A DNA stretch of 64,000 nt from positions 124,001 to 188,000 of the forward strand of contig JABLXZ010000004.1 of the NCBI GenBank assembly GCA_013177935.1, written 5' to 3'. The notes beneath the pieces were generated by a model. That model saw only the letters and a list, made by a program, of their open reading frames with translations, did not search any database and was not told where the DNA came from. The translations under genes and the position numbers were made by a program. Positions 1 through 64,000 of this stretch are shown here, piece after piece. Source of the DNA: a candidate division WOR-3 bacterium (GTDB taxonomy: Bacteria; Hydrothermota; Tepidihabitantia; Tepidihabitantales; Tepidihabitantaceae). Numbering within the stretch: the first letter of the stretch is position 1; the number at the start of each line of letters is the position of its first letter.

Positions 1-2
1 AG

Positions 3-1247
3 TTGATGAACAACGCCTCCCAACCCCAGAGTGAACCCACCCGCCTTCCGAAAGAAGGAAATGGGTCCCCGGGTATTGCTCAAGAACTGCTTAAAGAAGC
101 CCTTGACGCCTTTTACCGGGCCGATGACGAAACCGCACTCGAACTCCTCCTCGGCGTTCTCGAACTAAACCCCGACAACCTGCGCATTCACTATCTTGCT
201 GCGCTGTGTGCCGCCATTATGACCGATGAGGAGACACTGGAAGATGTTTACCACCAGGCACGGAAAAACAAAACCCGCCATCCTTATGTGGTTGGCTGCG
301 AGGCGGTGCGGGCGCTCTTCTTTGCCAACTTTGAACGTGCTGAACACCTTTTCAATCTTGCCCTGCGCTCCCTGCCCGACGACATCGACCTGAACCTCGG
401 GCTTGGTATCCTCTACGACCAGATGGGCGCCGAAGAAAAGAGTGCCGCAATTTACCTCCGGGTTCTGGAACACGCCCCGGACAACATCCGTGCCCGCATC
501 TCCCTTGGCATCAGTTACGCCTTGAGTGGCGAATATGTCAATGCCCTTGCCCAGTATCAGTACGCCAAACGGCTTGACCCAACGGTTGAAAACCCGCATC
601 AGCACCTGGGCCGGGACTACTATGCCGAAGGGATGTTTGACGAAGCGGCAAACGAATTTGCCCAGGCAATTACCGAAGAACCCGAACAACCTGCCGCCTA
701 CTTCTATCTGATGGACTGCTACAAACGGCTGGGGATGCTCGACGACGCCATCGATGTTTACGAAACCATCCGCAGCCGTTTTGCGCACCAGCCCGAAATC
801 ATCAGCCGCTTTTACGAACACTTCCGGATGTTTACCGAAGCCATCCCCCTGCTTGAGCAACTTTTGAAAAACAACCCGCGCGATGTTGAACTCCTGGTCC
901 GTCTTACCACCGCCTATCGGGAAACCAGCCGATTAAACGACGCCATCACCACCCTGCAACGGGCGATTGCTGAAGAACCCGAAGGTGCCGCACTCTGGAC
1001 GCTTCTTGCCGAACTGCACTATGCGCGCAACGAATACACCCAGGCGGTTGCTGCGGCACAGCGGGCGATACAACTTGACCCCAACGAAGAAGAGGCTTAC
1101 ACCGTGCTCGCCGATGCCCTGCTCTTTCTGGGTAGAATTGAAGAGGCGGAAAAAGCCGAGCGCCAGATGAACACCATCCGCGACGAAGCCTGGCGCCGGT
1201 ACCAGCAAAAGTTTTCCGGTCAGGACGAAATTGACGAACCGGAATAG
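3..1247 (+). CDS. Tetratricopeptide-repeat protein
   Basis: This 414-residue protein is built almost entirely of TPR helical hairpins from about residue 25 to 395. The repeats are marked by recurring A-x-x-x-P-D/E spacing, such as LELNPDN, LEHAPDN, ITEEPEQ, IAEEPEG and IQLDPNE. It has no signal peptide, membrane segment or enzymatic domain, so it is probably a cytoplasmic scaffold for protein-protein contacts; its partner is unknown. The frame opens with TTG-ATG at the very left edge, so upstream sequence is missing and the true start or an N-terminal extension cannot be judged. Its 3' end overlaps the convergent DUF559 gene by 28 bases. Confidence 0.75.
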   Translation: MMNNASQPQSEPTRLPKEGNGSPGIAQELLKEALDAFYRADDETALELLLGVLELNPDNLRIHYLAALCAAIMTDEETLEDVYHQARKNKTRHPYVVGCEAVRALFFANFERAEHLFNLALRSLPDDIDLNLGLGILYDQMGAEEKSAAIYLRVLEHAPDNIRARISLGISYALSGEYVNALAQYQYAKRLDPTVENPHQHLGRDYYAEGMFDEAANEFAQAITEEPEQPAAYFYLMDCYKRLGMLDDAIDVYETIRSRFAHQPEIISRFYEHFRMFTEAIPLLEQLLKNNPRDVELLVRLTTAYRETSRLNDAITTLQRAIAEEPEGAALWTLLAELHYARNEYTQAVAAAQRAIQLDPNEEEAYTVLADALLFLGRIEEAEKAERQMNTIRDEAWRRYQQKFSGQDEIDEPE

Positions 1248-2022
1248 CCCTGGTCCAGACCGCCCAACTTCGCCACCATCTCCTTAATCAACGCCACGCA
1301 ACCACCAGCATTCCGTCTGATTTCTTTGCCGCTAAACCGCAAAATCCGCCAGCCCGTAACCGTCAGGTAGTTGTCCCGATTCCGGTCCGCCTCAGCGCGC
1401 GCCACCCCGGAATGGTAAAGTGCGCCATCGCACTCCACATCTAACGCACCATCCCGACAGAACAGTGCAAAGTCAAGAAAGTAGCCGTTGGTTTTCCCAC
1501 CCACATAAACCTGACGCTCGGGCGCAAGCCCGGCACGCTTCAACGCCCGGTAAAGTTTGTCCTCAATCGGGCTGGCCAGTAAAGGTCGTTCACCTCTTCT
1601 GCCCGCATCAACCGCTCCAGAGTTGTCGGAATAAACACAATCCGGCGCCACCGTTTACTGGGAACAGACCGGGGCAAAGGCATTAAGTCACTTACCATTA
1701 TCTGATAATAAAACTGGTTTGCCCGGGGATGTCGGCTCTCTTCCGGTAAAATCTCGCTTCGCAACACCCGCCTCATCCCCTTAACTCTGGCATAGTAGTT
1801 CACCGCCCATTTCTCGGCGCCAAAAACTGCGGTCTGATAAAAGGCGAGAAATTGAACCCGGTTTAATCCCTCGGGCGCCTTTTCCACCGGAATCCGATAC
1901 CAGTGCCGCTCCCGGAGAATCTGCCAGTCCTTTCGCCTCGTGACCACTGCCACCAGCGCCGGTGTTTCAACTTTACCGTGACTTATTCTGCCCCAGGGCA
2001 AACGCTTACCGGCACCGCTCAT
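1220..2022 (-). pseudogene. DUF559-type endonuclease-domain protein, interrupted by a one-base frameshift
   Basis: Two overlapping minus-strand frames make one protein family member. The N-terminal part (about 2022 down to 1585) ends its homologous stretch at EEVNDLYW. The C-terminal part (about 1585 down to 1220) begins ASPIEDKLYRALKR and carries the DUF559/Vsr-like nuclease core, with LDFALF and LDVECDG containing the acidic residues of the PD-(D/E)XK fold. The combined span is 803 bases, one short of a whole number of codons. Adding a single G in the TGGCC at about 1577 would fuse the frames. No slippery heptamer is evident, so mutation or sequencing/assembly error is more likely than programmed frameshifting. 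A leaderless-type promoter precedes the gene. Confidence 0.7.
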
Positions 2023-2028
2023 CACCTC

Positions 2029-2056
2029 AATTTATTACTCAACTCCTCGCCGTCAA
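2029..2056 (-). promoter_or_regulatory. Sigma-70-type promoter for the DUF559 gene, likely leaderless
   Basis: The minus strand reads TTGACG (2056-2051), a 16-base spacer, TAAATT (2034-2029), six bases, then the ATG at 2022-2020. The expected transcription start falls at or next to the start codon. A GAGGTG lies directly before the ATG but is too close for normal ribosome binding. Confidence 0.55.
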
Positions 2057-2160
2057 CTGTGAGCAACAACCCTGCCTGACTAACCGTTTTAATGGTGAAA
2101 ATCTGCCGTTCGCCACCCGAAAAAATCCTGCGAAACACGAACCAAAACCGTTGTAGAGTA

Positions 2161-2293
2161 AGTATACTTTAAAGTATACTGACAAAAACTGGGCGATTTT
2201 GTCCAACTATTTGTAATTAAGCAATTTAATGTGTATCGCCCCAATTTTCCCTACCCAACCCCGGGGTAGTTTCCAGGATGGTAAGGGAAATTG
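2161..2293. repeat. Cluster of three dyad-symmetric elements in a 370-base intergenic region
   Basis: Positions 2161-2180 are a perfect 20-base palindrome, AGTATACTTTAAAGTATACT. It is followed by GACAAAA (2181-2187) and its complement TTTTGTC (2197-2203). A third, imperfect 14-base inverted repeat pairs 2242-2255 (CAATTTTCCCTACC) with 2280-2293 and has the palindrome ACCCCGGGGT in its loop. No gene is visible between about 2057 and 2395. The first element could be an operator; the others could be transcript hairpins or a small mobile remnant. Confidence 0.6.
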
Positions 2294-2395
2294 TGGTTTA
2301 TCTGCCCTCCCGTATGATTTTATTGGTGCCTATCAGTTTTTTCCTCTACCCTATTTCCGAACCACTTTGGGGATTCCCCTGCCTCTCCAATTGTG

Positions 2396-3016
2396 TTAGT
2401 TAGTCACAAACCAGGTGATGATGTTGATACCCATCCGCAGCGCCTGTTCTCGTTTTTCCGGTGGGTCGTTGTAACGGTCGGTCCAGCCATCCGACACATT
2501 GGAGTTGTAGGTGTAAAAGACCACCATTCTGCCGCCGACAAATATGCCATAACCCCGGGGTGGTCCTTCATAATGCTCGTGGATTTTCGGCGGACCCTCA
2601 GGAAAGTCGTAAAACGAATGGTAAATCGGGTGGTCAAAAGGTAACTCAACCAGGTCCGAGTTCGGAAACACCTTTTTCATCTCGCGGCGGAACGACTCGT
2701 CCATTCCATAGTCGTCATCCGCATAAAGAAAACCGCCTGCTTCAAGATAGTGGCGCAACCGCCTGACCTCCTCGTCACTGAAACTGACATTACCGTGCCC
2801 GGTCATAAACAAAAACGGGTACTGATAAAGTTTTTCGTCTATCAGGCTCACCTGTGCCTCGTCCGTACTCATTTTGATGCTGGTGCGCCGGTTTATCTCC
2901 TGACACAGGTTGGGAATCAGTTCCGGGTCGTTGTACCAGTCACCCCCACCACCGTATTTCAACCGGGCGATTTGAAACTGACCCAGCAGGATTAAGATAA
3001 ATAGCAGCAGGCCCAT
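2396..3016 (-). CDS. DUF4159 domain protein with N-terminal membrane anchor or signal
   Basis: A hydrophobic N-terminus (MGLLLFILILLGQF) is followed by a DUF4159-type domain, recognisable by YGGGGDWYNDP, the central FMTGHG, the acidic YADDDYGMD segment, and FYTYNSNVSDGW near the end. DUF4159 proteins have a glutamine-amidotransferase-like fold and are usually exported or membrane anchored; their function is not established. The ATG at 3016 lies three bases after the TGA of the upstream PHP gene (TTG at 3019 is an alternative), so the two are translated from one transcript. No promoter is seen between them. Confidence 0.8.
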   Translation of the reverse strand: MGLLLFILILLGQFQIARLKYGGGGDWYNDPELIPNLCQEINRRTSIKMSTDEAQVSLIDEKLYQYPFLFMTGHGNVSFSDEEVRRLRHYLEAGGFLYADDDYGMDESFRREMKKVFPNSDLVELPFDHPIYHSFYDFPEGPPKIHEHYEGPPRGYGIFVGGRMVVFYTYNSNVSDGWTDRYNDPPEKREQALRMGINIITWFVTN

Positions 3017-3019
3017 CAA

Positions 3020-3859
3020 TCAGGACCTTTTCAACCGTGCCTTGAGCGCTGCGAGATATTTGTAAGGCAACCGCACATCTCCCAGGTAAATTCTGCCAAA
3101 CTTTCTGCCGCCGTGACAGTCACTGCCCCCGGTCACAAGGAGCCGGTTCTTAGTCGCAATCTCAAGGTAATGGGCAGTCGCCCGGTCGTTGTGCTCTGGA
3201 TGCCACACCTCAATCCCATCAACCCCGGCAGCAATTACCGGATAGAGCAAATCGTCATTGCCGTAAGTTGCCGGATGGGCAACAACCGCCAGTCCGCCGT
3301 TTTCATGGATAAAATTCACCACCTGCGCTGGTGTCAATCGCATCTTCGGGATGTACGCCGGCGCGTGGTACCCGATGTAACGCTCAAACGCCTCGCTCAA
3401 ATTCGCCACCGCACCCGCCTCAACCATCGCCTGTGCCAGATGGGGTCTGCCAACCGCACCGGCACCCGCCAGTTCCCGGACCCGGCTAAACGAAACCACA
3501 ACGCCCATTTCTGCCAGTTTCTGCACCATCTTCTCTGCCCGCTCCAGCCGGCGCTGCCGCACCCGGGCGAAAAACTCCTGGACCTCGCTCCGCCGGTAAT
3601 CAAAGTAATAACCAAGGATGTGAACATCGGTACCATTGACATTACAACTGAACTCGGCTCCGGGCACAACCTCAATCCTTCGGCTGCGCGCCGCCTGCAG
3701 CGCCCGTTCAATCCCATCAACCGAGTCGTGGTCGGTAATCGCCACTGCGGCAAACCCGAGCTGACCTGCCCGGATGATTACCTCTTCAGGGGTGAATAGA
3801 CCATCAGAGAAAATCGTATGGGTGTGCAGGTCAACAAAATCTTCCCTACGATTTGCCAC
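3020..3859 (-). CDS. PHP-domain metal-dependent phosphoesterase (TrpH/RNase AM family)
   Basis: The 279-residue protein has the PHP signature motifs in order: DLHTHTIFSDG near residue 10, AITDHDSVDG near 40, EFSC near 68, VVAHPATY near 193, and GGSDCHGG near 245. These supply the His/Asp ligands for a di- or trinuclear metal site. Members of this group (YciV/TrpH, RNase AM) hydrolyse nucleoside 3',5'-bisphosphates or degrade short RNAs 5' to 3'. The predicted activity is therefore on small nucleotides in the cytoplasm, but the exact substrate is not shown by the sequence. It starts at GTG three bases after the formiminotransferase stop codon and belongs to the same operon. Confidence 0.85.
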   Translation of the reverse strand: MANRREDFVDLHTHTIFSDGLFTPEEVIIRAGQLGFAAVAITDHDSVDGIERALQAARSRRIEVVPGAEFSCNVNGTDVHILGYYFDYRRSEVQEFFARVRQRRLERAEKMVQKLAEMGVVVSFSRVRELAGAGAVGRPHLAQAMVEAGAVANLSEAFERYIGYHAPAYIPKMRLTPAQVVNFIHENGGLAVVAHPATYGNDDLLYPVIAAGVDGIEVWHPEHNDRATAHYLEIATKNRLLVTGGSDCHGGRKFGRIYLGDVRLPYKYLAALKARLKRS

Positions 3860-3862
3860 CTG

Positions 3863-5377
3863 CTATCCCATTCTTCTGGTAACGAGTTCCAGATACTCCT
3901 TGACCAGCCCCTCCATCTCCGCTGCCATCTCGTCTAACGCCTCACGCTTCTCGGCAACAAAACTGCTGTCTTTAATCCCGGCAAGGTTTATCAGCACATT
4001 GAGCCGTGCCCCGCGAAATGCGGCATCAAGGTTCATCGTTCCCACGCCCGCATCACTGATCGAACTCTTGTTCCCGTACTCAACCACAGGCCGGCACAAC
4101 TTCAGGGTCTCCAGTGCCAGTTGCATCGTCCGGAATGGCACCTCAGCGGCAACCTTTAACGCCTCGCTCACCGCCTTTTCCCTTTCCTGCCGCTCCAGTT
4201 CGGTCATCTTTGGCATCTTGTATGCCGCCATCACCTGCTTGAAACTCGCCGCATCCTCCTCAATCAAACTGATAAACCGCTCACGCCGGGGAATCAGTTT
4301 CTCCTTGACCGCGGTCATCTCAGCATCAAACTCCTCGTACCCCTTCTTGCCAATCGTCAGGTTTGCCACCATCGTCATCAAAGCGGTGCCGATTGCGCCG
4401 TTGAGCGCCGCAGCAGAACCGCCGCCGGGCACCGGTGCGGACGAAGCCAGTTCTGCGAGAAAGTCGGGCAAACCCTGTGCCGGCATCAACCGATTCTCAA
4501 GAATCTGGTCGCTCTTGAAACTGTTCAACTGCAGATAGAACCGGGCACAGGCAACCAGTGCCGCCTGTGGCACGAGCCCAACAATCTCCGACTCCAGGAC
4601 CCCAACCCCCCAGCGCTGCGCCTCGCGCTTTACCGTCTCAAACACCCGGTAAAGCGGGGTCTTGGTGTAGTCGGTCATATTGATTGACACCTGGACGCAG
4701 TTCTTTTCCTTGATTTCAAAACCGAGCGCCTTGACATAACGGAATCCGCCATCCCGGAACCGAATCGCCTTGGCGATGCGTTCGGCAATCTTAACATCGT
4801 TCGTTCCTAAGTTGATATTGTAGGCGATAAGCGGTGCCCGAACCCCAACCACCGTGGCACCTGCGGTCGGATGCAGTTCGGGCCGACCAAAGTCCGGTGC
4901 CCGTTCCGGGTCGGTCTTAATCGCCTCACGCAAACCCTCAAACTCACCCTTACGGATATTTGCCAGGTCCTGACGGTCGGGCCGGGTTGCTGCCAGTTCG
5001 TAGAGATAAACCGGAATCCCTAACTCATCGGCAATCCGCTTGCCCAGCCGTTTTGCCAGTTCAATGCACTCCGCCTGGGTAACGCCGGAAATCGGCACAA
5101 ACGGCACAACATCGGTCGCACCGATGCGCGGATGTTCACCCTGATGCTGGGTTAAGTCAATCAACTCTGCCGCCATCTTGGTCGCCCGAAACGCCGCCTC
5201 AAGAACCGCCTCCGGGTCACCAACAAAACTGATGACTGCGCGGTTGTGGTCCGCATTCATCTCCTGGTCGAGCACGCTGATACCGGTTACCGAACGGATA
5301 GCGCCAACAATCTTCTCAATAACCTCGGGCCTTCTGCCCTCAGAAAAATTGGGGACACACTCCACGATTCTTCTCAT
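3863..5377 (-). CDS. Bifunctional glutamate formiminotransferase / formimidotetrahydrofolate cyclodeaminase
   Basis: The 504-residue protein fuses two enzymes. Residues 1 to about 300 are the formiminotransferase, starting with the diagnostic VECVPNFSEGR and containing HPRIGATDVVPFVP. From about residue 308 the cyclodeaminase begins, with LPDFLAELAS, PVPGGGSAAALNGA and a helical bundle to the end. Together they move the formimino group from formiminoglutamate to tetrahydrofolate and release ammonia to give 5,10-methenyl-THF. No histidine-degradation genes are nearby, so the source of formiminoglutamate is unclear and a folate one-carbon role is equally possible. AAAGGAG precedes the ATG, and a clear promoter lies at 5408-5435. 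Confidence 0.92.
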   Translation of the reverse strand: MRRIVECVPNFSEGRRPEVIEKIVGAIRSVTGISVLDQEMNADHNRAVISFVGDPEAVLEAAFRATKMAAELIDLTQHQGEHPRIGATDVVPFVPISGVTQAECIELAKRLGKRIADELGIPVYLYELAATRPDRQDLANIRKGEFEGLREAIKTDPERAPDFGRPELHPTAGATVVGVRAPLIAYNINLGTNDVKIAERIAKAIRFRDGGFRYVKALGFEIKEKNCVQVSINMTDYTKTPLYRVFETVKREAQRWGVGVLESEIVGLVPQAALVACARFYLQLNSFKSDQILENRLMPAQGLPDFLAELASSAPVPGGGSAAALNGAIGTALMTMVANLTIGKKGYEEFDAEMTAVKEKLIPRRERFISLIEEDAASFKQVMAAYKMPKMTELERQEREKAVSEALKVAAEVPFRTMQLALETLKLCRPVVEYGNKSSISDAGVGTMNLDAAFRGARLNVLINLAGIKDSSFVAEKREALDEMAAEMEGLVKEYLELVTRRMG

Positions 5378-5407
5378 TCTTTAACTCCTTTAATTTTGCT
5401 GTTTTTT

Positions 5408-5435
5408 ATCATACCCGGCGTCGGTTTGCTGTCAA
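5408..5435 (-). promoter_or_regulatory. Promoter of the formiminotransferase-PHP-DUF4159 operon
   Basis: The minus strand reads TTGACA (5435-5430), 16 bases, TATGAT (5413-5408). Transcription should begin near 5401, leaving a short leader that contains the AAAGGAG ribosome binding site before the ATG at 5377. Confidence 0.75.
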
Positions 5436-5470
5436 ACCCTGCCCCGATGCTGCCGAATCGGTCGCTATTG

Positions 5471-5498
5471 TTGACAATTCGCCATCGCGCTCTATAAT
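5471..5498 (+). promoter_or_regulatory. Consensus promoter of tRNA-Leu
   Basis: TTGACA (5471-5476), a 16-base spacer and TATAAT (5493-5498) match the sigma-70 consensus at all twelve positions. It lies 20 bases before the tRNA. No terminator is seen between the tRNA and deoB, so deoB may be partly transcribed from here. Confidence 0.85.
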
Positions 5499-5518
5499 CA
5501 ATTAAAGTTAATGTTTAC

Positions 5519-5600
5519 GCCGGGGTGGTGGAAATGGCAGACACGCATGGTTGAGGGCCATGTGCTTTGCGGCGTGCAGGTTCAAATCCTGTCCCCGGCA
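5519..5600 (+). tRNA. tRNA-Leu (anticodon GAG)
   Basis: The acceptor arms GCCGGGG (5519-5525) and CCCCGGC (5593-5599) pair fully, followed by discriminator A. The anticodon stem CATGG/CCATG holds the loop TTGAGGG with anticodon GAG at 5553-5555, reading CUC/CUU leucine codons. A long variable arm (class II) and the T-loop TTCAAAT are present. CCA is not encoded. Confidence 0.97.
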
Positions 5601-5643
5601 TTGACCTTATTCCGGTCCGGTTCCGGAGTAAAAGGATAACTCG

Positions 5644-6852
5644 GTGCGGGAAAAACCGCTTTCCCAGCGTCGCGCCCTAATCATTGTGCTGGACGGTGTT
5701 GGCTGTGGTGCCCTGCCTGATGCGGACCGTTTTGGCGACCAGGACTCAAACACCTTAAAAAACCTCGCCTGCACACTGAACGGAATTTCCCTACCCAATC
5801 TTGGCTTGCTTGGTCTGGGTAACATCATAGACCTAACAGGTGTGCCACCGGAAAAAGAACCGCAAGCCGCCTATGGCAGAATGGCGGAAATGTCCACGGG
5901 CAAGGACTCAACAACCGGACACTGGGAGATTGCCGGTGTCATCACCACCGAACCGTTTCCGGTTTTTCCAAATGGGTTTCCGCAGGAACTGCTCAATGAG
6001 TTTGAACGCCGAATTGGCAGAAGGGTTATCGGAAACATTGCGGCCTCCGGCACCGAAATCATCAATCGCCTGGGTGAAGAGCACCTGAAGACCGGTTTTC
6101 CTATTGTTTACACCTCAGCGGACAGCGTGTTTCAGATTGCCTGCCATGTTGATGTTGTACCGGTGGATGAACTTTACCGGTTCTGCCTTATCGCCCGCGC
6201 AATGCTCACCGGCAAATATCGCGTTGCCCGGGTTATCGCCCGGCCCTTTGCCGGCAGACCGGGCGCATTCTACCGGACCCCGGAACGCAAAGACTTCTCC
6301 TGTCCGCCTTCGCAGCCAACGCTTCTGGACAATGTCAAAGAGGCTGGACTGGCATCAATCGGCATCGGCAAAATTGACGATTTGTTTGCCCATCAGGGGC
6401 TGACCGAAGTTTACCATTCGGTCAACAATCAGGAGTGCATCGACTTCACGCTAACCGCACTCAAACAGTCTAAACCAGGACTTATCTTCGCCAATCTGGT
6501 CCAGTTTGATATGGACTGGGGACATCGCAACGACCCGGCCGGTTTTGCCCGCGGCTTGACCGAGTTTGACCGGCGCCTGCCTGAACTCATTGCCGAACTC
6601 CAGCCCGAAGACATTATGGTTATCACCGCGGACCATGGCTGCGACCCGACAACACCTTCTACTGACCACTCCCGGGAGTATGTGCCGCTTCTCGTGTATG
6701 GAGCACCGGTTCGTGCCGGCACGAACCTTGGCACCCGTTCCACATTTGCCGACCTTGGGCAAACCATCGCCCAATACCTCAGGGTCAAACCAACGCCGGC
6801 TGGTAAGTCCTTTCTCAATGAGATAATAAAACCCGGAGCGCAAAATGGATAG
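5644..6852 (+). CDS. deoB: Phosphopentomutase
   Basis: The 402-residue protein is full length for DeoB, which interconverts ribose/deoxyribose 1-phosphate and 5-phosphate in nucleoside catabolism and salvage. It belongs to the alkaline phosphatase superfamily: residues 16-20 (LDGVG) begin the metal site, KDSTTGHWE near 87-95 carries the phosphoacceptor region, and DMDWGHR plus ITADHGCDPT supply further metal ligands. Translation starts at GTG 5644, chosen because AAAGGA lies eight bases upstream. It overlaps cdd by eight bases, so the two nucleoside-salvage enzymes are translationally coupled. Confidence 0.95.
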   Translation: MREKPLSQRRALIIVLDGVGCGALPDADRFGDQDSNTLKNLACTLNGISLPNLGLLGLGNIIDLTGVPPEKEPQAAYGRMAEMSTGKDSTTGHWEIAGVITTEPFPVFPNGFPQELLNEFERRIGRRVIGNIAASGTEIINRLGEEHLKTGFPIVYTSADSVFQIACHVDVVPVDELYRFCLIARAMLTGKYRVARVIARPFAGRPGAFYRTPERKDFSCPPSQPTLLDNVKEAGLASIGIGKIDDLFAHQGLTEVYHSVNNQECIDFTLTALKQSKPGLIFANLVQFDMDWGHRNDPAGFARGLTEFDRRLPELIAELQPEDIMVITADHGCDPTTPSTDHSREYVPLLVYGAPVRAGTNLGTRSTFADLGQTIAQYLRVKPTPAGKSFLNEIIKPGAQNG

Positions 6853-7243
6853 GTCAACCCGTGCCCGTTTGATTAAGGCTGCCCGCGCTGCTGCCCAAAG
6901 GGCTTATGCCCCTTATTCAAAATTTCCGGTCGGTGCTGCAGTTCTGACCGCACGCGGTAAAATTTACTCCGGCGCCAATGTGGAAAACGCCTCCTATGGC
7001 TTGACCGTGTGCGCCGAGCGCGTCGCCATCTTCAAAGCGGTGTTTGCGGGCGAAACAGAGATAACCGGCATCGCCATCTTCACCGCTACCGAACAACCAA
7101 CCCCACCCTGTGGTGCCTGTTTACAGGTCATCAATGAATTCAGTAAGAATCCCACCGTTATCCTTGTTAGTCGCAAAAAGGTTTTAACCTTGCGGCTGCG
7201 ACAGCTCCTGCCGCTTGGATTCAAATTAAACGATTCGCTCTAA
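6845..7243 (+). CDS. cdd: Cytidine deaminase
   Basis: This 132-residue enzyme converts cytidine and deoxycytidine to uridine and deoxyuridine. The zinc site is intact: C56-A-E58 in the motif TVCAERVA provides a ligand and the catalytic glutamate, and PPCGAC places C89 and C92. NVENASYG (46-52) binds the ribose. Length and motifs fit the small tetrameric CDA class. The ATG lies inside the end of deoB, and the 3' end overlaps the convergent serS by 18 bases. Confidence 0.95.
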   Translation: MDRSTRARLIKAARAAAQRAYAPYSKFPVGAAVLTARGKIYSGANVENASYGLTVCAERVAIFKAVFAGETEITGIAIFTATEQPTPPCGACLQVINEFSKNPTVILVSRKKVLTLRLRQLLPLGFKLNDSL

Positions 7244-8476
7244 ACCGTTCATATACGGTCTGAGGACCTCAGGGACAACAACCGAGCCGTCCGCCTGTTG
7301 ATAGTTCTCAACAATGGCGATAAAGGTCCGGGGCAGAGCCAGCGCAGAACCGTTCAGGGCATGGGGATAAAAGGTTTTGCCATCTGCACCCCGCGCCCGA
7401 ATCTTTCCCCTTCGGGTCTGAAAATCTTCACAGTTGGAGATTGACGACACCTCCAGCCATCTGCCCACACCTGCTGCCCACACCTCAAGGTCGTAAGTCT
7501 TTGCCGACTGGAACGCAATGTCCCAGGCTGCCAGCCGCTTCACCCGATAGGGCAAGCCCAGCATCTGCAGCAGACTTTCCGCCTCAGCCCGCATCTCCTC
7601 CAAATCGGTATAAGAACGCTCCGGTGTTGTAATCCGTACCAGTTCCACCTTGTCAAACTGATGGATACGAATCATTCCCCGCACATCCCGGCCATAAGAA
7701 CCCGCCTCCCGCCGAAAACAGGGGGTATAGGCAACTAACTTCTGGGGCAGTGTTGCCGCATCAATCGTCTTCTCCCGAAAATAGGCAACCAGTTGTGGCT
7801 CAGCAGTGGGAATCAGATAAAAGTTGTCCTCCGGTATCGCATACATCTCACTCTCAAGATTGGGTAACTGTCCCGCAGTTTCGAGGGTTGCAGGATTGGC
7901 AAGAACCGGCGGCATAATCTCGGTGTAGCCGTAACGGTGTACCGCGGTATCAAGGAAAAAGTTGATCAGCGCCCGCTCCAGTTTTGCCCCGGCACCCTTA
8001 AAAAGGACAAACCTTGAACCCGCGAGCCTTGCCGCCGCCTCAAAATCAACAATCCCCAGCGCCTCACACAAGTCCCAGTGCGCCAGGGGTTGAAAATCAA
8101 ACGCCGGTACTGTTCCGTAAGTGCCAACTATCTCCTCTTCCGCGGTGACCGAAGAATGGACCCGATTGGGCAGCAGTTTTGCCAGTTCTTCCTGTTCCGC
8201 CTCAATCACCTTTAACCGGGCTTCAATCTCCTTAACCTCCTCTGCCAGCCTTTTTGCCCGCTCCAGCAGTTCGGGTTCATCCTTTCTTTCCCGCTTTGCC
8301 CGGGCAATCGCTTCGGAACCCTGGCGCTGCTCGTGACGGGCTTCATCCCGCCTTACCACCAGTTTGCGCCGCACCTCATCCTGCTCCAGAATCCGGTCAA
8401 GGGAAACCGTACTCCGGCGCAACTGTAAAATGCGCCTTGCCTCATCCGGATTCTCCCGGCAGAACTTCAAATCCAT
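7226..8476 (-). CDS. serS: Serine--tRNA ligase
   Basis: The 416-residue class II synthetase charges tRNA-Ser and tRNA-Sec with serine. The N-terminal coiled-coil arm that grips the long variable arm spans roughly residues 30-105 and is rich in Lys/Glu/Arg. The catalytic core has motif 2 around CFRREAGSYGRDVRGMIRIHQF and motif 3 near NGSALALPRTFIAIVENYQ. Length is normal. The promoter ends seven bases before the ATG, so the mRNA appears leaderless. The gene converges on cdd. Confidence 0.96.
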   Translation of the reverse strand: MDLKFCRENPDEARRILQLRRSTVSLDRILEQDEVRRKLVVRRDEARHEQRQGSEAIARAKRERKDEPELLERAKRLAEEVKEIEARLKVIEAEQEELAKLLPNRVHSSVTAEEEIVGTYGTVPAFDFQPLAHWDLCEALGIVDFEAAARLAGSRFVLFKGAGAKLERALINFFLDTAVHRYGYTEIMPPVLANPATLETAGQLPNLESEMYAIPEDNFYLIPTAEPQLVAYFREKTIDAATLPQKLVAYTPCFRREAGSYGRDVRGMIRIHQFDKVELVRITTPERSYTDLEEMRAEAESLLQMLGLPYRVKRLAAWDIAFQSAKTYDLEVWAAGVGRWLEVSSISNCEDFQTRRGKIRARGADGKTFYPHALNGSALALPRTFIAIVENYQQADGSVVVPEVLRPYMNGLERIV

Positions 8477-8483
8477 TGTGCTA

Positions 8484-8511
8484 ATTCTATTTCAAACCCT
8501 TGCGGCGTCAA
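8484..8511 (-). promoter_or_regulatory. serS promoter, likely leaderless transcript
   Basis: The minus strand reads TTGACG (8511-8506), 16 bases, TAGAAT (8489-8484), then only seven bases to the ATG at 8476. There is no Shine-Dalgarno sequence. Confidence 0.7.
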
Positions 8512-8521
8512 TCAAAACCCA

Positions 8522-9364
8522 TCAGAACACAACTCCGCCTTCCAAGCCTGCCTGGTGCAGTGCGCGGAGAACCAGTTCCCGCAACCGTTCTGCATAATCT
8601 TCTGGTGCCCGGCAGGCTTGCTCAAACGCCGGTAGTGCCTGAGGCCACTCCTTTTGCAATAATGGCTTCAGCACCCCCATCTTACTGCCTAAATAGTTTA
8701 ACCGGTCAACAAGAACCCGCCGCACTCCGACCTGGGCAATCTGGTGAAAAATCTCAAAAAGGGTCTCAAAAGAGTCGCTAAAATAAGGCAAAACCGGACC
8801 GACAAACACGGTCACCGGCACTCTCGCTTCTACCAGCCGTTTTGCTGCTGCAATCCGCCGTTCCGGTGTTACCGCACCCGGCTCAAAGAGCCGCTGCACT
8901 CGTTCGTCAAGGGTGGTGATGGTCAGTTCCACGCTAAATCCCGGATACCGTTGCAACAGATTGATATCCCGCACAATCAGGTCCGACTTGGTCAAAACCT
9001 CCACCGGAAACCCGGCACCACCGAGAATCTCAAGCACCGCTTGACTCAACCGAAACTCGGCTTCAACCGGCTGGTACGGGTCGCAAACCGTGCCGAGGTA
9101 AACCCTGCCGGGTTTTTTCCGCTCCTGGCGTAAAACCGCGGGCAGATTGACCTTTGCCTCAACAAACCTACCCCAGGGTTCACTAACCGGGAAGTAGCGG
9201 AGCATAAAACTGGCATAACAGTAAACACAGGCGTGGGTACAGCCAAAATAAGGGTTAATTGAGTAATCAGCGCCCGGCAGACCGCTTTTACTCAGCGCGG
9301 TGCGGCACAAGCGGGTGCGGACCCTGACCCCGCTGGGCAGCCTTGACAAGGATGTCATACTCAA
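8522..9364 (-). CDS. Radical SAM protein of the SplB-like/PA0069 group
   Basis: The radical SAM iron-sulfur motif is CTHACVYCY (Cys-x3-Cys-x2-Cys) within INPYFGCTHACVYCYA near residue 45. It is followed by GTVCDPYQPVE and TKSDLI, typical of the SPL-like family related to spore photoproduct lyase. Substrates of the non-sporulating members are unknown. The reading frame can start at ATG 9364 or 9358, inside the 3' end of ribE, or at a TTG at 9310. The conserved V-R-V-R lead-in strand favours the upstream starts. It is the last gene of the acyP-ribD-ribE operon. Confidence 0.85.
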   Translation of the reverse strand: MSMTSLSRLPSGVRVRTRLCRTALSKSGLPGADYSINPYFGCTHACVYCYASFMLRYFPVSEPWGRFVEAKVNLPAVLRQERKKPGRVYLGTVCDPYQPVEAEFRLSQAVLEILGGAGFPVEVLTKSDLIVRDINLLQRYPGFSVELTITTLDERVQRLFEPGAVTPERRIAAAKRLVEARVPVTVFVGPVLPYFSDSFETLFEIFHQIAQVGVRRVLVDRLNYLGSKMGVLKPLLQKEWPQALPAFEQACRAPEDYAERLRELVLRALHQAGLEGGVVF

Positions 9365-9899
9365 GATTGACCCGCGTCCCAGCCCGGCATCGGTTTAAGG
9401 TTGTCCGCTCCCAGGTAAAGGGGATCAAATTGACCCAGAACTCCCCGCGCTTGACCCCGGCGACCGTTAAACTGACACCGTCGATTGCCACCGACCCCTT
9501 TTCCACCAAAAGGTTAAAACTCGCCTCTTTGACCGCGACAAAGAGCCGGTGCTCGTTGCTCCGGTGTTCGAGCCGCCGCACCGTGCCCACCTCATCGATG
9601 TGGCCCAAAACAAAATGTCCGCCGAGACGGTCCGTAAAACGCAAAGCCCGTTCGAGATTAACCGGTGTTCCGGAACGCAAATCTCTTAGATTGGTCCGTT
9701 TCAAAGTCTCCGCCACAACCTCAACCTCAAATCGGCGCCGCGCCACACCCACCACCGTTAAACAGCAGCCGTTAACCGCTACACTTTCACCCGGTTGCAA
9801 CTCCTGGGCAAAATCTGCCTCAATCACCAGGCGCCGGTTACCCTGTTTCGGGACGACCCGAACCACCTTGCCGATGGTTTCAACTAAACCGGTAAACAT
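9288..9899 (-). CDS. ribE: Riboflavin synthase, alpha subunit
   Basis: This enzyme dismutates two 6,7-dimethyl-8-ribityllumazine molecules to riboflavin. The 203-residue length and internal duplication are typical: MFTGLVETIG opens the first lumazine-binding barrel (1 to about 97), with NGCCLTV at 43-49, and the second barrel starts near GHFVLGHIDEVG, with DGVSLTV at 140-146. The start lies 20 bases inside the end of ribD, indicating coupled translation. ribH and ribBA are not in the window. Confidence 0.95.
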   Translation of the reverse strand: MFTGLVETIGKVVRVVPKQGNRRLVIEADFAQELQPGESVAVNGCCLTVVGVARRRFEVEVVAETLKRTNLRDLRSGTPVNLERALRFTDRLGGHFVLGHIDEVGTVRRLEHRSNEHRLFVAVKEASFNLLVEKGSVAIDGVSLTVAGVKRGEFWVNLIPFTWERTTLNRCRAGTRVNLEYDILVKAAQRGQGPHPLVPHRAE

Positions 9900-10998
9900 A
9901 ACCTTCGGTCAGAATGTCCTCTCCCAGCTCGATGTGGCGCACATCCTTCAAAACCAATGCCCCTTTCAACGACCGCGGACTCATTCCCACGCTGAAACTC
10001 TTACCCGGACCTAAAACCTTGGGTGCCTGAAAGAAGTACGCCTTATCAACCACCCCTGCTTCCAGTGCCGAACTCACCACCGTGGCTCCGCCCTCAATCA
10101 GAACGCTCATCACCTGCCGTCGGTAAAGCTCAGCCAGGATATCCTGCCACCTGAGTCGGCCCCGGCGTTCCATCCGCACCCGCACCACCTCAGCACCTTT
10201 TTGCCCCAGCCGCCTTGCCTTAGCACCGTTGCCGCTTGCCGTGAACACCAGCACCCTGTCCGGCGCGTCAAAAAGCCGGCTCCGGAGCGGCAAGCGCAAA
10301 TCAGAGTCAAGCACGATGCGCAACAACCGCTTCTCTTTGTTTATCCGGCAGGTCAAAAGCGGATTGTCGGTGATGACGGTATTAACACCCACGACCACCG
10401 CATCCGCAATCAACCGCAACTGCTGCCCTGCCGCGCGCGCCCGCTCGCCTGTAATCCACTGTGACTCACCCTCACCGGTTGCCATCATCCCGTCCAGACT
10501 CATCGCCACCTTCAGCATCACAAATGGCCTATGCTCCTCCATAAATGTAACATACGCCTCATTCAACCGCTGCGCCTCTTCACGCAAAAGCCCGGTTTCG
10601 ACCACAATGCCCTGCTGCCGCAGACATTTCACCCCTTTACCCTGAACCCGCGGATTCGGGTCAATCATCGCCGCAATCACCCGTTTGATTCCCGCCTGCA
10701 GCACCGCGGCGGTACAAGCCGGCGTCTTACCCTCAAAACAACACGGTTCCATCGTCACATAAAGCGTAGCACCCCGCGCCGCCTTACCCGCGGCTTTAAT
10801 CGCCTCAACCTCAGCATGCAAACCACCAAAACGCCGGTGAAACCCTTCGCCCACAATCTTACCGTTTTTTACCAGTACCGCACCAACCATTGGATTGGGT
10901 GACACCAGTCCACAACCCTTTGCCGCCAGCTCCAGCGCCCGACGCATAAAACGCTCATCCTCCGCGGTCCATCGTCTGTACTTTGTATTTGCCATCAC
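9880..10998 (-). CDS. ribD: Bifunctional diaminohydroxyphosphoribosylaminopyrimidine deaminase / 5-amino-6-(5-phosphoribosylamino)uracil reductase
   Basis: The 372-residue protein carries out steps two and three of riboflavin synthesis. Residues 1 to about 150 are the zinc deaminase, with HAEVEAI at 61-67 and PCCFEGKTPAC at 85-95 (zinc Cys ligands). From about 155 the NADPH reductase domain follows, starting PFVMLKVAMSLDGMMA and including GVNTVITDNPLLT. It directly follows acyP, with one base between the genes, and overlaps ribE. No FMN riboswitch is recognisable upstream. Confidence 0.95.
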   Translation of the reverse strand: MMANTKYRRWTAEDERFMRRALELAAKGCGLVSPNPMVGAVLVKNGKIVGEGFHRRFGGLHAEVEAIKAAGKAARGATLYVTMEPCCFEGKTPACTAAVLQAGIKRVIAAMIDPNPRVQGKGVKCLRQQGIVVETGLLREEAQRLNEAYVTFMEEHRPFVMLKVAMSLDGMMATGEGESQWITGERARAAGQQLRLIADAVVVGVNTVITDNPLLTCRINKEKRLLRIVLDSDLRLPLRSRLFDAPDRVLVFTASGNGAKARRLGQKGAEVVRVRMERRGRLRWQDILAELYRRQVMSVLIEGGATVVSSALEAGVVDKAYFFQAPKVLGPGKSFSVGMSPRSLKGALVLKDVRHIELGEDILTEGYVYRFS

Positions 10999-10999
10999 C

Positions 11000-11293
11000 C
11001 TACCGGTAATCTATCTGAAAGTCGTCGTACTCGTGCTGATACTCGCCCCAGTCAACCTGGACATTCTCAACCACTGCGCCCGGTGGACCAACCTTCAACC
11101 GCTCAATCAGTTTCTCCAGCCGGTCCCGCTCCCCTTCGGCAAAAACCTCAACCCTGCCATCCGGCAGGTTTCGCACCCGGCCCGTAAGTCCAAGCGCCTT
11201 TGCCTCCTTTACGGTGAACATCCGGAAAAAAACGCCCTGCACCCGGCCCGAAATAAATGCAAAGATACTGGCTTTACTCCCTTTTTCATTCAT
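11000..11293 (-). CDS. acyP: Acylphosphatase
   Basis: The 97-residue protein fits the small acylphosphatase family that hydrolyses carboxyl-phosphate bonds. The active-site loop GRVQGVFFR places the catalytic Arg at 24, and RNLPDGRVEVFAEG supplies Asn42. Its position as first gene of the riboflavin operon has no obvious metabolic reason. The start ATG is six bases after the -10 element, so the operon mRNA is probably leaderless. Confidence 0.92.
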   Translation of the reverse strand: MNEKGSKASIFAFISGRVQGVFFRMFTVKEAKALGLTGRVRNLPDGRVEVFAEGERDRLEKLIERLKVGPPGAVVENVQVDWGEYQHEYDDFQIDYR

Positions 11294-11299
11294 AACTCA

Positions 11300-11327
11300 A
11301 GATAAAGCGAGAAAGCGCCCCTGTCAA
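11300..11327 (-). promoter_or_regulatory. acyP-ribD-ribE operon promoter, likely leaderless
   Basis: The minus strand reads TTGACA (11327-11322), 16 bases, TTATCT (11305-11300), six bases, ATG. A 17-base spacing with TATCTT fits equally well. There is no ribosome binding site. Confidence 0.6.
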
Positions 11328-11432
11328 GAATAGTCGCTCACGGAACGCCGTTATCTCAGACCAATCTCTGCGAAAAAACTTGACATCAACTATCTAATAA
11401 GGCACTATAACATAAATAACAAAGGAGGCAAT

Positions 11433-12191
11433 GTGAGGAAGTTCTTTTTTACCATCATCCTTATCCCTGCCCTGCTCTTTGCGCGGGGAACAAGCGGCGG
11501 TATGGGGACCTTTGGTCCATCGCTCGCTTTGATTGACTTCACCGATGTCAACCGCTCACTCCGCGACGCCGGTTTCGAGGAACTTTCCTCCCGGCACTGG
11601 ATGTTTGGCGGCGGTGGTTATTTAATTGCCAATCGCACGATGATTGGCGGTGCCGGCTGGGGCGGCACTCAGACATCGGTATCCGAATCTTTGAATGTCG
11701 TCTGCCGGGTTGACTACGGCGGTGGCGAGTTCCGTGCCGGTTATATCGTTCTTGACACCCGGTATCTGCTCATCACGCCCGGAATCGGAATTGGCGGCGG
11801 CGGCTACACTATCAACCTTGAACCGTACAACCAGACCATACCCAGTTTTGACACCCTGCTGCGCAACCCGGGCAGAACTTCAACCATCACCTTTTCCGGT
11901 TTCTGCCTCAACCCGCAACTCGCCATCACCATTCCCATCTCCTTTATCGGTATTGACATCCGCGGTGGCTACAACCTTGGACCATTCACCTCAAAATGGG
12001 CATTTGCCGACCGCGGTGTTCTGAGCCGTGGACCCGAGATGAGTAAAGGTACACCCTGGGTCAGCCTGAATGTGCTCTTTGGTGGCTTCAACCGGGAAAA
12101 AACAAGAACAATCAAAGGAAAGATTGAGTTCAAGGAAGGTGAAGAAGAAAAAGAGCCGGAAAAGGAGCAGGAACCGCAACAAGAGGAGTAG
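11433..12191 (+). CDS. Secreted or outer-membrane protein of unknown function with acidic tail
   Basis: An N-terminal signal peptide (MRKFFFTIILIPALLFA) precedes a glycine-rich body with alternating beta-strand pattern, including MFGGGGYLI and GIGIGGGGYTI. This suggests a small barrel or beta-sandwich exported to the outer membrane or surface. The last 30 residues are highly charged (Glu/Lys/Gln). No family is recognised. The start is GTG 11433, preceded at the right distance by AAAGGAGG (11421-11428). The ATG two bases earlier runs straight into a stop. Confidence 0.7.
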   Translation: MRKFFFTIILIPALLFARGTSGGMGTFGPSLALIDFTDVNRSLRDAGFEELSSRHWMFGGGGYLIANRTMIGGAGWGGTQTSVSESLNVVCRVDYGGGEFRAGYIVLDTRYLLITPGIGIGGGGYTINLEPYNQTIPSFDTLLRNPGRTSTITFSGFCLNPQLAITIPISFIGIDIRGGYNLGPFTSKWAFADRGVLSRGPEMSKGTPWVSLNVLFGGFNREKTRTIKGKIEFKEGEEEKEPEKEQEPQQEE

Positions 12192-12287
12192 AAAGAGAAA
12201 CATCTGTTTCTGACCGAGCGTCATCGTCGGTGTTAACAACACTACATTTCTGACTTTCGATTTCTTTTATCATAGCCATCCCTGCCT

Positions 12288-12366
12288 TTTCATTGCGAGC
12301 CGTTCTTCACGGTCATTTTAAGCAATTCCTTCCCTGTCATTGCGAGCCGAAGGCAAAGCAATCCCA
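12288..12366. repeat. REP-like palindromic repeats
   Basis: Two related units start CATTGCGAGCC at about 12293 and 12339. The second, ATTGCGAGCCGAAGGCAAAGCAAT, folds on itself (ATTGC with GCAAT, GCC with GGC). The element resembles the dispersed CATTGCGAG intergenic repeats seen in many bacterial genomes. Together with the rest of 12192-12480 no convincing gene is visible here. Confidence 0.5.
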
Positions 12367-12711
12367 TTTATTAACATCTTTGCAACACCAATTGGTAGTT
12401 TGATACAAACGAAGTCAGGATTAGAACAGGATGGTCCTTACCTGACCGCAGTGAAGGTATTCACCCTTTCTGACCTGACGACATTGCCGGGAACAGACCG
12501 GGAGATAGAATTCAGGACTGAACCAAAGAGCGGTGCGAAGATTATCAGGTTAGTTGGTAATAAAAGTGCGGATTAGACGGTTTCAGTTAGAACCCTGTTG
12601 ATTATCAATAAGATAGCACCAAAGGGTGCGAGTCCGGCTTATGCGCTATCAGGCTTCCGCACAATCACGCAATGTGCGATGAAAGGGGTGTATAAGACTA
12701 TCCCAGGAATT

Positions 12712-12741
12712 ACCCCCGGACTGTTGGGGGTACGGTTTTTT
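12712..12741 (+). terminator. Intrinsic terminator conserved in both locus copies
   Basis: ACCCCC (12712-12717) pairs with GGGGGT (12726-12731) across an eight-base loop, and T6 follows at 12736-12741. It lies upstream of the promoter at 12805, so it would stop readthrough into the leader. Confidence 0.65.
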
Positions 12742-12804
12742 GTCACTTTTCCTTATCTTTTCGTATATAAATATAGGGTGAGGAGACACACAAGATGAGG
12801 CGCC

Positions 12805-12833
12805 TTGACAGAACAGTTTTTTTGTTGTATATT
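12805..12833 (+). promoter_or_regulatory. Promoter of secreted-protein locus, copy 1
   Basis: TTGACA (12805-12810), 17 bases, TATATT (12828-12833). The same element occurs in copy 2 (TTGACA-N16-TAATAT). Transcription would begin near 12840, giving a leader of about 180 bases. Confidence 0.65.
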
Positions 12834-12839
12834 TTTATA

Positions 12840-13042
12840 GAGTAAAACTGCGATGACGAGCTTACTCTACTCTACTCGTCCTATCTTGTGATTTCCAGTT
12901 TTACAACAAGTCCGGGGAGGTAATTGGTGGCAGGGTGCGCCTCCGGTCCAGAATTGGGCTGGAGGTTCAAATCAATTAATGCGGCAATTAGGGATAAACA
13001 AAGAAAGGAGGTTGAAAAATGAGAAACTTTAAAGCCGCATTA
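12840..13042 (+). promoter_or_regulatory. Structured 5' leader with tandem-repeat loop and start-codon helix, copy 1
   Basis: Three helices are visible. The first pairs GTAAAACTG (12842-12850) with CAGTTTTAC (12896-12904) and nests GACGAG/CTCGTC (12855-12860 with 12875-12880). Its loop holds three TCTAC-type units. The second pairs CCTCCGGTCC (12940-12949) with GGGCTGGAGG (12956-12965). The third pairs TAATGCGGC (12977-12985) with GCCGCATTA (13034-13042) and encloses the AAAGGAGG site and the ATG. Copy 2 keeps all three with compensating changes, which supports real RNA structure. Function is unknown; control of translation is inferred. Confidence 0.65.
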
Positions 13043-13624
13043 GCAATAGTTGCGCTCTGCCTTTGTGTGAGTGCGATAAAAAATCCCGCAGCAGGGGATA
13101 ATAATCCTACTAAAACTGACACTTTTTATTTTATTCGCACAGACTCGGCAGTTATTGAATTGATAGCACCAGCCTATCCGCCGACGCAAGCACCTTCCTT
13201 GGACCCCGAATGGAAGCCGGTTACTATTGACCAACTCCACTCAATGGGAATAATGTCGCCGAGTGAAAATGAGATGATAGCAAAGCAACAGGGGCACTAT
13301 CAGGAGGCTGAAAGTGATGGTGGAACCAAGGAATCGCGATGGTTTGTAGTGGGTACGGGTTCAGGGGGTCTTAAATGGATTCAATCTGGTGCAGGTTCTG
13401 CCCGCCCCTGGTATCTTCCTGGATTAGTTTATGCAAAGACCGAACTTTACAAGGACGGGCAGTATCTCGGTTCAGCTACGATACAGATCGACCCCTGGTG
13501 GTCGGTAAAAATACAAACCTGGCGATACAAATGGACAGATGGCTCAACTCACTTCTTTGAAAATAGAACTACCCATTACTATGGACGGGACTGGATTTAT
13601 GGCTATCTTTCGATAACATGGTGA
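13019..13624 (+). CDS. Secreted protein of unknown function, duplicated-locus copy 1
   Basis: A signal peptide (MRNFKAALAIVALCLCVSA) leads a 201-residue protein with no recognised domain. Its paralogue at 37648-38247 shares the first 16 residues almost exactly and then only a sparse pattern: VT or VTI before an xQLHxxG motif, SPSE/TPSE, a KWVV or RWFVVG strand, and a C-terminal aromatic YW or TW. The mature regions are otherwise very different. A strong AAAGGAGG site precedes the ATG. The next gene starts one base after the stop, so the two are co-translated. Likely exported, perhaps to the surface; role unknown. Confidence 0.75.
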   Translation: MRNFKAALAIVALCLCVSAIKNPAAGDNNPTKTDTFYFIRTDSAVIELIAPAYPPTQAPSLDPEWKPVTIDQLHSMGIMSPSENEMIAKQQGHYQEAESDGGTKESRWFVVGTGSGGLKWIQSGAGSARPWYLPGLVYAKTELYKDGQYLGSATIQIDPWWSVKIQTWRYKWTDGSTHFFENRTTHYYGRDWIYGYLSITW

Positions 13625-13625
13625 T

Positions 13626-14261
13626 ATGAAGAGCCTTTTAATACCTCTGTTCGTAATCTTTGTGGTCACTGGTACTTCTATTTCATCTGCTGAACCTGCA
13701 GAATATCTCGGTGTTGGAATTACCAAGAGTGGCGTTACAGTCTTTACAACAATAGCCGATTCTCAAGGCGAGGTTCTGAGAATTACCCACAAGGACGCTT
13801 ACATCGGTCCGGGTGTCGAGTTTCTTTATCAGCCATTAAACTGGCTGTATTTCCGGATTATGTTAGGCGAACTCCAATTCTTTACTGCCGGTGGTGGTGC
13901 GTTTGCCATTGCGGCGCAACCTGGAGTTGATATCCTTGTTGAGCCCCAGCCGCGCTGGCGATTGGCACCTTATCTTCTGGGTGGCATCTCCTTTACCGGT
14001 TACTTGGGAACGCAGGGAACACCTGACCCAAGGTTCAACGAATTTATGACGATAACACCGGTTTATGATATGTACAGCGGTCTTGGTCTTCGGTATAAAC
14101 TCAACAAGCGGCTTAACATTTTCCTTGAGGCGCGCATTTTAAATTGGTTCACGATTTTCACCTATATGCCTGCCCGTAATGTACCACAGGAGGAAATGAT
14201 TTCTGGCATTGGATTGGTGGCGGCGCGAATCGGTGTCCGCTACAACCTGCGCGGAAAGTAG
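13626..14261 (+). CDS. Predicted small outer-membrane beta-barrel protein, duplicated-locus copy 1
   Basis: The 211-residue product has a signal peptide (MKSLLIPLFVIFVVTGTSISSA), then alternating amphipathic strands ending in RIGVRYNLRGK, as in small outer-membrane barrels. It matches the broken copy at 35461-36104 at 117 of the last 133 residues. It directly follows the divergent secreted protein, so the barrel may anchor, export or protect it; that partnership is inferred from order only. An intrinsic terminator ends the unit 25 bases downstream. Confidence 0.75.
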   Translation: MKSLLIPLFVIFVVTGTSISSAEPAEYLGVGITKSGVTVFTTIADSQGEVLRITHKDAYIGPGVEFLYQPLNWLYFRIMLGELQFFTAGGGAFAIAAQPGVDILVEPQPRWRLAPYLLGGISFTGYLGTQGTPDPRFNEFMTITPVYDMYSGLGLRYKLNKRLNIFLEARILNWFTIFTYMPARNVPQEEMISGIGLVAARIGVRYNLRGK

Positions 14262-14285
14262 CAAAAAGGGAAACATTAAATAAAG

Positions 14286-14310
14286 GGGCGGCTCTAATAG
14301 CCGCCCTTTT
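14286..14310 (+). terminator. Intrinsic terminator after the copy 1 barrel gene
   Basis: GGGCGGCT (14286-14293) pairs perfectly with AGCCGCCC (14299-14306) over a five-base loop and is followed by TTTT. Confidence 0.85.
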
Positions 14311-14417
14311 GGTTGGGTTCAACCTCCTCGACCATTCTCGCTATCAGCACTTCGTAAAGGCTGACACAGTATAATAATATTCTGATAAAGATTCCAGGTC
14401 CCACCCGAATAATTTTG

Positions 14418-14445
14418 TTGCCCGGGGTAATAATTTTTCTAAAAT
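14418..14445 (+). promoter_or_regulatory. Promoter of the C25 protease gene
   Basis: TTGCCC (14418-14423), 16 bases, TAAAAT (14440-14445), followed by AGGAGG (14463-14468) and the TTG start at 14473. The 15-base string GGGGTAATAATTTTT in the spacer also occurs upstream of the minus-strand surface-protein gene near 26550. Confidence 0.55.
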
Positions 14446-14472
14446 AGTATGTTAACCTAATCAGGAGGACAA

Positions 14473-17400
14473 TTGAAAAGGACTGTCGTTTTGCTGTTTG
14501 CTCTTTTTGTGGTGCTCTTTGCCGGCACCGTGAGCCAGACCGTTGACATCAGCCCAGACCGGCTCGCTTTACACCGGTACGTTGGGTATGATGTTGTCAA
14601 TTTAGCAAGCGGTTTTTTCATCCCCAATCCGGGCAAACCGCTTCTGCCTTACACATCTTTAACCCTGCTCATACCGGCTGATGCCCGTGTCAGCGCCGTT
14701 TCTGCACAGCCGGTTGTCAGCGAAGAAATTCCCGGTAATTACACCATCGTTCCTGCCCAGCCACCGGTTCCCATCTCCGCTCAAACTACGGCCACATTTG
14801 TCGCACCGGACCCTGAGATTTACAGTTCAAACAACCCATTTCCCGACAGGACACTTTTTTCCTATTCAACCGGTAGCGCTGCCGGGTTCAAACTGGTGAA
14901 TGTCATCCTCTGCCCGTTTGAGTACCACCCGGCATCTAAAAAACTGTATCTGCACACCCGAATTCGGGTTGTCGTTAACTACGAAGAGAACGCCTCCACC
15001 CCAATAGCCCTGACTTTTTCGCAGCGCGACCGCATCAACCAGAGTTTGCGTCCGCTGATTTCAAACCCCGAAGACCTGAACCGTTTTGCTCCGCCCCTCA
15101 AAGAGACCGACCAACCCGCGGTGGACTATCTGATAATCACCAGCGCCGAACTTGCCCCGCTGTTTCAGCCTTACATACAGTACAAAACAAGCCGCGGTTT
15201 AAAAACCGAACTGCGAACGGTTGAATGGGTGGTAAATAACTATCCGGGCCGGGATTTAGCCGAAAAAATTCGCAACCTGATAATTGATTACTTTCACTCA
15301 CGGGGCATCTCTTATGTTCTCCTCGCCGGTGACAATCCGCAGGTGCCGTGCCGGCACATTGAGGTCAGCGTGGGAAATGAACACGGTTCAATACCAACCG
15401 ACCTTTACTATGGCGACATTGACTACTCCTGGGACTCCAATCACAACAATCGCTTCGGCGAAATGGAAGATTCAGTTGACCTTTATGCGGATGTATTCGT
15501 AGGTCGGGCATCGGTTGATAGCCGGCAACAGGTTGAGAACTTCATTAACAAAGTCCAGACTTTTGAAAACAACCCTATCCCCGATTATATAAAGCGCAGC
15601 CTTCTACCCTCAGGCTGGCTCTGGCGCTCCCTTAACTATCACGGAAAGTTTGTCAATGACTCCATCGCCGAAATAACACCGCCGGACTGGACCGACCGTA
15701 AAATGGAGAACCCGCCCAGTGCGCTCGTTGTCGCCGACTCGTTTGACCACGGATTTCTGATTTTTGACCCGGCAGGACACGGCAACGAATCCGGTGTTTA
15801 CGACGAAAACGGTAGTGCCATCTACACCACCAGTGTTGCCAGCCGCCAGCAAAACGACCGCCGCTTTTCCATTATCACCTCTCTTGCCTGCAATCCCGGC
15901 AACTTTGAAGCCGAAGACTGCCTTGCCGAAGTTGCCCTGAACTGTCAGGAAGGCGGCGCCATCGCTGTGATGATGAACTCCCGTTACGGCTGGGGCACAC
16001 CGCCGGTGATGGGTCCGTCCGAAAAACTGTGCGTCCGGTTTTATGACTTTCTTTTCAACTATGCCCAATATCAAACCGGACCCTGTCACAACCGCTCCCG
16101 CGAGGAGTATGCGGCAGCGGCAATTTACGACCCACTCTGGCGCTGGTGTATGACCGAATTCAACCTGCTTGGCGACCCAACAATTGACATCTGGACCGCA
16201 CCGCCCCTGAATCTATCTTTAACAGCCCCGGATACAATTCAGACCGGTTCCCAAACCCTCACTGTTACGGTCCGGGAAGGAAGTAATCCGGTTTCAGACG
16301 CAACGGTTACCGCATATAAAGATGGCACCATACTTGCTACCGGTACCACAAACAGTAGCGGGGTCGTAAATTTAGCCATTCATCCCACAACCATCGGACA
16401 ACTCTTAATCACCGCCTGGCGGCACAACAACCTGCCCGACTCAAAAACCATCCCGATAGTACCCGGCGATTTGGAACCGTCGTTCACCTATCAGCGATAT
16501 GAAATTGACGACCAGGGACAACCTCATGAAAATGCCGTGCTCGAACCCGGCGAAACCGTACACCTGAAAATCGTTCTCAGTAACATCGGTTTGGCTGCGG
16601 CGACCAACACCAATTTGACCCTGCGCACCTTAAACCCTAACATCTCCATTCTTGACTCCACCGCCGCAATCGGCACCGTTCCTGCTGGTGAATCTGTCCA
16701 CACTGAAAGCCTGACCATCACTGCCGCACCTGCTACCATTCCCGGCTCTTCAGCAGAAATGCTTGCCTTGATTCGGTCCGACCAGGGCGAGTCCGAGCTC
16801 TGGTTCTCAGTTGAACTGGGCTACGCAGGCAGAACCATCGCTGAAATTGACACGGGCGTTTGTGCCCTGACAATCACCGCCCGGGGAACATTCGGCTATG
16901 ACCCGGAAACAGACCGCAAGGGCAGGGGGTTCCGATATCCAGAATCGGACACCAGCCGCTTGAACATCGCCAGTTTTGCGCTCGGCAACTCCGGCGACTA
17001 CCTTGTTGACCGATTCTACAACCAGACACACAACGGTTTTGACCGGGACTGGCACCTGCAGGAGAGTCTACGCCTTACGCTCCCCATCTGGAGTAGCAAT
17101 GAGGCGTTATTCAGCAGTTTCAGCGACCAGGGGCACCCGAACCGTCGCGGGCTTGTTGTTGACCAGCGGGCACTGGGTTTTAGCAACAGTGAACTGGCAA
17201 ATTCCATCGCTCTGGTATACGACATCTGGAATACCTCTTCTGATACGGTAAACAACCTTTATGCCGGTATTCTTGCCGATTTTGATGTCCTGCCTACCGA
17301 CCGGTTGCACGATATTGCCTTCACCCTGCCCGAACAGAATGCCGCCCTGATGCGCAATGTCAACACACCATTTCCCTGTGTGGGAGTTAAACTGCTTTAT

Positions 17401-17982
17401 CCGCGTAACCCGGCAAATCTAACCTGTATTGACCACAGCCGTTATGTTTACCCCGACTCCGGAATGACCGATGATATGAAGTTTCGCGCCCTTTTTGGAA
17501 ATCTCGGCGTTCAATCGAGCGACCGTCCCTATAACTGGTCGCTTGCGGTCGCCACCGGTCCATTTAACATTCCGCCCAACAATGGCAGACAGCGGCTCGC
17601 CTTTGCCTTTATTGCTGCGGACGACTCCCTGAACTTCTTATCATCCTGTACCGCAGTTCAGAACTGGTTTGACACCGGTGTCGGAGTTGATGGGGACGCA
17701 AAAAACTCCGCTCCACCTTTTTCTTTAAACCTCTCGCTCCGACCGAACCCGATTACCAATCGGGCTCTAATCTCCTATTCCCTGCCTCATACCTCACCGG
17801 TGCGTATTTCGGTAATTGACATCACCGGAAGAAAAATCTCCACCCTCTTTTGTTGCGAAAATCAGTCAGCAGGAACTCACCAATTTCCCTGGCAACCGCG
17901 AAACTTAGTTCCCGGTGTTTACTTCTTAAAACTACAAACCAACGATTCGAGTATCACCGAAAGGTGCTTGATTCTTAGATAA
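14473..17982 (+). CDS. Gingipain-type C25 cysteine protease with C-terminal T9SS-like sorting domain
   Basis: The 1169-residue precursor has a signal peptide (residues 1 to about 20), a propeptide-like region, and a C25 catalytic domain from about 215 to 575. The catalytic pair is visible: His436 in PAGHGNESG and Cys473 in SLACNPGNFE. An Ig-like module (about 580-660) and further beta domains follow. The last 85 residues match the T9SS type A pattern, with LRPNPITNRALISYSLP, VRISVIDITGRKI and LVPGVYFLKL. It is likely an extracellular or surface protease, or a PorU-like sortase relative. Translation starts at TTG with a strong AGGAGG site. Confidence 0.88.
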   Translation: MKRTVVLLFALFVVLFAGTVSQTVDISPDRLALHRYVGYDVVNLASGFFIPNPGKPLLPYTSLTLLIPADARVSAVSAQPVVSEEIPGNYTIVPAQPPVPISAQTTATFVAPDPEIYSSNNPFPDRTLFSYSTGSAAGFKLVNVILCPFEYHPASKKLYLHTRIRVVVNYEENASTPIALTFSQRDRINQSLRPLISNPEDLNRFAPPLKETDQPAVDYLIITSAELAPLFQPYIQYKTSRGLKTELRTVEWVVNNYPGRDLAEKIRNLIIDYFHSRGISYVLLAGDNPQVPCRHIEVSVGNEHGSIPTDLYYGDIDYSWDSNHNNRFGEMEDSVDLYADVFVGRASVDSRQQVENFINKVQTFENNPIPDYIKRSLLPSGWLWRSLNYHGKFVNDSIAEITPPDWTDRKMENPPSALVVADSFDHGFLIFDPAGHGNESGVYDENGSAIYTTSVASRQQNDRRFSIITSLACNPGNFEAEDCLAEVALNCQEGGAIAVMMNSRYGWGTPPVMGPSEKLCVRFYDFLFNYAQYQTGPCHNRSREEYAAAAIYDPLWRWCMTEFNLLGDPTIDIWTAPPLNLSLTAPDTIQTGSQTLTVTVREGSNPVSDATVTAYKDGTILATGTTNSSGVVNLAIHPTTIGQLLITAWRHNNLPDSKTIPIVPGDLEPSFTYQRYEIDDQGQPHENAVLEPGETVHLKIVLSNIGLAAATNTNLTLRTLNPNISILDSTAAIGTVPAGESVHTESLTITAAPATIPGSSAEMLALIRSDQGESELWFSVELGYAGRTIAEIDTGVCALTITARGTFGYDPETDRKGRGFRYPESDTSRLNIASFALGNSGDYLVDRFYNQTHNGFDRDWHLQESLRLTLPIWSSNEALFSSFSDQGHPNRRGLVVDQRALGFSNSELANSIALVYDIWNTSSDTVNNLYAGILADFDVLPTDRLHDIAFTLPEQNAALMRNVNTPFPCVGVKLLYPRNPANLTCIDHSRYVYPDSGMTDDMKFRALFGNLGVQSSDRPYNWSLAVATGPFNIPPNNGRQRLAFAFIAADDSLNFLSSCTAVQNWFDTGVGVDGDAKNSAPPFSLNLSLRPNPITNRALISYSLPHTSPVRISVIDITGRKISTLFCCENQSAGTHQFPWQPRNLVPGVYFLKLQTNDSSITERCLILR

Positions 17983-18008
17983 CCGGTCGACGAGTATTCT
18001 ATAAAACT

Positions 18009-18036
18009 ACTGGCAGCCCGTGCCCGGGCTGCCAGT
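18009..18036. terminator. Bidirectional terminator between convergent genes
   Basis: A perfect 12-base stem (ACTGGCAGCCCG, 18009-18020, with CGGGCTGCCAGT, 18025-18036) closes a four-base loop. It lies between the plus-strand protease and the minus-strand small membrane protein. T-rich tails occur on both sides (GTTGTTT on plus, TTTTAT on minus). Confidence 0.85.
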
Positions 18037-18059
18037 GTTGTTTGGCGCGGTCTGGCTCA

Positions 18060-18260
18060 TCAGGACTTAGCGTCCTGCCCCAAAACGCTCCCCCTTCCAA
18101 TTTTGTTTGAATCTATTTCCAATCCTGTGGGCGTCCCGTAAAAACAGTTCGGCATTACATTCAATCTACCAATCTGGTTCACAAACAGGGCGGTAAGACA
18201 CAAACCAATTCCTATTCCCATCTCCAGCCACCAGCGCATCTTCAAATTTTTGACCGGCAT
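18060..18260 (-). CDS. Small single-span membrane protein, second gene of the sigma-54 unit
   Basis: The ATG at 18260 was chosen over longer openings because GGAGGTG precedes it by five bases, giving 66 residues. One transmembrane helix (about 11-30, LEMGIGIGLCLTALFVNQIG) follows a basic N-terminus, leaving a short polar C-terminal tail with one Cys. No family is recognised. It lies 16 bases after its partner gene and is transcribed from the same sigma-54-type promoter. Confidence 0.6.
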   Translation of the reverse strand: MPVKNLKMRWWLEMGIGIGLCLTALFVNQIGRLNVMPNCFYGTPTGLEIDSNKIGRGSVLGQDAKS

Positions 18261-18276
18261 CTTCACCTCCATCTGT

Positions 18277-18474
18277 TTACAGACGCTCCTGAACCAGCAA
18301 CCGCTCGGTGGTGCGAATTCGCTCTTGATAGTTCTCAACCGCCTCTTTCGGGCTCACCGGCATCGTAAACGTTCCCACTTCAAGATTCTTCAGCCGCAGC
18401 ACAAAGAGCCCGGCAACCAGCACCACACAAACCATCAAAAACATCGCTACCTTCTCTACTCCTTTACCAAACAT
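18277..18474 (-). CDS. Small single-span membrane protein, first gene of the sigma-54 unit
   Basis: This 65-residue protein has a short basic start, a transmembrane helix (about 9-28, VAMFLMVCVVLVAGLFVLRL), and a charged C-terminal helix with the pattern AVENYQERIRTTERLL that could form a coiled coil. AAGGAGG lies at ideal distance from the ATG. The sigma-54 promoter is 64 bases upstream. No homologous family is recognised. With its neighbour it may form a stress-induced membrane micro-complex, which is inference from regulation and size only. Confidence 0.65.
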   Translation of the reverse strand: MFGKGVEKVAMFLMVCVVLVAGLFVLRLKNLEVGTFTMPVSPKEAVENYQERIRTTERLLVQERL

Positions 18475-18537
18475 ATTTCCTCCTTTTTTCTGCTTGTTTC
18501 ACTAACCTTATCTGCTTCTTCATACGCTTTATTAAAA

Positions 18538-18553
18538 AGCACCAACCGTGCCA
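18538..18553 (-). promoter_or_regulatory. Sigma-54 (-24/-12) promoter
   Basis: The minus strand reads TGGCACGGTTGGTGCT. The GG (18552-18551) and GC (18540-18539) doublets are ten bases apart, as RpoN requires. Against the consensus TGGCACG-N4-TTGCW only one position differs. Transcription would begin near 18527, about 53 bases before the ATG. Confidence 0.8.
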
Positions 18554-18629
18554 CCAAACTAAAAATTGTTATAAGTATCATAATATCAATATATTATCGC
18601 ATACAACAACTCCATTTTTCTTAATATGG

Positions 18630-18648
18630 TGTCTACAAGAATGAGACA
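18630..18648. promoter_or_regulatory. Proximal activator-binding palindrome
   Basis: TGTCTACAAGAATGAGACA has inverted arms TGTCT/AGACA. It lies about 90-108 bases upstream of the -12 element, the usual range for a sigma-54 enhancer site. The near-identical second copy is 91 bases further upstream. Confidence 0.7.
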
Positions 18649-18720
18649 ATAGGACTTTATCTAAAAGGGTGAAAGGGACGGAGTGATTTTATAACTTATT
18701 GAAAATATGTATAATAATAC

Positions 18721-18739
18721 TGTCTACAATGATGAGACA
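18721..18739. promoter_or_regulatory. Distal activator-binding palindrome
   Basis: TGTCTACAATGATGAGACA differs from the proximal site at two central positions and ends two bases from the stop codon of the activator gene. The pair is the expected arrangement for oligomeric binding of the adjacent sigma-54 activator. Confidence 0.7.
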
Positions 18740-18741
18740 GT

Positions 18742-21429
18742 CTACTTTTGCGGTGAGATGTTGTGTTTCTTTAAAAGCCGATAAAATTGTGCCCGGCTAT
18801 AGCCAGCGATTTTTGCCGCCCTGGTGACATTCCCTCCAGCCTGCTCAAGGCAACGAACGAGCGTTTCTCTCTCCACCTCTGCTGCGGCTTGTTCCTGTGC
18901 CCTGCGCCGGCTGATGCGTAAATTAACGGTTTCCGCCTGGGGTATCTCTTCAATTAACTTTTGAAACTGCACCGGCAGGTCCGACACAGTTATCTCATCG
19001 CCCCGGGCAAGCAGAACACAGCGCTGGATTACATGTTGCAACTCTCTGATGTTGCCGGGCCAGTGATAGGCGAGAAAGCACCGCAACACCCCTTCGGTAA
19101 CACCTTTGACCTGCCGATTTGTCTCCTGATTTGCCCGGGCGATAAAGTATCGTATTAGTTCGCCAATGTCTTCCTTTCTTTCCCGGAGCGGCGGCAGAAA
19201 AATCTCAACCCCATTAAGGCGGTAATACAGGTCCTCCCGAAATTTCCCTTCCTTAATTAGCAATTCAAGGTTCTGATTGGTCGCTGCCACCACCCGCACA
19301 TCAACCTTTATTGGTTTTGCGCCACCAATCCGCTCAAACTCCTTCTCCTGAAGAACCCGCAGCAGTTTTGCCTGCAAACCCGGACTCATATCGCCAATCT
19401 CGTCCAAGAAAACGGTTCCACCATTGGCAAGTTCAAACTTTCCCTTTCTTGCCACGACACCGGTTGCCGCACCCTTTTCCACACCGAAGAACTCCGCTTC
19501 TAAAAGCGTCTCAGGTACAGCGGCACAATTAATCGGAATAAACGGTTTGTCGCATCGCGGCCCTGAGAGGTGCAGCGCTCGCGCCACGAGTTCTTTACCA
19601 GTTCCACTCTCACCCCGAATCAAAACCGGTACCGAAGAATGGGCACTCCGCGCCACAATCTCAAGATTTTTCCGCATCACCGGCGAATTTCCAATCACGC
19701 CCGAAAAACACAAGCCCGGAATTTCCTCCTCTTCAGGCTCAACAGAGATACCGGAACTTTTAAGCCGTTGAACCGCCGGCATAATCAGCGCGGCAATAGT
19801 ATTCAAAACCAGTGGATTACAACGCCGAATCGCCTTAGACTCGAACTCCAGATAGATACCGCCGAAGAAAGAATCCCCGGCAGCAACCGGAAACCAGACA
19901 ATTGACCCCTCGCTCACCTGTTTTTTGCCATTTGCCGCCGCCCTTCGCACATCGTCTAAATCGACCTGACCAAAAACGAATATGGGCTCGTTATCGCTCA
20001 AAAACGACCCTCCTCGACAACCCCAGGCTTCACACATCCTCTTGAAGGTTTCGGTTAAAAAATTTGCCGGCTCAAGCCCCATCGTTGATAGCCCGGACAC
20101 AGCGGAAAGTACCGCCATATCGCGGTCGACATTCAGGTCCAGTTCGAAAAGAGTTCGGTTAATCTCATCCGCCTCGGCAACCACCCCGAGATTTCTGAAC
20201 ACCTGAGCAGCTTTTTTCAGTAAAGCCACCCCCTGTTCCTGCTGACCCTGCTTCAAGAGAAAACGACCGTATTGGAATTGCACCCGGGCATATTCGTAAC
20301 TGTTTTGCGCTCCTCGCAGTAACTCCAGTGCCTTTTCAAAACAGGCGATTGCCGCCGCCTCCATACCCATCTCAATTTCGAGTAAAGCCCGAACCCGTAA
20401 CGCCTCAGCCTCCTCTTTGTTCGCCTGCAACTCCCTTGCCATCTCTATCGCCCGGGCACACAGGCCTGCACATCGCTCCATTTCCCCTCGTGCCAGTTCC
20501 AGTTCTGCCATTCGCCAGTAAATTTCCGTAATTCCAAGCCGGTCCTGGGCACGCTCACAAAGCGTAAGCGCCTCCTGATAAGCGGCGCTTGCCGCGGCTA
20601 AGTTGTGCTGGCGAAACTCCGCTTCACCGAGATTGATTAACCCCTCCTGTAATATCTCTTCAAGCCCTTCCCGACCCGCCTTGACCACCTGGCTGAACAG
20701 TTCTACCGCCCGGGCCAGACGGTTTTTCTTTAATGCTAACTCCCCAAGGACATTAACCGCATTCCAGCGGACATAATCGTACCCGCGTCTCTCCGCAAGC
20801 GCAATCGTGCGATAGAGATTTTCTGCCCCCTCCTCCCAGTTACCCAATTCAATCAAAACCCAACCAAGATTGTAGTAATTTACTGCCCGGACTGAGTCAT
20901 CGCACTGGTCCGAGAGCATTTCACCACAACTTTGGTAATACTTCAGCGCCTCTTCAAACCGTCCCTGAAAACCGGCAAGGTTGCCCATTTGATTTAATGC
21001 GGCATAAACACCTTCTTCGTAACCATCTTTCTCCCAGATTTTCAGTGCCTGCTGGGTACATTGCAACGCCTCCTCATATTGACCCGACTTTTCGTATAGC
21101 GTCCCAAGCAGATAAAATCCGCTTCCCTGAAGCCGTTCGTGCCCCAGCTCTTTTGCCCATTTAAGAGTTTCGCTGGCATAATGCCGGCTCATTTCCACAT
21201 CACCTAACAACCGGCACACTTCAGCCAGCCGCAAACTGACTCGCGCCACCTGTTCCATTGCCCCAATATCCCGGCTGATTTTCAACGCCTCCTCGAGCAG
21301 TGGTTTCGCCTCCATCGGCGCACTGATACGCAACTCATCTCCCAGCGCAATTAAACAGTTAAGTCGCTCTTTATCGTCCTGCGCTTCTTTTAATTGCTTC
21401 TTCAGGGTCTGGATGTTATCCTTTGGCAT
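18742..21429 (-). CDS. Sigma-54-dependent transcriptional activator with TPR sensor region
   Basis: Of 895 residues, roughly 20-430 are TPR repeats (a cytoplasmic protein or peptide-sensing module). About 440-560 resembles a GAF-type domain, 575-815 is the AAA+ activator core, and 858-895 is a Fis-type helix-turn-helix (NVTRAAKIAGYSRAQFYRLLKKH). Walker A is GESGTGKE at 606-613 and Walker B is VFLDEIGD at 673-680. The sigma-54 contact loop reads GAATGV at 653-658 instead of GAFTGA. No receiver domain is present, so it is not a classical two-component regulator. Its likely target is the promoter just downstream, flanked by two palindromes. Confidence 0.9.
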   Translation of the reverse strand: MPKDNIQTLKKQLKEAQDDKERLNCLIALGDELRISAPMEAKPLLEEALKISRDIGAMEQVARVSLRLAEVCRLLGDVEMSRHYASETLKWAKELGHERLQGSGFYLLGTLYEKSGQYEEALQCTQQALKIWEKDGYEEGVYAALNQMGNLAGFQGRFEEALKYYQSCGEMLSDQCDDSVRAVNYYNLGWVLIELGNWEEGAENLYRTIALAERRGYDYVRWNAVNVLGELALKKNRLARAVELFSQVVKAGREGLEEILQEGLINLGEAEFRQHNLAAASAAYQEALTLCERAQDRLGITEIYWRMAELELARGEMERCAGLCARAIEMARELQANKEEAEALRVRALLEIEMGMEAAAIACFEKALELLRGAQNSYEYARVQFQYGRFLLKQGQQEQGVALLKKAAQVFRNLGVVAEADEINRTLFELDLNVDRDMAVLSAVSGLSTMGLEPANFLTETFKRMCEAWGCRGGSFLSDNEPIFVFGQVDLDDVRRAAANGKKQVSEGSIVWFPVAAGDSFFGGIYLEFESKAIRRCNPLVLNTIAALIMPAVQRLKSSGISVEPEEEEIPGLCFSGVIGNSPVMRKNLEIVARSAHSSVPVLIRGESGTGKELVARALHLSGPRCDKPFIPINCAAVPETLLEAEFFGVEKGAATGVVARKGKFELANGGTVFLDEIGDMSPGLQAKLLRVLQEKEFERIGGAKPIKVDVRVVAATNQNLELLIKEGKFREDLYYRLNGVEIFLPPLRERKEDIGELIRYFIARANQETNRQVKGVTEGVLRCFLAYHWPGNIRELQHVIQRCVLLARGDEITVSDLPVQFQKLIEEIPQAETVNLRISRRRAQEQAAAEVERETLVRCLEQAGGNVTRAAKIAGYSRAQFYRLLKKHNISPQK

Positions 21430-21447
21430 CGCTTAACTCTCTTTTTC

Positions 21448-21475
21448 AGCATAAACACCCAACAATTTCTGTCAA
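21448..21475 (-). promoter_or_regulatory. Promoter of the sigma-54 activator gene
   Basis: The minus strand reads TTGACA (21475-21470), 16 bases, TATGCT (21453-21448), then 18 bases to the ATG at 21429. Confidence 0.7.
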
Positions 21476-21487
21476 GCACGGCATCAT

Positions 21488-21515
21488 TTGACTTCACCGC
21501 AAAATAAACTAACCT
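21488..21515 (+). promoter_or_regulatory. Possible promoter of the zinc-ribbon gene
   Basis: TTGACT (21488-21493), 16 bases, TAACCT (21510-21515). It is divergent from the activator promoter a few bases away. The -10 match is weak. Confidence 0.4.
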
Positions 21516-21583
21516 AATTCAGGCGAAGCGGTTATTAAACCACCGCTATTTCAGGAGGTAAGAGCAAAGGAAAGGAGTTAAAA

Positions 21584-21832
21584 ATGGCACGACCAACCTG
21601 CCCTCAGTGCGGTAATGACAACACCTGGGCTCATTATGAGCATCAGGTCAGTTCTGTGGGACCTGGTGTCTCAAAAGCCCATGTCTGGGAACGGGAAGCC
21701 GAAGTCCTGCCCGATGGCAGGCCAATATCAATGCCCTGTCCAGGCTGTACCGACGGCATCCAGTACCCACCGCTTTACTTCTATTGCCAGGCGTGTAATC
21801 ACATCTGGTCACCAAACTCCGGGATAGGATGA
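21584..21832 (+). CDS. Small zinc-ribbon protein of unknown function
   Basis: The 82-residue protein has three Cys pairs: CPQC near residue 6, CPGC near 52 and CQAC near 69. This suggests one or two structural zinc sites of rubredoxin or zinc-ribbon type. It has no signal peptide or other domain. AAAGGAG precedes the ATG with good spacing. It is divergent from the sigma-54 activator gene and convergent with fabG; no functional link is evident. Confidence 0.7.
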   Translation: MARPTCPQCGNDNTWAHYEHQVSSVGPGVSKAHVWEREAEVLPDGRPISMPCPGCTDGIQYPPLYFYCQACNHIWSPNSGIG

Positions 21833-21855
21833 TTGATTAAGCCCAACAGGATGGA

Positions 21856-22602
21856 CTACATCAGCATCCCACCATCAACCCGAATAACCTGACCGGTGAT
21901 GTAACCCGCCTCTTCTGAGGCAAGGAACAGGCACACCGCGGCAACATCCTGCGGTGTGCCTGCCCGTTTCAACGGGATTACCTCGAGGTACCGTGCTTTT
22001 GTTGCTTCGTCCAGCTTTTCGGTCATTGCGGTTGCAATAAACCCCGGAGCAATCGCATTCACCGTGATATTCCTTGCTGCCAGCTCCTTGGCGATTGACT
22101 TCGTAAATCCAATCAAACCTGCCTTTGCCGCGGCATAGTTCGCCTGCCCGGCATTGCCCATCTGTCCGATAACCGAACTGATATTGATGATTCTACCCCA
22201 TCGTGCCTTCATCATCGCCCGACAGCCGGCTTTGGTCCAGTTGAACGCCCCTTTCAGATTCACCGCTATCACCCGGTCAAAATCCTCCTCACTCATCCGC
22301 AAAAGCAGATTGTCTCTGGTAATACCGGCGTTATTAACTAAAATGTGCAAGCCGTTAAATGTCCGCTCAATCTCTTCACAGGTTTTAACCGCCTGATTGA
22401 AATCAGCCACATCAACCTGAAAGGCTGCCGCCTGAACGCCCTGTTCCTTGAGTTCGCCCGCTACCCGCTCTGCCGCATCTAAAAACAGGTCGCACACCGC
22501 AACCTGGGCACCCGCTTTACCTAATTCCAGAGCAATCGCCCGGCCGATACCTGAACCGGCACCGGTTACAACCGCCACCTTACCATTTAACTCCACTTTC
22601 AC
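21856..22602 (-). CDS. fabG: 3-oxoacyl-[acyl-carrier-protein] reductase
   Basis: This 248-residue short-chain dehydrogenase reduces beta-ketoacyl-ACP with NADPH in fatty acid elongation. It has the cofactor motif TGAGSGIGRAIA (14-25), NNAG near 89, the catalytic Ser in NISSVIGQMGNAGQANYAAAKAG with Tyr and Lys, and the FabG-typical ending AGYITGQVIRVDGGMLM. It follows the M6 protease gene by nine bases, an unusual place for a fatty-acid gene. No other fab genes are near, so a different SDR substrate cannot be excluded. Confidence 0.9.
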   Translation of the reverse strand: MKVELNGKVAVVTGAGSGIGRAIALELGKAGAQVAVCDLFLDAAERVAGELKEQGVQAAAFQVDVADFNQAVKTCEEIERTFNGLHILVNNAGITRDNLLLRMSEEDFDRVIAVNLKGAFNWTKAGCRAMMKARWGRIINISSVIGQMGNAGQANYAAAKAGLIGFTKSIAKELAARNITVNAIAPGFIATAMTEKLDEATKARYLEVIPLKRAGTPQDVAAVCLFLASEEAGYITGQVIRVDGGMLM

Positions 22603-22611
22603 TTAAACCTC

Positions 22612-24264
22612 CTATCTGATAACCGTTAATCTTCCAATACCCTCTTCCTTTACCCCTTCATCTTCAAGTTCCACAACATAAAAGTACATCCCGCTTGTCA
22701 CCGGCTGCCCTCGGGCATTCTTTAAATCCCAGTAGGCAGCACGATGGCTTCGGTTAATCTCGGTCTCTTTGTTAAGAACCCGAACCGGCTCGCCCGCAAT
22801 ATTGTAAATCTTAACCTTAAATGGCGGATATCTGTTTGCCAGTCGGGCGCTATCGGTTGGTGTGTAAACAATCGTTGCCTGACTGTTACCCTTCGGTGGA
22901 ATCACCGGATTGGGAAAAGAGTAAACCCTTCCTAAAAACAGAGGTGCGATTCGCAACAGCGCGGTCATCGTTTCTCCGGATGGTGATATTTTTTCAATCA
23001 CCACCCCGCTCTGCACCCCGTCATAAAATGCGGTTGAAGGGGTCGTAAAGTTTCTGACCCCGGTGTCGCTCGCCTTCCACAACTGCGCATCACCACCTCG
23101 GTCATCTGGTCCCATAGCAAAACTGGGTGAGCGGTCCGCGCGCAGAATTCCGACCAAAGGGTGCTGTTCGTTATCGTTATTGGGCTGTGACTCGTCAATA
23201 TGCAAAATCAACAGTCCACTGCCAGGCAAACCCTGGTCAAAACCGATGCGCTGCCGGTTCTCCACCAGAAAGTACTCGCCACTACCAGAACCTCCCCAGC
23301 TCCAATCCACCCCACCGGGATTGTTCAAAATCCGAAAACAGCAAGCCTGCTGCCCCGCCGCAACAATTGAGGCAAACAGCGAATCGGTTCCGCCCACTTC
23401 GACCGAATCCGGTCTTACCCAGCCCAGAAGATACTTTCCCCAGGAGCAGATGTGAACCGGTGAACTGCCATAGGGTTCAGACTCACCTGCCCTTGCCCAG
23501 CCGCCCCCAGCCATCAAACAGAAAATCCCCAGACCAGAACTGGAATAGTCTGTGTCATAAAGGTCCGGTAAGCCAAGAATGTGCCCGAACTCATGACAGA
23601 AAACCCCGATAGTTATCAATGAACCATCCTGAAACCGCTCGGGCTGCACCGAAAAGACATCAACCTGCACCCCATCCTGAGTCTGTACCGGACCGGGCGA
23701 ACCAAAAACCGGGTCAGACATCTGCCACTTGTGCGACCAGATGTCCTGGCGCGAACCGGTCTCCTCAGCACCCGGACCGGCATGGATTAACATCAATCCA
23801 TCAACAAACCCGTCGTTGTCGCCATCGTATCGGGAAAAGTCAACCTGATTGTCAACCGCAAGCACCGCATCCCGCACCAGACCCTGACTGTTATTCGGAA
23901 AAGAGCCGTAGATGCCAAATGAGTCTCCAAGATAATATGAGTAGGGATTACTCAAACGGACCCAATCAACAACCTCACCGGTAACCGTCAACCCGCCATA
24001 ACTCACCTCAAGAAAGTAGTCCCGCATTGAACGACTGCCTGTACCAAACAAAAGCTGTTTAAACTCTGCCTGACTGTGTTGATGGGGCTTATCGCTGAAA
24101 TCGACCAAAACAACAAGAAACCGGCGGGGCTCATCGGTTAGCGGTTTGACCTTTTCCGGTTTTTCCATCCGACCGGGAAATTTAAGCAGAACGGTATTTC
24201 CCGGCATCGGCGGCATCGCTACTAAGCCGCCGACCAACAGCACTCCCAGCAGCAAAAACCGCAT
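22612..24264 (-). CDS. M6-family (immune-inhibitor-A-like) secreted metalloprotease with C-terminal sorting domain
   Basis: A signal peptide (about residues 1-17) leads a zinc metalloprotease. The site HEFGHILGLPDLYD begins at His224, with His228 and the downstream Asp, and matches the M6 HExxHxxGxxD pattern. The C-terminal 110 residues (FPNPVIPPKGNSQATIVY, KVKIYNIAGEPVRVL, PVTSGMYFYVVEL) resemble a T9SS type A/FlgD-like sorting or anchoring domain. It probably acts outside the cell on proteins or peptides. It is co-transcribed with the upstream bactofilin and downstream fabG. Confidence 0.88.
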   Translation of the reverse strand: MRFLLLGVLLVGGLVAMPPMPGNTVLLKFPGRMEKPEKVKPLTDEPRRFLVVLVDFSDKPHQHSQAEFKQLLFGTGSRSMRDYFLEVSYGGLTVTGEVVDWVRLSNPYSYYLGDSFGIYGSFPNNSQGLVRDAVLAVDNQVDFSRYDGDNDGFVDGLMLIHAGPGAEETGSRQDIWSHKWQMSDPVFGSPGPVQTQDGVQVDVFSVQPERFQDGSLITIGVFCHEFGHILGLPDLYDTDYSSSGLGIFCLMAGGGWARAGESEPYGSSPVHICSWGKYLLGWVRPDSVEVGGTDSLFASIVAAGQQACCFRILNNPGGVDWSWGGSGSGEYFLVENRQRIGFDQGLPGSGLLILHIDESQPNNDNEQHPLVGILRADRSPSFAMGPDDRGGDAQLWKASDTGVRNFTTPSTAFYDGVQSGVVIEKISPSGETMTALLRIAPLFLGRVYSFPNPVIPPKGNSQATIVYTPTDSARLANRYPPFKVKIYNIAGEPVRVLNKETEINRSHRAAYWDLKNARGQPVTSGMYFYVVELEDEGVKEEGIGRLTVIR

Positions 24265-24275
24265 CCGTTACCGAT

Positions 24276-24629
24276 TTAACTCTCGGACTCGACTCTCACC
24301 ATTGAGCAACTGCCCTCAAAAACACAGCCGGGCTGAATCACCAGTTCTCGACAGGTAATATTACCGAAGACCTGGGCGCCACTCTGCAACTCCACCCGCT
24401 CACCGGCAAAGATATTTCCTTCCACCCTGCCGGCGATAACCGCACTCTGGCAGTGAACCTCGCCCTTGAAGAACGAACGGGGACCGGTAAGAAACGTGTC
24501 GGCAACATCAACCCGGCCCTCAATCTGACCATCCAGCCGCAGCCCGCCGCCAACCCGAAAATCACCCTTGACCGTTGTTTCACCACCGACAATCGTGTCC
24601 AGTTTCCATACCGGCTTTTCTTTTAACAT
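24276..24629 (-). CDS. Bactofilin (polymer-forming cytoskeletal protein)
   Basis: The 117-residue protein has the right-handed beta-helix pattern of bactofilins: successive short strands with Gly turns, such as TTVKGDFRVGGGLRLDGQIEG, VIAGRVEGNIFAGERVEL and VFGNITCRELVIQPG. Bactofilins self-assemble into membrane-associated filaments that position cell-wall or surface machinery. The ATG at 24629 is six bases after the -10 element, so the transcript is probably leaderless. Confidence 0.9.
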   Translation of the reverse strand: MLKEKPVWKLDTIVGGETTVKGDFRVGGGLRLDGQIEGRVDVADTFLTGPRSFFKGEVHCQSAVIAGRVEGNIFAGERVELQSGAQVFGNITCRELVIQPGCVFEGSCSMVRVESES

Positions 24630-24635
24630 CAAGTC

Positions 24636-24663
24636 AGTATAACTTCTTGGAGGAACTTGTCAA
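24636..24663 (-). promoter_or_regulatory. Promoter of bactofilin-protease-fabG unit, likely leaderless
   Basis: The minus strand reads TTGACA (24663-24658), 16 bases, TATACT (24641-24636), six bases, ATG at 24629. It is one of the clearest leaderless arrangements in the window. Confidence 0.75.
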
Positions 24664-24819
24664 TCGGATGTCCGGATGGGCTACAAAACCGCTCCTCACG
24701 CCCGCCTTCGGTCTATCTTTATGACCCCGAAATAGGAAAAAATTAACGATGAAAATTGACCGGTATGTGTTAGGTAACGGATTTGCGGACAGTTAGAAAA
24801 AATTCACCCGGCGCACCAG

Positions 24820-24852
24820 GGGTATTCCCCGGAACTGTTACGGGGATTACCC
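24820..24852. other. Intergenic hairpin resembling the duplicated-locus terminator stem
   Basis: GGGTATTCCCCG (24820-24831) pairs with CGGGGATTACCC (24841-24852) with two mismatches around a GAACTGTTA loop. The core (CCCCGG, A-CTGTT, GGGG) is like the terminator stems at 12712 and 38552. It lies in a 240-base gap with no gene and could end the minus-strand surface-protein transcript. Confidence 0.45.
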
Positions 24853-24903
24853 TTAACCCAACCTTTTTACCCATCTTTCCTTTAATAAACCTTGCCCAGT
24901 ACA

Positions 24904-26484
24904 TCACCTCTCGTGTATCGCCTTACTGTTTTCCAGTTCAATCCTCATCGTATCAACTGCGGCGCGCAGTCGTTTATTCTCTTCATAAAGGGCTTGAATT
25001 GCCGCAATCAGGACACCATCCATATCCGCCAGGTTGATCGCACTGGCAGTATCACCATAACCCAATGTGGCATAAAACTCCTGCGCCCTGGGCCCAATAT
25101 GCCTTACCTTTTTATCCGAACCCGGGAAAGAGTACTCTTCCACCCGCAGCGTGGCAATGCGCTCCAGCACAGCCTGGTTGTTTACCGTGCTACGAGCCAC
25201 GCTCATTTTATCATCCGAAATTGAAGACCATGAGTTCGAACCTGGTGCCAGATATACACCGGTGCTCATTGTTCGGTCACTAAAAAACCAGACGCCGCCG
25301 CTTGCTCGCGCTCGCCACTGATTCGGTCCGGTACTGCATACGGTGTCCATATCTAGTCCCACAGTATCGCTCCATACGAAACAACCGCTGTGATTCGCCC
25401 GCGCACTGTAACCGGCTGCCAAACTCGCTGTGCCCCCGGCAAAATTCATGACACCGCCCGGAACCGCGGCAAAGGACCCAGATGCAACACTACTGTGACT
25501 TCCTGTAACCATCGCACAGTAACCGCTTGCGATATTCCCGCTGCCACCGGCAACTGTCGCGTAACCGCCACTGGCAATATTGTCCACCCCTCCAATAACC
25601 GAAGCACAGTAACCGCTCGCCACTGCATACTTCCCGCCCGCGACCGTTGCATTGGTACCACTCGCTATATTATGCCTCCCGCCACCAACCGTCGACCGCG
25701 AGCCGGTTGCTTCATTACCCGAACCACCCGCCACGGTGGCATAACTTCCCGTCGCAATGTTACCCCCACCGCCACCGACTGTGGCGCATAAATCACTCGC
25801 CCTATTGGCAAACCCTCCGCTCACAGTACAATAACCGTAGTTAGCACCTGGAGTGCCAGTTGTACAGGCAACCCCGAGATTCGTATGGGAATAGCGAATG
25901 TCCCCGTAAAGCATATTATCGGACCCGCCGCGACTGATACCAAGTTGATGTACGGTATAAAGGACGCTGTCCGGAGTTCCACGCATCCAGGTCTTTTCTT
26001 CGTTTCCGACCGTCATCAACGCATAGTTGGCGGTATCCGCCTTAAAGGCATAAGCGCTGCTCACAATACGCTGGCGCGGCGTCAGTTCGGGGTTTGCACC
26101 AATTTGCATCCCGAGATACAGGACCCCACTGTTAGGAATCGTTGTTATCGGATTAACCGCACCTAATAAAACCGAAAACAGCCCATTCCTAACCGCGACG
26201 GTCTGCGTTTCATTCCAGCACGGAGTGCCACCACTTTCCTGTGCGTACAGACGAAAGGTTAAAGAGTAGTCACTGTCGGGCACAGGTATCCCGAGACTAT
26301 CGGTAATTTTCCCCTGATAACTTAGGAGCCGTGGGATGGTGAAGGCATCCCCTGAAATCTCGCTCTGTGCGTTGGTTTCCGCCCTAAAAATCGCTTGATT
26401 ACCCGCCCCAACCGTCTCATTTTCAACCGCACCCAGCAACTGATTCAGTATCAACAAAATTACCAAAGACAGACCATTTTTCAC
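24904..26484 (-). CDS. Surface protein with YadA-like head repeats and C-terminal S74 chaperone domain
   Basis: A signal peptide (MKNGLSLVILLILNQLLGA) is followed by a head-type beta domain to about residue 190. From about 190 to 370 there are many 14-residue repeats of the YadA/trimeric-adhesin head type (pattern A-S-G-x-x-A-x-V-x-G-G, for example NIASGSYATVAGG). The last 110 residues hold a peptidase S74 intramolecular chaperone domain with SDDKMSVARS, RVEEYSFPG, GPRAQEFYATLG and a coiled coil, which trimerises tail fibres and may cleave itself off. A GTG start is preceded by AGGAGG. It is likely a trimeric fibre on the surface. Confidence 0.85.
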   Translation of the reverse strand: MKNGLSLVILLILNQLLGAVENETVGAGNQAIFRAETNAQSEISGDAFTIPRLLSYQGKITDSLGIPVPDSDYSLTFRLYAQESGGTPCWNETQTVAVRNGLFSVLLGAVNPITTIPNSGVLYLGMQIGANPELTPRQRIVSSAYAFKADTANYALMTVGNEEKTWMRGTPDSVLYTVHQLGISRGGSDNMLYGDIRYSHTNLGVACTTGTPGANYGYCTVSGGFANRASDLCATVGGGGGNIATGSYATVAGGSGNEATGSRSTVGGGRHNIASGTNATVAGGKYAVASGYCASVIGGVDNIASGGYATVAGGSGNIASGYCAMVTGSHSSVASGSFAAVPGGVMNFAGGTASLAAGYSARANHSGCFVWSDTVGLDMDTVCSTGPNQWRARASGGVWFFSDRTMSTGVYLAPGSNSWSSISDDKMSVARSTVNNQAVLERIATLRVEEYSFPGSDKKVRHIGPRAQEFYATLGYGDTASAINLADMDGVLIAAIQALYEENKRLRAAVDTMRIELENSKAIHER

Positions 26485-26660
26485 ATTGCCTCCTATTATA
26501 GGATACTCCTGCCTTTACGAATAAAATTGCAAAGTGCAACCTGTAAAAATTATTACCCCCTGATGGTTCATCTCTTTCATCATTCTCAGTATGCCCATCC
26601 TACAGTTTTGCCGGATTTGACCTGTTGCCCGCCTTCGTACCTTAACATCTTCCCGATATC

Positions 26661-27851
26661 TTAATCCACCTGAACAATCAGGCAGCGCAAATACTCCGAC
26701 TCCGGCATCTGGGGCAAAACCGGATGGTCTGGACCCTGCTGCGAACGGTCAAGAATCACAAATGTCCTGTTCAACTCCTGGGCTGCTGCGGCAACCACAT
26801 CCAGCAGGTCCTGCCAGAAAAGGTAATGGGAGCAGGAGGACGAGACCAGAATGCCACCCGGCGTCAACAGTTTCATTGCCAGGCGGTTTAATTTCAGGTA
26901 ACCGGTAATACCGTTCTTTTTCTGCTTCTGCGCCTTGATGAACGCGGGCGGGTCCAGGTTTATCAATTCAAACCGCTCACCTTTCCGCAGTAAATCGCGC
27001 ATAAATTCGAACGCATCCGCCACGACAAATTCACACCTCTCCGCCACGCCATTGAGCCGGGCATTGCGCTCGGCAAGAGCACAAGCCTCCTGAGAAATGT
27101 CAACCGCCTTGACCTCTTTGGCACCACCCCACGCCGCATTAATGGCAAATGAACCGGTATAACAGAACACATCCAGCACCCGGCGGTTTTTTGCCAGTTT
27201 CCGCACCTTGAGCCGGGTCAGACGATGGTCAAAGAAGTAACCGGTTTTCTGCCCGGCCGCGATGTTGACATAAAACCGCAAACCATTTTCCGAGATAATC
27301 AAATCGGGTTGCGGCGTGCCATATAGCAAACGCTCGCGGCGCTCCAGCCCTTCCGGCTCACGCAGTTTGATATCGTCCTTTTCGAAAATTGCCGTCACAT
27401 CAAACAGGTCAAGGAGCACCTTTGTCACCATATCCAATCGGTTGTCAAAACCGGCGGCATAAACCTGAACTGCAAAGTGCGTACCGTACTTGTCAATCAC
27501 GAGCCCCGGTACCCAGTCACTTTCGCCAAACACCAGACGGAAGTCGTTCTCCTCGGGAAGTTTCCTCTTGCGTAGCTGATATGCCCGCTCCAGCCGGCGC
27601 TGTAAAAGGTTTTCATCCAGCTCCTCATCCCGGGTTGAGTAAAGCCGAACCGCAATCAGAGAACGGGGATTATACATCCCGCAGCCAATGAACTTACCCC
27701 GGTCAAAAACCTTTACCAAATCACCCATCCCCGGATTCCCATCAACATGGGTAATCTCATTGGAAAATATCCAGAGATGGTCGGCGCGATTGCGCTTTCT
27801 CGCGGCGTAGACCGTTTTAATGGGCACTTTGCGGTTCAGAATGACAGGCAA
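26661..27851 (-). CDS. RlmI-like class I rRNA methyltransferase
   Basis: The 396-residue enzyme has an N-terminal PUA domain (about 1-75, HLWIFSNEI), a central alpha/beta region (AAGQKTGYFFDHR), and a Rossmann methyltransferase. SAM-binding RRVLDVFCYTGSFAINA lies near 228, and the catalytic NLDPPAFIK and SSSCSHYL motifs follow. RlmI and RlmK relatives make 5-methylcytosine or 7-methylguanine in 23S rRNA; which base is modified here is not certain. It is the last gene of the six-gene operon from 35325 and overlaps the recJ-like gene by 35 bases. Confidence 0.9.
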   Translation of the reverse strand: MPVILNRKVPIKTVYAARKRNRADHLWIFSNEITHVDGNPGMGDLVKVFDRGKFIGCGMYNPRSLIAVRLYSTRDEELDENLLQRRLERAYQLRKRKLPEENDFRLVFGESDWVPGLVIDKYGTHFAVQVYAAGFDNRLDMVTKVLLDLFDVTAIFEKDDIKLREPEGLERRERLLYGTPQPDLIISENGLRFYVNIAAGQKTGYFFDHRLTRLKVRKLAKNRRVLDVFCYTGSFAINAAWGGAKEVKAVDISQEACALAERNARLNGVAERCEFVVADAFEFMRDLLRKGERFELINLDPPAFIKAQKQKKNGITGYLKLNRLAMKLLTPGGILVSSSCSHYLFWQDLLDVVAAAAQELNRTFVILDRSQQGPDHPVLPQMPESEYLRCLIVQVD

Positions 27852-29469
27852 CTACCGCTAACTGTCCAAGGTCATCAACGGTGTAGAGCACCCGATAAGG
27901 CACACCGGGCGTTATCTGGCAGTCGCACCGCCCGGGCAAAAGCACGAGCTCAGGATTGGTTTCCGGAACAAGCCCCTTTTCACTCCAGACAAATGTTGTC
28001 GGTTCCGAAACGAACATCGGCTGCGGGTTGCCTTCGCCAAAAGGTGCCAGTTTTACCACATCCCGCTCAAATTTACTCAGGGGCAGAAAACCATCGGCAA
28101 CCAGCATCGACTCCCGAACAATCTTCGGGGCAAAATTGGTGTGGGCAAACCGCTCTGCCGCCCGGATGAACTCAGCGACATTCTCCTCCTTGATGGAAAA
28201 TCCTGCCGCCTTCTTGTGCCCGCCATAGTCGATAAAGTAGTTACGCAGCGCCCGCAACAACTCCATTAAATCAACACCCTCCATCCCGCGACATTCACCA
28301 ACCCAGGCATCACCTCTGCAGCCAATAACAATTGCCGGCACACCGTACCTTTCCCGTAACCGGGCAGCACTGAACCCTAACGCCCGCAAAGAAAGTCCCG
28401 GGTGTTGCACAAACAGTATCCCGTCGCCAAGCCGCACATTTTCACTTGCCAGGGCAAATGTTTTCTCCGCCTCCTCGCGCCACGCCTGACTGCGCGCCAC
28501 CAGTTCCTTAACCCACGCTTCAGCAACCGCCGGGTCCTGGTCAAGGAAATGTCTTACCCCTTCGCCCCCATTCGCCGATGCAAACAGGGGCAAAAGTTCA
28601 GCAAGAAATCCGCTCACCGTAAAACCCTGCGGCGGAAAGTTTATCGACTTGAGCACCGCTCGCACCGCCGGAATGTTTGTTTTCTCCAGCTGGCGCAACC
28701 CCAGGGTTACGAGCACCCGATTCTCACCGGTAAGTGGTGCCCGGTCCGCAATTGTCCCGAGCGTTGTCAACACCAGCGCATCCCGATAGACCGAAAAGAA
28801 CTCTTCAGACGAAAAACCCAGTCTCTCCTGCACCAGACCCAGCGCCAGCTTCAGCGCCACGCCAACCCCGGTCAGATTCGGATACGGGTAATCGGAATCC
28901 GGACGCTTCGGGTCAACCGCTGCAACCGCACCGGGCATCGGGTCAATTACCTCATGATGGTCGGTAACCACCACATCAACCCCGCGCGCCTTCAATGCGG
29001 CAACATCCTGATAGTTTGTTATCCCGCAATCTACCGTAATTATCAACCGGACATCGCTCGCCTCGGCACTCTCAACAAACCGATAGTCAAGCCCGTGTTT
29101 GTCTCTGCCTTTTACCGGGATGTAATACCTTGCCTTTGCCTGAAGCCCGTTCAAGACCTGATAGAGCACAACTGTCGCGGTTATCCCATCAAGGTCGTCA
29201 TGGCCCCAGATAAGAACCGGCTCCCTCTTTTCTATCGCCTGAAAAATCCGGTCCCGTGCCAGTTCAAAATCGGGCAAAAGTTCAGGAGGGTGGAGATGGG
29301 AAAAATTCGGATTGAGCCACTCCTCAGCACCGGTTCGGTCTTTTACGCCCCGCAACACGAGCAAACGAGCCAAAGGCTCTGAAACCCCAAGTTCCTGGAC
29401 AAGCGCCTTAACCCGCTCCTCATCAACCGGCTTAATGGACCAGACCGCGCTACTCATCACCGCGCTCAA
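27817..29469 (-). CDS. RecJ-like DHH-family single-strand exonuclease (divergent paralogue)
   Basis: This 550-residue protein has the DHH phosphoesterase motifs WGHDDLDGITA (motif I), TVDCGIT, and VVTDHHEV, and the DHHA1 signature DYGGHKKAAGFSI. RecJ enzymes degrade single-stranded DNA 5' to 3' with Mn. Motif I differs from the canonical GDYDVDG kept by the second RecJ at 50913. The paralogues share domain order but are clearly diverged, so their roles likely differ. It overlaps the preceding 5'-nucleotidase gene by four bases. Confidence 0.88.
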   Translation of the reverse strand: MSAVMSSAVWSIKPVDEERVKALVQELGVSEPLARLLVLRGVKDRTGAEEWLNPNFSHLHPPELLPDFELARDRIFQAIEKREPVLIWGHDDLDGITATVVLYQVLNGLQAKARYYIPVKGRDKHGLDYRFVESAEASDVRLIITVDCGITNYQDVAALKARGVDVVVTDHHEVIDPMPGAVAAVDPKRPDSDYPYPNLTGVGVALKLALGLVQERLGFSSEEFFSVYRDALVLTTLGTIADRAPLTGENRVLVTLGLRQLEKTNIPAVRAVLKSINFPPQGFTVSGFLAELLPLFASANGGEGVRHFLDQDPAVAEAWVKELVARSQAWREEAEKTFALASENVRLGDGILFVQHPGLSLRALGFSAARLRERYGVPAIVIGCRGDAWVGECRGMEGVDLMELLRALRNYFIDYGGHKKAAGFSIKEENVAEFIRAAERFAHTNFAPKIVRESMLVADGFLPLSKFERDVVKLAPFGEGNPQPMFVSEPTTFVWSEKGLVPETNPELVLLPGRCDCQITPGVPYRVLYTVDDLGQLAVVACHSEPQSAH

Positions 29470-30998
29470 TGGTCGATCAACACAATTCGGCCCTCAACCT
29501 GGGCGTCAACCGGCGAATGGCGCCGAATGTAATCGGCAATAACATCGCGCAGCGGCAGATAACTGTCCTCAATATCCTGACCCTCAGCAAAAACCCGATA
29601 ATCACCGCTGCCTGCGGCAAGATACGAGTTGGTTGCCACAGTGTAAACCCGATTACTATCCAGAGGTTCTCCATTAACCAGCACCGAGACCACCCGTTCG
29701 CCAATCGGTTTCTTCTTTGTGTAGCGCATCTTTATCCCGGAAACCTGAAATATCGCATGGTGCCCGTTCACCGAAACCTCAAGCATCTCTTTCACCTGCT
29801 TTCCGGTCCACTTGCCCGTGACAACAGTATTGCCAAAAACATCAACCTGATAGATGTGCCGATAGGTAACCGGACCGGCGGGAATATTTGCCCTGATGCC
29901 CGCGGAGTTGTGGATTGCGATATCGGTATTGAACCGCTCGCGCATCGCATCGGTAATCAGATTGCCTGCTGGCGTTTCAATAAACCCACCCCGGGTCAAC
30001 TCCCGCTTACAATATCCTAAAACCTCGTCAAACCCCTTTTCTGCAACCGCCCGCACCGAGTCAAGATGCCGGGCGTAATTTAAATCCCGGGGAATCTCAT
30101 CGCCTAACAGGTCAATCAGTTTCCCCTGATAACCAACAATCTGTCGGGTTTTAAGGTCAAAACTGATGTCCAGCACCCCGACCGTACTCAACTTTGAATA
30201 CGCCTGCTGGATAATCGTGTGATTCTTTGGACTCTCGTAAGGCGGTTCCACCCCGGTGTGGCTATGCGCGCCGATGATGATGTCAACACCCGGGACTGAA
30301 TCGGCAAACCGCTGGTCATGGGTATAGCCGATGTGATTCAGGGCAACCACAATATCCGCGCCCTGCTCCCGCAACCGTTTCACCTCCTCCCGGGCAACAT
30401 CGTAATAGGGCAAAACCGTCAGGTTGCCAATCAAAGAGTCGTTGACCGTTCCGGAGAGGTACTTGGTCAAAACGCCCATAAGGCCAATCTTCACCCCACC
30501 CCGCTCAAAAATCGCGCTGCGCACAAGAAAACCGGGTGCGGTATCGGTTCCACTAACGCGCACATTCGTCGCAACCCAGGGGATACGCGAACTGTCAACC
30601 AGCTCTCTTAGAACCCACCAGCCCATATCAAAGTCGTGGTTCCCGGGTGCAACCGCATCGTAGCCTGCCCGCCGGAAAAAGTCCACCACCGCCTGACCCC
30701 GGGTAAAGTCGCCCACCGGTGTGCCCTTGAATATATCACCGCCATCTACGAGCAAAAACCCATACCCGTGCTGCATTGCCGAATCCCGCAACTCTCGAAT
30801 TATCGTCAGCGCGCCACTGGCATTGGCAAGGGGTGGTGGAAAATTTCTGTCCAGCCAGTACGCCTCACCGGGTAAAAGCGCACCATGAATGTCGTTTGTG
30901 TGGACAATAAATATGTGCTGAACCTGGCTGAATCCAGAGGCAACTAAAATTAAAAAAATCCCTGTCCAAGGCAAAACAGCGCGCCGCTTAAAACTCAT
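29466..30998 (-). CDS. Periplasmic 5'-nucleotidase / metallophosphatase (UshA family)
   Basis: The ATG at 30998 is preferred over a longer opening because it begins a clean signal peptide (MSFKRRAVLPWTGIFLILVASGFSQ). This gives 510 residues, which overlap the preceding gene by 11 bases. The metal-binding motifs are VHTNDIHG, DGGDIFKG, GNHDFD and GAHSHTG. The C-terminal substrate domain (about 310-510) includes HNSAGIRANIP. UshA-type enzymes strip phosphate from extracellular nucleotides so the nucleoside can be imported. Confidence 0.93.
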   Translation of the reverse strand: MSFKRRAVLPWTGIFLILVASGFSQVQHIFIVHTNDIHGALLPGEAYWLDRNFPPPLANASGALTIIRELRDSAMQHGYGFLLVDGGDIFKGTPVGDFTRGQAVVDFFRRAGYDAVAPGNHDFDMGWWVLRELVDSSRIPWVATNVRVSGTDTAPGFLVRSAIFERGGVKIGLMGVLTKYLSGTVNDSLIGNLTVLPYYDVAREEVKRLREQGADIVVALNHIGYTHDQRFADSVPGVDIIIGAHSHTGVEPPYESPKNHTIIQQAYSKLSTVGVLDISFDLKTRQIVGYQGKLIDLLGDEIPRDLNYARHLDSVRAVAEKGFDEVLGYCKRELTRGGFIETPAGNLITDAMRERFNTDIAIHNSAGIRANIPAGPVTYRHIYQVDVFGNTVVTGKWTGKQVKEMLEVSVNGHHAIFQVSGIKMRYTKKKPIGERVVSVLVNGEPLDSNRVYTVATNSYLAAGSGDYRVFAEGQDIEDSYLPLRDVIADYIRRHSPVDAQVEGRIVLIDH

Positions 30999-32109
30999 AC
31001 TCCACACCGGTTCGCAAATTGAACCTCGCCTCGTACGCCCGAAAATCCGCATCCTCATTCTCTAAGGCAAAATCGCTGGCATCGAGCGCCTCCCGGTTCA
31101 AATTACCGTCAAGGTTAATCCGGTATCTGCCCGCATTAAAGCCCAGTCCGAACAACGCCTCAACCCGATGCACCGCTGGGTCGGTGCATAGCGGATTCAA
31201 ACCAAACCCGTAACGCAGCCGGACCGAATTCAGCATAATGTGCTCAACCGTTGTCTGAACATAAATCACATTGTGTAAACCGCTGTCGACTTCTGCCCAC
31301 GCTTCGGTGCCGACAATTAGTTTCACCCGGGACGGCAGTTGCGCTGGCGCCTGATAGTGCAACGCAATCTGCCCTCTCCAGGGATAGCCTTTAAGGCTAA
31401 AACTGTCCGGACTGTTGAACCGCAACCGGCTGTGATAACTCAACCCAATTTTGAACCGCGCCAGCGGCGCTACGGTTAAGCCAGCGTTCCAGCCCGGACT
31501 CCTCAATCCGTTTTTGATGACAAAACCATAGGTGTCAGGCTCCTGGACCATCTGAAAATTGAGTTCCCGTTCACCCCAGGCATAGCAAAATCCCGCACCG
31601 AGCGCGATAAACTTTACCGGTCTAACCGCCGCCGCAATATTACCCGAGTAGAGAAACCCGCGCTGCTCCAGTCGGTCTTCACCAATTTTAACATAAAACT
31701 CGTCCCGGTACTCCTTCAGATAGGTGTAATGGAAGTCGCGCACCGGTGCCACTCCCGCACCGAACGCAAACCGCTGAAACGGATAAACAACCGAAACTGG
31801 ACCCGGCACCCAGTTGAAACCAATGTTGTCCGCAATCACCGCCTCACCAATCGTATTCTCAAACTGGTCGTACACATAGCGCACCCGCTGCTCTGACACA
31901 CACCTCAAACCCCAGTTGACATTGAGCCGGCGGTAGTTAGAAAATTCACCCACCCCTGCTAAATCTGCCGGATTCTGGAAAACTTCCTCAGGAACCGGGT
32001 TTAACCATTCACCAAAATAGTCCCGCACTGGAATTGAGGGTGCGGCAAAACCGACCAGCACCATTGCCGAAACCGCAACGAAAAACCAGCGCCAACGATT
32101 TATTTTCAT
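30988..32109 (-). CDS. Predicted outer-membrane protein of unknown function
   Basis: The 373-residue protein has a signal peptide (MKINRWRWFFVAVSAMVLVGFA) and many alternating aromatic beta-strands ending in FNLRTGVEYEF. The final aromatic residue is the outer-membrane barrel (BAM) signature. NPADLAG near residue 46 recalls the NPAG/NPA motif of FadL and PorV-like barrels. It lies between the helix-hairpin-helix barrel gene and the 5'-nucleotidase gene in one operon. The ligand is unknown. Confidence 0.75.
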   Translation of the reverse strand: MKINRWRWFFVAVSAMVLVGFAAPSIPVRDYFGEWLNPVPEEVFQNPADLAGVGEFSNYRRLNVNWGLRCVSEQRVRYVYDQFENTIGEAVIADNIGFNWVPGPVSVVYPFQRFAFGAGVAPVRDFHYTYLKEYRDEFYVKIGEDRLEQRGFLYSGNIAAAVRPVKFIALGAGFCYAWGERELNFQMVQEPDTYGFVIKNGLRSPGWNAGLTVAPLARFKIGLSYHSRLRFNSPDSFSLKGYPWRGQIALHYQAPAQLPSRVKLIVGTEAWAEVDSGLHNVIYVQTTVEHIMLNSVRLRYGFGLNPLCTDPAVHRVEALFGLGFNAGRYRINLDGNLNREALDASDFALENEDADFRAYEARFNLRTGVEYEF

Positions 32110-32122
32110 CAATCTTCACCCC

Positions 32123-34498
32123 CTACCATAAAAAGTCTAACTGCAAACTGACACTGAACCGGCTTTCCCGGCTGACAAAATCGGAAACCGGCGTGCCGTC
32201 GCCATAATGAACTCCCTCATTGTTCGCAAGTCCGGTATGAGGAAAGTCGCTGATTTTGTGCCGGAACTTCAGATAAAAGAGCAGGTGTTCAGAAATCTGG
32301 TCGGTCAGAGCCAGATACCACTTAAACCCCTGCCCATCAACAAACTCAATGGTATTGTCCTCAAACAGCCACTCCGACATTCCAGCACTGCGCCAGGTCG
32401 CAACGCCCAGTTCCCCGCTGAAACTGGAAGAGAAGTTGTGCTCCCACTGCACCGCAATAAAGTCGCCATTGATACTCGCCTCATCGTTGTACTCCAGACT
32501 CGGCGTTAGCACCGTTCGACCCGAACGCACCTCGGTTGTCAGATAGTCCCAGTTGGAAAGCGCAAGCATCGCCCGCAGGGTTGACTCCAGGGAAAGTGAA
32601 TGGGTTGGCACCGCCTGTTTCGGATTTTCCCGTAACTGGACCTTCTGCTTAAACCGCAGCCGCACGCCGAAAACCGGCCGATACTCCACCTCGGCTTGAA
32701 ACCGGCAGTTGTCACTACCCCAGGCAAGGTTGCGCCAGAGGTCAAGATAAGCCCGGGTAATGGTTACCGCGCGCGAAATCTGATACCGGGTCTCAACCAT
32801 CACACCCTCTTCCGCCTTGGGCATCGGAAAGTCCTGCAAAGCGGCAAAAGCCGGGTCAATTAACCGATAAGGCTTCTCCAGTGTTGTATTTTCAAACCGC
32901 AACTCCTCGCAATAACCGCGATTGTAATGATTGACATAGTTCACATCGTAACGACGGTAAAGGACATTGACATAAAGATAGTCGTACTGGGTGCGCGCCT
33001 TAATTAAATAAGCGTTGCCCCCGCGCTGTTGTTGGGCAAACTCGCCCTCAAGGGAGAAGTTTTCAATCGCGGTTCGGAAGTCGGCGCCATAAAACAGCCT
33101 TGTTCTGCCCGTATCCAGCCGCAGGTAATTGGGGTCATCAAGTATTTCCGCATCACCGGGCAGGTCAAGGAATCGTGCCGCAGGCTGAAAATTTCTGCTC
33201 ATCCGGCTGGACAGAACCGATGTACCGATTCTTGTTCCAACTGGCAAAAAGCCCAATCCCGATAAATCGAACCTGAAACTACCACCGGTGCTCGTTTCCT
33301 GCAAAGCGTCCTTAAAAGTGGAGTAGCGCGGATTGGAAACAATGAACCAGTTCACGGTACTATCCGGATTGACAATCGCATCCCGGTTTGCCCGGGAGAA
33401 AAACCCCAGAAACCCGGCTCTGCCCAGACGAACATTGCCCGCAACGCCCCGCATACCAAAACCCCGATTTTCATTCAAATCACCAAAAAGCCCTTCGGTT
33501 CGACTGGCAACCCGGGGTAAAAGTTCGGAATTGTTGTCAAGCAAAATCCCCTGACCCAGTGCCAGCCGGTAATCACCAACCATCAACCTTTCCAGGGGTC
33601 CTAACCCATCAACCGTCAGATAACCCTTCACATCACTTATCGCTTTGGGCTCATAAAAGTTCTGTCCCAGCCAACCCGCCAGACGCAACTTCTCCCCCAG
33701 GCGTAACCGCAACCGGTGGCTTGCTGTCGCCTCATTTCTCATTTGATAACGATAGGAACTTTCCACATTGAGTTGCTGCCGGAAAAACTCCATCTCCTCA
33801 TCAGTATATCCCGCCTGCCGGAATACTGCCGTATCAGTGGCAAGTGTTTTAAGCGCTGCGGCAAAGTCGCCGGGTTCAACAATCCCATCCAGACCCGGGT
33901 CGGTCGCAAACTTTATCCGGTAGTTACCACCCCATCGGTCACGCGGCGCACGGTCAGTAAAACTTACATAATTACGCATCCCCCGATAACCATAAGTTGA
34001 CAACCCATCAACCCTGCTGGCAAGGTCGCGCCGGCTCTCAATCTTACCGCCCCCTTTTAAATACTTAACAACCGCCACCGCATCTAAGAGCGACACATTC
34101 TCCAGCCGCAACAGGTCGTCAACCGTTGCCCGATTGATGTTCAACGGGTCAACCAAAAGGTCCTGCCAGTCTTCAACAACCGCTTTACTCGGACCATCCT
34201 CACTTGCCAGTCGGCGCTGAATGCGCAGCAGGTTCTCCTCCTGACGCTCTTCCCAGTCGCGCCGGCTGATGTAAATTAAAGGTTTCAACTCCTTCAATTT
34301 CTCGGGTGTGATGCCGGGTATCTGCAAAAGGTCATAAATGCTGTTCAATCGCCCGTACAACTGGAGATACTCATAAATCTTTTGCGCCGTAATTGAATCC
34401 ACCGGTAACTGCCGGATTTCGTCAAGGCGGGCGTTGTTGATGTCCAGTTGCCGGTCGGGCGTAAAAGAAGCAATCAGGACAATGAAAACCCAGACCAT
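32123..34498 (-). CDS. Helix-hairpin-helix domain fused to a predicted outer-membrane beta-barrel
   Basis: The 791-residue protein has a signal sequence (MVWVFIVLIASFT). Two ComEA-like helix-hairpin-helix segments follow (about 17-75, LDINNARLDEIRQLP and LLQIPGITPEKLKELKPLI; about 115-170, PLNINRATVDDLLRLENV). The remaining 600 residues are beta-rich, with repeated Arg/Tyr strands and the terminal SVSLQLDFLW of an outer-membrane barrel. Such HhH pairs in ComEA bind double-stranded DNA in the periplasm. This architecture is known in Bacteroidetes-like genomes without an assigned function; DNA binding here is inferred. Confidence 0.8.
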   Translation of the reverse strand: MVWVFIVLIASFTPDRQLDINNARLDEIRQLPVDSITAQKIYEYLQLYGRLNSIYDLLQIPGITPEKLKELKPLIYISRRDWEERQEENLLRIQRRLASEDGPSKAVVEDWQDLLVDPLNINRATVDDLLRLENVSLLDAVAVVKYLKGGGKIESRRDLASRVDGLSTYGYRGMRNYVSFTDRAPRDRWGGNYRIKFATDPGLDGIVEPGDFAAALKTLATDTAVFRQAGYTDEEMEFFRQQLNVESSYRYQMRNEATASHRLRLRLGEKLRLAGWLGQNFYEPKAISDVKGYLTVDGLGPLERLMVGDYRLALGQGILLDNNSELLPRVASRTEGLFGDLNENRGFGMRGVAGNVRLGRAGFLGFFSRANRDAIVNPDSTVNWFIVSNPRYSTFKDALQETSTGGSFRFDLSGLGFLPVGTRIGTSVLSSRMSRNFQPAARFLDLPGDAEILDDPNYLRLDTGRTRLFYGADFRTAIENFSLEGEFAQQQRGGNAYLIKARTQYDYLYVNVLYRRYDVNYVNHYNRGYCEELRFENTTLEKPYRLIDPAFAALQDFPMPKAEEGVMVETRYQISRAVTITRAYLDLWRNLAWGSDNCRFQAEVEYRPVFGVRLRFKQKVQLRENPKQAVPTHSLSLESTLRAMLALSNWDYLTTEVRSGRTVLTPSLEYNDEASINGDFIAVQWEHNFSSSFSGELGVATWRSAGMSEWLFEDNTIEFVDGQGFKWYLALTDQISEHLLFYLKFRHKISDFPHTGLANNEGVHYGDGTPVSDFVSRESRFSVSLQLDFLW

Positions 34499-34503
34499 CA
34501 GTG

Positions 34504-35325
34504 CTAAAATTTCACCAGCACCCCGAAGTTGTGCGTCAAGGGTAAAACCGGATGGGTCTTGAGCGCATAATCAACCCGGACCCGCTCCACGCCACTGCCC
34601 AGACCGAAAGAAAAACTAACCGGCTCAGTACTGGCGCCGGCGCGCAGCGTCAGATATTGGGGGATAATTTCAAACTCCTGACCTAAGGCAATCCTGGTCC
34701 GTATACCCGGCTCTTTGGAAAACCCGATGGTTGAATGAATCCCTGGGGTCGGTGAAAAACCCAGTCCAAACGCCAGAACCCGGGGAAGTTCCGACTCGCC
34801 AATCTTGGGTAAATTTATATTGTGGACACAAAAACCCGCGCTCCAGAACCGGTGCACCCGGGCAAACATCCCCAGATCCAGACCTGCAGTCCAGCCCTGA
34901 CCGTAATCCTTTTGATACAGGTTGTAACCGTTGAGCCCGTAACCAAAAAAGATTCCTTCTGCCAGTTCAAAACCGTGCGCCAGTTTTATTGACCGCTGTG
35001 ATTGCAGGGAAAAACCGGTCTCCTGAACCCGAAAACCAAAAGTTCCTAACCGTTTAATGGGTATGCCAATGCCGGCGTAAACCGTGTGCAAACCAACATC
35101 AACCCCGCTGTAAAGCAACTTATAAAACCCCTGAAACTGCCGTTCCTTCACCTGCGCCAGACCCGCGGGATTAAAATCGATCGCACTGATGTCATCAGCC
35201 AGCGCCCAGAAAGCACCCCCCATACCTTCGGCACGCACCCCAGAACCATCATCTTCAAAAATCGCATACCCCGAAGAAAAAAGAACAACCCAAACCAAGA
35301 CCAGCGTCGCAACATTTGCCTTCAT
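34504..35325 (-). CDS. PorV/FadL-like outer-membrane protein
   Basis: The 273-residue protein has a signal peptide (MKANVATLVLVWVVLFSSGYA) and the PorV-family start GSGVRAEGMGGAFWALADDISAIDFNPAGLAQ, then transmembrane strands ending HNFGVLVKF. PorV is the T9SS shuttle protein, but the broader PorV/PorQ/UPF0164 family has mixed or unknown roles. It is first in the operon running to 26661, just after a leaderless-type promoter. Confidence 0.85.
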   Translation of the reverse strand: MKANVATLVLVWVVLFSSGYAIFEDDGSGVRAEGMGGAFWALADDISAIDFNPAGLAQVKERQFQGFYKLLYSGVDVGLHTVYAGIGIPIKRLGTFGFRVQETGFSLQSQRSIKLAHGFELAEGIFFGYGLNGYNLYQKDYGQGWTAGLDLGMFARVHRFWSAGFCVHNINLPKIGESELPRVLAFGLGFSPTPGIHSTIGFSKEPGIRTRIALGQEFEIIPQYLTLRAGASTEPVSFSFGLGSGVERVRVDYALKTHPVLPLTHNFGVLVKF

Positions 35326-35333
35326 TAAAATTC

Positions 35334-35361
35334 ATTCTATACCGCCTGATTTTTGAGTCAA
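35334..35361 (-). promoter_or_regulatory. Promoter of the outer-membrane/nuclease operon, likely leaderless
   Basis: The minus strand reads TTGACT (35361-35356), 16 bases, TAGAAT (35339-35334), eight bases, ATG at 35325. It drives the six overlapping or tightly spaced genes down to 26661; no internal promoter or terminator was noticed. Confidence 0.7.
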
Positions 35362-35460
35362 GTTAAAGTTCTGAAGATATTATTTGAGGACGCATCGGGC
35401 TGATTAAAGAATATCGCGTTAGCCTTGGCGCTGCGCTAAAAAAGTTAAGGTACCTCTTTG

Positions 35461-36104
35461 CTACTTTCCGCGCAGGTTGTAGCGAACACCAATCCGCGCC
35501 GGCACAGGCCCGATGCCTGAAATAGTCAGCGCTTGTGGTGCATTTCGGGCAGGGATGTAGGTGAAAACAGTGAACGCATTTAATATGTGCGCCTCAAGAA
35601 AAATTTTAAGCCGCTTGTTGAGTTTATACCGAAGACCAAAACCGCTGTACATATCGTAAACCGGAGTTATCTTCATAAATTCGTTGAACCTTGGGTCAGG
35701 TGTTCCCTGCGTTCCCCAGTAACCGGTAAAGGAGATGCCACCCAGAAGATAAGGTGCGAATCGCCAGCGCGGCTGGGGCTCAACAAAGATATCAACCCCA
35801 GGTTGCGCCGCAATGGCAAAAGCACCACCACCGGCAGTAAAGAATTGGAGTTCGCCTAACATAATCCGGAAATACAGCCAGTTTAATGGCTGATAAAGAA
35901 ACTCGACATCCGGACCGATGTAATCGTCCTTGTGGGTAATTCTCAGAACCTCGCCTTGATAATCGGAAATTGTTGTAAAGATTCTTACGCCGCTCTTGGT
36001 AATTCCGGCACCGAGATATTCTGCATGTTCAGCAGATGAAACGGAACTACTAATGACCCCAGGATTACAACAAGGGGAATTAAAAGGGTCTTGATATTAC
36101 CCAT
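35461..36104 (-). pseudogene. Frameshifted copy of the small barrel gene, duplicated-locus copy 2
   Basis: The last 133 codons (35862-35461) match the intact barrel gene at 13626 with 16 amino-acid differences. Reading from the equivalent ATG at 36104, the signal-peptide segment to the shared ATCTGCTGAA is one base shorter than in copy 1, so the frame is lost within about 36045-36060 and hits TAA. The span of 644 bases is one short of a codon multiple. No ATG or GTG upstream in the barrel frame restores a start. It may be a recent pseudogene, a phase-off state, or a sequencing error. Confidence 0.75.
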
Positions 36105-36136
36105 TCCATCTATTGCCTTTCATTCATCAAACACTC

Positions 36137-37570
36137 TTATTTTCTCACCACCAGTTTTGCAGTCTTGCCGCCCGCCTCGATGAAATATGTGCCCGTGGCG
36201 AGTCCATTAAGGGAAATTTTTACATTCTGCGTATTAGCCGCACCTTTTGATACCCTTAAAGGAATCACCCGCTGCAACTTTCCGGACACATCGTAAATCC
36301 GCACCTCCGCCACAGGATAAGGTAATTTCAGGCTAACCGTTCCTTTTGCCGGGTTGGGTGAAACATTTAATTGTGGTGTAACACCGGTAGTAAAAAGTTC
36401 TTTAATTCCTGGTGTACTCTGATATTTAATCGTTACGATGTCATAGTCCGTGCCGTTATGTGAGGAGCCACTGACAATAGGGTTACCATCGGTATCCACT
36501 ACCACTGGGAAAAACCTATCATCATACCCTCCATCATAAAATGTTGCCCACAGGGTGTCACCGCTTTCGGTGTATTTTACTAAAACGCCGTCAATAGAAT
36601 CCATAGCCATTCCACTATTGCCCGAAACAAAGATATTCCCTATCACATCAGTTGCCACTCCGCCTGCCCAATCATTGGGTGTGAAGTTTAACTCTCTAGT
36701 CCAGACCGTATCGCCATTTAGAGTATATTTAACAACTGCCAGATTATAATCAAGCACATGGCTAAGATAACCCACAACAATAATGTTGCCCGAAGAGTCA
36801 AGGGCGATGTCGCCCCCTGCACCCAAACTGAATCCACTAACGGTGTCTCTTCTCGTCCAGATGGTGTCACCCAAAGAATCCAACCGCACCGTGAGCATTG
36901 GCCTCCTTGTAGTATCGGTACCGGTAACAATAAAACCCCCTACTGGCAATTTGGCTATGGCGTAAAAATCGGAGACCCAGTTGTACGGTCTGCTCCAGAT
37001 AAGGCTTCCCATTGCATCGTACTTCTGGATTAAACCGATGTAACGACCACCTCCCGAATAAGTATAACTCCAAACAGAAACTATGATATTATTTTCATCA
37101 TCAATAACAACACCAGTATACATGTCCATATCCCAATGCCGGTACTTTCTCTCCCAGAGGAAATTACCTTCAGGAGAAAATTTTACCAATAGACACTGTG
37201 ACTCAATTGTGTCATTACTGCAATAACCCGCAACTATAATATTGCCATCGTGGTCTAAAGCGATGTCATATCCTTGTTCATTTTCACCACCGTCATAGTA
37301 GCGTGTCCAGATGGTATCACCGCTGGATGTGTACTTGATAAGCAACATATCCGAACCAGTAGCAAGACTCCAGGAACCACCGGTAAGTAGCAAATTGTTA
37401 TCATGGTCGAAAATCATCCTGCCGCAATAATCATCTACTCCTGCCCCCCGGTCAAACCTTCTGAGCCACAAAATTTCCTGGCTATAAACAGAAACCCATC
37501 CCAACACTCCCCATAACCACGGCGAAAACAACTTTCTCCACCCCGAACCTTTGCAAAAACTTTTAATCAT
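36137..37570 (-). CDS. Secreted SBBP/beta-propeller repeat protein with T9SS-like sorting domain
   Basis: The ATG at 37570 is chosen because AAAGGAGG precedes it, giving 477 residues. A signal peptide with hydrophobic WLWGVLGWVSVYS leads eight or more repeats of about 50 residues with the pattern LLIKYTSSGDTIWTRYYDGG, ALDHDGNIIVAGY. These are typical of SBBP/delta-60-like propellers. The end (LNVSPNPAKGTVSLKLP, VRIYDVSGKLQRV, GLATGTYFIEAGG, KLVVRK) is a T9SS type A sorting signal. It sits between the two duplicated genes in copy 2 and is absent from copy 1, so it was inserted or lost. Confidence 0.85.
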   Translation of the reverse strand: MIKSFCKGSGWRKLFSPWLWGVLGWVSVYSQEILWLRRFDRGAGVDDYCGRMIFDHDNNLLLTGGSWSLATGSDMLLIKYTSSGDTIWTRYYDGGENEQGYDIALDHDGNIIVAGYCSNDTIESQCLLVKFSPEGNFLWERKYRHWDMDMYTGVVIDDENNIIVSVWSYTYSGGGRYIGLIQKYDAMGSLIWSRPYNWVSDFYAIAKLPVGGFIVTGTDTTRRPMLTVRLDSLGDTIWTRRDTVSGFSLGAGGDIALDSSGNIIVVGYLSHVLDYNLAVVKYTLNGDTVWTRELNFTPNDWAGGVATDVIGNIFVSGNSGMAMDSIDGVLVKYTESGDTLWATFYDGGYDDRFFPVVVDTDGNPIVSGSSHNGTDYDIVTIKYQSTPGIKELFTTGVTPQLNVSPNPAKGTVSLKLPYPVAEVRIYDVSGKLQRVIPLRVSKGAANTQNVKISLNGLATGTYFIEAGGKTAKLVVRK

Positions 37571-37647
37571 CTTTCCTCCTTTATTCCTGTGGGCACCCGG
37601 CACAATACCGAGTGCCCACGATTTCAATACCAATTACGAATGAGCCA

Positions 37648-38247
37648 TCACCAGTAAACGTATGCTCGTGTGTACCTCATATCATTCGGGTTTCCTATGT
37701 GGTGACGCCCTTTTTGTTCCCAGCCGTATCCCTTTGTAGCAGAATATTCATGGTAGAATGTGAGGTTCGTGTAATAACCGTAAGTGGGGTGTTCCTTTGT
37801 AAACGCAAGAGCCCTATGAGGTGGAGGAGGAGAATAACTGATAGAAAAAGTTGAACAGGCAACAAATAATGTGCCCGGACCTTGTAAAAAGTTCCTTCCT
37901 GTACGCGAACCGCAGACAACCCATTTGGTAGCGTTACCATTTTTATAGCCTTTGTTTATCCAGGAACTTGCAGTCCAGTCGATGAAACCATCCTTGTCAA
38001 TAACATCAGCACTCGCTTCATATTCGCTCGGAGTTTGATATCCTTTCTGATGAAGTTGTTCGGCGGTAACTGCGGTAAATTCTGCCCCTGGAGAAGAGGG
38101 ATTGTTGGTTTCAACCTCAATTATGATGGCGGCATTGTCAGTGTTGATGGTGTATTCGTAAAGATAATAGTAAACATCCGCTATTGCTATGCCTCCAAAG
38201 CACAGGCAGAGTGCAACTGTTGCTAATGCGGCTTTAAAGTTTCTCAT
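37648..38247 (-). CDS. Secreted protein of unknown function, duplicated-locus copy 2
   Basis: This 199-residue protein shares the signal start MRNFKAALATVALCLC and the complete upstream leader with the copy 1 protein at 13019. The mature part is almost unalignable apart from a TAEQLHQKGYQTPSE segment, NATKWVVCGSRTG, and the aromatic end YVYW. The ribosome site AAAGGAGG and the start-codon-enclosing helix are the same as in copy 1. The function is unknown; an exported, rapidly diversifying product is inferred. Confidence 0.75.
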   Translation of the reverse strand: MRNFKAALATVALCLCFGGIAIADVYYYLYEYTINTDNAAIIIEVETNNPSSPGAEFTAVTAEQLHQKGYQTPSEYEASADVIDKDGFIDWTASSWINKGYKNGNATKWVVCGSRTGRNFLQGPGTLFVACSTFSISYSPPPPHRALAFTKEHPTYGYYTNLTFYHEYSATKGYGWEQKGRHHIGNPNDMRYTRAYVYW

Positions 38248-38439
38248 TTTTCAACCTCCTTTCTTTGTTTATCCCTAATTGCCGCATTAATTGATTTGAA
38301 CCTCCAGCCCAATTCTGGACTGGAGGCGCACCCTGCCACCGATAACCTCACCGGATTTGTTGTAAAACCAGAAATCACAGGATAGAACGAGTAGAGTAGA
38401 GTAGAGTAGAGTAGAGTAGGCTCGTCATCATAGTTTTAC
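38224..38439 (-). promoter_or_regulatory. Structured 5' leader with tandem-repeat loop and start-codon helix, copy 2
   Basis: On the minus strand, GTAAAACTA (38439-38431) pairs with TGGTTTTAC (38370-38362). Inside it GACGAG (38426-38421) pairs with CTCGTT (38391-38386), and the loop (38420-38391) holds six five-base TCTAC-type units. CCTCCAGTCC (38326-38317) pairs with GGGCTGGAGG (38310-38301). TAATGCGGC (38289-38281) pairs with GCCGCATTA (38232-38224) across the ribosome site and ATG. The base differences from copy 1 preserve pairing. Confidence 0.65.
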
Positions 38440-38448
38440 GCCACAACA

Positions 38449-38476
38449 ATATTACATCAAAAACCTGTCCTGTCAA
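38449..38476 (-). promoter_or_regulatory. Promoter of secreted-protein locus, copy 2
   Basis: The minus strand reads TTGACA (38476-38471), 16 bases, TAATAT (38454-38449), equivalent in position to the copy 1 promoter. Confidence 0.65.
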
Positions 38477-38551
38477 GTTGCCGGTATTTGCCGGTGCAGG
38501 CACAGCGATAATGCCCCTATTTTTAATATACGAAAAAACAAGGAGAAGTGA

Positions 38552-38581
38552 CAAAAAACCGTTCCCCCAACAGTCCGGGGG
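38552..38581 (-). terminator. Intrinsic terminator, copy 2
   Basis: On the minus strand the CCCCC (38581-38577) and GGGGG (38568-38564) arms are followed by ACGG and T6. It matches the copy 1 terminator at 12712. The remainder of 38585-38940 has the degenerate end of the duplication and no visible gene. Confidence 0.6.
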
Positions 38582-38940
38582 TAATTCCTGGGATAGTCTT
38601 ATACACCCCTTTCATCGCACATAGCGTGATATCGCGGAAGCCTGATAGCGCGGTAGCCGAACTCGCACCTTTTGGTGCTATCTTATTGATAATCAACAGG
38701 GTTCTACCTGAAACCGTCTAATTAACCCTTTTACTAACAATTAACCCAATATTCTGCTAACCGGTCTTTAGTGCTGTCCTGAATTCTGTTTCCGGTTCTG
38801 TTCCCGAGGGTGCCTTCAGATTTGATTGGATGTGTAATTAAGCTCCCCTCCCTTGAAGGGAAGTGTAAGAGCAAAGGTGAATTACAGAGCAGAGTGGCTA
38901 AGAGAACTTAACCATCGTTTTGGCGGTGGGTTAACAGCCG

Positions 38941-39255
38941 TTAGGGCGTGGCGAACAGCCGTTCGATTATCCGCCGGATTCGGGAAATGTTGACAAGCGA
39001 ATCTGCCGGGAAAATTTGCTCCCATTCACTAAACTGTTCCGAGGGCAGGTTTTCCAGTAACCGCTCTTCTTCGGCTTCTTCCCAACCTTCATCAAGTTCC
39101 ATCGTATCAACAGTTTCAACCTGCTGCTCAATCTTGGCACGTGCCGCTGCGATAAATGCCGGTTCAGGAAACACCCTCTTTGACTCTTCCGCCGCCATCA
39201 AAATTAGCAGTAAAGCGATGCCGACAATAATCAGCAGCTGTAAATTCTCCCTCAC
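38941..39255 (-). CDS. Small single-span membrane protein with acidic C-terminal region
   Basis: The short form starts at GTG 39255, seven bases after a TATAAT. It has a transmembrane helix near the N-terminus (LQLLIIVGIALLLILMAA) and a strongly acidic tail (LDEGWEEAEEERLLENLP) that probably faces the periplasm. No family is recognised. An alternative ATG at 39306 would add 17 residues but would put the coding region over the promoter and overlap the divergent mnmG promoter. It is divergent from mnmG. Confidence 0.6.
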   Translation of the reverse strand: MRENLQLLIIVGIALLLILMAAEESKRVFPEPAFIAAARAKIEQQVETVDTMELDEGWEEAEEERLLENLPSEQFSEWEQIFPADSLVNISRIRRIIERLFATP

Positions 39256-39262
39256 CAATCTA

Positions 39263-39290
39263 ATTATAGCAAAATCACCGCATTTTGCCA
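39263..39290 (-). promoter_or_regulatory. Possible leaderless promoter of the small membrane protein
   Basis: The minus strand reads TGGCAA (39290-39285), 16 bases, TATAAT (39268-39263), seven bases, GTG at 39255. The -10 element is perfect and the -35 weak. Confidence 0.5.
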
Positions 39291-39299
39291 CTTCTTCTT

Positions 39300-39327
39300 T
39301 TGACATCACCGCCCGCCGATTTACAAT
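39300..39327 (+). promoter_or_regulatory. mnmG promoter, likely leaderless transcript
   Basis: TTGACA (39300-39305), 16 bases, TACAAT (39322-39327), eight bases, ATG at 39336. No Shine-Dalgarno sequence is present, and the expected transcription start is at or next to the ATG. Confidence 0.75.
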
Positions 39328-39335
39328 TTTTCAAA

Positions 39336-41198
39336 ATGAAACCCGAGCGCTTTGATGTAATTGTTATTGGTGGTGGTCATGCCGGTTGTGAAGCGGCGCT
39401 TGCCTGCGCCCGGATGGGCTGTAACACCCTTCTTTTAACCCAGAACCTTGACACCGTCGCGTTGATGTCGTGCAATCCCGCGGTCGGTGGCATCGGTAAA
39501 GGACAGCTGGTCAAGGAACTTGACGCCCTTGGTGGGCAGATGGCACTCATCACCGACCAGGCAGGAATCCACTTCCGGCAGTTGAACACGAGCAAAGGCA
39601 GGGCCGTACGCTCTTCACGGGTTCAGGTTGACCGTCAGTTGTACCGGCAGTTGATGCGCGCTCAACTGGAAAAAATCGAAGGACTGACCATTCGTCAGGG
39701 TATGGCACAGCGTATTCTCACCCGGGGCAAAACGGTTTGCGGCGTTGAAACCGAAATCGGCGAAAAATTTTACAGCAAAGCGGTTATCCTCGCACCCGGC
39801 ACATTTTTATCCGGCCTTGTCCACATCGGCTTAACCCATTTCCCGGCGGGTAGGCTGGGCGAAGCGCCCGCCAATCTTTTGAGTGAAAACCTGCGTCAGC
39901 TCGGGTTTCGCCTTGGTCGATTTAAGACCGGCACACCCCCGCGTATCGACATTCGCACTGTTAACCTGAAGAAGTTGCCAGAGCAACCCGGCGACGAACC
40001 GCCACAGCCATTTTCCTTCTGGACTGATGAGCCGCTGAAAAACCGTGCCGCCTGTTACATCACCTACACCACACCCAAAACCCATCGCATCGTGAAGTCG
40101 GGGCTGAAGCATTCACCGCTCTACACCGGCATCATCAAAGGCAAGGGTGTCCGTTACTGCCCTTCCATCGAAGACAAGGTTGTAAAATTCCCAGAACGGG
40201 AACGGCACCATATCTTTCTGGAACCCGAAGGGGTGAACACCATCGAATGTTATCCCAATGGCATCTCCACCAGTCTGCCGGTCGAAATTCAGGAAAAGAT
40301 GCTTCACTCCATTTCCGGACTGGAAAATTGCCGGATGATGCGGCCGGGCTATGCGATTGAACATGACTACGCGGACCCGACTCAGTTGTATCCGACCCTC
40401 GAAACTCGCTTGATTAAAAACCTCTACTTTGCGGGTCAAATCAATGGCACTACCGGTTATGAAGAAGCCGCGGTTCAGGGGCTCATTGCCGGTATCAACG
40501 CCGCTTTGCGGGTTAAAGACAAACCGCCATTTACCATATCGCGTTCCGAAGGTTATATCGGCGTTCTGATTGACGACCTTGTAACCCGGGGCACCGATGA
40601 ACCGTACCGCATGTTTACCGCCCGGGTTGAATACCGGCTCCTTTTGCGGGAAGACAATGCCGATTTACGGCTCGGGCCCAAAGGGTTTGAACTGGGCTTG
40701 CTGCCGGCTGAGCGCTACCGGCTCATTGAAGAAAAAAACCAGCAGTTTCACACCACCATCAACTGGCTGAAAACCGCCCGGGTCAAACCGTCACCCGAAA
40801 TTAACCGGCGTCTGAAAAAACTGGGCACCAGCCCGCTTAATGAAACTACCAGCGCAATTGAACTGCTGCGCCGCCCGGAAATCACCTATGAATACCTGCA
40901 AACCATCGTGCCCGCAGCGCCGGCAATCGCAAAATCGGTTCAGGATTTAGTCGAACTGGAGGTGAAGTATGAAGGGTATATCAACCGCACCCGGCGTCAG
41001 GTCGCCGAGTTTCAGGAACTGGAGAAGGTTCGAATTCCGGCTAATCTTGACTACTCCGCGGTGCCAGGACTTTCTACAGAACTGCGCGAAAAACTGGCGC
41101 GCATCCGTCCCCAATCACTGGCACAGGCGCAACTTATTCCGGGTATAACCCCGGCAGCAATCTTTGCTTTAACCGTATTTCTAAGGGGGAAAAAATGA
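39336..41198 (+). CDS. mnmG: tRNA uridine-5-carboxymethylaminomethyl(34) synthesis enzyme
   Basis: The 620-residue FAD enzyme works with MnmE to modify U34 of tRNAs reading NNA/NNG codons. The FAD motif GGGHAGCEAALA starts at about residue 14, and GGIGKGQLVKE, KTGTPPRIDIR, FAGQINGTTGYEEAAVQG and the C-terminal tRNA-binding helical domain are present. The start MKPERFDVIVIGGG at 39336 is used because the promoter lies just before it; an upstream in-frame start at 39285 would precede the promoter. It shares an ATGA overlap with the next gene. Confidence 0.95.
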   Translation: MKPERFDVIVIGGGHAGCEAALACARMGCNTLLLTQNLDTVALMSCNPAVGGIGKGQLVKELDALGGQMALITDQAGIHFRQLNTSKGRAVRSSRVQVDRQLYRQLMRAQLEKIEGLTIRQGMAQRILTRGKTVCGVETEIGEKFYSKAVILAPGTFLSGLVHIGLTHFPAGRLGEAPANLLSENLRQLGFRLGRFKTGTPPRIDIRTVNLKKLPEQPGDEPPQPFSFWTDEPLKNRAACYITYTTPKTHRIVKSGLKHSPLYTGIIKGKGVRYCPSIEDKVVKFPERERHHIFLEPEGVNTIECYPNGISTSLPVEIQEKMLHSISGLENCRMMRPGYAIEHDYADPTQLYPTLETRLIKNLYFAGQINGTTGYEEAAVQGLIAGINAALRVKDKPPFTISRSEGYIGVLIDDLVTRGTDEPYRMFTARVEYRLLLREDNADLRLGPKGFELGLLPAERYRLIEEKNQQFHTTINWLKTARVKPSPEINRRLKKLGTSPLNETTSAIELLRRPEITYEYLQTIVPAAPAIAKSVQDLVELEVKYEGYINRTRRQVAEFQELEKVRIPANLDYSAVPGLSTELREKLARIRPQSLAQAQLIPGITPAAIFALTVFLRGKK

Positions 41199-41878
41199 GT
41201 CTAATCCAACTCCGCACCGAACTGGAGTCGTTCTGTCGCAACCGGGGCGTTGTCGCCTTCGGTGTTGCGGAAATGAAAGATATCAACACCAGCGATGTCG
41301 CCTTAACACCGGAAACATTCACCCGTCTCCCTTTTGCCATATCCCTCGCGGTCCCACTATCTTCGGAAGTTCTTGCAACCTTAACCGACCATCCTAACAT
41401 TCTTTACGAACACCACTATCGGCAGTTGAACTTCGCCCTGGACCGGATTGCACTGGAACTGGTCTGGCGTCTGCAACAGTCCGGTTACAACGCCCTGCCC
41501 ATACCCGCCTCCCAGATTGTTGACTGGGAAAATCAGCGCGCTCATCTCTCTCACAAACGGGTTGCGCTCGCTGCGGGCCTGGGCTGGCTGGGCAGAAACA
41601 ACCTCCTAATTACGCCCGAATTCGGTGCGCAGGTAAGACTGGTAACCGTTCTCACCGACCTGCCCCTTGACCCTGGTGCACCATTGAAACAGGATTGCGG
41701 CAGCTGTTACCGGTGTGTAGAAGTCTGTCCGGCACAGGCGATAAAGGAAAATCCCGCCGAGTTTGACCACCGCGCCTGCTTTGAAAAGTTAAAGGAGTTC
41801 CAGCGCCAGCACTTTGTTCATCAGTTTATCTGTGGGCTGTGTGTCCGTGCCTGCCCCGGACAGAACACCTATCGCTGA
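41195..41878 (+). CDS. QueG-like double [4Fe-4S] cluster protein
   Basis: This 227-residue protein resembles the core of epoxyqueuosine reductase. SHKRVALAAGLGWLGRNNLLI (119-139) is the QueG signature region, and Cys168/171/174/178 plus Cys213/216/220 with Cys195 form two ferredoxin-like [4Fe-4S] sites. It is much shorter than full QueG (about 310-380 residues) and lacks the HEAT-like C-terminal tRNA domain. It may therefore be a related cobalamin/iron-sulfur reductase. It is translationally coupled to mnmG through ATGA, which supports a role in wobble-base modification. Confidence 0.8.
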   Translation: MSLIQLRTELESFCRNRGVVAFGVAEMKDINTSDVALTPETFTRLPFAISLAVPLSSEVLATLTDHPNILYEHHYRQLNFALDRIALELVWRLQQSGYNALPIPASQIVDWENQRAHLSHKRVALAAGLGWLGRNNLLITPEFGAQVRLVTVLTDLPLDPGAPLKQDCGSCYRCVEVCPAQAIKENPAEFDHRACFEKLKEFQRQHFVHQFICGLCVRACPGQNTYR

Positions 41879-44043
41879 TAACGAAACTCCCGACCCAGTG
41901 AGACAAAAATTCGCACACCGCCCGGGTGCGGTGTCGGTTTCAGAAAATTACCCAGCCCGATAATCGCCTTTGCCGGACCGAGCGGCGTATTGGTCAGTAT
42001 CCCGACACCCGCTCCCCAGTGCAACATATCCAGTACCTCTTTTCTCCTCAAAATTAGTGTCTCAGGCGGAGAAAATGTTGCGCCATTTGCCATAAGCTCC
42101 AGATACAGGGGATAATTACCCTGTCGGGAAAAATCAAGCAACTTAAATCGCAAACCACCCCCCAGATACAGCCTTTGCTCGGTTGTCCACTCATCCGGTG
42201 CGAAACCCACCAGTTCGGGCCGGTTGCGAAAATAACTGGCAAACCCCATATCGCCCAGAGCAAAACCCAGCCCGCCGTAAAGCCGTAATCCCAGAAAAGA
42301 AAAAATCGGCACTACCTGCTCACCGTTCCAATCAAGCCTGATATACTCCCGGCTACTTTTCAACCGCGGATAACTGTAAAATAAATTCAAATTGTAGGCG
42401 AGCCCGCGCCGCGGTAGATAGATATCATCCTGACTGTTGAACTCAAGGGTAAAGGTCGGACCAATCACCTGCTCCGGTTTCAAACTGTCAACAACCGCCC
42501 CGGCGTAAGCAACCCTTTCTCCTTGGAAGCCAAAATTGAAAAACCCGTTTCGGCCCAGAATGTAGCCCGCGGTAACAATTGCACCAGTGTAGTAAACAAA
42601 ATAACTGGAAGAAAATGTGCCGGCTTGCCACCAGTTGCGGCTCTCCCGGCCTAAAAACAGGTCAAAACGATAGCCAAAAGGCAGATTAAACACCTTTGTC
42701 CCGGTTAACCCCAGACGCAACTCATAAGGATTACCCAGCACCTCTGCTGCCCGTGCCATCGCACCTGTCCCCCACAGGTTCCCCTCTCCCACTTCGGCAC
42801 CTACCACCACATTGTCGTAACTGTCGTACCGCAAACCGAGCAGATAAAACCCATAGGGCTTCTCGCTCAATTCGAACACCACATCAACACTGTCGCTACC
42901 CGCAAACTCCAGCCGGTAATTTACATCCTCAAACAACGAACTGTTAAACAACCGCTCCAGGTCAGAAAGCAGGATGTTGAAATCCAGCCGCATACCCGCT
43001 CTGGTCCGCACTTCGCGGCGCAAAAGCGACTCCCGGGTCCGTTTTACCCCTTCAAACCGTACCGCCTTTACCACAGGAACCGCCTTAACCTTAACCGCCC
43101 GCTTCATCACCACCGGAGTCCGCCCCTGCAACTTCTCTCTTATCAAAGGCAGCGCCGCCCGCGCCGCGGATTCGCCCGCGGCAATCAACTCTTTTGCCCG
43201 GGCAAAGTCCGAGTGCAAAAACCTGGAAACATCAGGCTCAATCACCACATCGGCAAGTTTCTTCTCCTCCTCCACCCGACTGAACCCCATTAAATCTACA
43301 CTCTTTGAAGCCACATCAATTAGCGACGCCTCCTGTGCCTCACTGCGCCGCATCGTCAATACCGCAATTACAAAATCCGGGTTAAACTCGAGCACCGGCT
43401 CAACCGGCAGATACTCCATTACACCTCCATCAACCAGTTCTACCCCGTTAATCACCTCCGGTGCAAAAACACCCGGAATCGCAATACTGGCTCGAATCGC
43501 CTGCTCCAGTCTTCCCTGGCGCAAAACTACCTTCTTTCCCGCCTTCCAATCGACCGCCACCGCCCGATAGGGAATCGGCAGACTGTCAAAATCATAGCCG
43601 GTATGGAACTCAATGTCCGCCAGTAACCGATTAAGCAGAAACTCCACATTTTGCAAAGGCACCAGACCGCTCGGCAAATACGGCACAAAATTCCGCTGCC
43701 GCAACTGCACCACATACCGTTGCGCCTGTTGCCGCTCCGGTAGATACAGGGCACCAAAATTCGGCTGCGAAGAGAAAAGCCGGTTCCAATCTGCGTTCAA
43801 GGCAATACTTTCAATCTGTGTGGCACTGTAACCCGCCGCATAAACCCCACCAACCAAAGAGCCCATACTGTTGCCGGCAATGCCAACAAACCCTATCCCT
43901 TCCTCTTCTAAGACCTTCAATACGCCGATATGAGCGAGCCCCAGAGCCGCGCCACCGGAAAGCGCCAGTCCAATCCGCACCGGCTCAGCAAAAACTACAC
44001 CCGCAAACAACAGAGACAAAAAAGCCCGTTTCACACCAGACAT
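41869..44043 (-). CDS. Patatin-like phospholipase fused to POTRA and outer-membrane barrel (type Vd secretion, PlpD-like)
   Basis: The 724-residue precursor has a signal peptide (1-19). A patatin domain (about 20-290) has the oxyanion loop GGAALG at 30-35, the nucleophile Ser59 in GNSMG and the catalytic Asp205 in VDGG. A POTRA domain (about 310-390) and a BamA-type barrel to the end follow, with FVSLGREFRYQR as the last strand. PlpD-type proteins secrete their own lipase domain to the surface. The 3' end overlaps the convergent QueG-like gene by ten bases. Confidence 0.9.
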   Translation of the reverse strand: MSGVKRAFLSLLFAGVVFAEPVRIGLALSGGAALGLAHIGVLKVLEEEGIGFVGIAGNSMGSLVGGVYAAGYSATQIESIALNADWNRLFSSQPNFGALYLPERQQAQRYVVQLRQRNFVPYLPSGLVPLQNVEFLLNRLLADIEFHTGYDFDSLPIPYRAVAVDWKAGKKVVLRQGRLEQAIRASIAIPGVFAPEVINGVELVDGGVMEYLPVEPVLEFNPDFVIAVLTMRRSEAQEASLIDVASKSVDLMGFSRVEEEKKLADVVIEPDVSRFLHSDFARAKELIAAGESAARAALPLIREKLQGRTPVVMKRAVKVKAVPVVKAVRFEGVKRTRESLLRREVRTRAGMRLDFNILLSDLERLFNSSLFEDVNYRLEFAGSDSVDVVFELSEKPYGFYLLGLRYDSYDNVVVGAEVGEGNLWGTGAMARAAEVLGNPYELRLGLTGTKVFNLPFGYRFDLFLGRESRNWWQAGTFSSSYFVYYTGAIVTAGYILGRNGFFNFGFQGERVAYAGAVVDSLKPEQVIGPTFTLEFNSQDDIYLPRRGLAYNLNLFYSYPRLKSSREYIRLDWNGEQVVPIFSFLGLRLYGGLGFALGDMGFASYFRNRPELVGFAPDEWTTEQRLYLGGGLRFKLLDFSRQGNYPLYLELMANGATFSPPETLILRRKEVLDMLHWGAGVGILTNTPLGPAKAIIGLGNFLKPTPHPGGVRIFVSLGREFRYQR

Positions 44044-44096
44044 TTTATCCTCTAAACTTCATCTGTCCAGCCCCTTAACTCATCTTTATCTACCCA

Positions 44097-44125
44097 TTGC
44101 AATCTTCCCCGGCTCTTATTATAAT
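44097..44125 (+). promoter_or_regulatory. RNase P RNA promoter
   Basis: TTGCAA (44097-44102), 17 bases, TATAAT (44120-44125), six bases before the RNA 5' end at 44131. Confidence 0.75.
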
Positions 44126-44130
44126 TAAAT

Positions 44131-44497
44131 GAAGGCGGGTCGGACGGTCGCTCCTGATTTCAGGAGAGGAAAGTCCGGGCACCGCAGGGCAGGACACTCG
44201 CTAACCGCGAGGCTCCAGTTGGGTGACCGGCTGGAGACGGAGAGTGCCACAGAAACGACACCGCCCTGCACTTTTGATGCAGGGTAAGGGTGAAATAGTG
44301 CGGTAAGAGCGCACTATCCGTTGTGGTGACACAGCGGATGGGTAAACCCTGTCTGGTGCAAGACCAAATTGGGAATCGGACTGGCCCGGTCCAGATGATT
44401 CCCGGGTAGGTCGCTTGAGACGGCGGGCAACCGTGCGTTCCAGATAAATGACCGTCACCCTTTATGGGTACAGAACCCGGCTTACAGACCCGCCTTC
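44131..44497 (+). ncRNA. rnpB: RNase P RNA, bacterial type A
   Basis: The P1 helix pairs GAAGGCGGGTC (44131-44141) with GACCCGCCTTC (44487-44497). The universally conserved GAGGAAAGTCCGGGC (near 44165) and ACAGAACCCGGCTTAC (near 44470) form P4. The cruciform GGTAAGGGTG and AGAGCGCAC segments and a long P12-like arm are in place. At 367 bases it is typical. The RNA cleaves 5' leaders from pre-tRNAs. Confidence 0.97.
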
Positions 44498-44600
44498 AAA
44501 AACTTCTGGTCGCTGCTGCTGAATAACCACCTGGCCAACTGAACAGACAGAATATCCTATTTTCCCTTACCTGATGTTGTCTGAAACTCGCTTCCTGAAT

Positions 44601-44629
44601 TTGACGCTGTTGAGATTTTTTTCTAAAAT
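44601..44629 (+). promoter_or_regulatory. Promoter of the first EIIA-permease gene
   Basis: TTGACG (44601-44606), 17 bases, TAAAAT (44624-44629). Transcription would start near 44636. AAAAGGA (44646-44652) then precedes the GTG at 44662. Confidence 0.7.
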
Positions 44630-44661
44630 TTTATCTCTTACAGTTAAAAGGACTATAACAG

Positions 44662-46608
44662 GTGATTAACCTCAAGCGGTTTTTCTTTCACAACCTGGCG
44701 CTGGACATAACCGGCACCACCAACCAGGACGAAATTTTCCGCCTTGCCGCCGCACGGCTGGCTGAAGCCGGAGTTGTCGCCAACGCCACGGCTCTGGTTC
44801 AGGAGCTAAAAGAGCGGGAAACACTCGGCTCAACCGGTGTGGGCATCGGCATTGCCCTGCCCCATGTCATCAGCTCCAATGTACTGAAACCAGCGGTAGT
44901 TGTATTTCGTCTTGAGGATCCGCTTGAATGGCAGGCAATTGACCACGCACCGGTACAGTTAATCGTCCTTTTGGTTGCACCCGAGAAAGACCGCAATCTC
45001 TACCTTGCCCTGCTGGCAGAGGTCGCTCGTTCCTTAAATACCCCCCACATCCGCGCCGCCGCTCTGAAAGCGAAAAATGCTCAGACCGCTTCGCAGATTA
45101 TTTCCCAGCCACCCCATCAGGGGTTTTTCAAACGCAACCGCCGCCTGTTATTTTTCTTTGGGTTGGTGGCACTCGTCTTCATCGGCGCAAGCATTGTTTT
45201 ACCTCTCATCCGCCTGCCTGAATCCGGCATTTACCGGGAACTGGGATATCTACATTTCAACAATCCCGAGTGGCTCTTCCGGCAGAAACTGACCATCACC
45301 CTTTTCCTGGCAATGATTTTTGGCACACTGCTTTTCTGGCGCTTCCGCGTCGCAATTGCTGCCGCCGCACTGGGTATCTTACTCATCGTCGGAGTTATGG
45401 ACCTGGAGCACACGGTAAAGTTTATGTCGATTCCGACCATTCTGTTCATAATGGCAATGATGGTAATTGTCCGCTGGCTCCAGAATATCGGTGTCTTCCG
45501 TTTTGTTGTTGTCAAAGCGGTGGAAAAGGTCAAAGGTGTACCATGGCTTTTACTGCTATTACTGATGGGTTTTTCGGTACTGCTGGGCGGTTTTGCCGAT
45601 GAGGTGTCGGCAATCCTTGTCACCTTCGGTCTGGCGCTGGAGATTTCCCGGCGCACCCGCGCACCGCTTGTGCCCTTTCTCCTTTCTCTCGTTTTTGCCA
45701 CCAATGTTGGTTCGGCGTTAACGCTGGTTGGTAACCCGATTGGCGTCTATATCGCCTTTGCCGGGGGATTAAGTTTTGAAGACTTTTTCCGGTGGGCAAC
45801 GCCGGTTTCGGCAATCACCGCGGTAATTGTTGCCCTGCTCTGCCTCTTGCTCTATCGGCGCCACTTCTTTGGTACCCGATATGAAATTGACCCCGAAGAA
45901 CTGGAAAAGTCAACGGGCACCATTGACCGGGCAAAACTCCGCACCGGTATCATCACATTTATTGTCACCGTTATTTTGATCGCCCTGCACCGTCGGCTCG
46001 AAATCTGGCTCGGACTGGGTGATGGTACCGCACTGGTTGCGGTTGCGCTGGCAGTGACCGGTTTTGTGGTTTTTTACGAGCAAGAAAAGGGCAGGGTTCT
46101 CGTCGAAAGAGGGATTGACTGGTGGACACTTTTATATTTTATGTTTCTCTTTGCCACCGCTGCCTGTCTCGAATATACCGGTGTTACAACAAAATTGGGT
46201 TATCTGGTGTTGCGTTTTTCTGAATCGGTCGCCGGCACTAATGTCCCGGGTAGGGAAATGACCGTACCGAGCGTCGCCCTGCTCCTCTGGTTTTCGGGAA
46301 TCACTTCCGGTTTTGTTGACAATTTGCCCATCGTTGCTGCCCTCGCCCCTGTTGTCAAAGACCTGACCCGATTCGGACTACCCCATGCCTCAATCCTCTG
46401 GTGGGCTTTGCTGTTTGGCGGCTGCTTCGGCGGCAATCTGACGGTAATTGGTTCAACCGCCAACCTTGTTGCGGTTGGTGCGTTTGAACGGGCAAGCGGT
46501 CGGCATATCCGTTTTGGCGAATGGATTAAGGTCGGCGCAATCGTTACGGTCGCTGCCCTCCTCGTCGCAACCGTTGCTCTCTTTATCCAAATTCCAATGG
46601 CGCCATAA
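44662..46608 (+). CDS. PTS EIIA-like domain fused to SLC13/ArsB-NhaD-type permease, copy 1
   Basis: Residues 1 to about 150 form an EIIA (fructose/nitrogen-type) phosphocarrier with the active His68 in STGVGIGIALPH. After a linker come about 12 transmembrane helices of the ion-transporter superfamily (SLC13/ArsB/NhaD), with hairpin motifs VGSALTLVGNPIGVYIAFAGG and SGFVDNLPIVAALAP, plus GGNLTVIGSTANLV near the end. It probably moves an anion or dicarboxylate, or exchanges Na/H, under control of EIIA phosphorylation. Which ion is not clear. A paralogue follows at 47044. Confidence 0.85.
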   Translation: MINLKRFFFHNLALDITGTTNQDEIFRLAAARLAEAGVVANATALVQELKERETLGSTGVGIGIALPHVISSNVLKPAVVVFRLEDPLEWQAIDHAPVQLIVLLVAPEKDRNLYLALLAEVARSLNTPHIRAAALKAKNAQTASQIISQPPHQGFFKRNRRLLFFFGLVALVFIGASIVLPLIRLPESGIYRELGYLHFNNPEWLFRQKLTITLFLAMIFGTLLFWRFRVAIAAAALGILLIVGVMDLEHTVKFMSIPTILFIMAMMVIVRWLQNIGVFRFVVVKAVEKVKGVPWLLLLLLMGFSVLLGGFADEVSAILVTFGLALEISRRTRAPLVPFLLSLVFATNVGSALTLVGNPIGVYIAFAGGLSFEDFFRWATPVSAITAVIVALLCLLLYRRHFFGTRYEIDPEELEKSTGTIDRAKLRTGIITFIVTVILIALHRRLEIWLGLGDGTALVAVALAVTGFVVFYEQEKGRVLVERGIDWWTLLYFMFLFATAACLEYTGVTTKLGYLVLRFSESVAGTNVPGREMTVPSVALLLWFSGITSGFVDNLPIVAALAPVVKDLTRFGLPHASILWWALLFGGCFGGNLTVIGSTANLVAVGAFERASGRHIRFGEWIKVGAIVTVAALLVATVALFIQIPMAP

Positions 46609-46628
46609 ATAAAAAGGAGAAAAATAAA

Positions 46629-47042
46629 ATGTTTGAGCGGATTCTTTACATCATCAGTGAGAAACAGGAAGAAAAACATTCGGTGCTGGAACTCGCCCGC
46701 CAGCATCAAAGCACCGTACTCCTTTCTGCGGTCAGCCCGGTCGCAGAATGTCCGCCCCCGCGTAATGAAGGAGAAACCCGCCAGGCGGTACGAAAAGAAG
46801 AGCATGAACGCCGTTGCTGGCAGGACATCTACCGTCTTGAAGATGAGTTTAAAAAATCCGGTATCAAAGCATCGGTTGTTGCCCAGCTGGGCACACTTGA
46901 TAATCTTCAGTTTCTTGCCAACTCCACCCGCTGCGACCTTGTTATTCTCCCTACCAGTATTCTCGAAAACTTTGACTACAGATTACCGGAAGAACTCCTG
47001 CCTAACCTACCCTGTCCTCTGCTGCTGATGAGCAACCCTTAA
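46629..47042 (+). CDS. UspA-like universal-stress-type protein
   Basis: The 137-residue protein has the UspA alpha/beta pattern: MFERILYIISEKQEEKHSVLELA at the start, a central long helix, then ASVVAQLGTLDNLQFLANSTRCDLVILP and PCPLLLMSN. The nucleotide-binding G-2x-G-9x-G(S/T) motif is not seen, so it may be a non-ATP-binding Usp. It lies between the two EIIA-permease genes, with its stop codon one base before the second transporter. It may be a cytosolic regulator of these permeases. Confidence 0.75.
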   Translation: MFERILYIISEKQEEKHSVLELARQHQSTVLLSAVSPVAECPPPRNEGETRQAVRKEEHERRCWQDIYRLEDEFKKSGIKASVVAQLGTLDNLQFLANSTRCDLVILPTSILENFDYRLPEELLPNLPCPLLLMSNP

Positions 47043-47043
47043 A

Positions 47044-48978
47044 ATGTCCCTGATTGCCAGTTACCTGAAACCGGAACTTGTTTTCGACCTGGAGCGGGCC
47101 GATTCACCGGTTGAACTATTCGCTTTTGTCGCCGAGAAACTAACCAAATTTGGTGTCGAGCCGGCAACAGCAATTTCGGCACTTGCCCAGCGGGAAGAGG
47201 CAGGCTCAACCGGCATCGGTCACGGTGTTGCCTTACCCCATGCAATAATTCCGGGTAACTTATCAGCGCCACTCTTTGCCTTCATCCGGGTACGCAAAGG
47301 TGTGAACTGGCACGCCATCGACTCCCAGCCGGTGAAACTAATCTGTCTTATCGTTGCCCAAGAAAATCAGCGACCCGAATATCTAAAACTCCTTGCCGAA
47401 ATCAGCCACATTGTTGCGCAACCTCACCTGCGCCAAAAACTACTCAAAGCAAGAGATGTCCCGGATTTAATAAAACTTCTTCTTCAGGAACCGACCCCGG
47501 GATTTTTTGCCCAATACAAGAACGCATTTATTCTTGTGGGGGCGATTATCGTCACTTACATTATTAGCCGGTTTTTATTTCCCGCACTAACACTACCCGC
47601 AACCGGCATTTACGAAAAACTGGGTTACACCAGGTTTAATTATGAACCCTGGCTCACGCGCGAGGCGCTCACCGCCGCCATCTTCCTTGGTATGATTCTC
47701 GGCACGATATTCTTCTGGCGCTACCGCGTGGCACTGGCGGCAACAAGCATCGCATTGCTCCTGTTAATGAAAGTGATGGACATTGAAAGTGCGGTGGAAT
47801 ATATGTCCATTCCCACCGTCATCTTCATTATGGCGATGATGGCTTTAATAAAATGGTTAGAAAATATCGGCGTATTCCGAACAGTTGTTGCTCGTGTTGC
47901 CCAGCATGTCGGAAACTCACCGGCGCTGATGCTTATCGTACTAATGCTTTTCTCAATCGTCCTTTCGGGATTTGCTGGGGAAGTGTCTGGTATTCTTGTA
48001 ACCTTTGGACTGGCACTGGAAATCGCGCGCCGCACCAAAAGTTCTCCTTTACCATATCTGCTTGCCCTGGTCTTTGCCACCAATGTCGGCTCGGCATTAA
48101 CCCTAGTAGGCAATCCAATTGGTGTCTATATTGCCTTTGCTGGCGGCCTCACATTTGAAAACTTTCTGCGCTGGGCAACGCCGGTATCCTTAATCGCTGG
48201 CATCGTAACGATAGTTCTCTGTCTTTTACTCTTCCGCCATCGTTTGTCTAAACCCAAAGAGAGTATCTCCTCAGCATTCACCGTTGAAGCGGACCCGGCA
48301 GAGGTGCGGTTCGGCATCTTTGTCTTCATAGCGGTGATTCTGCTCATCGTCCTGCACGCGCGGATTGAAACCTGGCTCCACCTTGGTGAAGGGACAATGC
48401 TCATCGCCGCCCCGCTTGCCGCGCTTGCCTTTGTCTTATTTACTGAACAGGAACGAGGAAAAATTTTGATTGAACGCGGTGTTGACTGGTGGACAATCCT
48501 TTTCTTTATGTTTCTCTTTGCCAACGCCGCCTGTCTTGAACACACCGGAGTCACCACCAAGTTGGGTTATCTCATCCTCAAAGTTGCGGAAAAATTGCCC
48601 ATAACCCACTGGTTGGGCTCTTCGGGTTTAACCGGTTCCAGTCTTATTTTGATGCTTTGGTTTTCCGGTATTAGCTCCGGTTTTGTTGACAATATGCCCA
48701 TCGTTGCGGCTCTTGTACCGATTGTCAAAACTCTGGTGCAGATTGGTCTGCCGCACGCTTCAATCCTCTGGTGGAGCCTCTTACTTGGGGGTTGCTACGG
48801 CGGCAACCTGACGATGATTGGCTCCAGTGCCAATCTGGTCGCCGTTGGTGCTTATGAAAAAGCGACCGGTCAGTCACTCAAATTTGCTGAATGGATTGCA
48901 ACCGGCGCGATCGTCACCCTGATTACACTGGTAATTGCCACCATCCTTCTCCTCTCCCAGATTTCTCTATCCCCCTGA
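47044..48978 (+). CDS. PTS EIIA-like domain fused to SLC13/ArsB-NhaD-type permease, copy 2
   Basis: This 644-residue paralogue of the gene at 44662 keeps every element: EIIA His66 in STGIGHGVALPHA, the linker, the first hairpin VGSALTLVGNPIGVYIAFAGG, the second SGFVDNMPIVAALVP, and GGNLTMIGSSANLV. The two proteins align end to end but differ throughout, so the duplication is old and both are under constraint. No other PTS protein is in the window to say how the His is phosphorylated. Confidence 0.85.
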   Translation: MSLIASYLKPELVFDLERADSPVELFAFVAEKLTKFGVEPATAISALAQREEAGSTGIGHGVALPHAIIPGNLSAPLFAFIRVRKGVNWHAIDSQPVKLICLIVAQENQRPEYLKLLAEISHIVAQPHLRQKLLKARDVPDLIKLLLQEPTPGFFAQYKNAFILVGAIIVTYIISRFLFPALTLPATGIYEKLGYTRFNYEPWLTREALTAAIFLGMILGTIFFWRYRVALAATSIALLLLMKVMDIESAVEYMSIPTVIFIMAMMALIKWLENIGVFRTVVARVAQHVGNSPALMLIVLMLFSIVLSGFAGEVSGILVTFGLALEIARRTKSSPLPYLLALVFATNVGSALTLVGNPIGVYIAFAGGLTFENFLRWATPVSLIAGIVTIVLCLLLFRHRLSKPKESISSAFTVEADPAEVRFGIFVFIAVILLIVLHARIETWLHLGEGTMLIAAPLAALAFVLFTEQERGKILIERGVDWWTILFFMFLFANAACLEHTGVTTKLGYLILKVAEKLPITHWLGSSGLTGSSLILMLWFSGISSGFVDNMPIVAALVPIVKTLVQIGLPHASILWWSLLLGGCYGGNLTMIGSSANLVAVGAYEKATGQSLKFAEWIATGAIVTLITLVIATILLLSQISLSP

Positions 48979-48992
48979 ACAAACAAACCGTT

Positions 48993-50855
48993 ATGAAGAG
49001 AAAAGCAGATACCAAAGGGGGCAAGCCCCGGGCTACTACCCATACTGCTGTCCCTCCGGTAGCTCATCAGCCCGTCAATCTTCTCTCCCTTCTGCCTTTG
49101 GTCCCGGTGCTTCTTACCCTAATTATCCGTCTCCTCTTCATCCTTGAGGTACGCCATCTACCTTTTTCCTGGGTATCGTCTTATGTCGTGGACTCCTGGG
49201 CTTATCATCGCTGGGCACGGGAAATTATCGGTGGCAACTTCTGGGGTTCGGATGTCTTCTTCCTTAGGCCCGTTTATCCTTACCTGCTGGCTCTGCTCTA
49301 TAAAGTTTTCGGGCAAAAGGTAATTGCGGTTCAGCTATTTCAGACCCTACTCGCCACCGCATCCTGTTTTCTGCTGTATCGCTGTGCCGAAAAAATCTTT
49401 AACCGCTTTACCGCCTTTGTTGCCGGCATCGGGTTCGCAATGTGCGGTGTGTTAACTTTTTATACCGGGGCTCTACTCTATGTCGAAATCACCATCTTCT
49501 TCAGTCTGCTCACCCTTTATCTCCTCACTCCGAATCCTGCCCCATTAACCACGCGCCGTCTGGTGTTTGCCGGATTAACCTTTGGTTTACTTGTCCTGTG
49601 CCGGCCTGAACTTTTACTACTTGCCCCTTTCTTACTTGTTTATCTCTTGCGCGATAAAACTCCGCTGAAAAGAGTTGTACTCTTTAGTCTAATCTGTCTT
49701 TTAACAGTCGGCGTTGTACCCATACGGAACTTCCTTATTGCCCGGGACCCGGTGCTCTTTACCGCCCACTCCGGTATCAACTTTTACTATGGCAACAACC
49801 CTGCGGCAGACGGCACCTGGCAGTCGCCACCCGAACTTGCCACCGGATTGGGCTTCTCCCATGAACGACTAAAGAAGGTCGCAAAAACGGTCAACGGCAA
49901 AGAGTTGAGATGGTCTCAGGCTTCATCCTACTGGACCAGGAAAGGTATAAACTACATCCTTACCCATCCCTGGGACTGGCTAAAACTGCTTTTCCGGAAG
50001 TTTCTGCTCTTCTGGAGCAATTACGAAATCCCCAATAATTACTACCCGGAAACGGTACGCCCTTTTTCCCGGACTTTGAAAGTCGCCTTTATCAACTTCG
50101 GCGCAGTTGCGGCGCTGGGCATCATCGGAATGTTTTTCGCAAGACGCAACCGCCGCGCTCTGCCGGTTTATCTCTTCGTTCTTGGTTATCTTGGTTCGTC
50201 ACTAATTTTTTATGTCCTGTCCCGGTTACGTGCCCCGGTTATTCCGTTCCTGTTGATTTTTGCCGGCTATGCTGTCACAGAAATATATCAACTTCTGCGC
50301 CACCCCCAGAAAAGAAAGTTCAGCATTGTCAGTCTTGCTGTCGCCATCCCCCTCTATCTCGCCACAAACCTTATCCCGATCAACCGCAACTCCTATTCAA
50401 CGCAAGCCTGGACCCAACTGGGTAACATCTACCTTGAGCGCCATTACGCATCGTCGGCAATTGAGGCACTCAACCATGCCCTCCAGTTTGACCCGAAAAA
50501 TGGTGCTGCCCGCTACAGTCTGATTCTCGCCTATTCCAGCCAGCGCCGCGTCCCCGAAGCAGAAAAGGAACTTTCCGCCCTCATTCAGAACAACCCCGAT
50601 GCCCGGGAACTGTACCACCTTGCCGCCGCGCGCATCGCAATCGCTACCCGCGATTTCAACACCGCCCGGGAAAATTATCGTGCCGCGCTCCAATTCGACC
50701 CAAACAATCCGGAGACATTTTATCTTCTGGGAATGGTGTTCATCAGTATCAACCAGCTGGACAGCGCCGAACTTTACCTTGGTCAGGCAACTCTTCTTGA
50801 CCCGTCCCATGACGCCGCCCGAAACGCACTGGCAATGGTCCGGGCAAAACGATGA
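48993..50855 (+). CDS. GT39-type membrane glycosyltransferase with C-terminal TPR repeats
   Basis: The ATG at 48993 (MKRKADTKGG) fits better than a longer opening that overlaps the transporter gene. The 620 residues have about ten transmembrane helices (about 30-440) in the ArnT/PMT (GT-C) layout, with the loop-one acidic motif SYVVDSWAYHRWAR and FLRPVYPY. They end in three to four TPR units (about 480-615). Such enzymes transfer sugars from polyprenyl-phosphate donors to proteins or lipids in the periplasm. No Shine-Dalgarno site is seen. Confidence 0.8.
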   Translation: MKRKADTKGGKPRATTHTAVPPVAHQPVNLLSLLPLVPVLLTLIIRLLFILEVRHLPFSWVSSYVVDSWAYHRWAREIIGGNFWGSDVFFLRPVYPYLLALLYKVFGQKVIAVQLFQTLLATASCFLLYRCAEKIFNRFTAFVAGIGFAMCGVLTFYTGALLYVEITIFFSLLTLYLLTPNPAPLTTRRLVFAGLTFGLLVLCRPELLLLAPFLLVYLLRDKTPLKRVVLFSLICLLTVGVVPIRNFLIARDPVLFTAHSGINFYYGNNPAADGTWQSPPELATGLGFSHERLKKVAKTVNGKELRWSQASSYWTRKGINYILTHPWDWLKLLFRKFLLFWSNYEIPNNYYPETVRPFSRTLKVAFINFGAVAALGIIGMFFARRNRRALPVYLFVLGYLGSSLIFYVLSRLRAPVIPFLLIFAGYAVTEIYQLLRHPQKRKFSIVSLAVAIPLYLATNLIPINRNSYSTQAWTQLGNIYLERHYASSAIEALNHALQFDPKNGAARYSLILAYSSQRRVPEAEKELSALIQNNPDARELYHLAAARIAIATRDFNTARENYRAALQFDPNNPETFYLLGMVFISINQLDSAELYLGQATLLDPSHDAARNALAMVRAKR

Positions 50856-50878
50856 AAACCGCCACCGCCTATCAAAAA

Positions 50879-50906
50879 TTGACATCGTTCAAACTCGGTG
50901 CTAAAT
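50879..50906 (+). promoter_or_regulatory. Possible leaderless promoter of recJ
   Basis: TTGACA (50879-50884), 16 bases, CTAAAT (50901-50906), six bases to the GTG at 50913. The -35 element is perfect and the -10 poor; it overlaps an alternative upstream GTG at 50898. Confidence 0.45.
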
Positions 50907-50912
50907 GTTAAT

Positions 50913-52631
50913 GTGGCAGCCATAGTTCCCAATCACCACTGGAAAATATCCTCGCCGCCCCCAGAGGCTGTGGCGGCACTTGCTGCCGCTGCCCGAATTC
51001 CGCCGCTTGTCGCCCATCTGCTCTATCAGCGGGGCTGTCGCACCCCGGAGGCGATTGATGAGTTCTTAAACCCTTCGGCATCTCGTTTGCACCGGCCCGA
51101 TACGCTGCCCGACATCACTAAAGCAACAGAACGCATCATCACCGCATTAGAGAAAAGGGAACCGATACTCGTTTATGGTGATTATGATGTTGATGGCGTC
51201 TGTGGCACCGCCCTGCTCGTTACCACCCTGAAGAATTTAGGTGGTAAAGTCCTCGCCTATCTCCCGCATCGGGAAAGCGAAGGCTACGGCATATCAACCG
51301 CCGGCATCGAATTTGCCCGTGCCAATGACATCCGTTTGATTATCACCAACGACTGTGGCTCAACCGACATTGAAGCGGTCAGGTTGGCGCGGCAGGCAAA
51401 AATCGATGTCATCATCACCGACCATCATGAAACCGGACCCGAACCACCACCGGCGCTGGCGTTCGTAAATCCGAAGCGCCCGGACTCCTGCTATCCATTC
51501 CGGGAACTTGCCGGTAGCGGTGTTGCCTTCAAACTCGCCTGGCATCTACTGGCAACACTGGGTCGCTCCAAGGAAGAGCTCATCGCCCTGCTCGACCTCG
51601 CCGGTCTGGGAACAATCGCCGATGTTGTACCTTTAATGGGTGAAAACCGGCTGATTGCCCGACTCGGTCTTATCGCCCTGAACCAGACGACCCGTCCCGG
51701 AATCAAAATGCTCGTTGAAGCCAGCCGTCTGCGGTCAAAACTTTTAACCGCACGCGACATCAGTTTTGTCCTTGCTCCGCGCATAAACGCTGCCGGTCGG
51801 GTTGGTCATGCCCGGACCGCATTAGAGCTGTTCCTTACCGATGATGAAACCCGTGCCCGGACAATTGCCACAGAACTGGAAACATTGAACCGGACCCGTC
51901 AGACGCTCGAAGACCGAATCATCAATGAAGCCAGCGCCTGTATCGAAGCGGAAAGAATGACGGAAAACCGCGTGCTTGTCCTTGCCCAGCCCGGCTGGAA
52001 CGAAGGGGTAATTGGCATCGTTGCTGCGCGGTTGGTGGAACGGTTCTGGCGTCCCTGTATTATGATTGCCTTGAAAAAGGAAATCGGCAAGGGTTCAGGC
52101 CGCTCGGTAACCGGCTTCAACCTTTATGAGGCGCTCCACCGTTGCTCCGAACACCTTATTGCCTACGGTGGCCACCGTTATGCTGCCGGGTTAAAGATAT
52201 TGCCTGAAAGAGTTCCTGACCTGCGGAAGGCAATTAACCGCATCGCCGATGAACTCCCGGAAGATATTTTTCAGCCTACTTTACATATCGAAGCGGTTGC
52301 CAATCTGAACGATGTCAACGATAATTTGCTCGCTTTGCTCACACGATTCGAGCCGTTCGGACCCGAGAACCCCGAACCGGTTTTTGCATCACTCGGTTTA
52401 GAAGTGGTTGGCTATCCCCGCCGTGTCGGACGAGACAAAGCCCACCTGAAGTTTCGGGTTCGTTCTGGTAATAAGGTTCTCGACGCCATTGCCTGGCAAC
52501 GAAGCGATGAACTTCTGAATCTGGAAATCGGCAAACCCGACCACCTTGATATCTGCTATACCGTGACCCGGGACAGTTACGCCGGCCGCGATAAGGTCCA
52601 GTTAAATATTATTGACTTGAGGACAAAATAA
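50913..52631 (+). CDS. recJ: Single-stranded-DNA-specific exonuclease RecJ
   Basis: This 572-residue protein has all the canonical RecJ motifs: VYGDYDVDGVCGTALL (motif I), LPHRESEGYGIS, ITNDCGSTD, IITDHHE, and the DHHA1 motif YGGHRYAAGLKI. A C-terminal OB-like domain is present. RecJ degrades single-stranded DNA 5' to 3' in recombination and repair. A start at GTG 50913 suits the promoter position; GTG 50898 is an alternative adding five residues. It converges on rpsG without a clear terminator. Confidence 0.93.
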   Translation: MAAIVPNHHWKISSPPPEAVAALAAAARIPPLVAHLLYQRGCRTPEAIDEFLNPSASRLHRPDTLPDITKATERIITALEKREPILVYGDYDVDGVCGTALLVTTLKNLGGKVLAYLPHRESEGYGISTAGIEFARANDIRLIITNDCGSTDIEAVRLARQAKIDVIITDHHETGPEPPPALAFVNPKRPDSCYPFRELAGSGVAFKLAWHLLATLGRSKEELIALLDLAGLGTIADVVPLMGENRLIARLGLIALNQTTRPGIKMLVEASRLRSKLLTARDISFVLAPRINAAGRVGHARTALELFLTDDETRARTIATELETLNRTRQTLEDRIINEASACIEAERMTENRVLVLAQPGWNEGVIGIVAARLVERFWRPCIMIALKKEIGKGSGRSVTGFNLYEALHRCSEHLIAYGGHRYAAGLKILPERVPDLRKAINRIADELPEDIFQPTLHIEAVANLNDVNDNLLALLTRFEPFGPENPEPVFASLGLEVVGYPRRVGRDKAHLKFRVRSGNKVLDAIAWQRSDELLNLEIGKPDHLDICYTVTRDSYAGRDKVQLNIIDLRTK

Positions 52632-52669
52632 GCAAACGGTCAGGATTTTTACCAGGACCCCGGTTGTGT

Positions 52670-53140
52670 TTACCAGCGGTAATGGGCAAAGGCGCGGTTG
52701 GCTTCTGCCATCTTGTGGGTATCTTCCCGTTTTTTAACCGCTCCACCCTGTTTTCGGCTGGCATCAATCAACTCGCCGGCAAGCCGCTCAATCATCGTAT
52801 GTTCACTCCGGGCGCGCGCTGATTCCACAATCCATTTAATCGCCAGTGCATCCCGACGCTGCGGCGGTACCTCCATTGGAATCTGGTAGGTCGCACCGCC
52901 CACCCGTCTGGGCCTGACCTCAAGCACCGGTTTGACATTGTTAATCGCCTTCTGAAATACCGCATACCCATCTTCCCCGGTTCGCTCCTGTGCCAGTTCC
53001 AGCGCCTTGTAGAAAATCCGCTGCGCCACCGTCTTCTTGCCATCCCACATTAGTTTATTGATAAATCGTGCCACCAGCACCGAATTGAACCGCGGGTCCG
53101 GTGATGGTGTTCGCACCTTGAATTTACCGCGTCGCGCCAT
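52670..53140 (-). CDS. rpsG: 30S ribosomal protein S7
   Basis: The 156 residues start [10 protein letters not shown] and show S7-typical [51 protein letters not shown] and [29 protein letters not shown]7 nucleates assembly of the 30S head by binding 16S rRNA. AAGGAGG lies before the ATG. Here it is the last gene of the cluster: fusA and tuf, which usually follow in the str operon, are missing from this position. Confidence 0.97.
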
Positions 53141-53175
53141 AAGCCTCCTTCTGGGTATAACCGTTTATTCTCATA

Positions 53176-53559
53176 CTATCCAGCCTGCCCCTTCGGCTTC
53201 TTCACCCCGTACTGACTTCGTGCCTGCCGTCTGCCCTCAACACCACCACAGTCGTAAACCCCGCGTACCACATGATAACGCACACCGGGCAGGTCTTTTA
53301 CCCTGCCACCCCGTACCAGCACAATCGAATGCTCCTGCAGATTGTGCCCTTCTCCGGGAATATAAGCGGTGACCTCGTATCCTGATGTCAACCTCACTTT
53401 ACAAACCTTGCGTAACGCCGAATTGGGCTTCTTGGGTGTCGTAGTGTATACCCGCACGCAGACACCACGCCGCTGGGGACATCCCTTCAAAGCCGGGCTT
53501 TTGGAACGGGCGTGTACCTGCTTGCGGGGCTTCCGCACTAATTGATTAATCGTCGGCAT
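53176..53559 (-). CDS. rpsL: 30S ribosomal protein S12
   Basis: The 127-residue decoding-centre protein has [47 protein letters not shown] (with Lys43-equivalent in PKKPNSA) and [33 protein letters not shown]. The normal Lys and Pro residues associated with streptomycin sensitivity are kept. It follows rpoC by 24 bases, with an AGGAGG-type ribosome site. Confidence 0.98.
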
Positions 53560-53583
53560 AAGCCTCCTTAATGTTTAACAGTT

Positions 53584-56500
53584 TCATGCCGCTTCCTGTT
53601 CTTTCTTTTCTTCTTCCGTTATCAGTTTTATTCGGCTGAACTCCCGGAATCCAGTACCCGCCGGGATCAATCTACCGACTATAACATTTTCTTTTAAACC
53701 ACGCAGCTTGTCAACTCTTCCTTGAATTGCCGCCTCGGAGAGAACCCGCGTTGTCTCCTGGAAGGAAGCCGCAGACAGGAAACTATCGGTCAAAAGCGCC
53801 GCCCGGGTAATACCCAAAAGAATTGGTTGGTAACTCGCCGGTCGGAGACCATCGGCAAGCAACCGGTCGTTTTCTTCCAGCACCCTGCGGCGCTCAACAA
53901 TTTCACCCTCTACGAAATTACTATCTCCAGCATCTTCAATTCGCACCTTGCGCAACATCTGGCGGACGATTACCGAAATGTGCTTATCGTTGATTTTCAC
54001 CTTCTGCAACCGATAAACTGCCTGGATCTGGTTTGTCAAAAACTCCTGAACCGCCAGCCAACCCTTCACCCGCAGCACATCATGAGGATCTACCGACCCT
54101 TCACACAACTTATCTCCCGCCTTCACCGTATCACCCGACTTCACCAGCAAAAATTTACCGTAAGGGATTTCATACTCCTTCACCGCACCGCCCTCGGACA
54201 TAACTCGCACTGTCCGTTTGCCTTCCTTGGGTTCACCGACCTCAACAACCCCGTCAATCTCGGAAATTACCGCAGGTGATTTAACATGTTTTGCTTCGAA
54301 CAACTCTGCCACCTTAGGAAGACCGCCGGTAATGTCCCGAGTTCGTGCCATCTCTTTGAGTAATCGTGCCAGGATGTCGCCAGCGACAACCTCCTGTCCA
54401 TCATCCACCACGAGGTACGCCCCCGCCGGTAACGCATGCGAATCCACAACCTTCCCCTTCTCGTTTACAACCTCAAGGGCGGGATGTAATTTCCGCTCCC
54501 GGTCGTCAACAATGATGCGCTGTTTTTGCTCTGTGCGCTCGTCAATATCCTCGCGCAATGTCCGGCCGACTTCGATATCACGGTAGCGCACTTTACCCTG
54601 AGCTCGTGAAAGCAGCGGAATGGAGTAAGGTTCCCACTCAAACAGGACATCATCTTCTTTTACCTCTTCGCCATCCGTCACGCGGACCAGCGCCCCCTGT
54701 GGTACGGTAAACGGCACAACCCGATCGCCCGCGGTTAAAATCAACCGACCCTGCTCCAGTGCCGTTGCTTCGCCATCACTGCGCCGCACGACAACCATAC
54801 CCTCAAATTTCACTTTACCGGCAAACCGGGCGGTCGCCTTGGTTTGTTCCGCCACCCGTGCTGCCACTCCGCCCACATGGAAGGTCTTTAAAGTCAGCTG
54901 GGTTCCAGGCTCGCCGATTGACTGTGCAGCAACAATGCCCACCGCTTCGCCAATCTCTACAACCCGTCCGGTCGCCATATTCCTGCCGTAACACTTAACA
55001 CACAAACCATAAGGAGCCTCACAGGTCAATACCGAACGCACCCGCACCATTTCGATACCGCTCGTCTCGATTTCCTCGGCCGCCTTATCTGTTATCTCTT
55101 CACCCGCCCGAACAATCACCTCACCGGAAACCGGATTCACGATATCATCGAGCGCAAACCGGCCCGCAATTCGTTCGCTCAACGGCTCAATGACATCGCC
55201 CCCTTCCCGCAGCGCCGTAACCTCTTGCCCAACAATTGTACCACAGTCCTCCATTGTAATCACTACATCCTGCGCCACATCCACCAGTCGTCGGGTCAAA
55301 TACCCAGCCTCTGCCGTTTTCAATGCGGTGTCGGTTAATCCCTTACGGGCACCGTGTGTTGAAATAAAGTATTCCCACACCGACAGGCCTTCCTTAAAGG
55401 AACTCTTAATCGGGGTTTCAATCACCTCTTCGCCCACCGTGCGCCGCTGGGGTTTTGCCATCAAACCCCGCATACCGCCCAGCTGCGCTGCCTGGGTACG
55501 AGAACCACGCGCGCCGGAGTCAATCAAAATGAAAACCGGGTTGAAGCCATCCTGGTCCTTCTGCAACCGCATCATCAACGCCTCTTCCACCTCCGCCGTT
55601 GCCAGTGTCCAGGTGTTGACAACTTTGTTATACTTCTCCGAATCGGTCATCAGCCCCTGTTCGTATGCCCGTTGCACGCGCCGTACATCATTTTCGCTCT
55701 CGCGCAGAATTGCCTCTTTTTCTTCCGGCACCACGATATCATCCATACCGATTGACAACCCTGACCGTGTTGCCATCTCAAACCCCAAATCTTTTAAATC
55801 GTCCAGGAGCCGAACCGTCGCATCCAGCCCTAATATCCGGACACACTTATCAATCAAACCGATAATCTTGTCTTTGGGACACACTTCATTGACAAACCTC
55901 AACTTCTCGGGCAGTACCTCGTTTAATAAAACCCGGCCGGCGGTTGTTACAAAATCCTTGCCCTGATACCGGAATAATATCCACTCATGCAAATCGACCT
56001 CACCCAGTTCCTGCGCCGAACGAACTGTGGCAAAGTCATCAAAGAACCGCAACCCTTCTCTTGCCGGCGCCTTGCCCCGGGCTTTCGTTAGATAATAAAT
56101 GCCGGCGACGATGTCTTGCGACGGAACCATCAGAGGACGACCGTGTGCCGGCGACAGGATGTTGTGCGACGAGAGCATTAAAACCGCCGCCTCCAGAACC
56201 CCTTCTGGTGTAACCGGTACATGGACCGACATCGTGTCACCATCAAAATCGGCATTAAACGGTGGACATACCAAGGGATGAATCCCGATTGCACGGTGCT
56301 CAGAGAGAACCGGATAGAACGCTTCGATTGAAACCCGGTGTAAGGTAGGCGCCCGGTTTAACAGTACCGGATGTTCCCGGGTCACCTCTTCCAGCACCTC
56401 CCATACCTCCGGAGTTTCTTTCCGATACATACTCTTTGCCCCGCGTTCACTCTCAGCCAGTTTTCGTTCCTCGAGCCGGCGCAGAATCATCGGCTTGAAC

Positions 56501-57600
56501 AGCTCCAGAGCCATCTCTTTGGGCAAACTACACTGATGCAACTTCAGCGTCGGGTCAACGACAATCACCGAACGGCCCGAATAATCAACCCGCTTACCCA
56601 ACAGATTCCGGCGAAACCGCCCCTGTTTCCCCCGCAACGCCTCACACAGCGACTTGAGCGGTCGATTGCCTCTTCCCCGAACCGGTCTGGGCCTTGTTTC
56701 ATTGGAAAACAGCGCATCAACCGCATCCTGAAGCATCCGTTTTTCATTCTTCAAAATTATCTCCGGCGTCCGGATTGACATCAAATGTCGCAACCGATTA
56801 TTTCGGACAATCACCCGTTTATAGAGGTCATTTAAATCTGAGGTGGCATACCGTCCCCCCTCAAGCGGCACCAATGGACGCAGGTCGGGCGGGATTACGG
56901 GGAGGACATCAAGAATCATCCATTCCGGTTTTGCGCCGGAAGTTCTGAAGGCTTCAACCACCCGCAACCGCCGCAAAAGATTAAAGCGTCTTGAACTTTC
57001 ATGCTTAATGCGCGTCCGCAACTCCGCTGCCAGGTCTTCCAGTTCAATTGCACTCAACAACCGTTTTAACGCCCCTGCTCCGGTATCGGCGTCAAAACCT
57101 TCATATTTCCCTACCGCCTGGCGATAATCCTCTTCGGAAATCAACTCCATCCGCTTGTAAGGTGAACTACCCGGTTCAACCACGACATAAACCTCGTAGT
57201 TCAAAATCGTCTCCACCTCATTGATCGACAAATCCAGCATTAAACCGATCTTAGATGGTGGAACTTGATAAAACAAAGTGTGCGCCACTGGTACCACCAG
57301 CTCAATATGTCCCATCCGGTAGCGCCGCACCGCGGAACTGGTTACTTCAACACCGCAACGGTCGCAAACAATGCCTTTATAGCGCACCTTTTTATACTTA
57401 CCGCAGTTACACTCGTAATCCTTTACCGGACCGAATATCCGCTCACAGAACAAACCATCCCGTTCTGGCTTCTGGGTTCGATAATTAATCGTTTCCGGCT
57501 TAATAACCTCACCACTGGACCATTTACGAATCGTCTCGGGCGATGCAATCCTTAAACGCAGCGCATCAAAATCAAACGCAAACTCACGCATTGTGCTCAT
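53584..57600 (-). CDS. rpoC: DNA-directed RNA polymerase subunit beta'
   Basis: At 1338 residues it is full length. The N-terminal zinc finger (CERIFGPVKDYECNCGKYK, then CDRCGVEV), the catalytic NADFDGDTMSVHVPV, and the second zinc site (CEAPYGLCVKCYGRNM) are all visible. The trigger-loop region AQSIGEPGTQLTLKTFHVGG follows the second zinc site. It starts three bases after rpoB and is preceded by GGAGGCGTAAGG. Confidence 0.98.
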   Translation of the reverse strand: MSTMREFAFDFDALRLRIASPETIRKWSSGEVIKPETINYRTQKPERDGLFCERIFGPVKDYECNCGKYKKVRYKGIVCDRCGVEVTSSAVRRYRMGHIELVVPVAHTLFYQVPPSKIGLMLDLSINEVETILNYEVYVVVEPGSSPYKRMELISEEDYRQAVGKYEGFDADTGAGALKRLLSAIELEDLAAELRTRIKHESSRRFNLLRRLRVVEAFRTSGAKPEWMILDVLPVIPPDLRPLVPLEGGRYATSDLNDLYKRVIVRNNRLRHLMSIRTPEIILKNEKRMLQDAVDALFSNETRPRPVRGRGNRPLKSLCEALRGKQGRFRRNLLGKRVDYSGRSVIVVDPTLKLHQCSLPKEMALELFKPMILRRLEERKLAESERGAKSMYRKETPEVWEVLEEVTREHPVLLNRAPTLHRVSIEAFYPVLSEHRAIGIHPLVCPPFNADFDGDTMSVHVPVTPEGVLEAAVLMLSSHNILSPAHGRPLMVPSQDIVAGIYYLTKARGKAPAREGLRFFDDFATVRSAQELGEVDLHEWILFRYQGKDFVTTAGRVLLNEVLPEKLRFVNEVCPKDKIIGLIDKCVRILGLDATVRLLDDLKDLGFEMATRSGLSIGMDDIVVPEEKEAILRESENDVRRVQRAYEQGLMTDSEKYNKVVNTWTLATAEVEEALMMRLQKDQDGFNPVFILIDSGARGSRTQAAQLGGMRGLMAKPQRRTVGEEVIETPIKSSFKEGLSVWEYFISTHGARKGLTDTALKTAEAGYLTRRLVDVAQDVVITMEDCGTIVGQEVTALREGGDVIEPLSERIAGRFALDDIVNPVSGEVIVRAGEEITDKAAEEIETSGIEMVRVRSVLTCEAPYGLCVKCYGRNMATGRVVEIGEAVGIVAAQSIGEPGTQLTLKTFHVGGVAARVAEQTKATARFAGKVKFEGMVVVRRSDGEATALEQGRLILTAGDRVVPFTVPQGALVRVTDGEEVKEDDVLFEWEPYSIPLLSRAQGKVRYRDIEVGRTLREDIDERTEQKQRIIVDDRERKLHPALEVVNEKGKVVDSHALPAGAYLVVDDGQEVVAGDILARLLKEMARTRDITGGLPKVAELFEAKHVKSPAVISEIDGVVEVGEPKEGKRTVRVMSEGGAVKEYEIPYGKFLLVKSGDTVKAGDKLCEGSVDPHDVLRVKGWLAVQEFLTNQIQAVYRLQKVKINDKHISVIVRQMLRKVRIEDAGDSNFVEGEIVERRRVLEENDRLLADGLRPASYQPILLGITRAALLTDSFLSAASFQETTRVLSEAAIQGRVDKLRGLKENVIVGRLIPAGTGFREFSRIKLITEEEKKEQEAA

Positions 57601-57603
57601 ACC

Positions 57604-60600
57604 TTACGCCTCCCCTTTCTCGCCCTTCTTTTCCTGCTCTGGCACCAGTTCCAATCCCAGCCCCTGCAACTCCTTTACCAGCACCATAAACGACGCCGGT
57701 GCTTTGGGCTTGGGTGGATTCTTGCCGCGTGCTAGCGCCTCGTAAAGTGCGCTTCGCCCTTCGACATCATCGGACTTAATTGTCAGTACCTCCTGAAGGG
57801 CATGAGCCGCTCCATATGCCTCGAGCGCCCATACTTCCATCTCGCCAAACCTCTGGCCCCCGAACTGTGCCTTACCACCTAAAGGCTGCTGGGTAATCAA
57901 TGAATAACGACCGGTCGAGCGGGCATGAATCTTATCATCGACCATATGAATAAGTTTCATCATATACATCACACCCACCGTGACCTTGCCCTCAAATCGC
58001 TCACCGGTGCGGCCATCGTAAAGCACCACCTTACCGTCTTCGGGCAGTCCCGCTTTACGCAACTCCTCCTTAATTTCTTCGGGCGTTGCGCTTTCAAACA
58101 CCGGACACACCGCCTGGTATCCTAAAATCTTCGCCGCCCAGCCCAGATGTGCCTCAAGCACCTGCCCGATATTCATTCGCGATGGCACCCCCAGAGGATT
58201 CAACACCATATCGACCGTAACCCCCCGCATCTCCTTCAAAGTGGCAGAAACCTTCTCCTCTCCCGGGTCTACCGCAAGAAATGGCATATCCTCAACCGGC
58301 AAGACCTTCGCCACGACACCTTTATTACCGTGGCGCCCTGCCATTTTGTCACCAACCGATAGTCGCCGCTTCTGGGCAATAAAAACAGTAACCCAGCGCA
58401 GCACCCCGTGCGGCAACTCGTCACCGCGCGTAACCCGCTCCACCTCATCATCCCGCTCCCGCTTTGCTTGCGCCACCGCTTCCTCGTACTCTTCGAGCGC
58501 TTTGTTTATCTGCTCCTGAAGCCGCGGATTTGAAACCAGTTGAGCAATGTTTACCACGCTCGGGAAATCTTCACTATTCAGAAACTCATCATCCATCACC
58601 AATCCGGCTTTATGTACAACTTTCCCGCTCCGCGTCTTAGCGTTTGCTGCCGCCTTGTGGCCCCGGAGGATAGAACGCAACTTTTCATCCCGGCGCTCGG
58701 CAAAAAACTCCTTCTTAACCTCAAATTTACGATTCGCCTCCTCAATGCGCTCCCGTTCCAGCCTTCGGGAAAGCGCATCATTCAGTTTGCGGGAAAGAAT
58801 TCGGCGTTCGACGACCGTACCAAAAACTCCCGGCTCTACCCGCAGCGAACTATCGCGCACATTAGCCGCCTTCTCTCCAAAAATCGCCCGTAACAACCGT
58901 TCCTCCGGGGTGTACTCGGTCTCGCCTTTGGGCGTAATTCTGCCCACTAAAATATCGCCCGGACCCACCTCAGCGCCAACCCGGACAATGCCAAACTCAT
59001 CGAGATTGCGAAGCTCATCCTCACTGGCACCAGGAATATCACGGGTAATTATTTCGGGTCCCAGCCTTGTCTCCCGGGCCTGAATTTCAAACTCAAGAAT
59101 TTGAATTGATGTAAAGGCATCCTCTTTCAGCAGATTTTCCGAGACGATAATCGCATCTTCATAATTGTAGCCGCGCCAGGGTACAAATGCGACCAGAACA
59201 TTTCGCCCGAGCGCCAGTTGGCCACCATCGGTCGCCGGACCATCAGCAAGAATACCACCCTTTTTCACCTCGTCGCCCGGTTGGACTACCGGCCGCTGCG
59301 TGAGACAGGTGTACTGATTTGACTTTCGGAACTTTGTCAAGCGGTACTCCTTCAATCCGCTCTCCGTCCGCATCGTAATCGTCCGGGCATCAACTTGCGT
59401 CACAATACCATCCTCTTCCGCAAGCAACACCGCTCCTGACTCACTGGCAAACTTACCTTCAACACCGGTTGCTACTACTGGCTTTTCCGGCACCAGCAGC
59501 GGGACCGCTTGCCGCTGCATATTCGCTCCCATCAATGCGCGGTCGGCATCGTCATGCTCGAGAAACGGAATCATCACCGTCGAAGGGGCAAACAGCTGCT
59601 TGGGTGAAACATCCATAAAATCGACCTGCTCTGGTGGCACACTTATCACATCACCACGCCGCCGGCAGATGACCTCTTTTTCCGCAAACCGTCCATCGGG
59701 CAAGAGTTCGCTCGTGTACTGAGCGATCGTATAGCGGTCCTCCTCTTCCGGAGTGAGATAAATCTCCTTCCCCTTACCCATAATCACCCTACCATCTTTC
59801 ACCCGCCAGTAAGGCGTGCTGATAAACCCATAATGGTCAATATCAGCATAAGTGGATACCGTCGCAATCAATCCAATATTAGGACCTTCGGGCGTTTCAA
59901 TTGGACAAATTCTACCGTAATGCGAGTAATGGACATCACGCACCTCGAACCCTGCTGTTTCCTTTGTTAAACCACCAGGACCAAGAGTGGAAACCCGTCG
60001 CTTATGGGTCAACTCTGCCAGCGGATTGGTCTGCTCCATAAACTGGCAAAGCTGATTCTGGGTAAAAAACTGCATTATAGCATTGGCGACCACCCGGGTA
60101 TTTACCAACTCCTGGGGAACAAGCGCACTGTCCTCGATAAACGCCGCCCGTTCCCTTATGTTCTGGGCGAGTTGTAAGAGTGCCTGCCGAACTTGATTCT
60201 CTAAAAGCTCGCCTACCCGTCGCACCCGGCGACTTCCTAAATGGTCAACATCATCTGTGCCGTAACGAACTACATCGCCATTGGGTTTGAAACCATTGGC
60301 ACGCAATCGACTCTGCGCCTGCTCGCCAACTTTGCTATCCCAGTAAGTCAAAAGTAACGAGTGCCGATACTGGTCATAGATATATCCATCCGGTTGACAA
60401 TCACCATCCTTCAAAATTCTTAAAACCCGGTCCCGCTCCTCGGCACTATCGCAAGCCAGAAGAATCGTGAAATACTGGCTCTCATCTGCGAGCCTGATAA
60501 GATACCTTGTGATGGCAACAATATCTGCTGGAGTCAGAGTCGTAACGCCATCGGGCGCACTCAAAAATAACCGTCGATTTAGTTTGTATCTACCCACCGC

Positions 60601-61584
60601 ACCCAGGTCAAAACGCCGATTGTCAAACAGCATTCCCAATATCATCTGCTGGGCGATATCAAGCGAATGGGGCGCAATCGACCGTAACCGGTAGTAAATC
60701 CGCTTAATTGCGTCTTCGGCTGATGTTGAACGGTCCTCTTTGAGCGTGTTGACAATGATACCCAAACCAGGCTGTCCTTGCGGTGCAATCAGCGCCTTGG
60801 TGACACCGCGGTTATGGAGCAGTTCAATTAATCCCTCGGTCAGCCGTTCGCCGGCACGAGCATAAACCTCTCCCGTCGCTGAATCAACAACATCCTGAAC
60901 CAGAACATCGCCCGGTTGCAGGACACGCTCTTCGGTATAAAAGAGGCTCTTCAGTACATCAACATGGGTTAAGCCAATGGCGCGAAAGAAAGTTGCTGCC
61001 GGAATGCGCCGTTTGCGGTCGAGCAAAACAACGAGCTCACCGCCCTTATCAACGACCATCTCAAACCATGCACCGCGCAGGGGTACAAGTAAAGCCGAGA
61101 CCTCTTCACCTTCTCGGGTGAAGTAAACACCAGGGGAACGATGCAACTGACTGACCACAACCCGTTCCACACCGTTGATGATAAACGAGCCACCGCGGGT
61201 CATCCAGGGGAACTCGCAGAAATAAACTTCCTGCTCAATAATATCGCGCACCTCATCAGAACCTTTCCCAAACCCCTTTTTCACCAACCGGAAAAACACC
61301 TTTAGGGGCCGGGAATAAGTTACACCTCGCGCCGTAGCCTCTTCCGGTGAATAACGAGGGGTGCCAAATTCATACCGGACATACTCGAGACGGAAGTTCT
61401 TGTGTTCGTCCTCAATGGGAAACATCTCTCGAAACACCGCCTCCAGCCCCTCTACCCGGCGTTCGGCGGGCGCTACATCAGCCTGGGTAAAGTGCGCAAA
61501 AGATTCAATCTGCAAAGAGAGCAAGCTGGGAATCTCCAGCGGCGTCTCCCGGTGGGCAAAGTTTTTCTGCATCATTTTCACCAC
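57604..61584 (-). CDS. rpoB: DNA-directed RNA polymerase subunit beta
   Basis: The 1326-residue subunit has MQKNFAHRETPLEIPSLLSLQIESF at the start and the rifampicin-pocket region FMEQTNPLAELTHKRRVSTLGPGGLTKETAGFEVRDVHYSHYGRICPIETPEGPNIGLI. The catalytic KMAGRHGNKGVV and the C-terminal HAR(S)TGRYSLITQQPLGGKAQFGGQRFGEMEVWALEAYGA follow. Rif-pocket residues appear wild type. Translation may start at GTG 61584 or a nearby GTG/ATG; GGGGG lies just upstream. A 97-base gap with a small hairpin separates it from rplL. Confidence 0.98.
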   Translation of the reverse strand: MVKMMQKNFAHRETPLEIPSLLSLQIESFAHFTQADVAPAERRVEGLEAVFREMFPIEDEHKNFRLEYVRYEFGTPRYSPEEATARGVTYSRPLKVFFRLVKKGFGKGSDEVRDIIEQEVYFCEFPWMTRGGSFIINGVERVVVSQLHRSPGVYFTREGEEVSALLVPLRGAWFEMVVDKGGELVVLLDRKRRIPAATFFRAIGLTHVDVLKSLFYTEERVLQPGDVLVQDVVDSATGEVYARAGERLTEGLIELLHNRGVTKALIAPQGQPGLGIIVNTLKEDRSTSAEDAIKRIYYRLRSIAPHSLDIAQQMILGMLFDNRRFDLGAVGRYKLNRRLFLSAPDGVTTLTPADIVAITRYLIRLADESQYFTILLACDSAEERDRVLRILKDGDCQPDGYIYDQYRHSLLLTYWDSKVGEQAQSRLRANGFKPNGDVVRYGTDDVDHLGSRRVRRVGELLENQVRQALLQLAQNIRERAAFIEDSALVPQELVNTRVVANAIMQFFTQNQLCQFMEQTNPLAELTHKRRVSTLGPGGLTKETAGFEVRDVHYSHYGRICPIETPEGPNIGLIATVSTYADIDHYGFISTPYWRVKDGRVIMGKGKEIYLTPEEEDRYTIAQYTSELLPDGRFAEKEVICRRRGDVISVPPEQVDFMDVSPKQLFAPSTVMIPFLEHDDADRALMGANMQRQAVPLLVPEKPVVATGVEGKFASESGAVLLAEEDGIVTQVDARTITMRTESGLKEYRLTKFRKSNQYTCLTQRPVVQPGDEVKKGGILADGPATDGGQLALGRNVLVAFVPWRGYNYEDAIIVSENLLKEDAFTSIQILEFEIQARETRLGPEIITRDIPGASEDELRNLDEFGIVRVGAEVGPGDILVGRITPKGETEYTPEERLLRAIFGEKAANVRDSSLRVEPGVFGTVVERRILSRKLNDALSRRLERERIEEANRKFEVKKEFFAERRDEKLRSILRGHKAAANAKTRSGKVVHKAGLVMDDEFLNSEDFPSVVNIAQLVSNPRLQEQINKALEEYEEAVAQAKRERDDEVERVTRGDELPHGVLRWVTVFIAQKRRLSVGDKMAGRHGNKGVVAKVLPVEDMPFLAVDPGEEKVSATLKEMRGVTVDMVLNPLGVPSRMNIGQVLEAHLGWAAKILGYQAVCPVFESATPEEIKEELRKAGLPEDGKVVLYDGRTGERFEGKVTVGVMYMMKLIHMVDDKIHARSTGRYSLITQQPLGGKAQFGGQRFGEMEVWALEAYGAAHALQEVLTIKSDDVEGRSALYEALARGKNPPKPKAPASFMVLVKELQGLGLELVPEQEKKGEKGEA

Positions 61585-61604
61585 GCTACCCCCTTAAATT
61601 ACCA

Positions 61605-61623
61605 AGGCAAAAAATTCTTGCCT
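61605..61623 (-). other. Hairpin in the rplL-rpoB intergenic region
   Basis: On the minus strand AGGCAA (61623-61618) pairs with TTGCCT (61610-61605) across a seven-base loop. In other bacteria this spacer carries processing or attenuation sites that lower rpoB relative to ribosomal protein output; that role here is inferred. Confidence 0.4.
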
Positions 61624-61681
61624 CTAAATTCGACCCTGGCAACCCGGTCTGTTGCCCCTGCTCTACGGTGGTTCCGACACT

Positions 61682-62077
61682 TCACTTTATTTCCACCTTT
61701 GCGCCCACCTCTTCAAGTTTTGCCTTCAGCTTTTCCGCCTCCTCTTTTGTGGCGTTCTCTTTTATCACACTTGGCGTTTTGTCAATGATATCCTTTGCCT
61801 CTTTAAGCCCCAGCTGTGTCAAAGCCCTGAGCTCCTTCAACACCTGAATCTTTTTGTCCCCAACCGAAACCAGGGTCACGGTGAACTCAGTCTTATCCTC
61901 AGCCTTCGCTTCACCCGCGGCTGGCGCACCAGCGGCTTGCGGCACCGCTCCGGCCGCAACAAACGCTGGCGCCGTTACCCCAAACTTATCTTTAAGTTCT
62001 TTGACCAGTGCGGCAAGTTCCGTCACGGTCAGGCTCTCAATTGTTGAGACCAACTGCTGGATTTTATCCTCTGCCAT
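61682..62077 (-). CDS. rplL: 50S ribosomal protein L7/L12
   Basis: The ATG at 62077 ([25 protein letters not shown]) is chosen over one ten codons upstream because AGGAGG lies six bases before it and it matches the usual L12 start. The 131 residues comprise the dimerisation helices, an Ala/Pro-rich hinge (about 40-58) and the globular domain ([36 protein letters not shown]) that recruits translation factors. Confidence 0.97.
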
Positions 62078-62129
62078 AAATCCTCCTGTTCTCCTTTCCT
62101 TTGCCAAAAATAGGGTCCAGAACTGAGTA

Positions 62130-62159
62130 TCGGTTATGACCTGTTTTCAGGTCAACCGA
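62130..62159 (-). other. Long hairpin between rplJ and rplL
   Basis: On the minus strand TCGGTT-GACCTG (62159-62148) pairs with CAGGTC-AACCGA (62143-62130, with a two-base bulge) over an AAAA loop. It lies mid-gap in a 126-base spacer. It could set L12 to L10 stoichiometry by partial termination or RNA protection. Confidence 0.5.
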
Positions 62160-62203
62160 TAAAACCCGATGTTTTTTAACTACATTACTTAGAAGCAGCA
62201 ATT

Positions 62204-62755
62204 TTACTCTCCTGCTGGAACTTCCGATTTCGCCTCTGCTCGAGGGCGACGAGAAATCTCTTCCAATGCCCATACCAGCTCTCCTAACAATCCCTCTAAC
62301 ACACCGACCAGTCCGGACAGCGGGGAGCTGAGCAATCCCACCAGCTGCGCCCGGACATCCTCTTTTGTGGGCAATGTTGCCAGCAACTCAAACTGCGATG
62401 CTGGATAAATCGTCTTTTCGAGATAAGCACCCTTGAATTTGATCCCGGACACCAGTTCCTTCGCCTCTTTCAAAAGCCGGGCTGGTGCCACCGGGTCTTC
62501 GGGTGCAAATATCAGCGAAGTCGGACCGCGCAGTATGTCGGCAATTGCTCTGGGCACACCGCACTCCTCGAGCGCCCGCAGCGCTAAGGTATTTTTCACA
62601 ACCTTAACCGTTAAATTCTTCTCCCGGGCGCGGCGCCGCAACTCATTAAAATCGTTCGCCGCCACACCGGTAAAGTCCACAAAAAAAATCGACTGCGCCC
62701 GTCCAATCTGTTCTCGTAACTCCTCAATAACCTTAGTCTTTTCTTCTTTTGCCAT
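62204..62755 (-). CDS. rplJ: 50S ribosomal protein L10
   Basis: The 183-residue stalk-base protein has VIEELREQIGRAQSIFFVDFTGVAANDFNELRRRAREKNLTVKVVKNTLALRALEE and a C-terminal helix that binds L12 dimers. It starts one base after rplA ends, so there is no room for the long L10-binding leader found upstream of rplJ in Escherichia coli. Confidence 0.97.
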   Translation of the reverse strand: MAKEEKTKVIEELREQIGRAQSIFFVDFTGVAANDFNELRRRAREKNLTVKVVKNTLALRALEECGVPRAIADILRGPTSLIFAPEDPVAPARLLKEAKELVSGIKFKGAYLEKTIYPASQFELLATLPTKEDVRAQLVGLLSSPLSGLVGVLEGLLGELVWALEEISRRPRAEAKSEVPAGE

Positions 62756-62756
62756 A

Positions 62757-63467
62757 TTACACCTCGCGTCTTACCGAATCGGTAAACTCTTTTGGGTCAA
62801 CCCGTACCCCAACACCCATCGTCGAAGAAAGCACTACTTTTCGAATAAACTGCCCCTTGGCACTCGCGGGTTTACTCCTTATCAACTCCGCCATAAACGA
62901 ACGAATATTTTCTATTAGCTGCTTTTCATCAAAAGAGACCTTTCCCACCGCCGCATGAACATTGCCCGTTTTATCCGTTCGATAACTAATCCGTCCCGCT
63001 TTAAGTGCCTTAATTGCCAGCCCGATGTCAAAAGTAACCGTCTGGGTTTTCGGGGACGGCATCAACCCTTTGGGTCCTAAAATTTTACCTAGCCGTCCGA
63101 CACCCGCCATCGTATCCGGAGTTGCAACCGCCACATCAAAATCGGTCCATCCCGAACTAATCTTTTCAATCAAATCCTCAAAGCCCACATAGTCAGCACC
63201 AGCCGCCTGGGCTTCATCCACCTTATCACCCTTCACAAATGCCAAAACTCGCACCTTTTTCCCCGTCCCATGCGGTAAACTTACTGTGCCGGAAACCATC
63301 TGGTCCTGCTTCTTCGGGTCAATTCCTAATTTCACCGCCACCTCAACCGACTCATCGAACTTCGCATTGGCATTTTCCTTTACCAAACGCACCGCTTCAT
63401 TCAGGGAATAAAGTCGATTCCGGTCCACCTTCTGGCGCAACTGTTCATATCGTTTGCTGTGCCTCAT
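62757..63467 (-). CDS. rplA: 50S ribosomal protein L1
   Basis: The 236-residue protein has [50 protein letters not shown], the central [46 protein letters not shown] and a standard C-terminus. L1 forms the mobile stalk at the tRNA exit site and usually represses its own operon. It starts immediately after rplK. Confidence 0.97.
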
Positions 63468-63899
63468 TTAATCCTCCTCCACGGTCAGACCCATCGACTT
63501 TGCCGTACCCTCGATAATCCGCATCGCCGCCTCAATACTGGCAGCGTTCAAATCCTTCATCTTCCGCTGGGCGATATTTCGCAAAACCGACCGCTTAACC
63601 ACACCAACCTTTGCGCGATTAGGTTCGCCCGAACCCTTTGCCAGACCAACCGCCTGTTTTAACAGCACCGATGCTGGTGGGCTCTTTATTTCAAAGGTAA
63701 ACTTGCGGTCCGAGTATATTGTCACCACAACCGGAATAATCATTCCTGGTGGCTCCTTACGCGTCGCCTCGTTAACCGCCTTAATAAACTCTGCAATATT
63801 AACACCGTGCTGACCCAATGCCGGGCCCACCGGCGGTGCCGCTGTTGCCTGTCCCGCCGGTATCTGAAGTTTTACCACCGCCTGAACTTTCTTCGCCAT
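63468..63899 (-). CDS. rplK: 50S ribosomal protein L11
   Basis: The 143 residues start [46 protein letters not shown] and end in the rRNA-binding domain ([13 protein letters not shown]). L11 forms part of the GTPase-associated centre. It follows nusG by eleven bases, with an AGGAGG site. Confidence 0.98.
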
Positions 63900-63910
63900 A
63901 AACTTGCCTC

Positions 63911-64000
63911 CTAAATCGGCTGGACCTCAAGAAAATCGAGGTCGATTGGCGTCGGTCTGCCAAATATCGTCACAATAACTTTGACCCGCCGCCGCTCACT
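63911..64000 (-). CDS. nusG: Transcription antitermination factor NusG, C-terminal end only (cut by the window)
   Basis: The last 29 codons read [19 protein letters not shown] then [10 protein letters not shown] and stop. This is the KOW-domain ending of NusG ([16 protein letters not shown]). It precedes rplK, the standard gene order. The rest lies outside the window. Confidence 0.9.

Follow-up and report, generated by a model that had tools for sequence, protein, structure and literature searches.

Two short stretches of a 64,000-nt piece of a WOR-3 bacterial genome (hereafter the window), one on each strand, carry a differing number of five-base units ahead of a gene for a secreted protein. 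What do these units do there: do they shape a folded leader RNA, or are they translated? According to a sequence-only reading, the leaders at 12840-12965 and (minus strand) 38439-38301 form one conserved RNA fold, maintained by compensating base changes and holding the repeat in its apical loop. Both leaders do exist, as a check of the letters confirmed; copy 1 has three units, copy 2 has six, and the pairs quoted for them were read correctly (G12850-C12896, which is A-U in copy 2, T12849-A12897, G12855-C12880 and G12945-U12960). On the sequence evidence set out below, the leader nevertheless appears to be better read as a short ORF than as a structured RNA.

The two copies share one layout: sigma-70 promoter, ATG, CTACT tract, a block of about 60 nt, 12-bp hairpin, GGAGG and secreted-protein gene (Table 1). 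The leader ATG is found about 20 nt past the -10 box, at 12853 in copy 1 and 38428 in copy 2, and the ATG of the secreted-protein gene, equipped with its own Shine-Dalgarno sequence, follows 166 nt and 181 nt past it, respectively. The leader ATG in G000 has no clear Shine-Dalgarno sequence. Altogether the genome (1.96 Mb, 5 contigs) contains seven leader copies. Unit numbers are given throughout as assembled, and assemblies may misstate repeat length.

Table 1. Features of the two leader copies in the window.
Feature	Position	Strand	Basis or remark
Copy 1, whole unit	12805-13624	+	promoter to secreted-protein gene
Copy 1, promoter TTGACA-17-TATATT	12805..12833	+	consensus scan 11/12; kept in all seven own copies
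Copy 1, leader ORF as assembled, MTSLLYSTRPIL, then stop	12853..12891	+	translation; out of conserved-peptide frame
Copy 1, pentanucleotide tract TTACT CTACT CTACT, 3 units	12862..12876	+	sequence
Copy 1, conserved open frame RAYSTLLVLSCDFQFYNKSGEVIGGRVRLRSRIGLEVQIN, then stop	12857..12979	+	phase without start codon
Copy 1, motif codons, NKSGEVIGG	12905..12931	+	profiles A1, A3, A4 across the phylum
Copy 1, 12-bp hairpin, 7 nt past motif	12939..12966	+	folds, pair counts 80/84, position
Copy 1, Shine-Dalgarno GGAGG of secreted-protein gene	13007..13011	+	sequence
Copy 1, secreted protein, 201 aa, signal peptide MRNFKAALAIVALCLCVSA	13019..13624	+	homologue behind same leader in G010
Copy 2, whole unit	38476-37648	-	parts as in copy 1
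Copy 2, promoter TTGACA-17-AATATT	38448..38476	-	sigma-70 type
Copy 2, leader ORF as assembled, MTSLLYSTLLYSTRSIL, then stop	38375..38428	-	translation; out of frame
Copy 2, pentanucleotide tract CTACT x6	38390..38419	-	sequence
Copy 2, conserved open frame RAYSTLLYSTLLVLSCDFWFYNKSGEVIGGRVRLQSRIGLEVQIN, then stop	38287..38424	-	translation
Copy 2, motif NKSGEVIGG	38335..38361	-	peptide profiles
Copy 2, hairpin	38300..38327	-	folds, pair counts
Copy 2, secreted protein, 199 aa	37648..38247	-	signal-peptide gene

Upstream of the leaders, at 12590-12780 (+) and 38710-38510 (-), lies a separate dispersed element, present at about 17 places in the genome and mostly without a leader. It consists of a terminator-like stem CCCCCGGACTGTTGGGGG with a T-run followed by TTTTGTCAC..GTATAT(A)A, frequently accompanied by TCAC-n-GTGA, and this latter part looks by its sequence like a promoter with an operator; behind several copies of the element a gene starts about 100 nt downstream.

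The fold itself did not withstand comparison of the seven copies. Minimum-energy folds of the two window leaders score z -1.19 (copy 1) and -0.21 (copy 2), no better than shuffled sequences, so that a common fold is not borne out, and neither the outer nor the inner stem occurs in them. The inner GACGAG/CTCGTC helix has 35/42 cells paired over the seven own copies and is intact in two, the window copies; in the others GACGAG has changed to GACCAG or GACCGA, or its partner CTCGTC to CTCTTT. In the outer helix, rich in A-U and G-U, 52/63 cells are paired. Its pair G12850-C12896 is A-U in three copies, copy 2 among them, and A-C in three others; the helix as a whole exceeds shuffles in copies 1, 2 and 5 and does not clearly do so in four of the seven. 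Compensating change thus fails for the inner and outer stems, both broken in several own copies, and holds for the hairpin at 12939-12966, where 80/84 cells are paired and one double change converts C-G to A-U. This hairpin is the only part supported as RNA structure. Searched against Rfam, the whole window and, with permissive settings, 12190-13060 gave nothing beyond RNase P, a single tRNA and chance matches, in agreement with the earlier remark that no described RNA family fits the leader. A bacterial RNase P class A RNA gene is located at 44132-44500 (+).

A novel structured cis-regulatory RNA, with the repeat in its apical loop and the reading frame incidental, could claim the pairs seen in copies 1 and 2, the outer helix of copies 1, 2 and 5 and the well-preserved third hairpin. 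Yet the inner stem is lost in five of seven own copies, partly via a silent codon change, and free-energy folding recovers neither it nor the outer stem. Moreover, relatives retain the peptide motif described below despite changed third codon positions, and their hairpins differ in sequence. We regard such an RNA as an improbable explanation.

The repeat sits in a short reading frame, just past the ATG, and not at the apex of a conserved RNA fold. That the tract varies in length, as had been proposed, holds true, but an effect through loop size alone does not, since the number of units modulo 3 changes the reading frame. In all seven own copies an open frame (..CDFQFYNKSGEVIGG..) extends between repeat and hairpin; it ends 39-50 nt ahead of the gene in six of them and 1 nt ahead in the seventh. 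The change of ACG to ACC after the ATG in copies 4-6 breaks the inner stem yet is silent in the ATG frame. The conserved frame of the leaders reads ..N[KPQ]SGEV[IR][AG]G.., and its codons were tested by column shuffling scored on amino acids. For the SGEV frame, P was 0.030 among the own copies, 0.009 within the sister genus and 0.001 for all 16 copies together, values which serve as guides and not as exact probabilities, because related copies are not independent. No other forward frame fell below P of 0.84; a reverse frame with the same third positions came to about 0.03, and past the motif, in the hairpin stretch, the same test yielded no signal.

Profiles built from the peptide alone (A1, A3, A4) were used to search one phylum, and from it 40 leaders from 16 genomes were tabulated, with up to seven loci per genome. 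The profiles reached other genera, other families and one other class. Repeat, hairpin, Shine-Dalgarno sequence and signal peptide were identified after the search, the profiles holding nothing but the peptide, and hairpin, Shine-Dalgarno and signal peptide are laid out in the same way in all leaders so found whose sequence extends far enough. Two genomes of the same genus lack the leader. Twelve weak profile matches without the layout (L099, L112, L125, L138, L169, L170, L171, L174, L175, L181, L213 and L215) were discarded. The exact pattern GGTGGCAGGGTGCGMCTCC had two matches among the genome contigs, both in unrelated organisms. Literature searches for the motif and for WOR-3 phase variation turned up nothing relevant.

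What stands between start codon and motif differs among relatives. The sister genus (G006, G010, G014) has the layout of the own genome: G006 and G010 carry CTACT x3 to x10 in the frame ..YLNPSGEVRAG.., starting at the equivalent place with GTG in G006 and ATG in G010, and G014 has an ATACT tract and the frame ..FYNQSGEVIGGR followed by a stop. Elsewhere we found CTGTT repeats (G015, G009), (CT)n repeats (G063, G029) and poly-C (C9 in G049, C8 in G052). One site is thus occupied by CTACT, CTGTT, ATACT, (CT)n or poly-C, and leaders free of any repeat occur in G039, G048, G052, G056, G058, G061 and G085. Next to the promoters of five sister-genus leaders (L096, L100 and L109 in G010, L097 and L101 in G006), the upstream flanks contain a dispersed repeat, GTCATTCCG..GAGTCGAGGAATC.

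Promoter, ATG, repeat and ORF were found in 28 leaders. An ATG in the motif frame is present in 5/28 repeat-bearing leaders vs 10/11 repeat-free ones (Fisher P=4e-5). These figures serve as a contrast; for the repeat-free group an in-frame ATG had been sought, so the comparison was not blind. Intact leaders include MIYKKYYRLLNPSGEVTAG.. (G085), MILYPYKLANKAFYKLLNPSGEVIAG.. (G039) and the 10-unit leader of G010. The last belongs to a trio of near-identical leaders with 10, 6 and 8 units, one for each frame. Of the poly-C leaders, those with C8 are in frame, unlike the one with C9; all seven own copies, both window copies included, are out of frame as assembled. If an in-frame peptide were costly or repressive, in-frame copies would be expected to be scarce; the share of 5/28, however, does not differ significantly from one third (binomial P 0.11). 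Programmed ribosomal frameshifting was rejected as a general rescue: copies occupy both off frames, so that one fixed frameshift could not restore the motif frame.

The choice of frame decides where translation would stop relative to the hairpin. In 28/28 repeat-bearing copies the stop codon of the motif frame lies at or past the start of the stem, while 39 of the 56 alternative frames end before it. Those that do not are mostly one frame of G010 and the two of G029, a genome in which every frame runs into the stem. The spacing is nearly constant as well: among 23 leaders measured, the stem begins 5-9 nt past the last motif codon in 16 and the Shine-Dalgarno sequence is located 71-95 nt past the motif in 17. 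Post-motif segments reach z of -2 or below against mononucleotide shuffles in 24/32 cases, and arm sequences vary among genera. With no U-run behind the stem, an intrinsic terminator is ruled out. Sequestration of the Shine-Dalgarno sequence by the hairpin was likewise rejected, the change in accessibility being inconsistent, and absent in most own copies.

Further copies likewise precede genes for secreted proteins: a signal-peptide-like hydrophobic segment opens all 26 of the main downstream genes examined. Their products include Peptidase C25 proteins (G049, G052, G085) and a Kelch protein (G000). On the same strand as copy 1 and two genes past it, 14473-17982 (+) also encodes a large Peptidase C25 protein, which carries a Por secretion C-terminal sorting domain. 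For three of the own genes, a homologue with 37-46% identity follows the leader in G010, and since homologues stand behind the leader in both genera, the association of leader and gene family either predates the split of the genera or was rebuilt.

Conceivably, the small peptide encoded by the leader has its own role, pheromone- or toxin-like for instance, and is switched on and off by the repeat, the secreted gene being merely downstream. Conservation of the motif and the stop codon often directly after it speak for such a peptide. Its N-terminal part, in contrast, is not conserved and varies from 10 to over 30 residues, and both the signal-peptide gene behind every leader followed far enough and the hairpin at near-constant distance count against it, because a free peptide would need neither. 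We consider it unlikely.

Within a genome, leader copies are near-identical from the promoter through the first ~45 nt of signal-peptide codons (12838-13065 (+) and 38440-38200 (-) in the window), although the mature proteins diverge. The homogenised sequence is specific to the genus, MRNFKAALA.. in the own genus vs MKKASLFRLL.., and this pattern is, by its sequence, what concerted evolution or cassette copying would leave. G006 contains, within a leader cluster, a promoter-only copy (L104, C11:112807-112875) and a decayed leader (L107, C11:114833-114959) without a recognisable secreted gene. Could the frame then be a mere relic in a promoter-leader-signal-peptide cassette that was copied ahead of several genes and regulates nothing? 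The near-identity ahead of differing mature proteins and the degenerate G006 copies would both be expected of it. It does not account for leaders preceding homologous secreted proteins in two genera, nor for a motif, spacing and hairpin that outlast loss of DNA similarity, nor for the frame kept in intact repeat-free ORFs; we hold this explanation to be very unlikely.

Our own proposal starts from what the sequences themselves display, namely an ORF with its conserved frame, a single site filled by varied repeats, a pattern of leaders in and out of frame, a hairpin with its spacing and a secreted-protein gene. The element is probably a phase-variable regulatory leader ORF. Transcription would begin just upstream of the ATG that opens the short frame, and the simple repeat right past this ATG (here CTACT) would gain and lose units by slippage, presumably in living populations too, so that the unit number modulo 3 would set the frame of the ribosome. 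In the motif frame, N-x-S-G-E-V-[IRT]-[AG]-G, the ribosome would be taken up to or through the hairpin; in the remaining frames it would mostly terminate earlier. Its arrival at the hairpin, probably with pausing, may then set the expression of the secreted-protein gene. The conserved end of the peptide suggests that the nascent chain itself might pause the ribosome just before the hairpin. A bolder version, for which we would claim somewhat less than an even chance, is that N-P-S-G-E-V-[IRT]-A-G marks a new family of regulatory nascent peptides which acts together with a hairpin at near-fixed distance. Different simple repeats would have made it a stochastic switch repeatedly and independently, so that the secreted-protein set of one genome would be phase-variable through separate leaders. 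If the switch is real, contingency switches would have evolved convergently within a regulatory ORF, and the leaders would provide a candidate new ribosome-pausing peptide together with a sequence motif for finding more.

Several known systems share parts of this design. In the Opa proteins of Neisseria, a CTCTT coding repeat lies in the signal-peptide codons of the exported protein itself and switches its frame at many dispersed loci. The leaders resemble it in having a pyrimidine-rich pentanucleotide repeat read as a hydrophobic pentapeptide and a putative frame switch at dispersed loci; unlike in Opa, the repeat is placed in a separate leader ORF and not in signal-peptide codons.

The RAPP/RAGP arrest peptides SecM, ApdA, ApdP and ApcA are encoded upstream of sec/yidC genes (PMC10987492). 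They share with our leaders an upstream ORF whose peptide is conserved near the C-terminus and which is followed by a stem-loop, and some leaders end in ..RAG. No proline follows this RAG, however: in the tabulated leaders [IRT][AG]G is never followed by P, but by R, V, S, G, L, A, N, Q or Y, or by a stop. The genes behind the leaders encode secreted proteins (Peptidase C25, Kelch) and not secretion machinery, several intact leaders have 19-30 residues up to the end of the motif and no signal sequence, and the Shine-Dalgarno sequence lies outside the stem. We rejected identity with these arrest peptides, as both the C-terminal RAPP-like sequence and the secretion-machinery context are missing.

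Closest in layout is Pil1 of Streptococcus gallolyticus (PMC3894217), the principle of which our leaders probably follow. The leader peptides of Pil1 and Pil3 mediate attenuation-like phase variation: GCAGA repeats alter the Pil1 leader peptide, ribosomes accordingly cover a terminator hairpin or not, and this terminator needs its six T (PMC3894217). S. gallolyticus was the one well-described case of leader-peptide phase variation that we found in the literature. Shared features are a promoter, a short leader ORF with a pentanucleotide repeat, a stem-loop and a ribosome-binding site ahead of genes, which in Pil1 encode surface proteins; in both, repeat number modulo 3 determines whether the leader ends before the stem or in or after it, G029 being excepted here. 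The hairpin of our leaders, unlike that of Pil1, lacks a U-run and is no intrinsic terminator, and since Shine-Dalgarno accessibility does not change consistently either, the terminator step of Pil1 is not reproduced. Further differences are the conserved C-terminus of the peptide, several repeat kinds, or none, at one place, and up to seven loci per genome ahead of secreted proteins, with an effect on expression that we infer. A design of the S. gallolyticus type would here span a phylum, with several kinds of repeat gained at one site.
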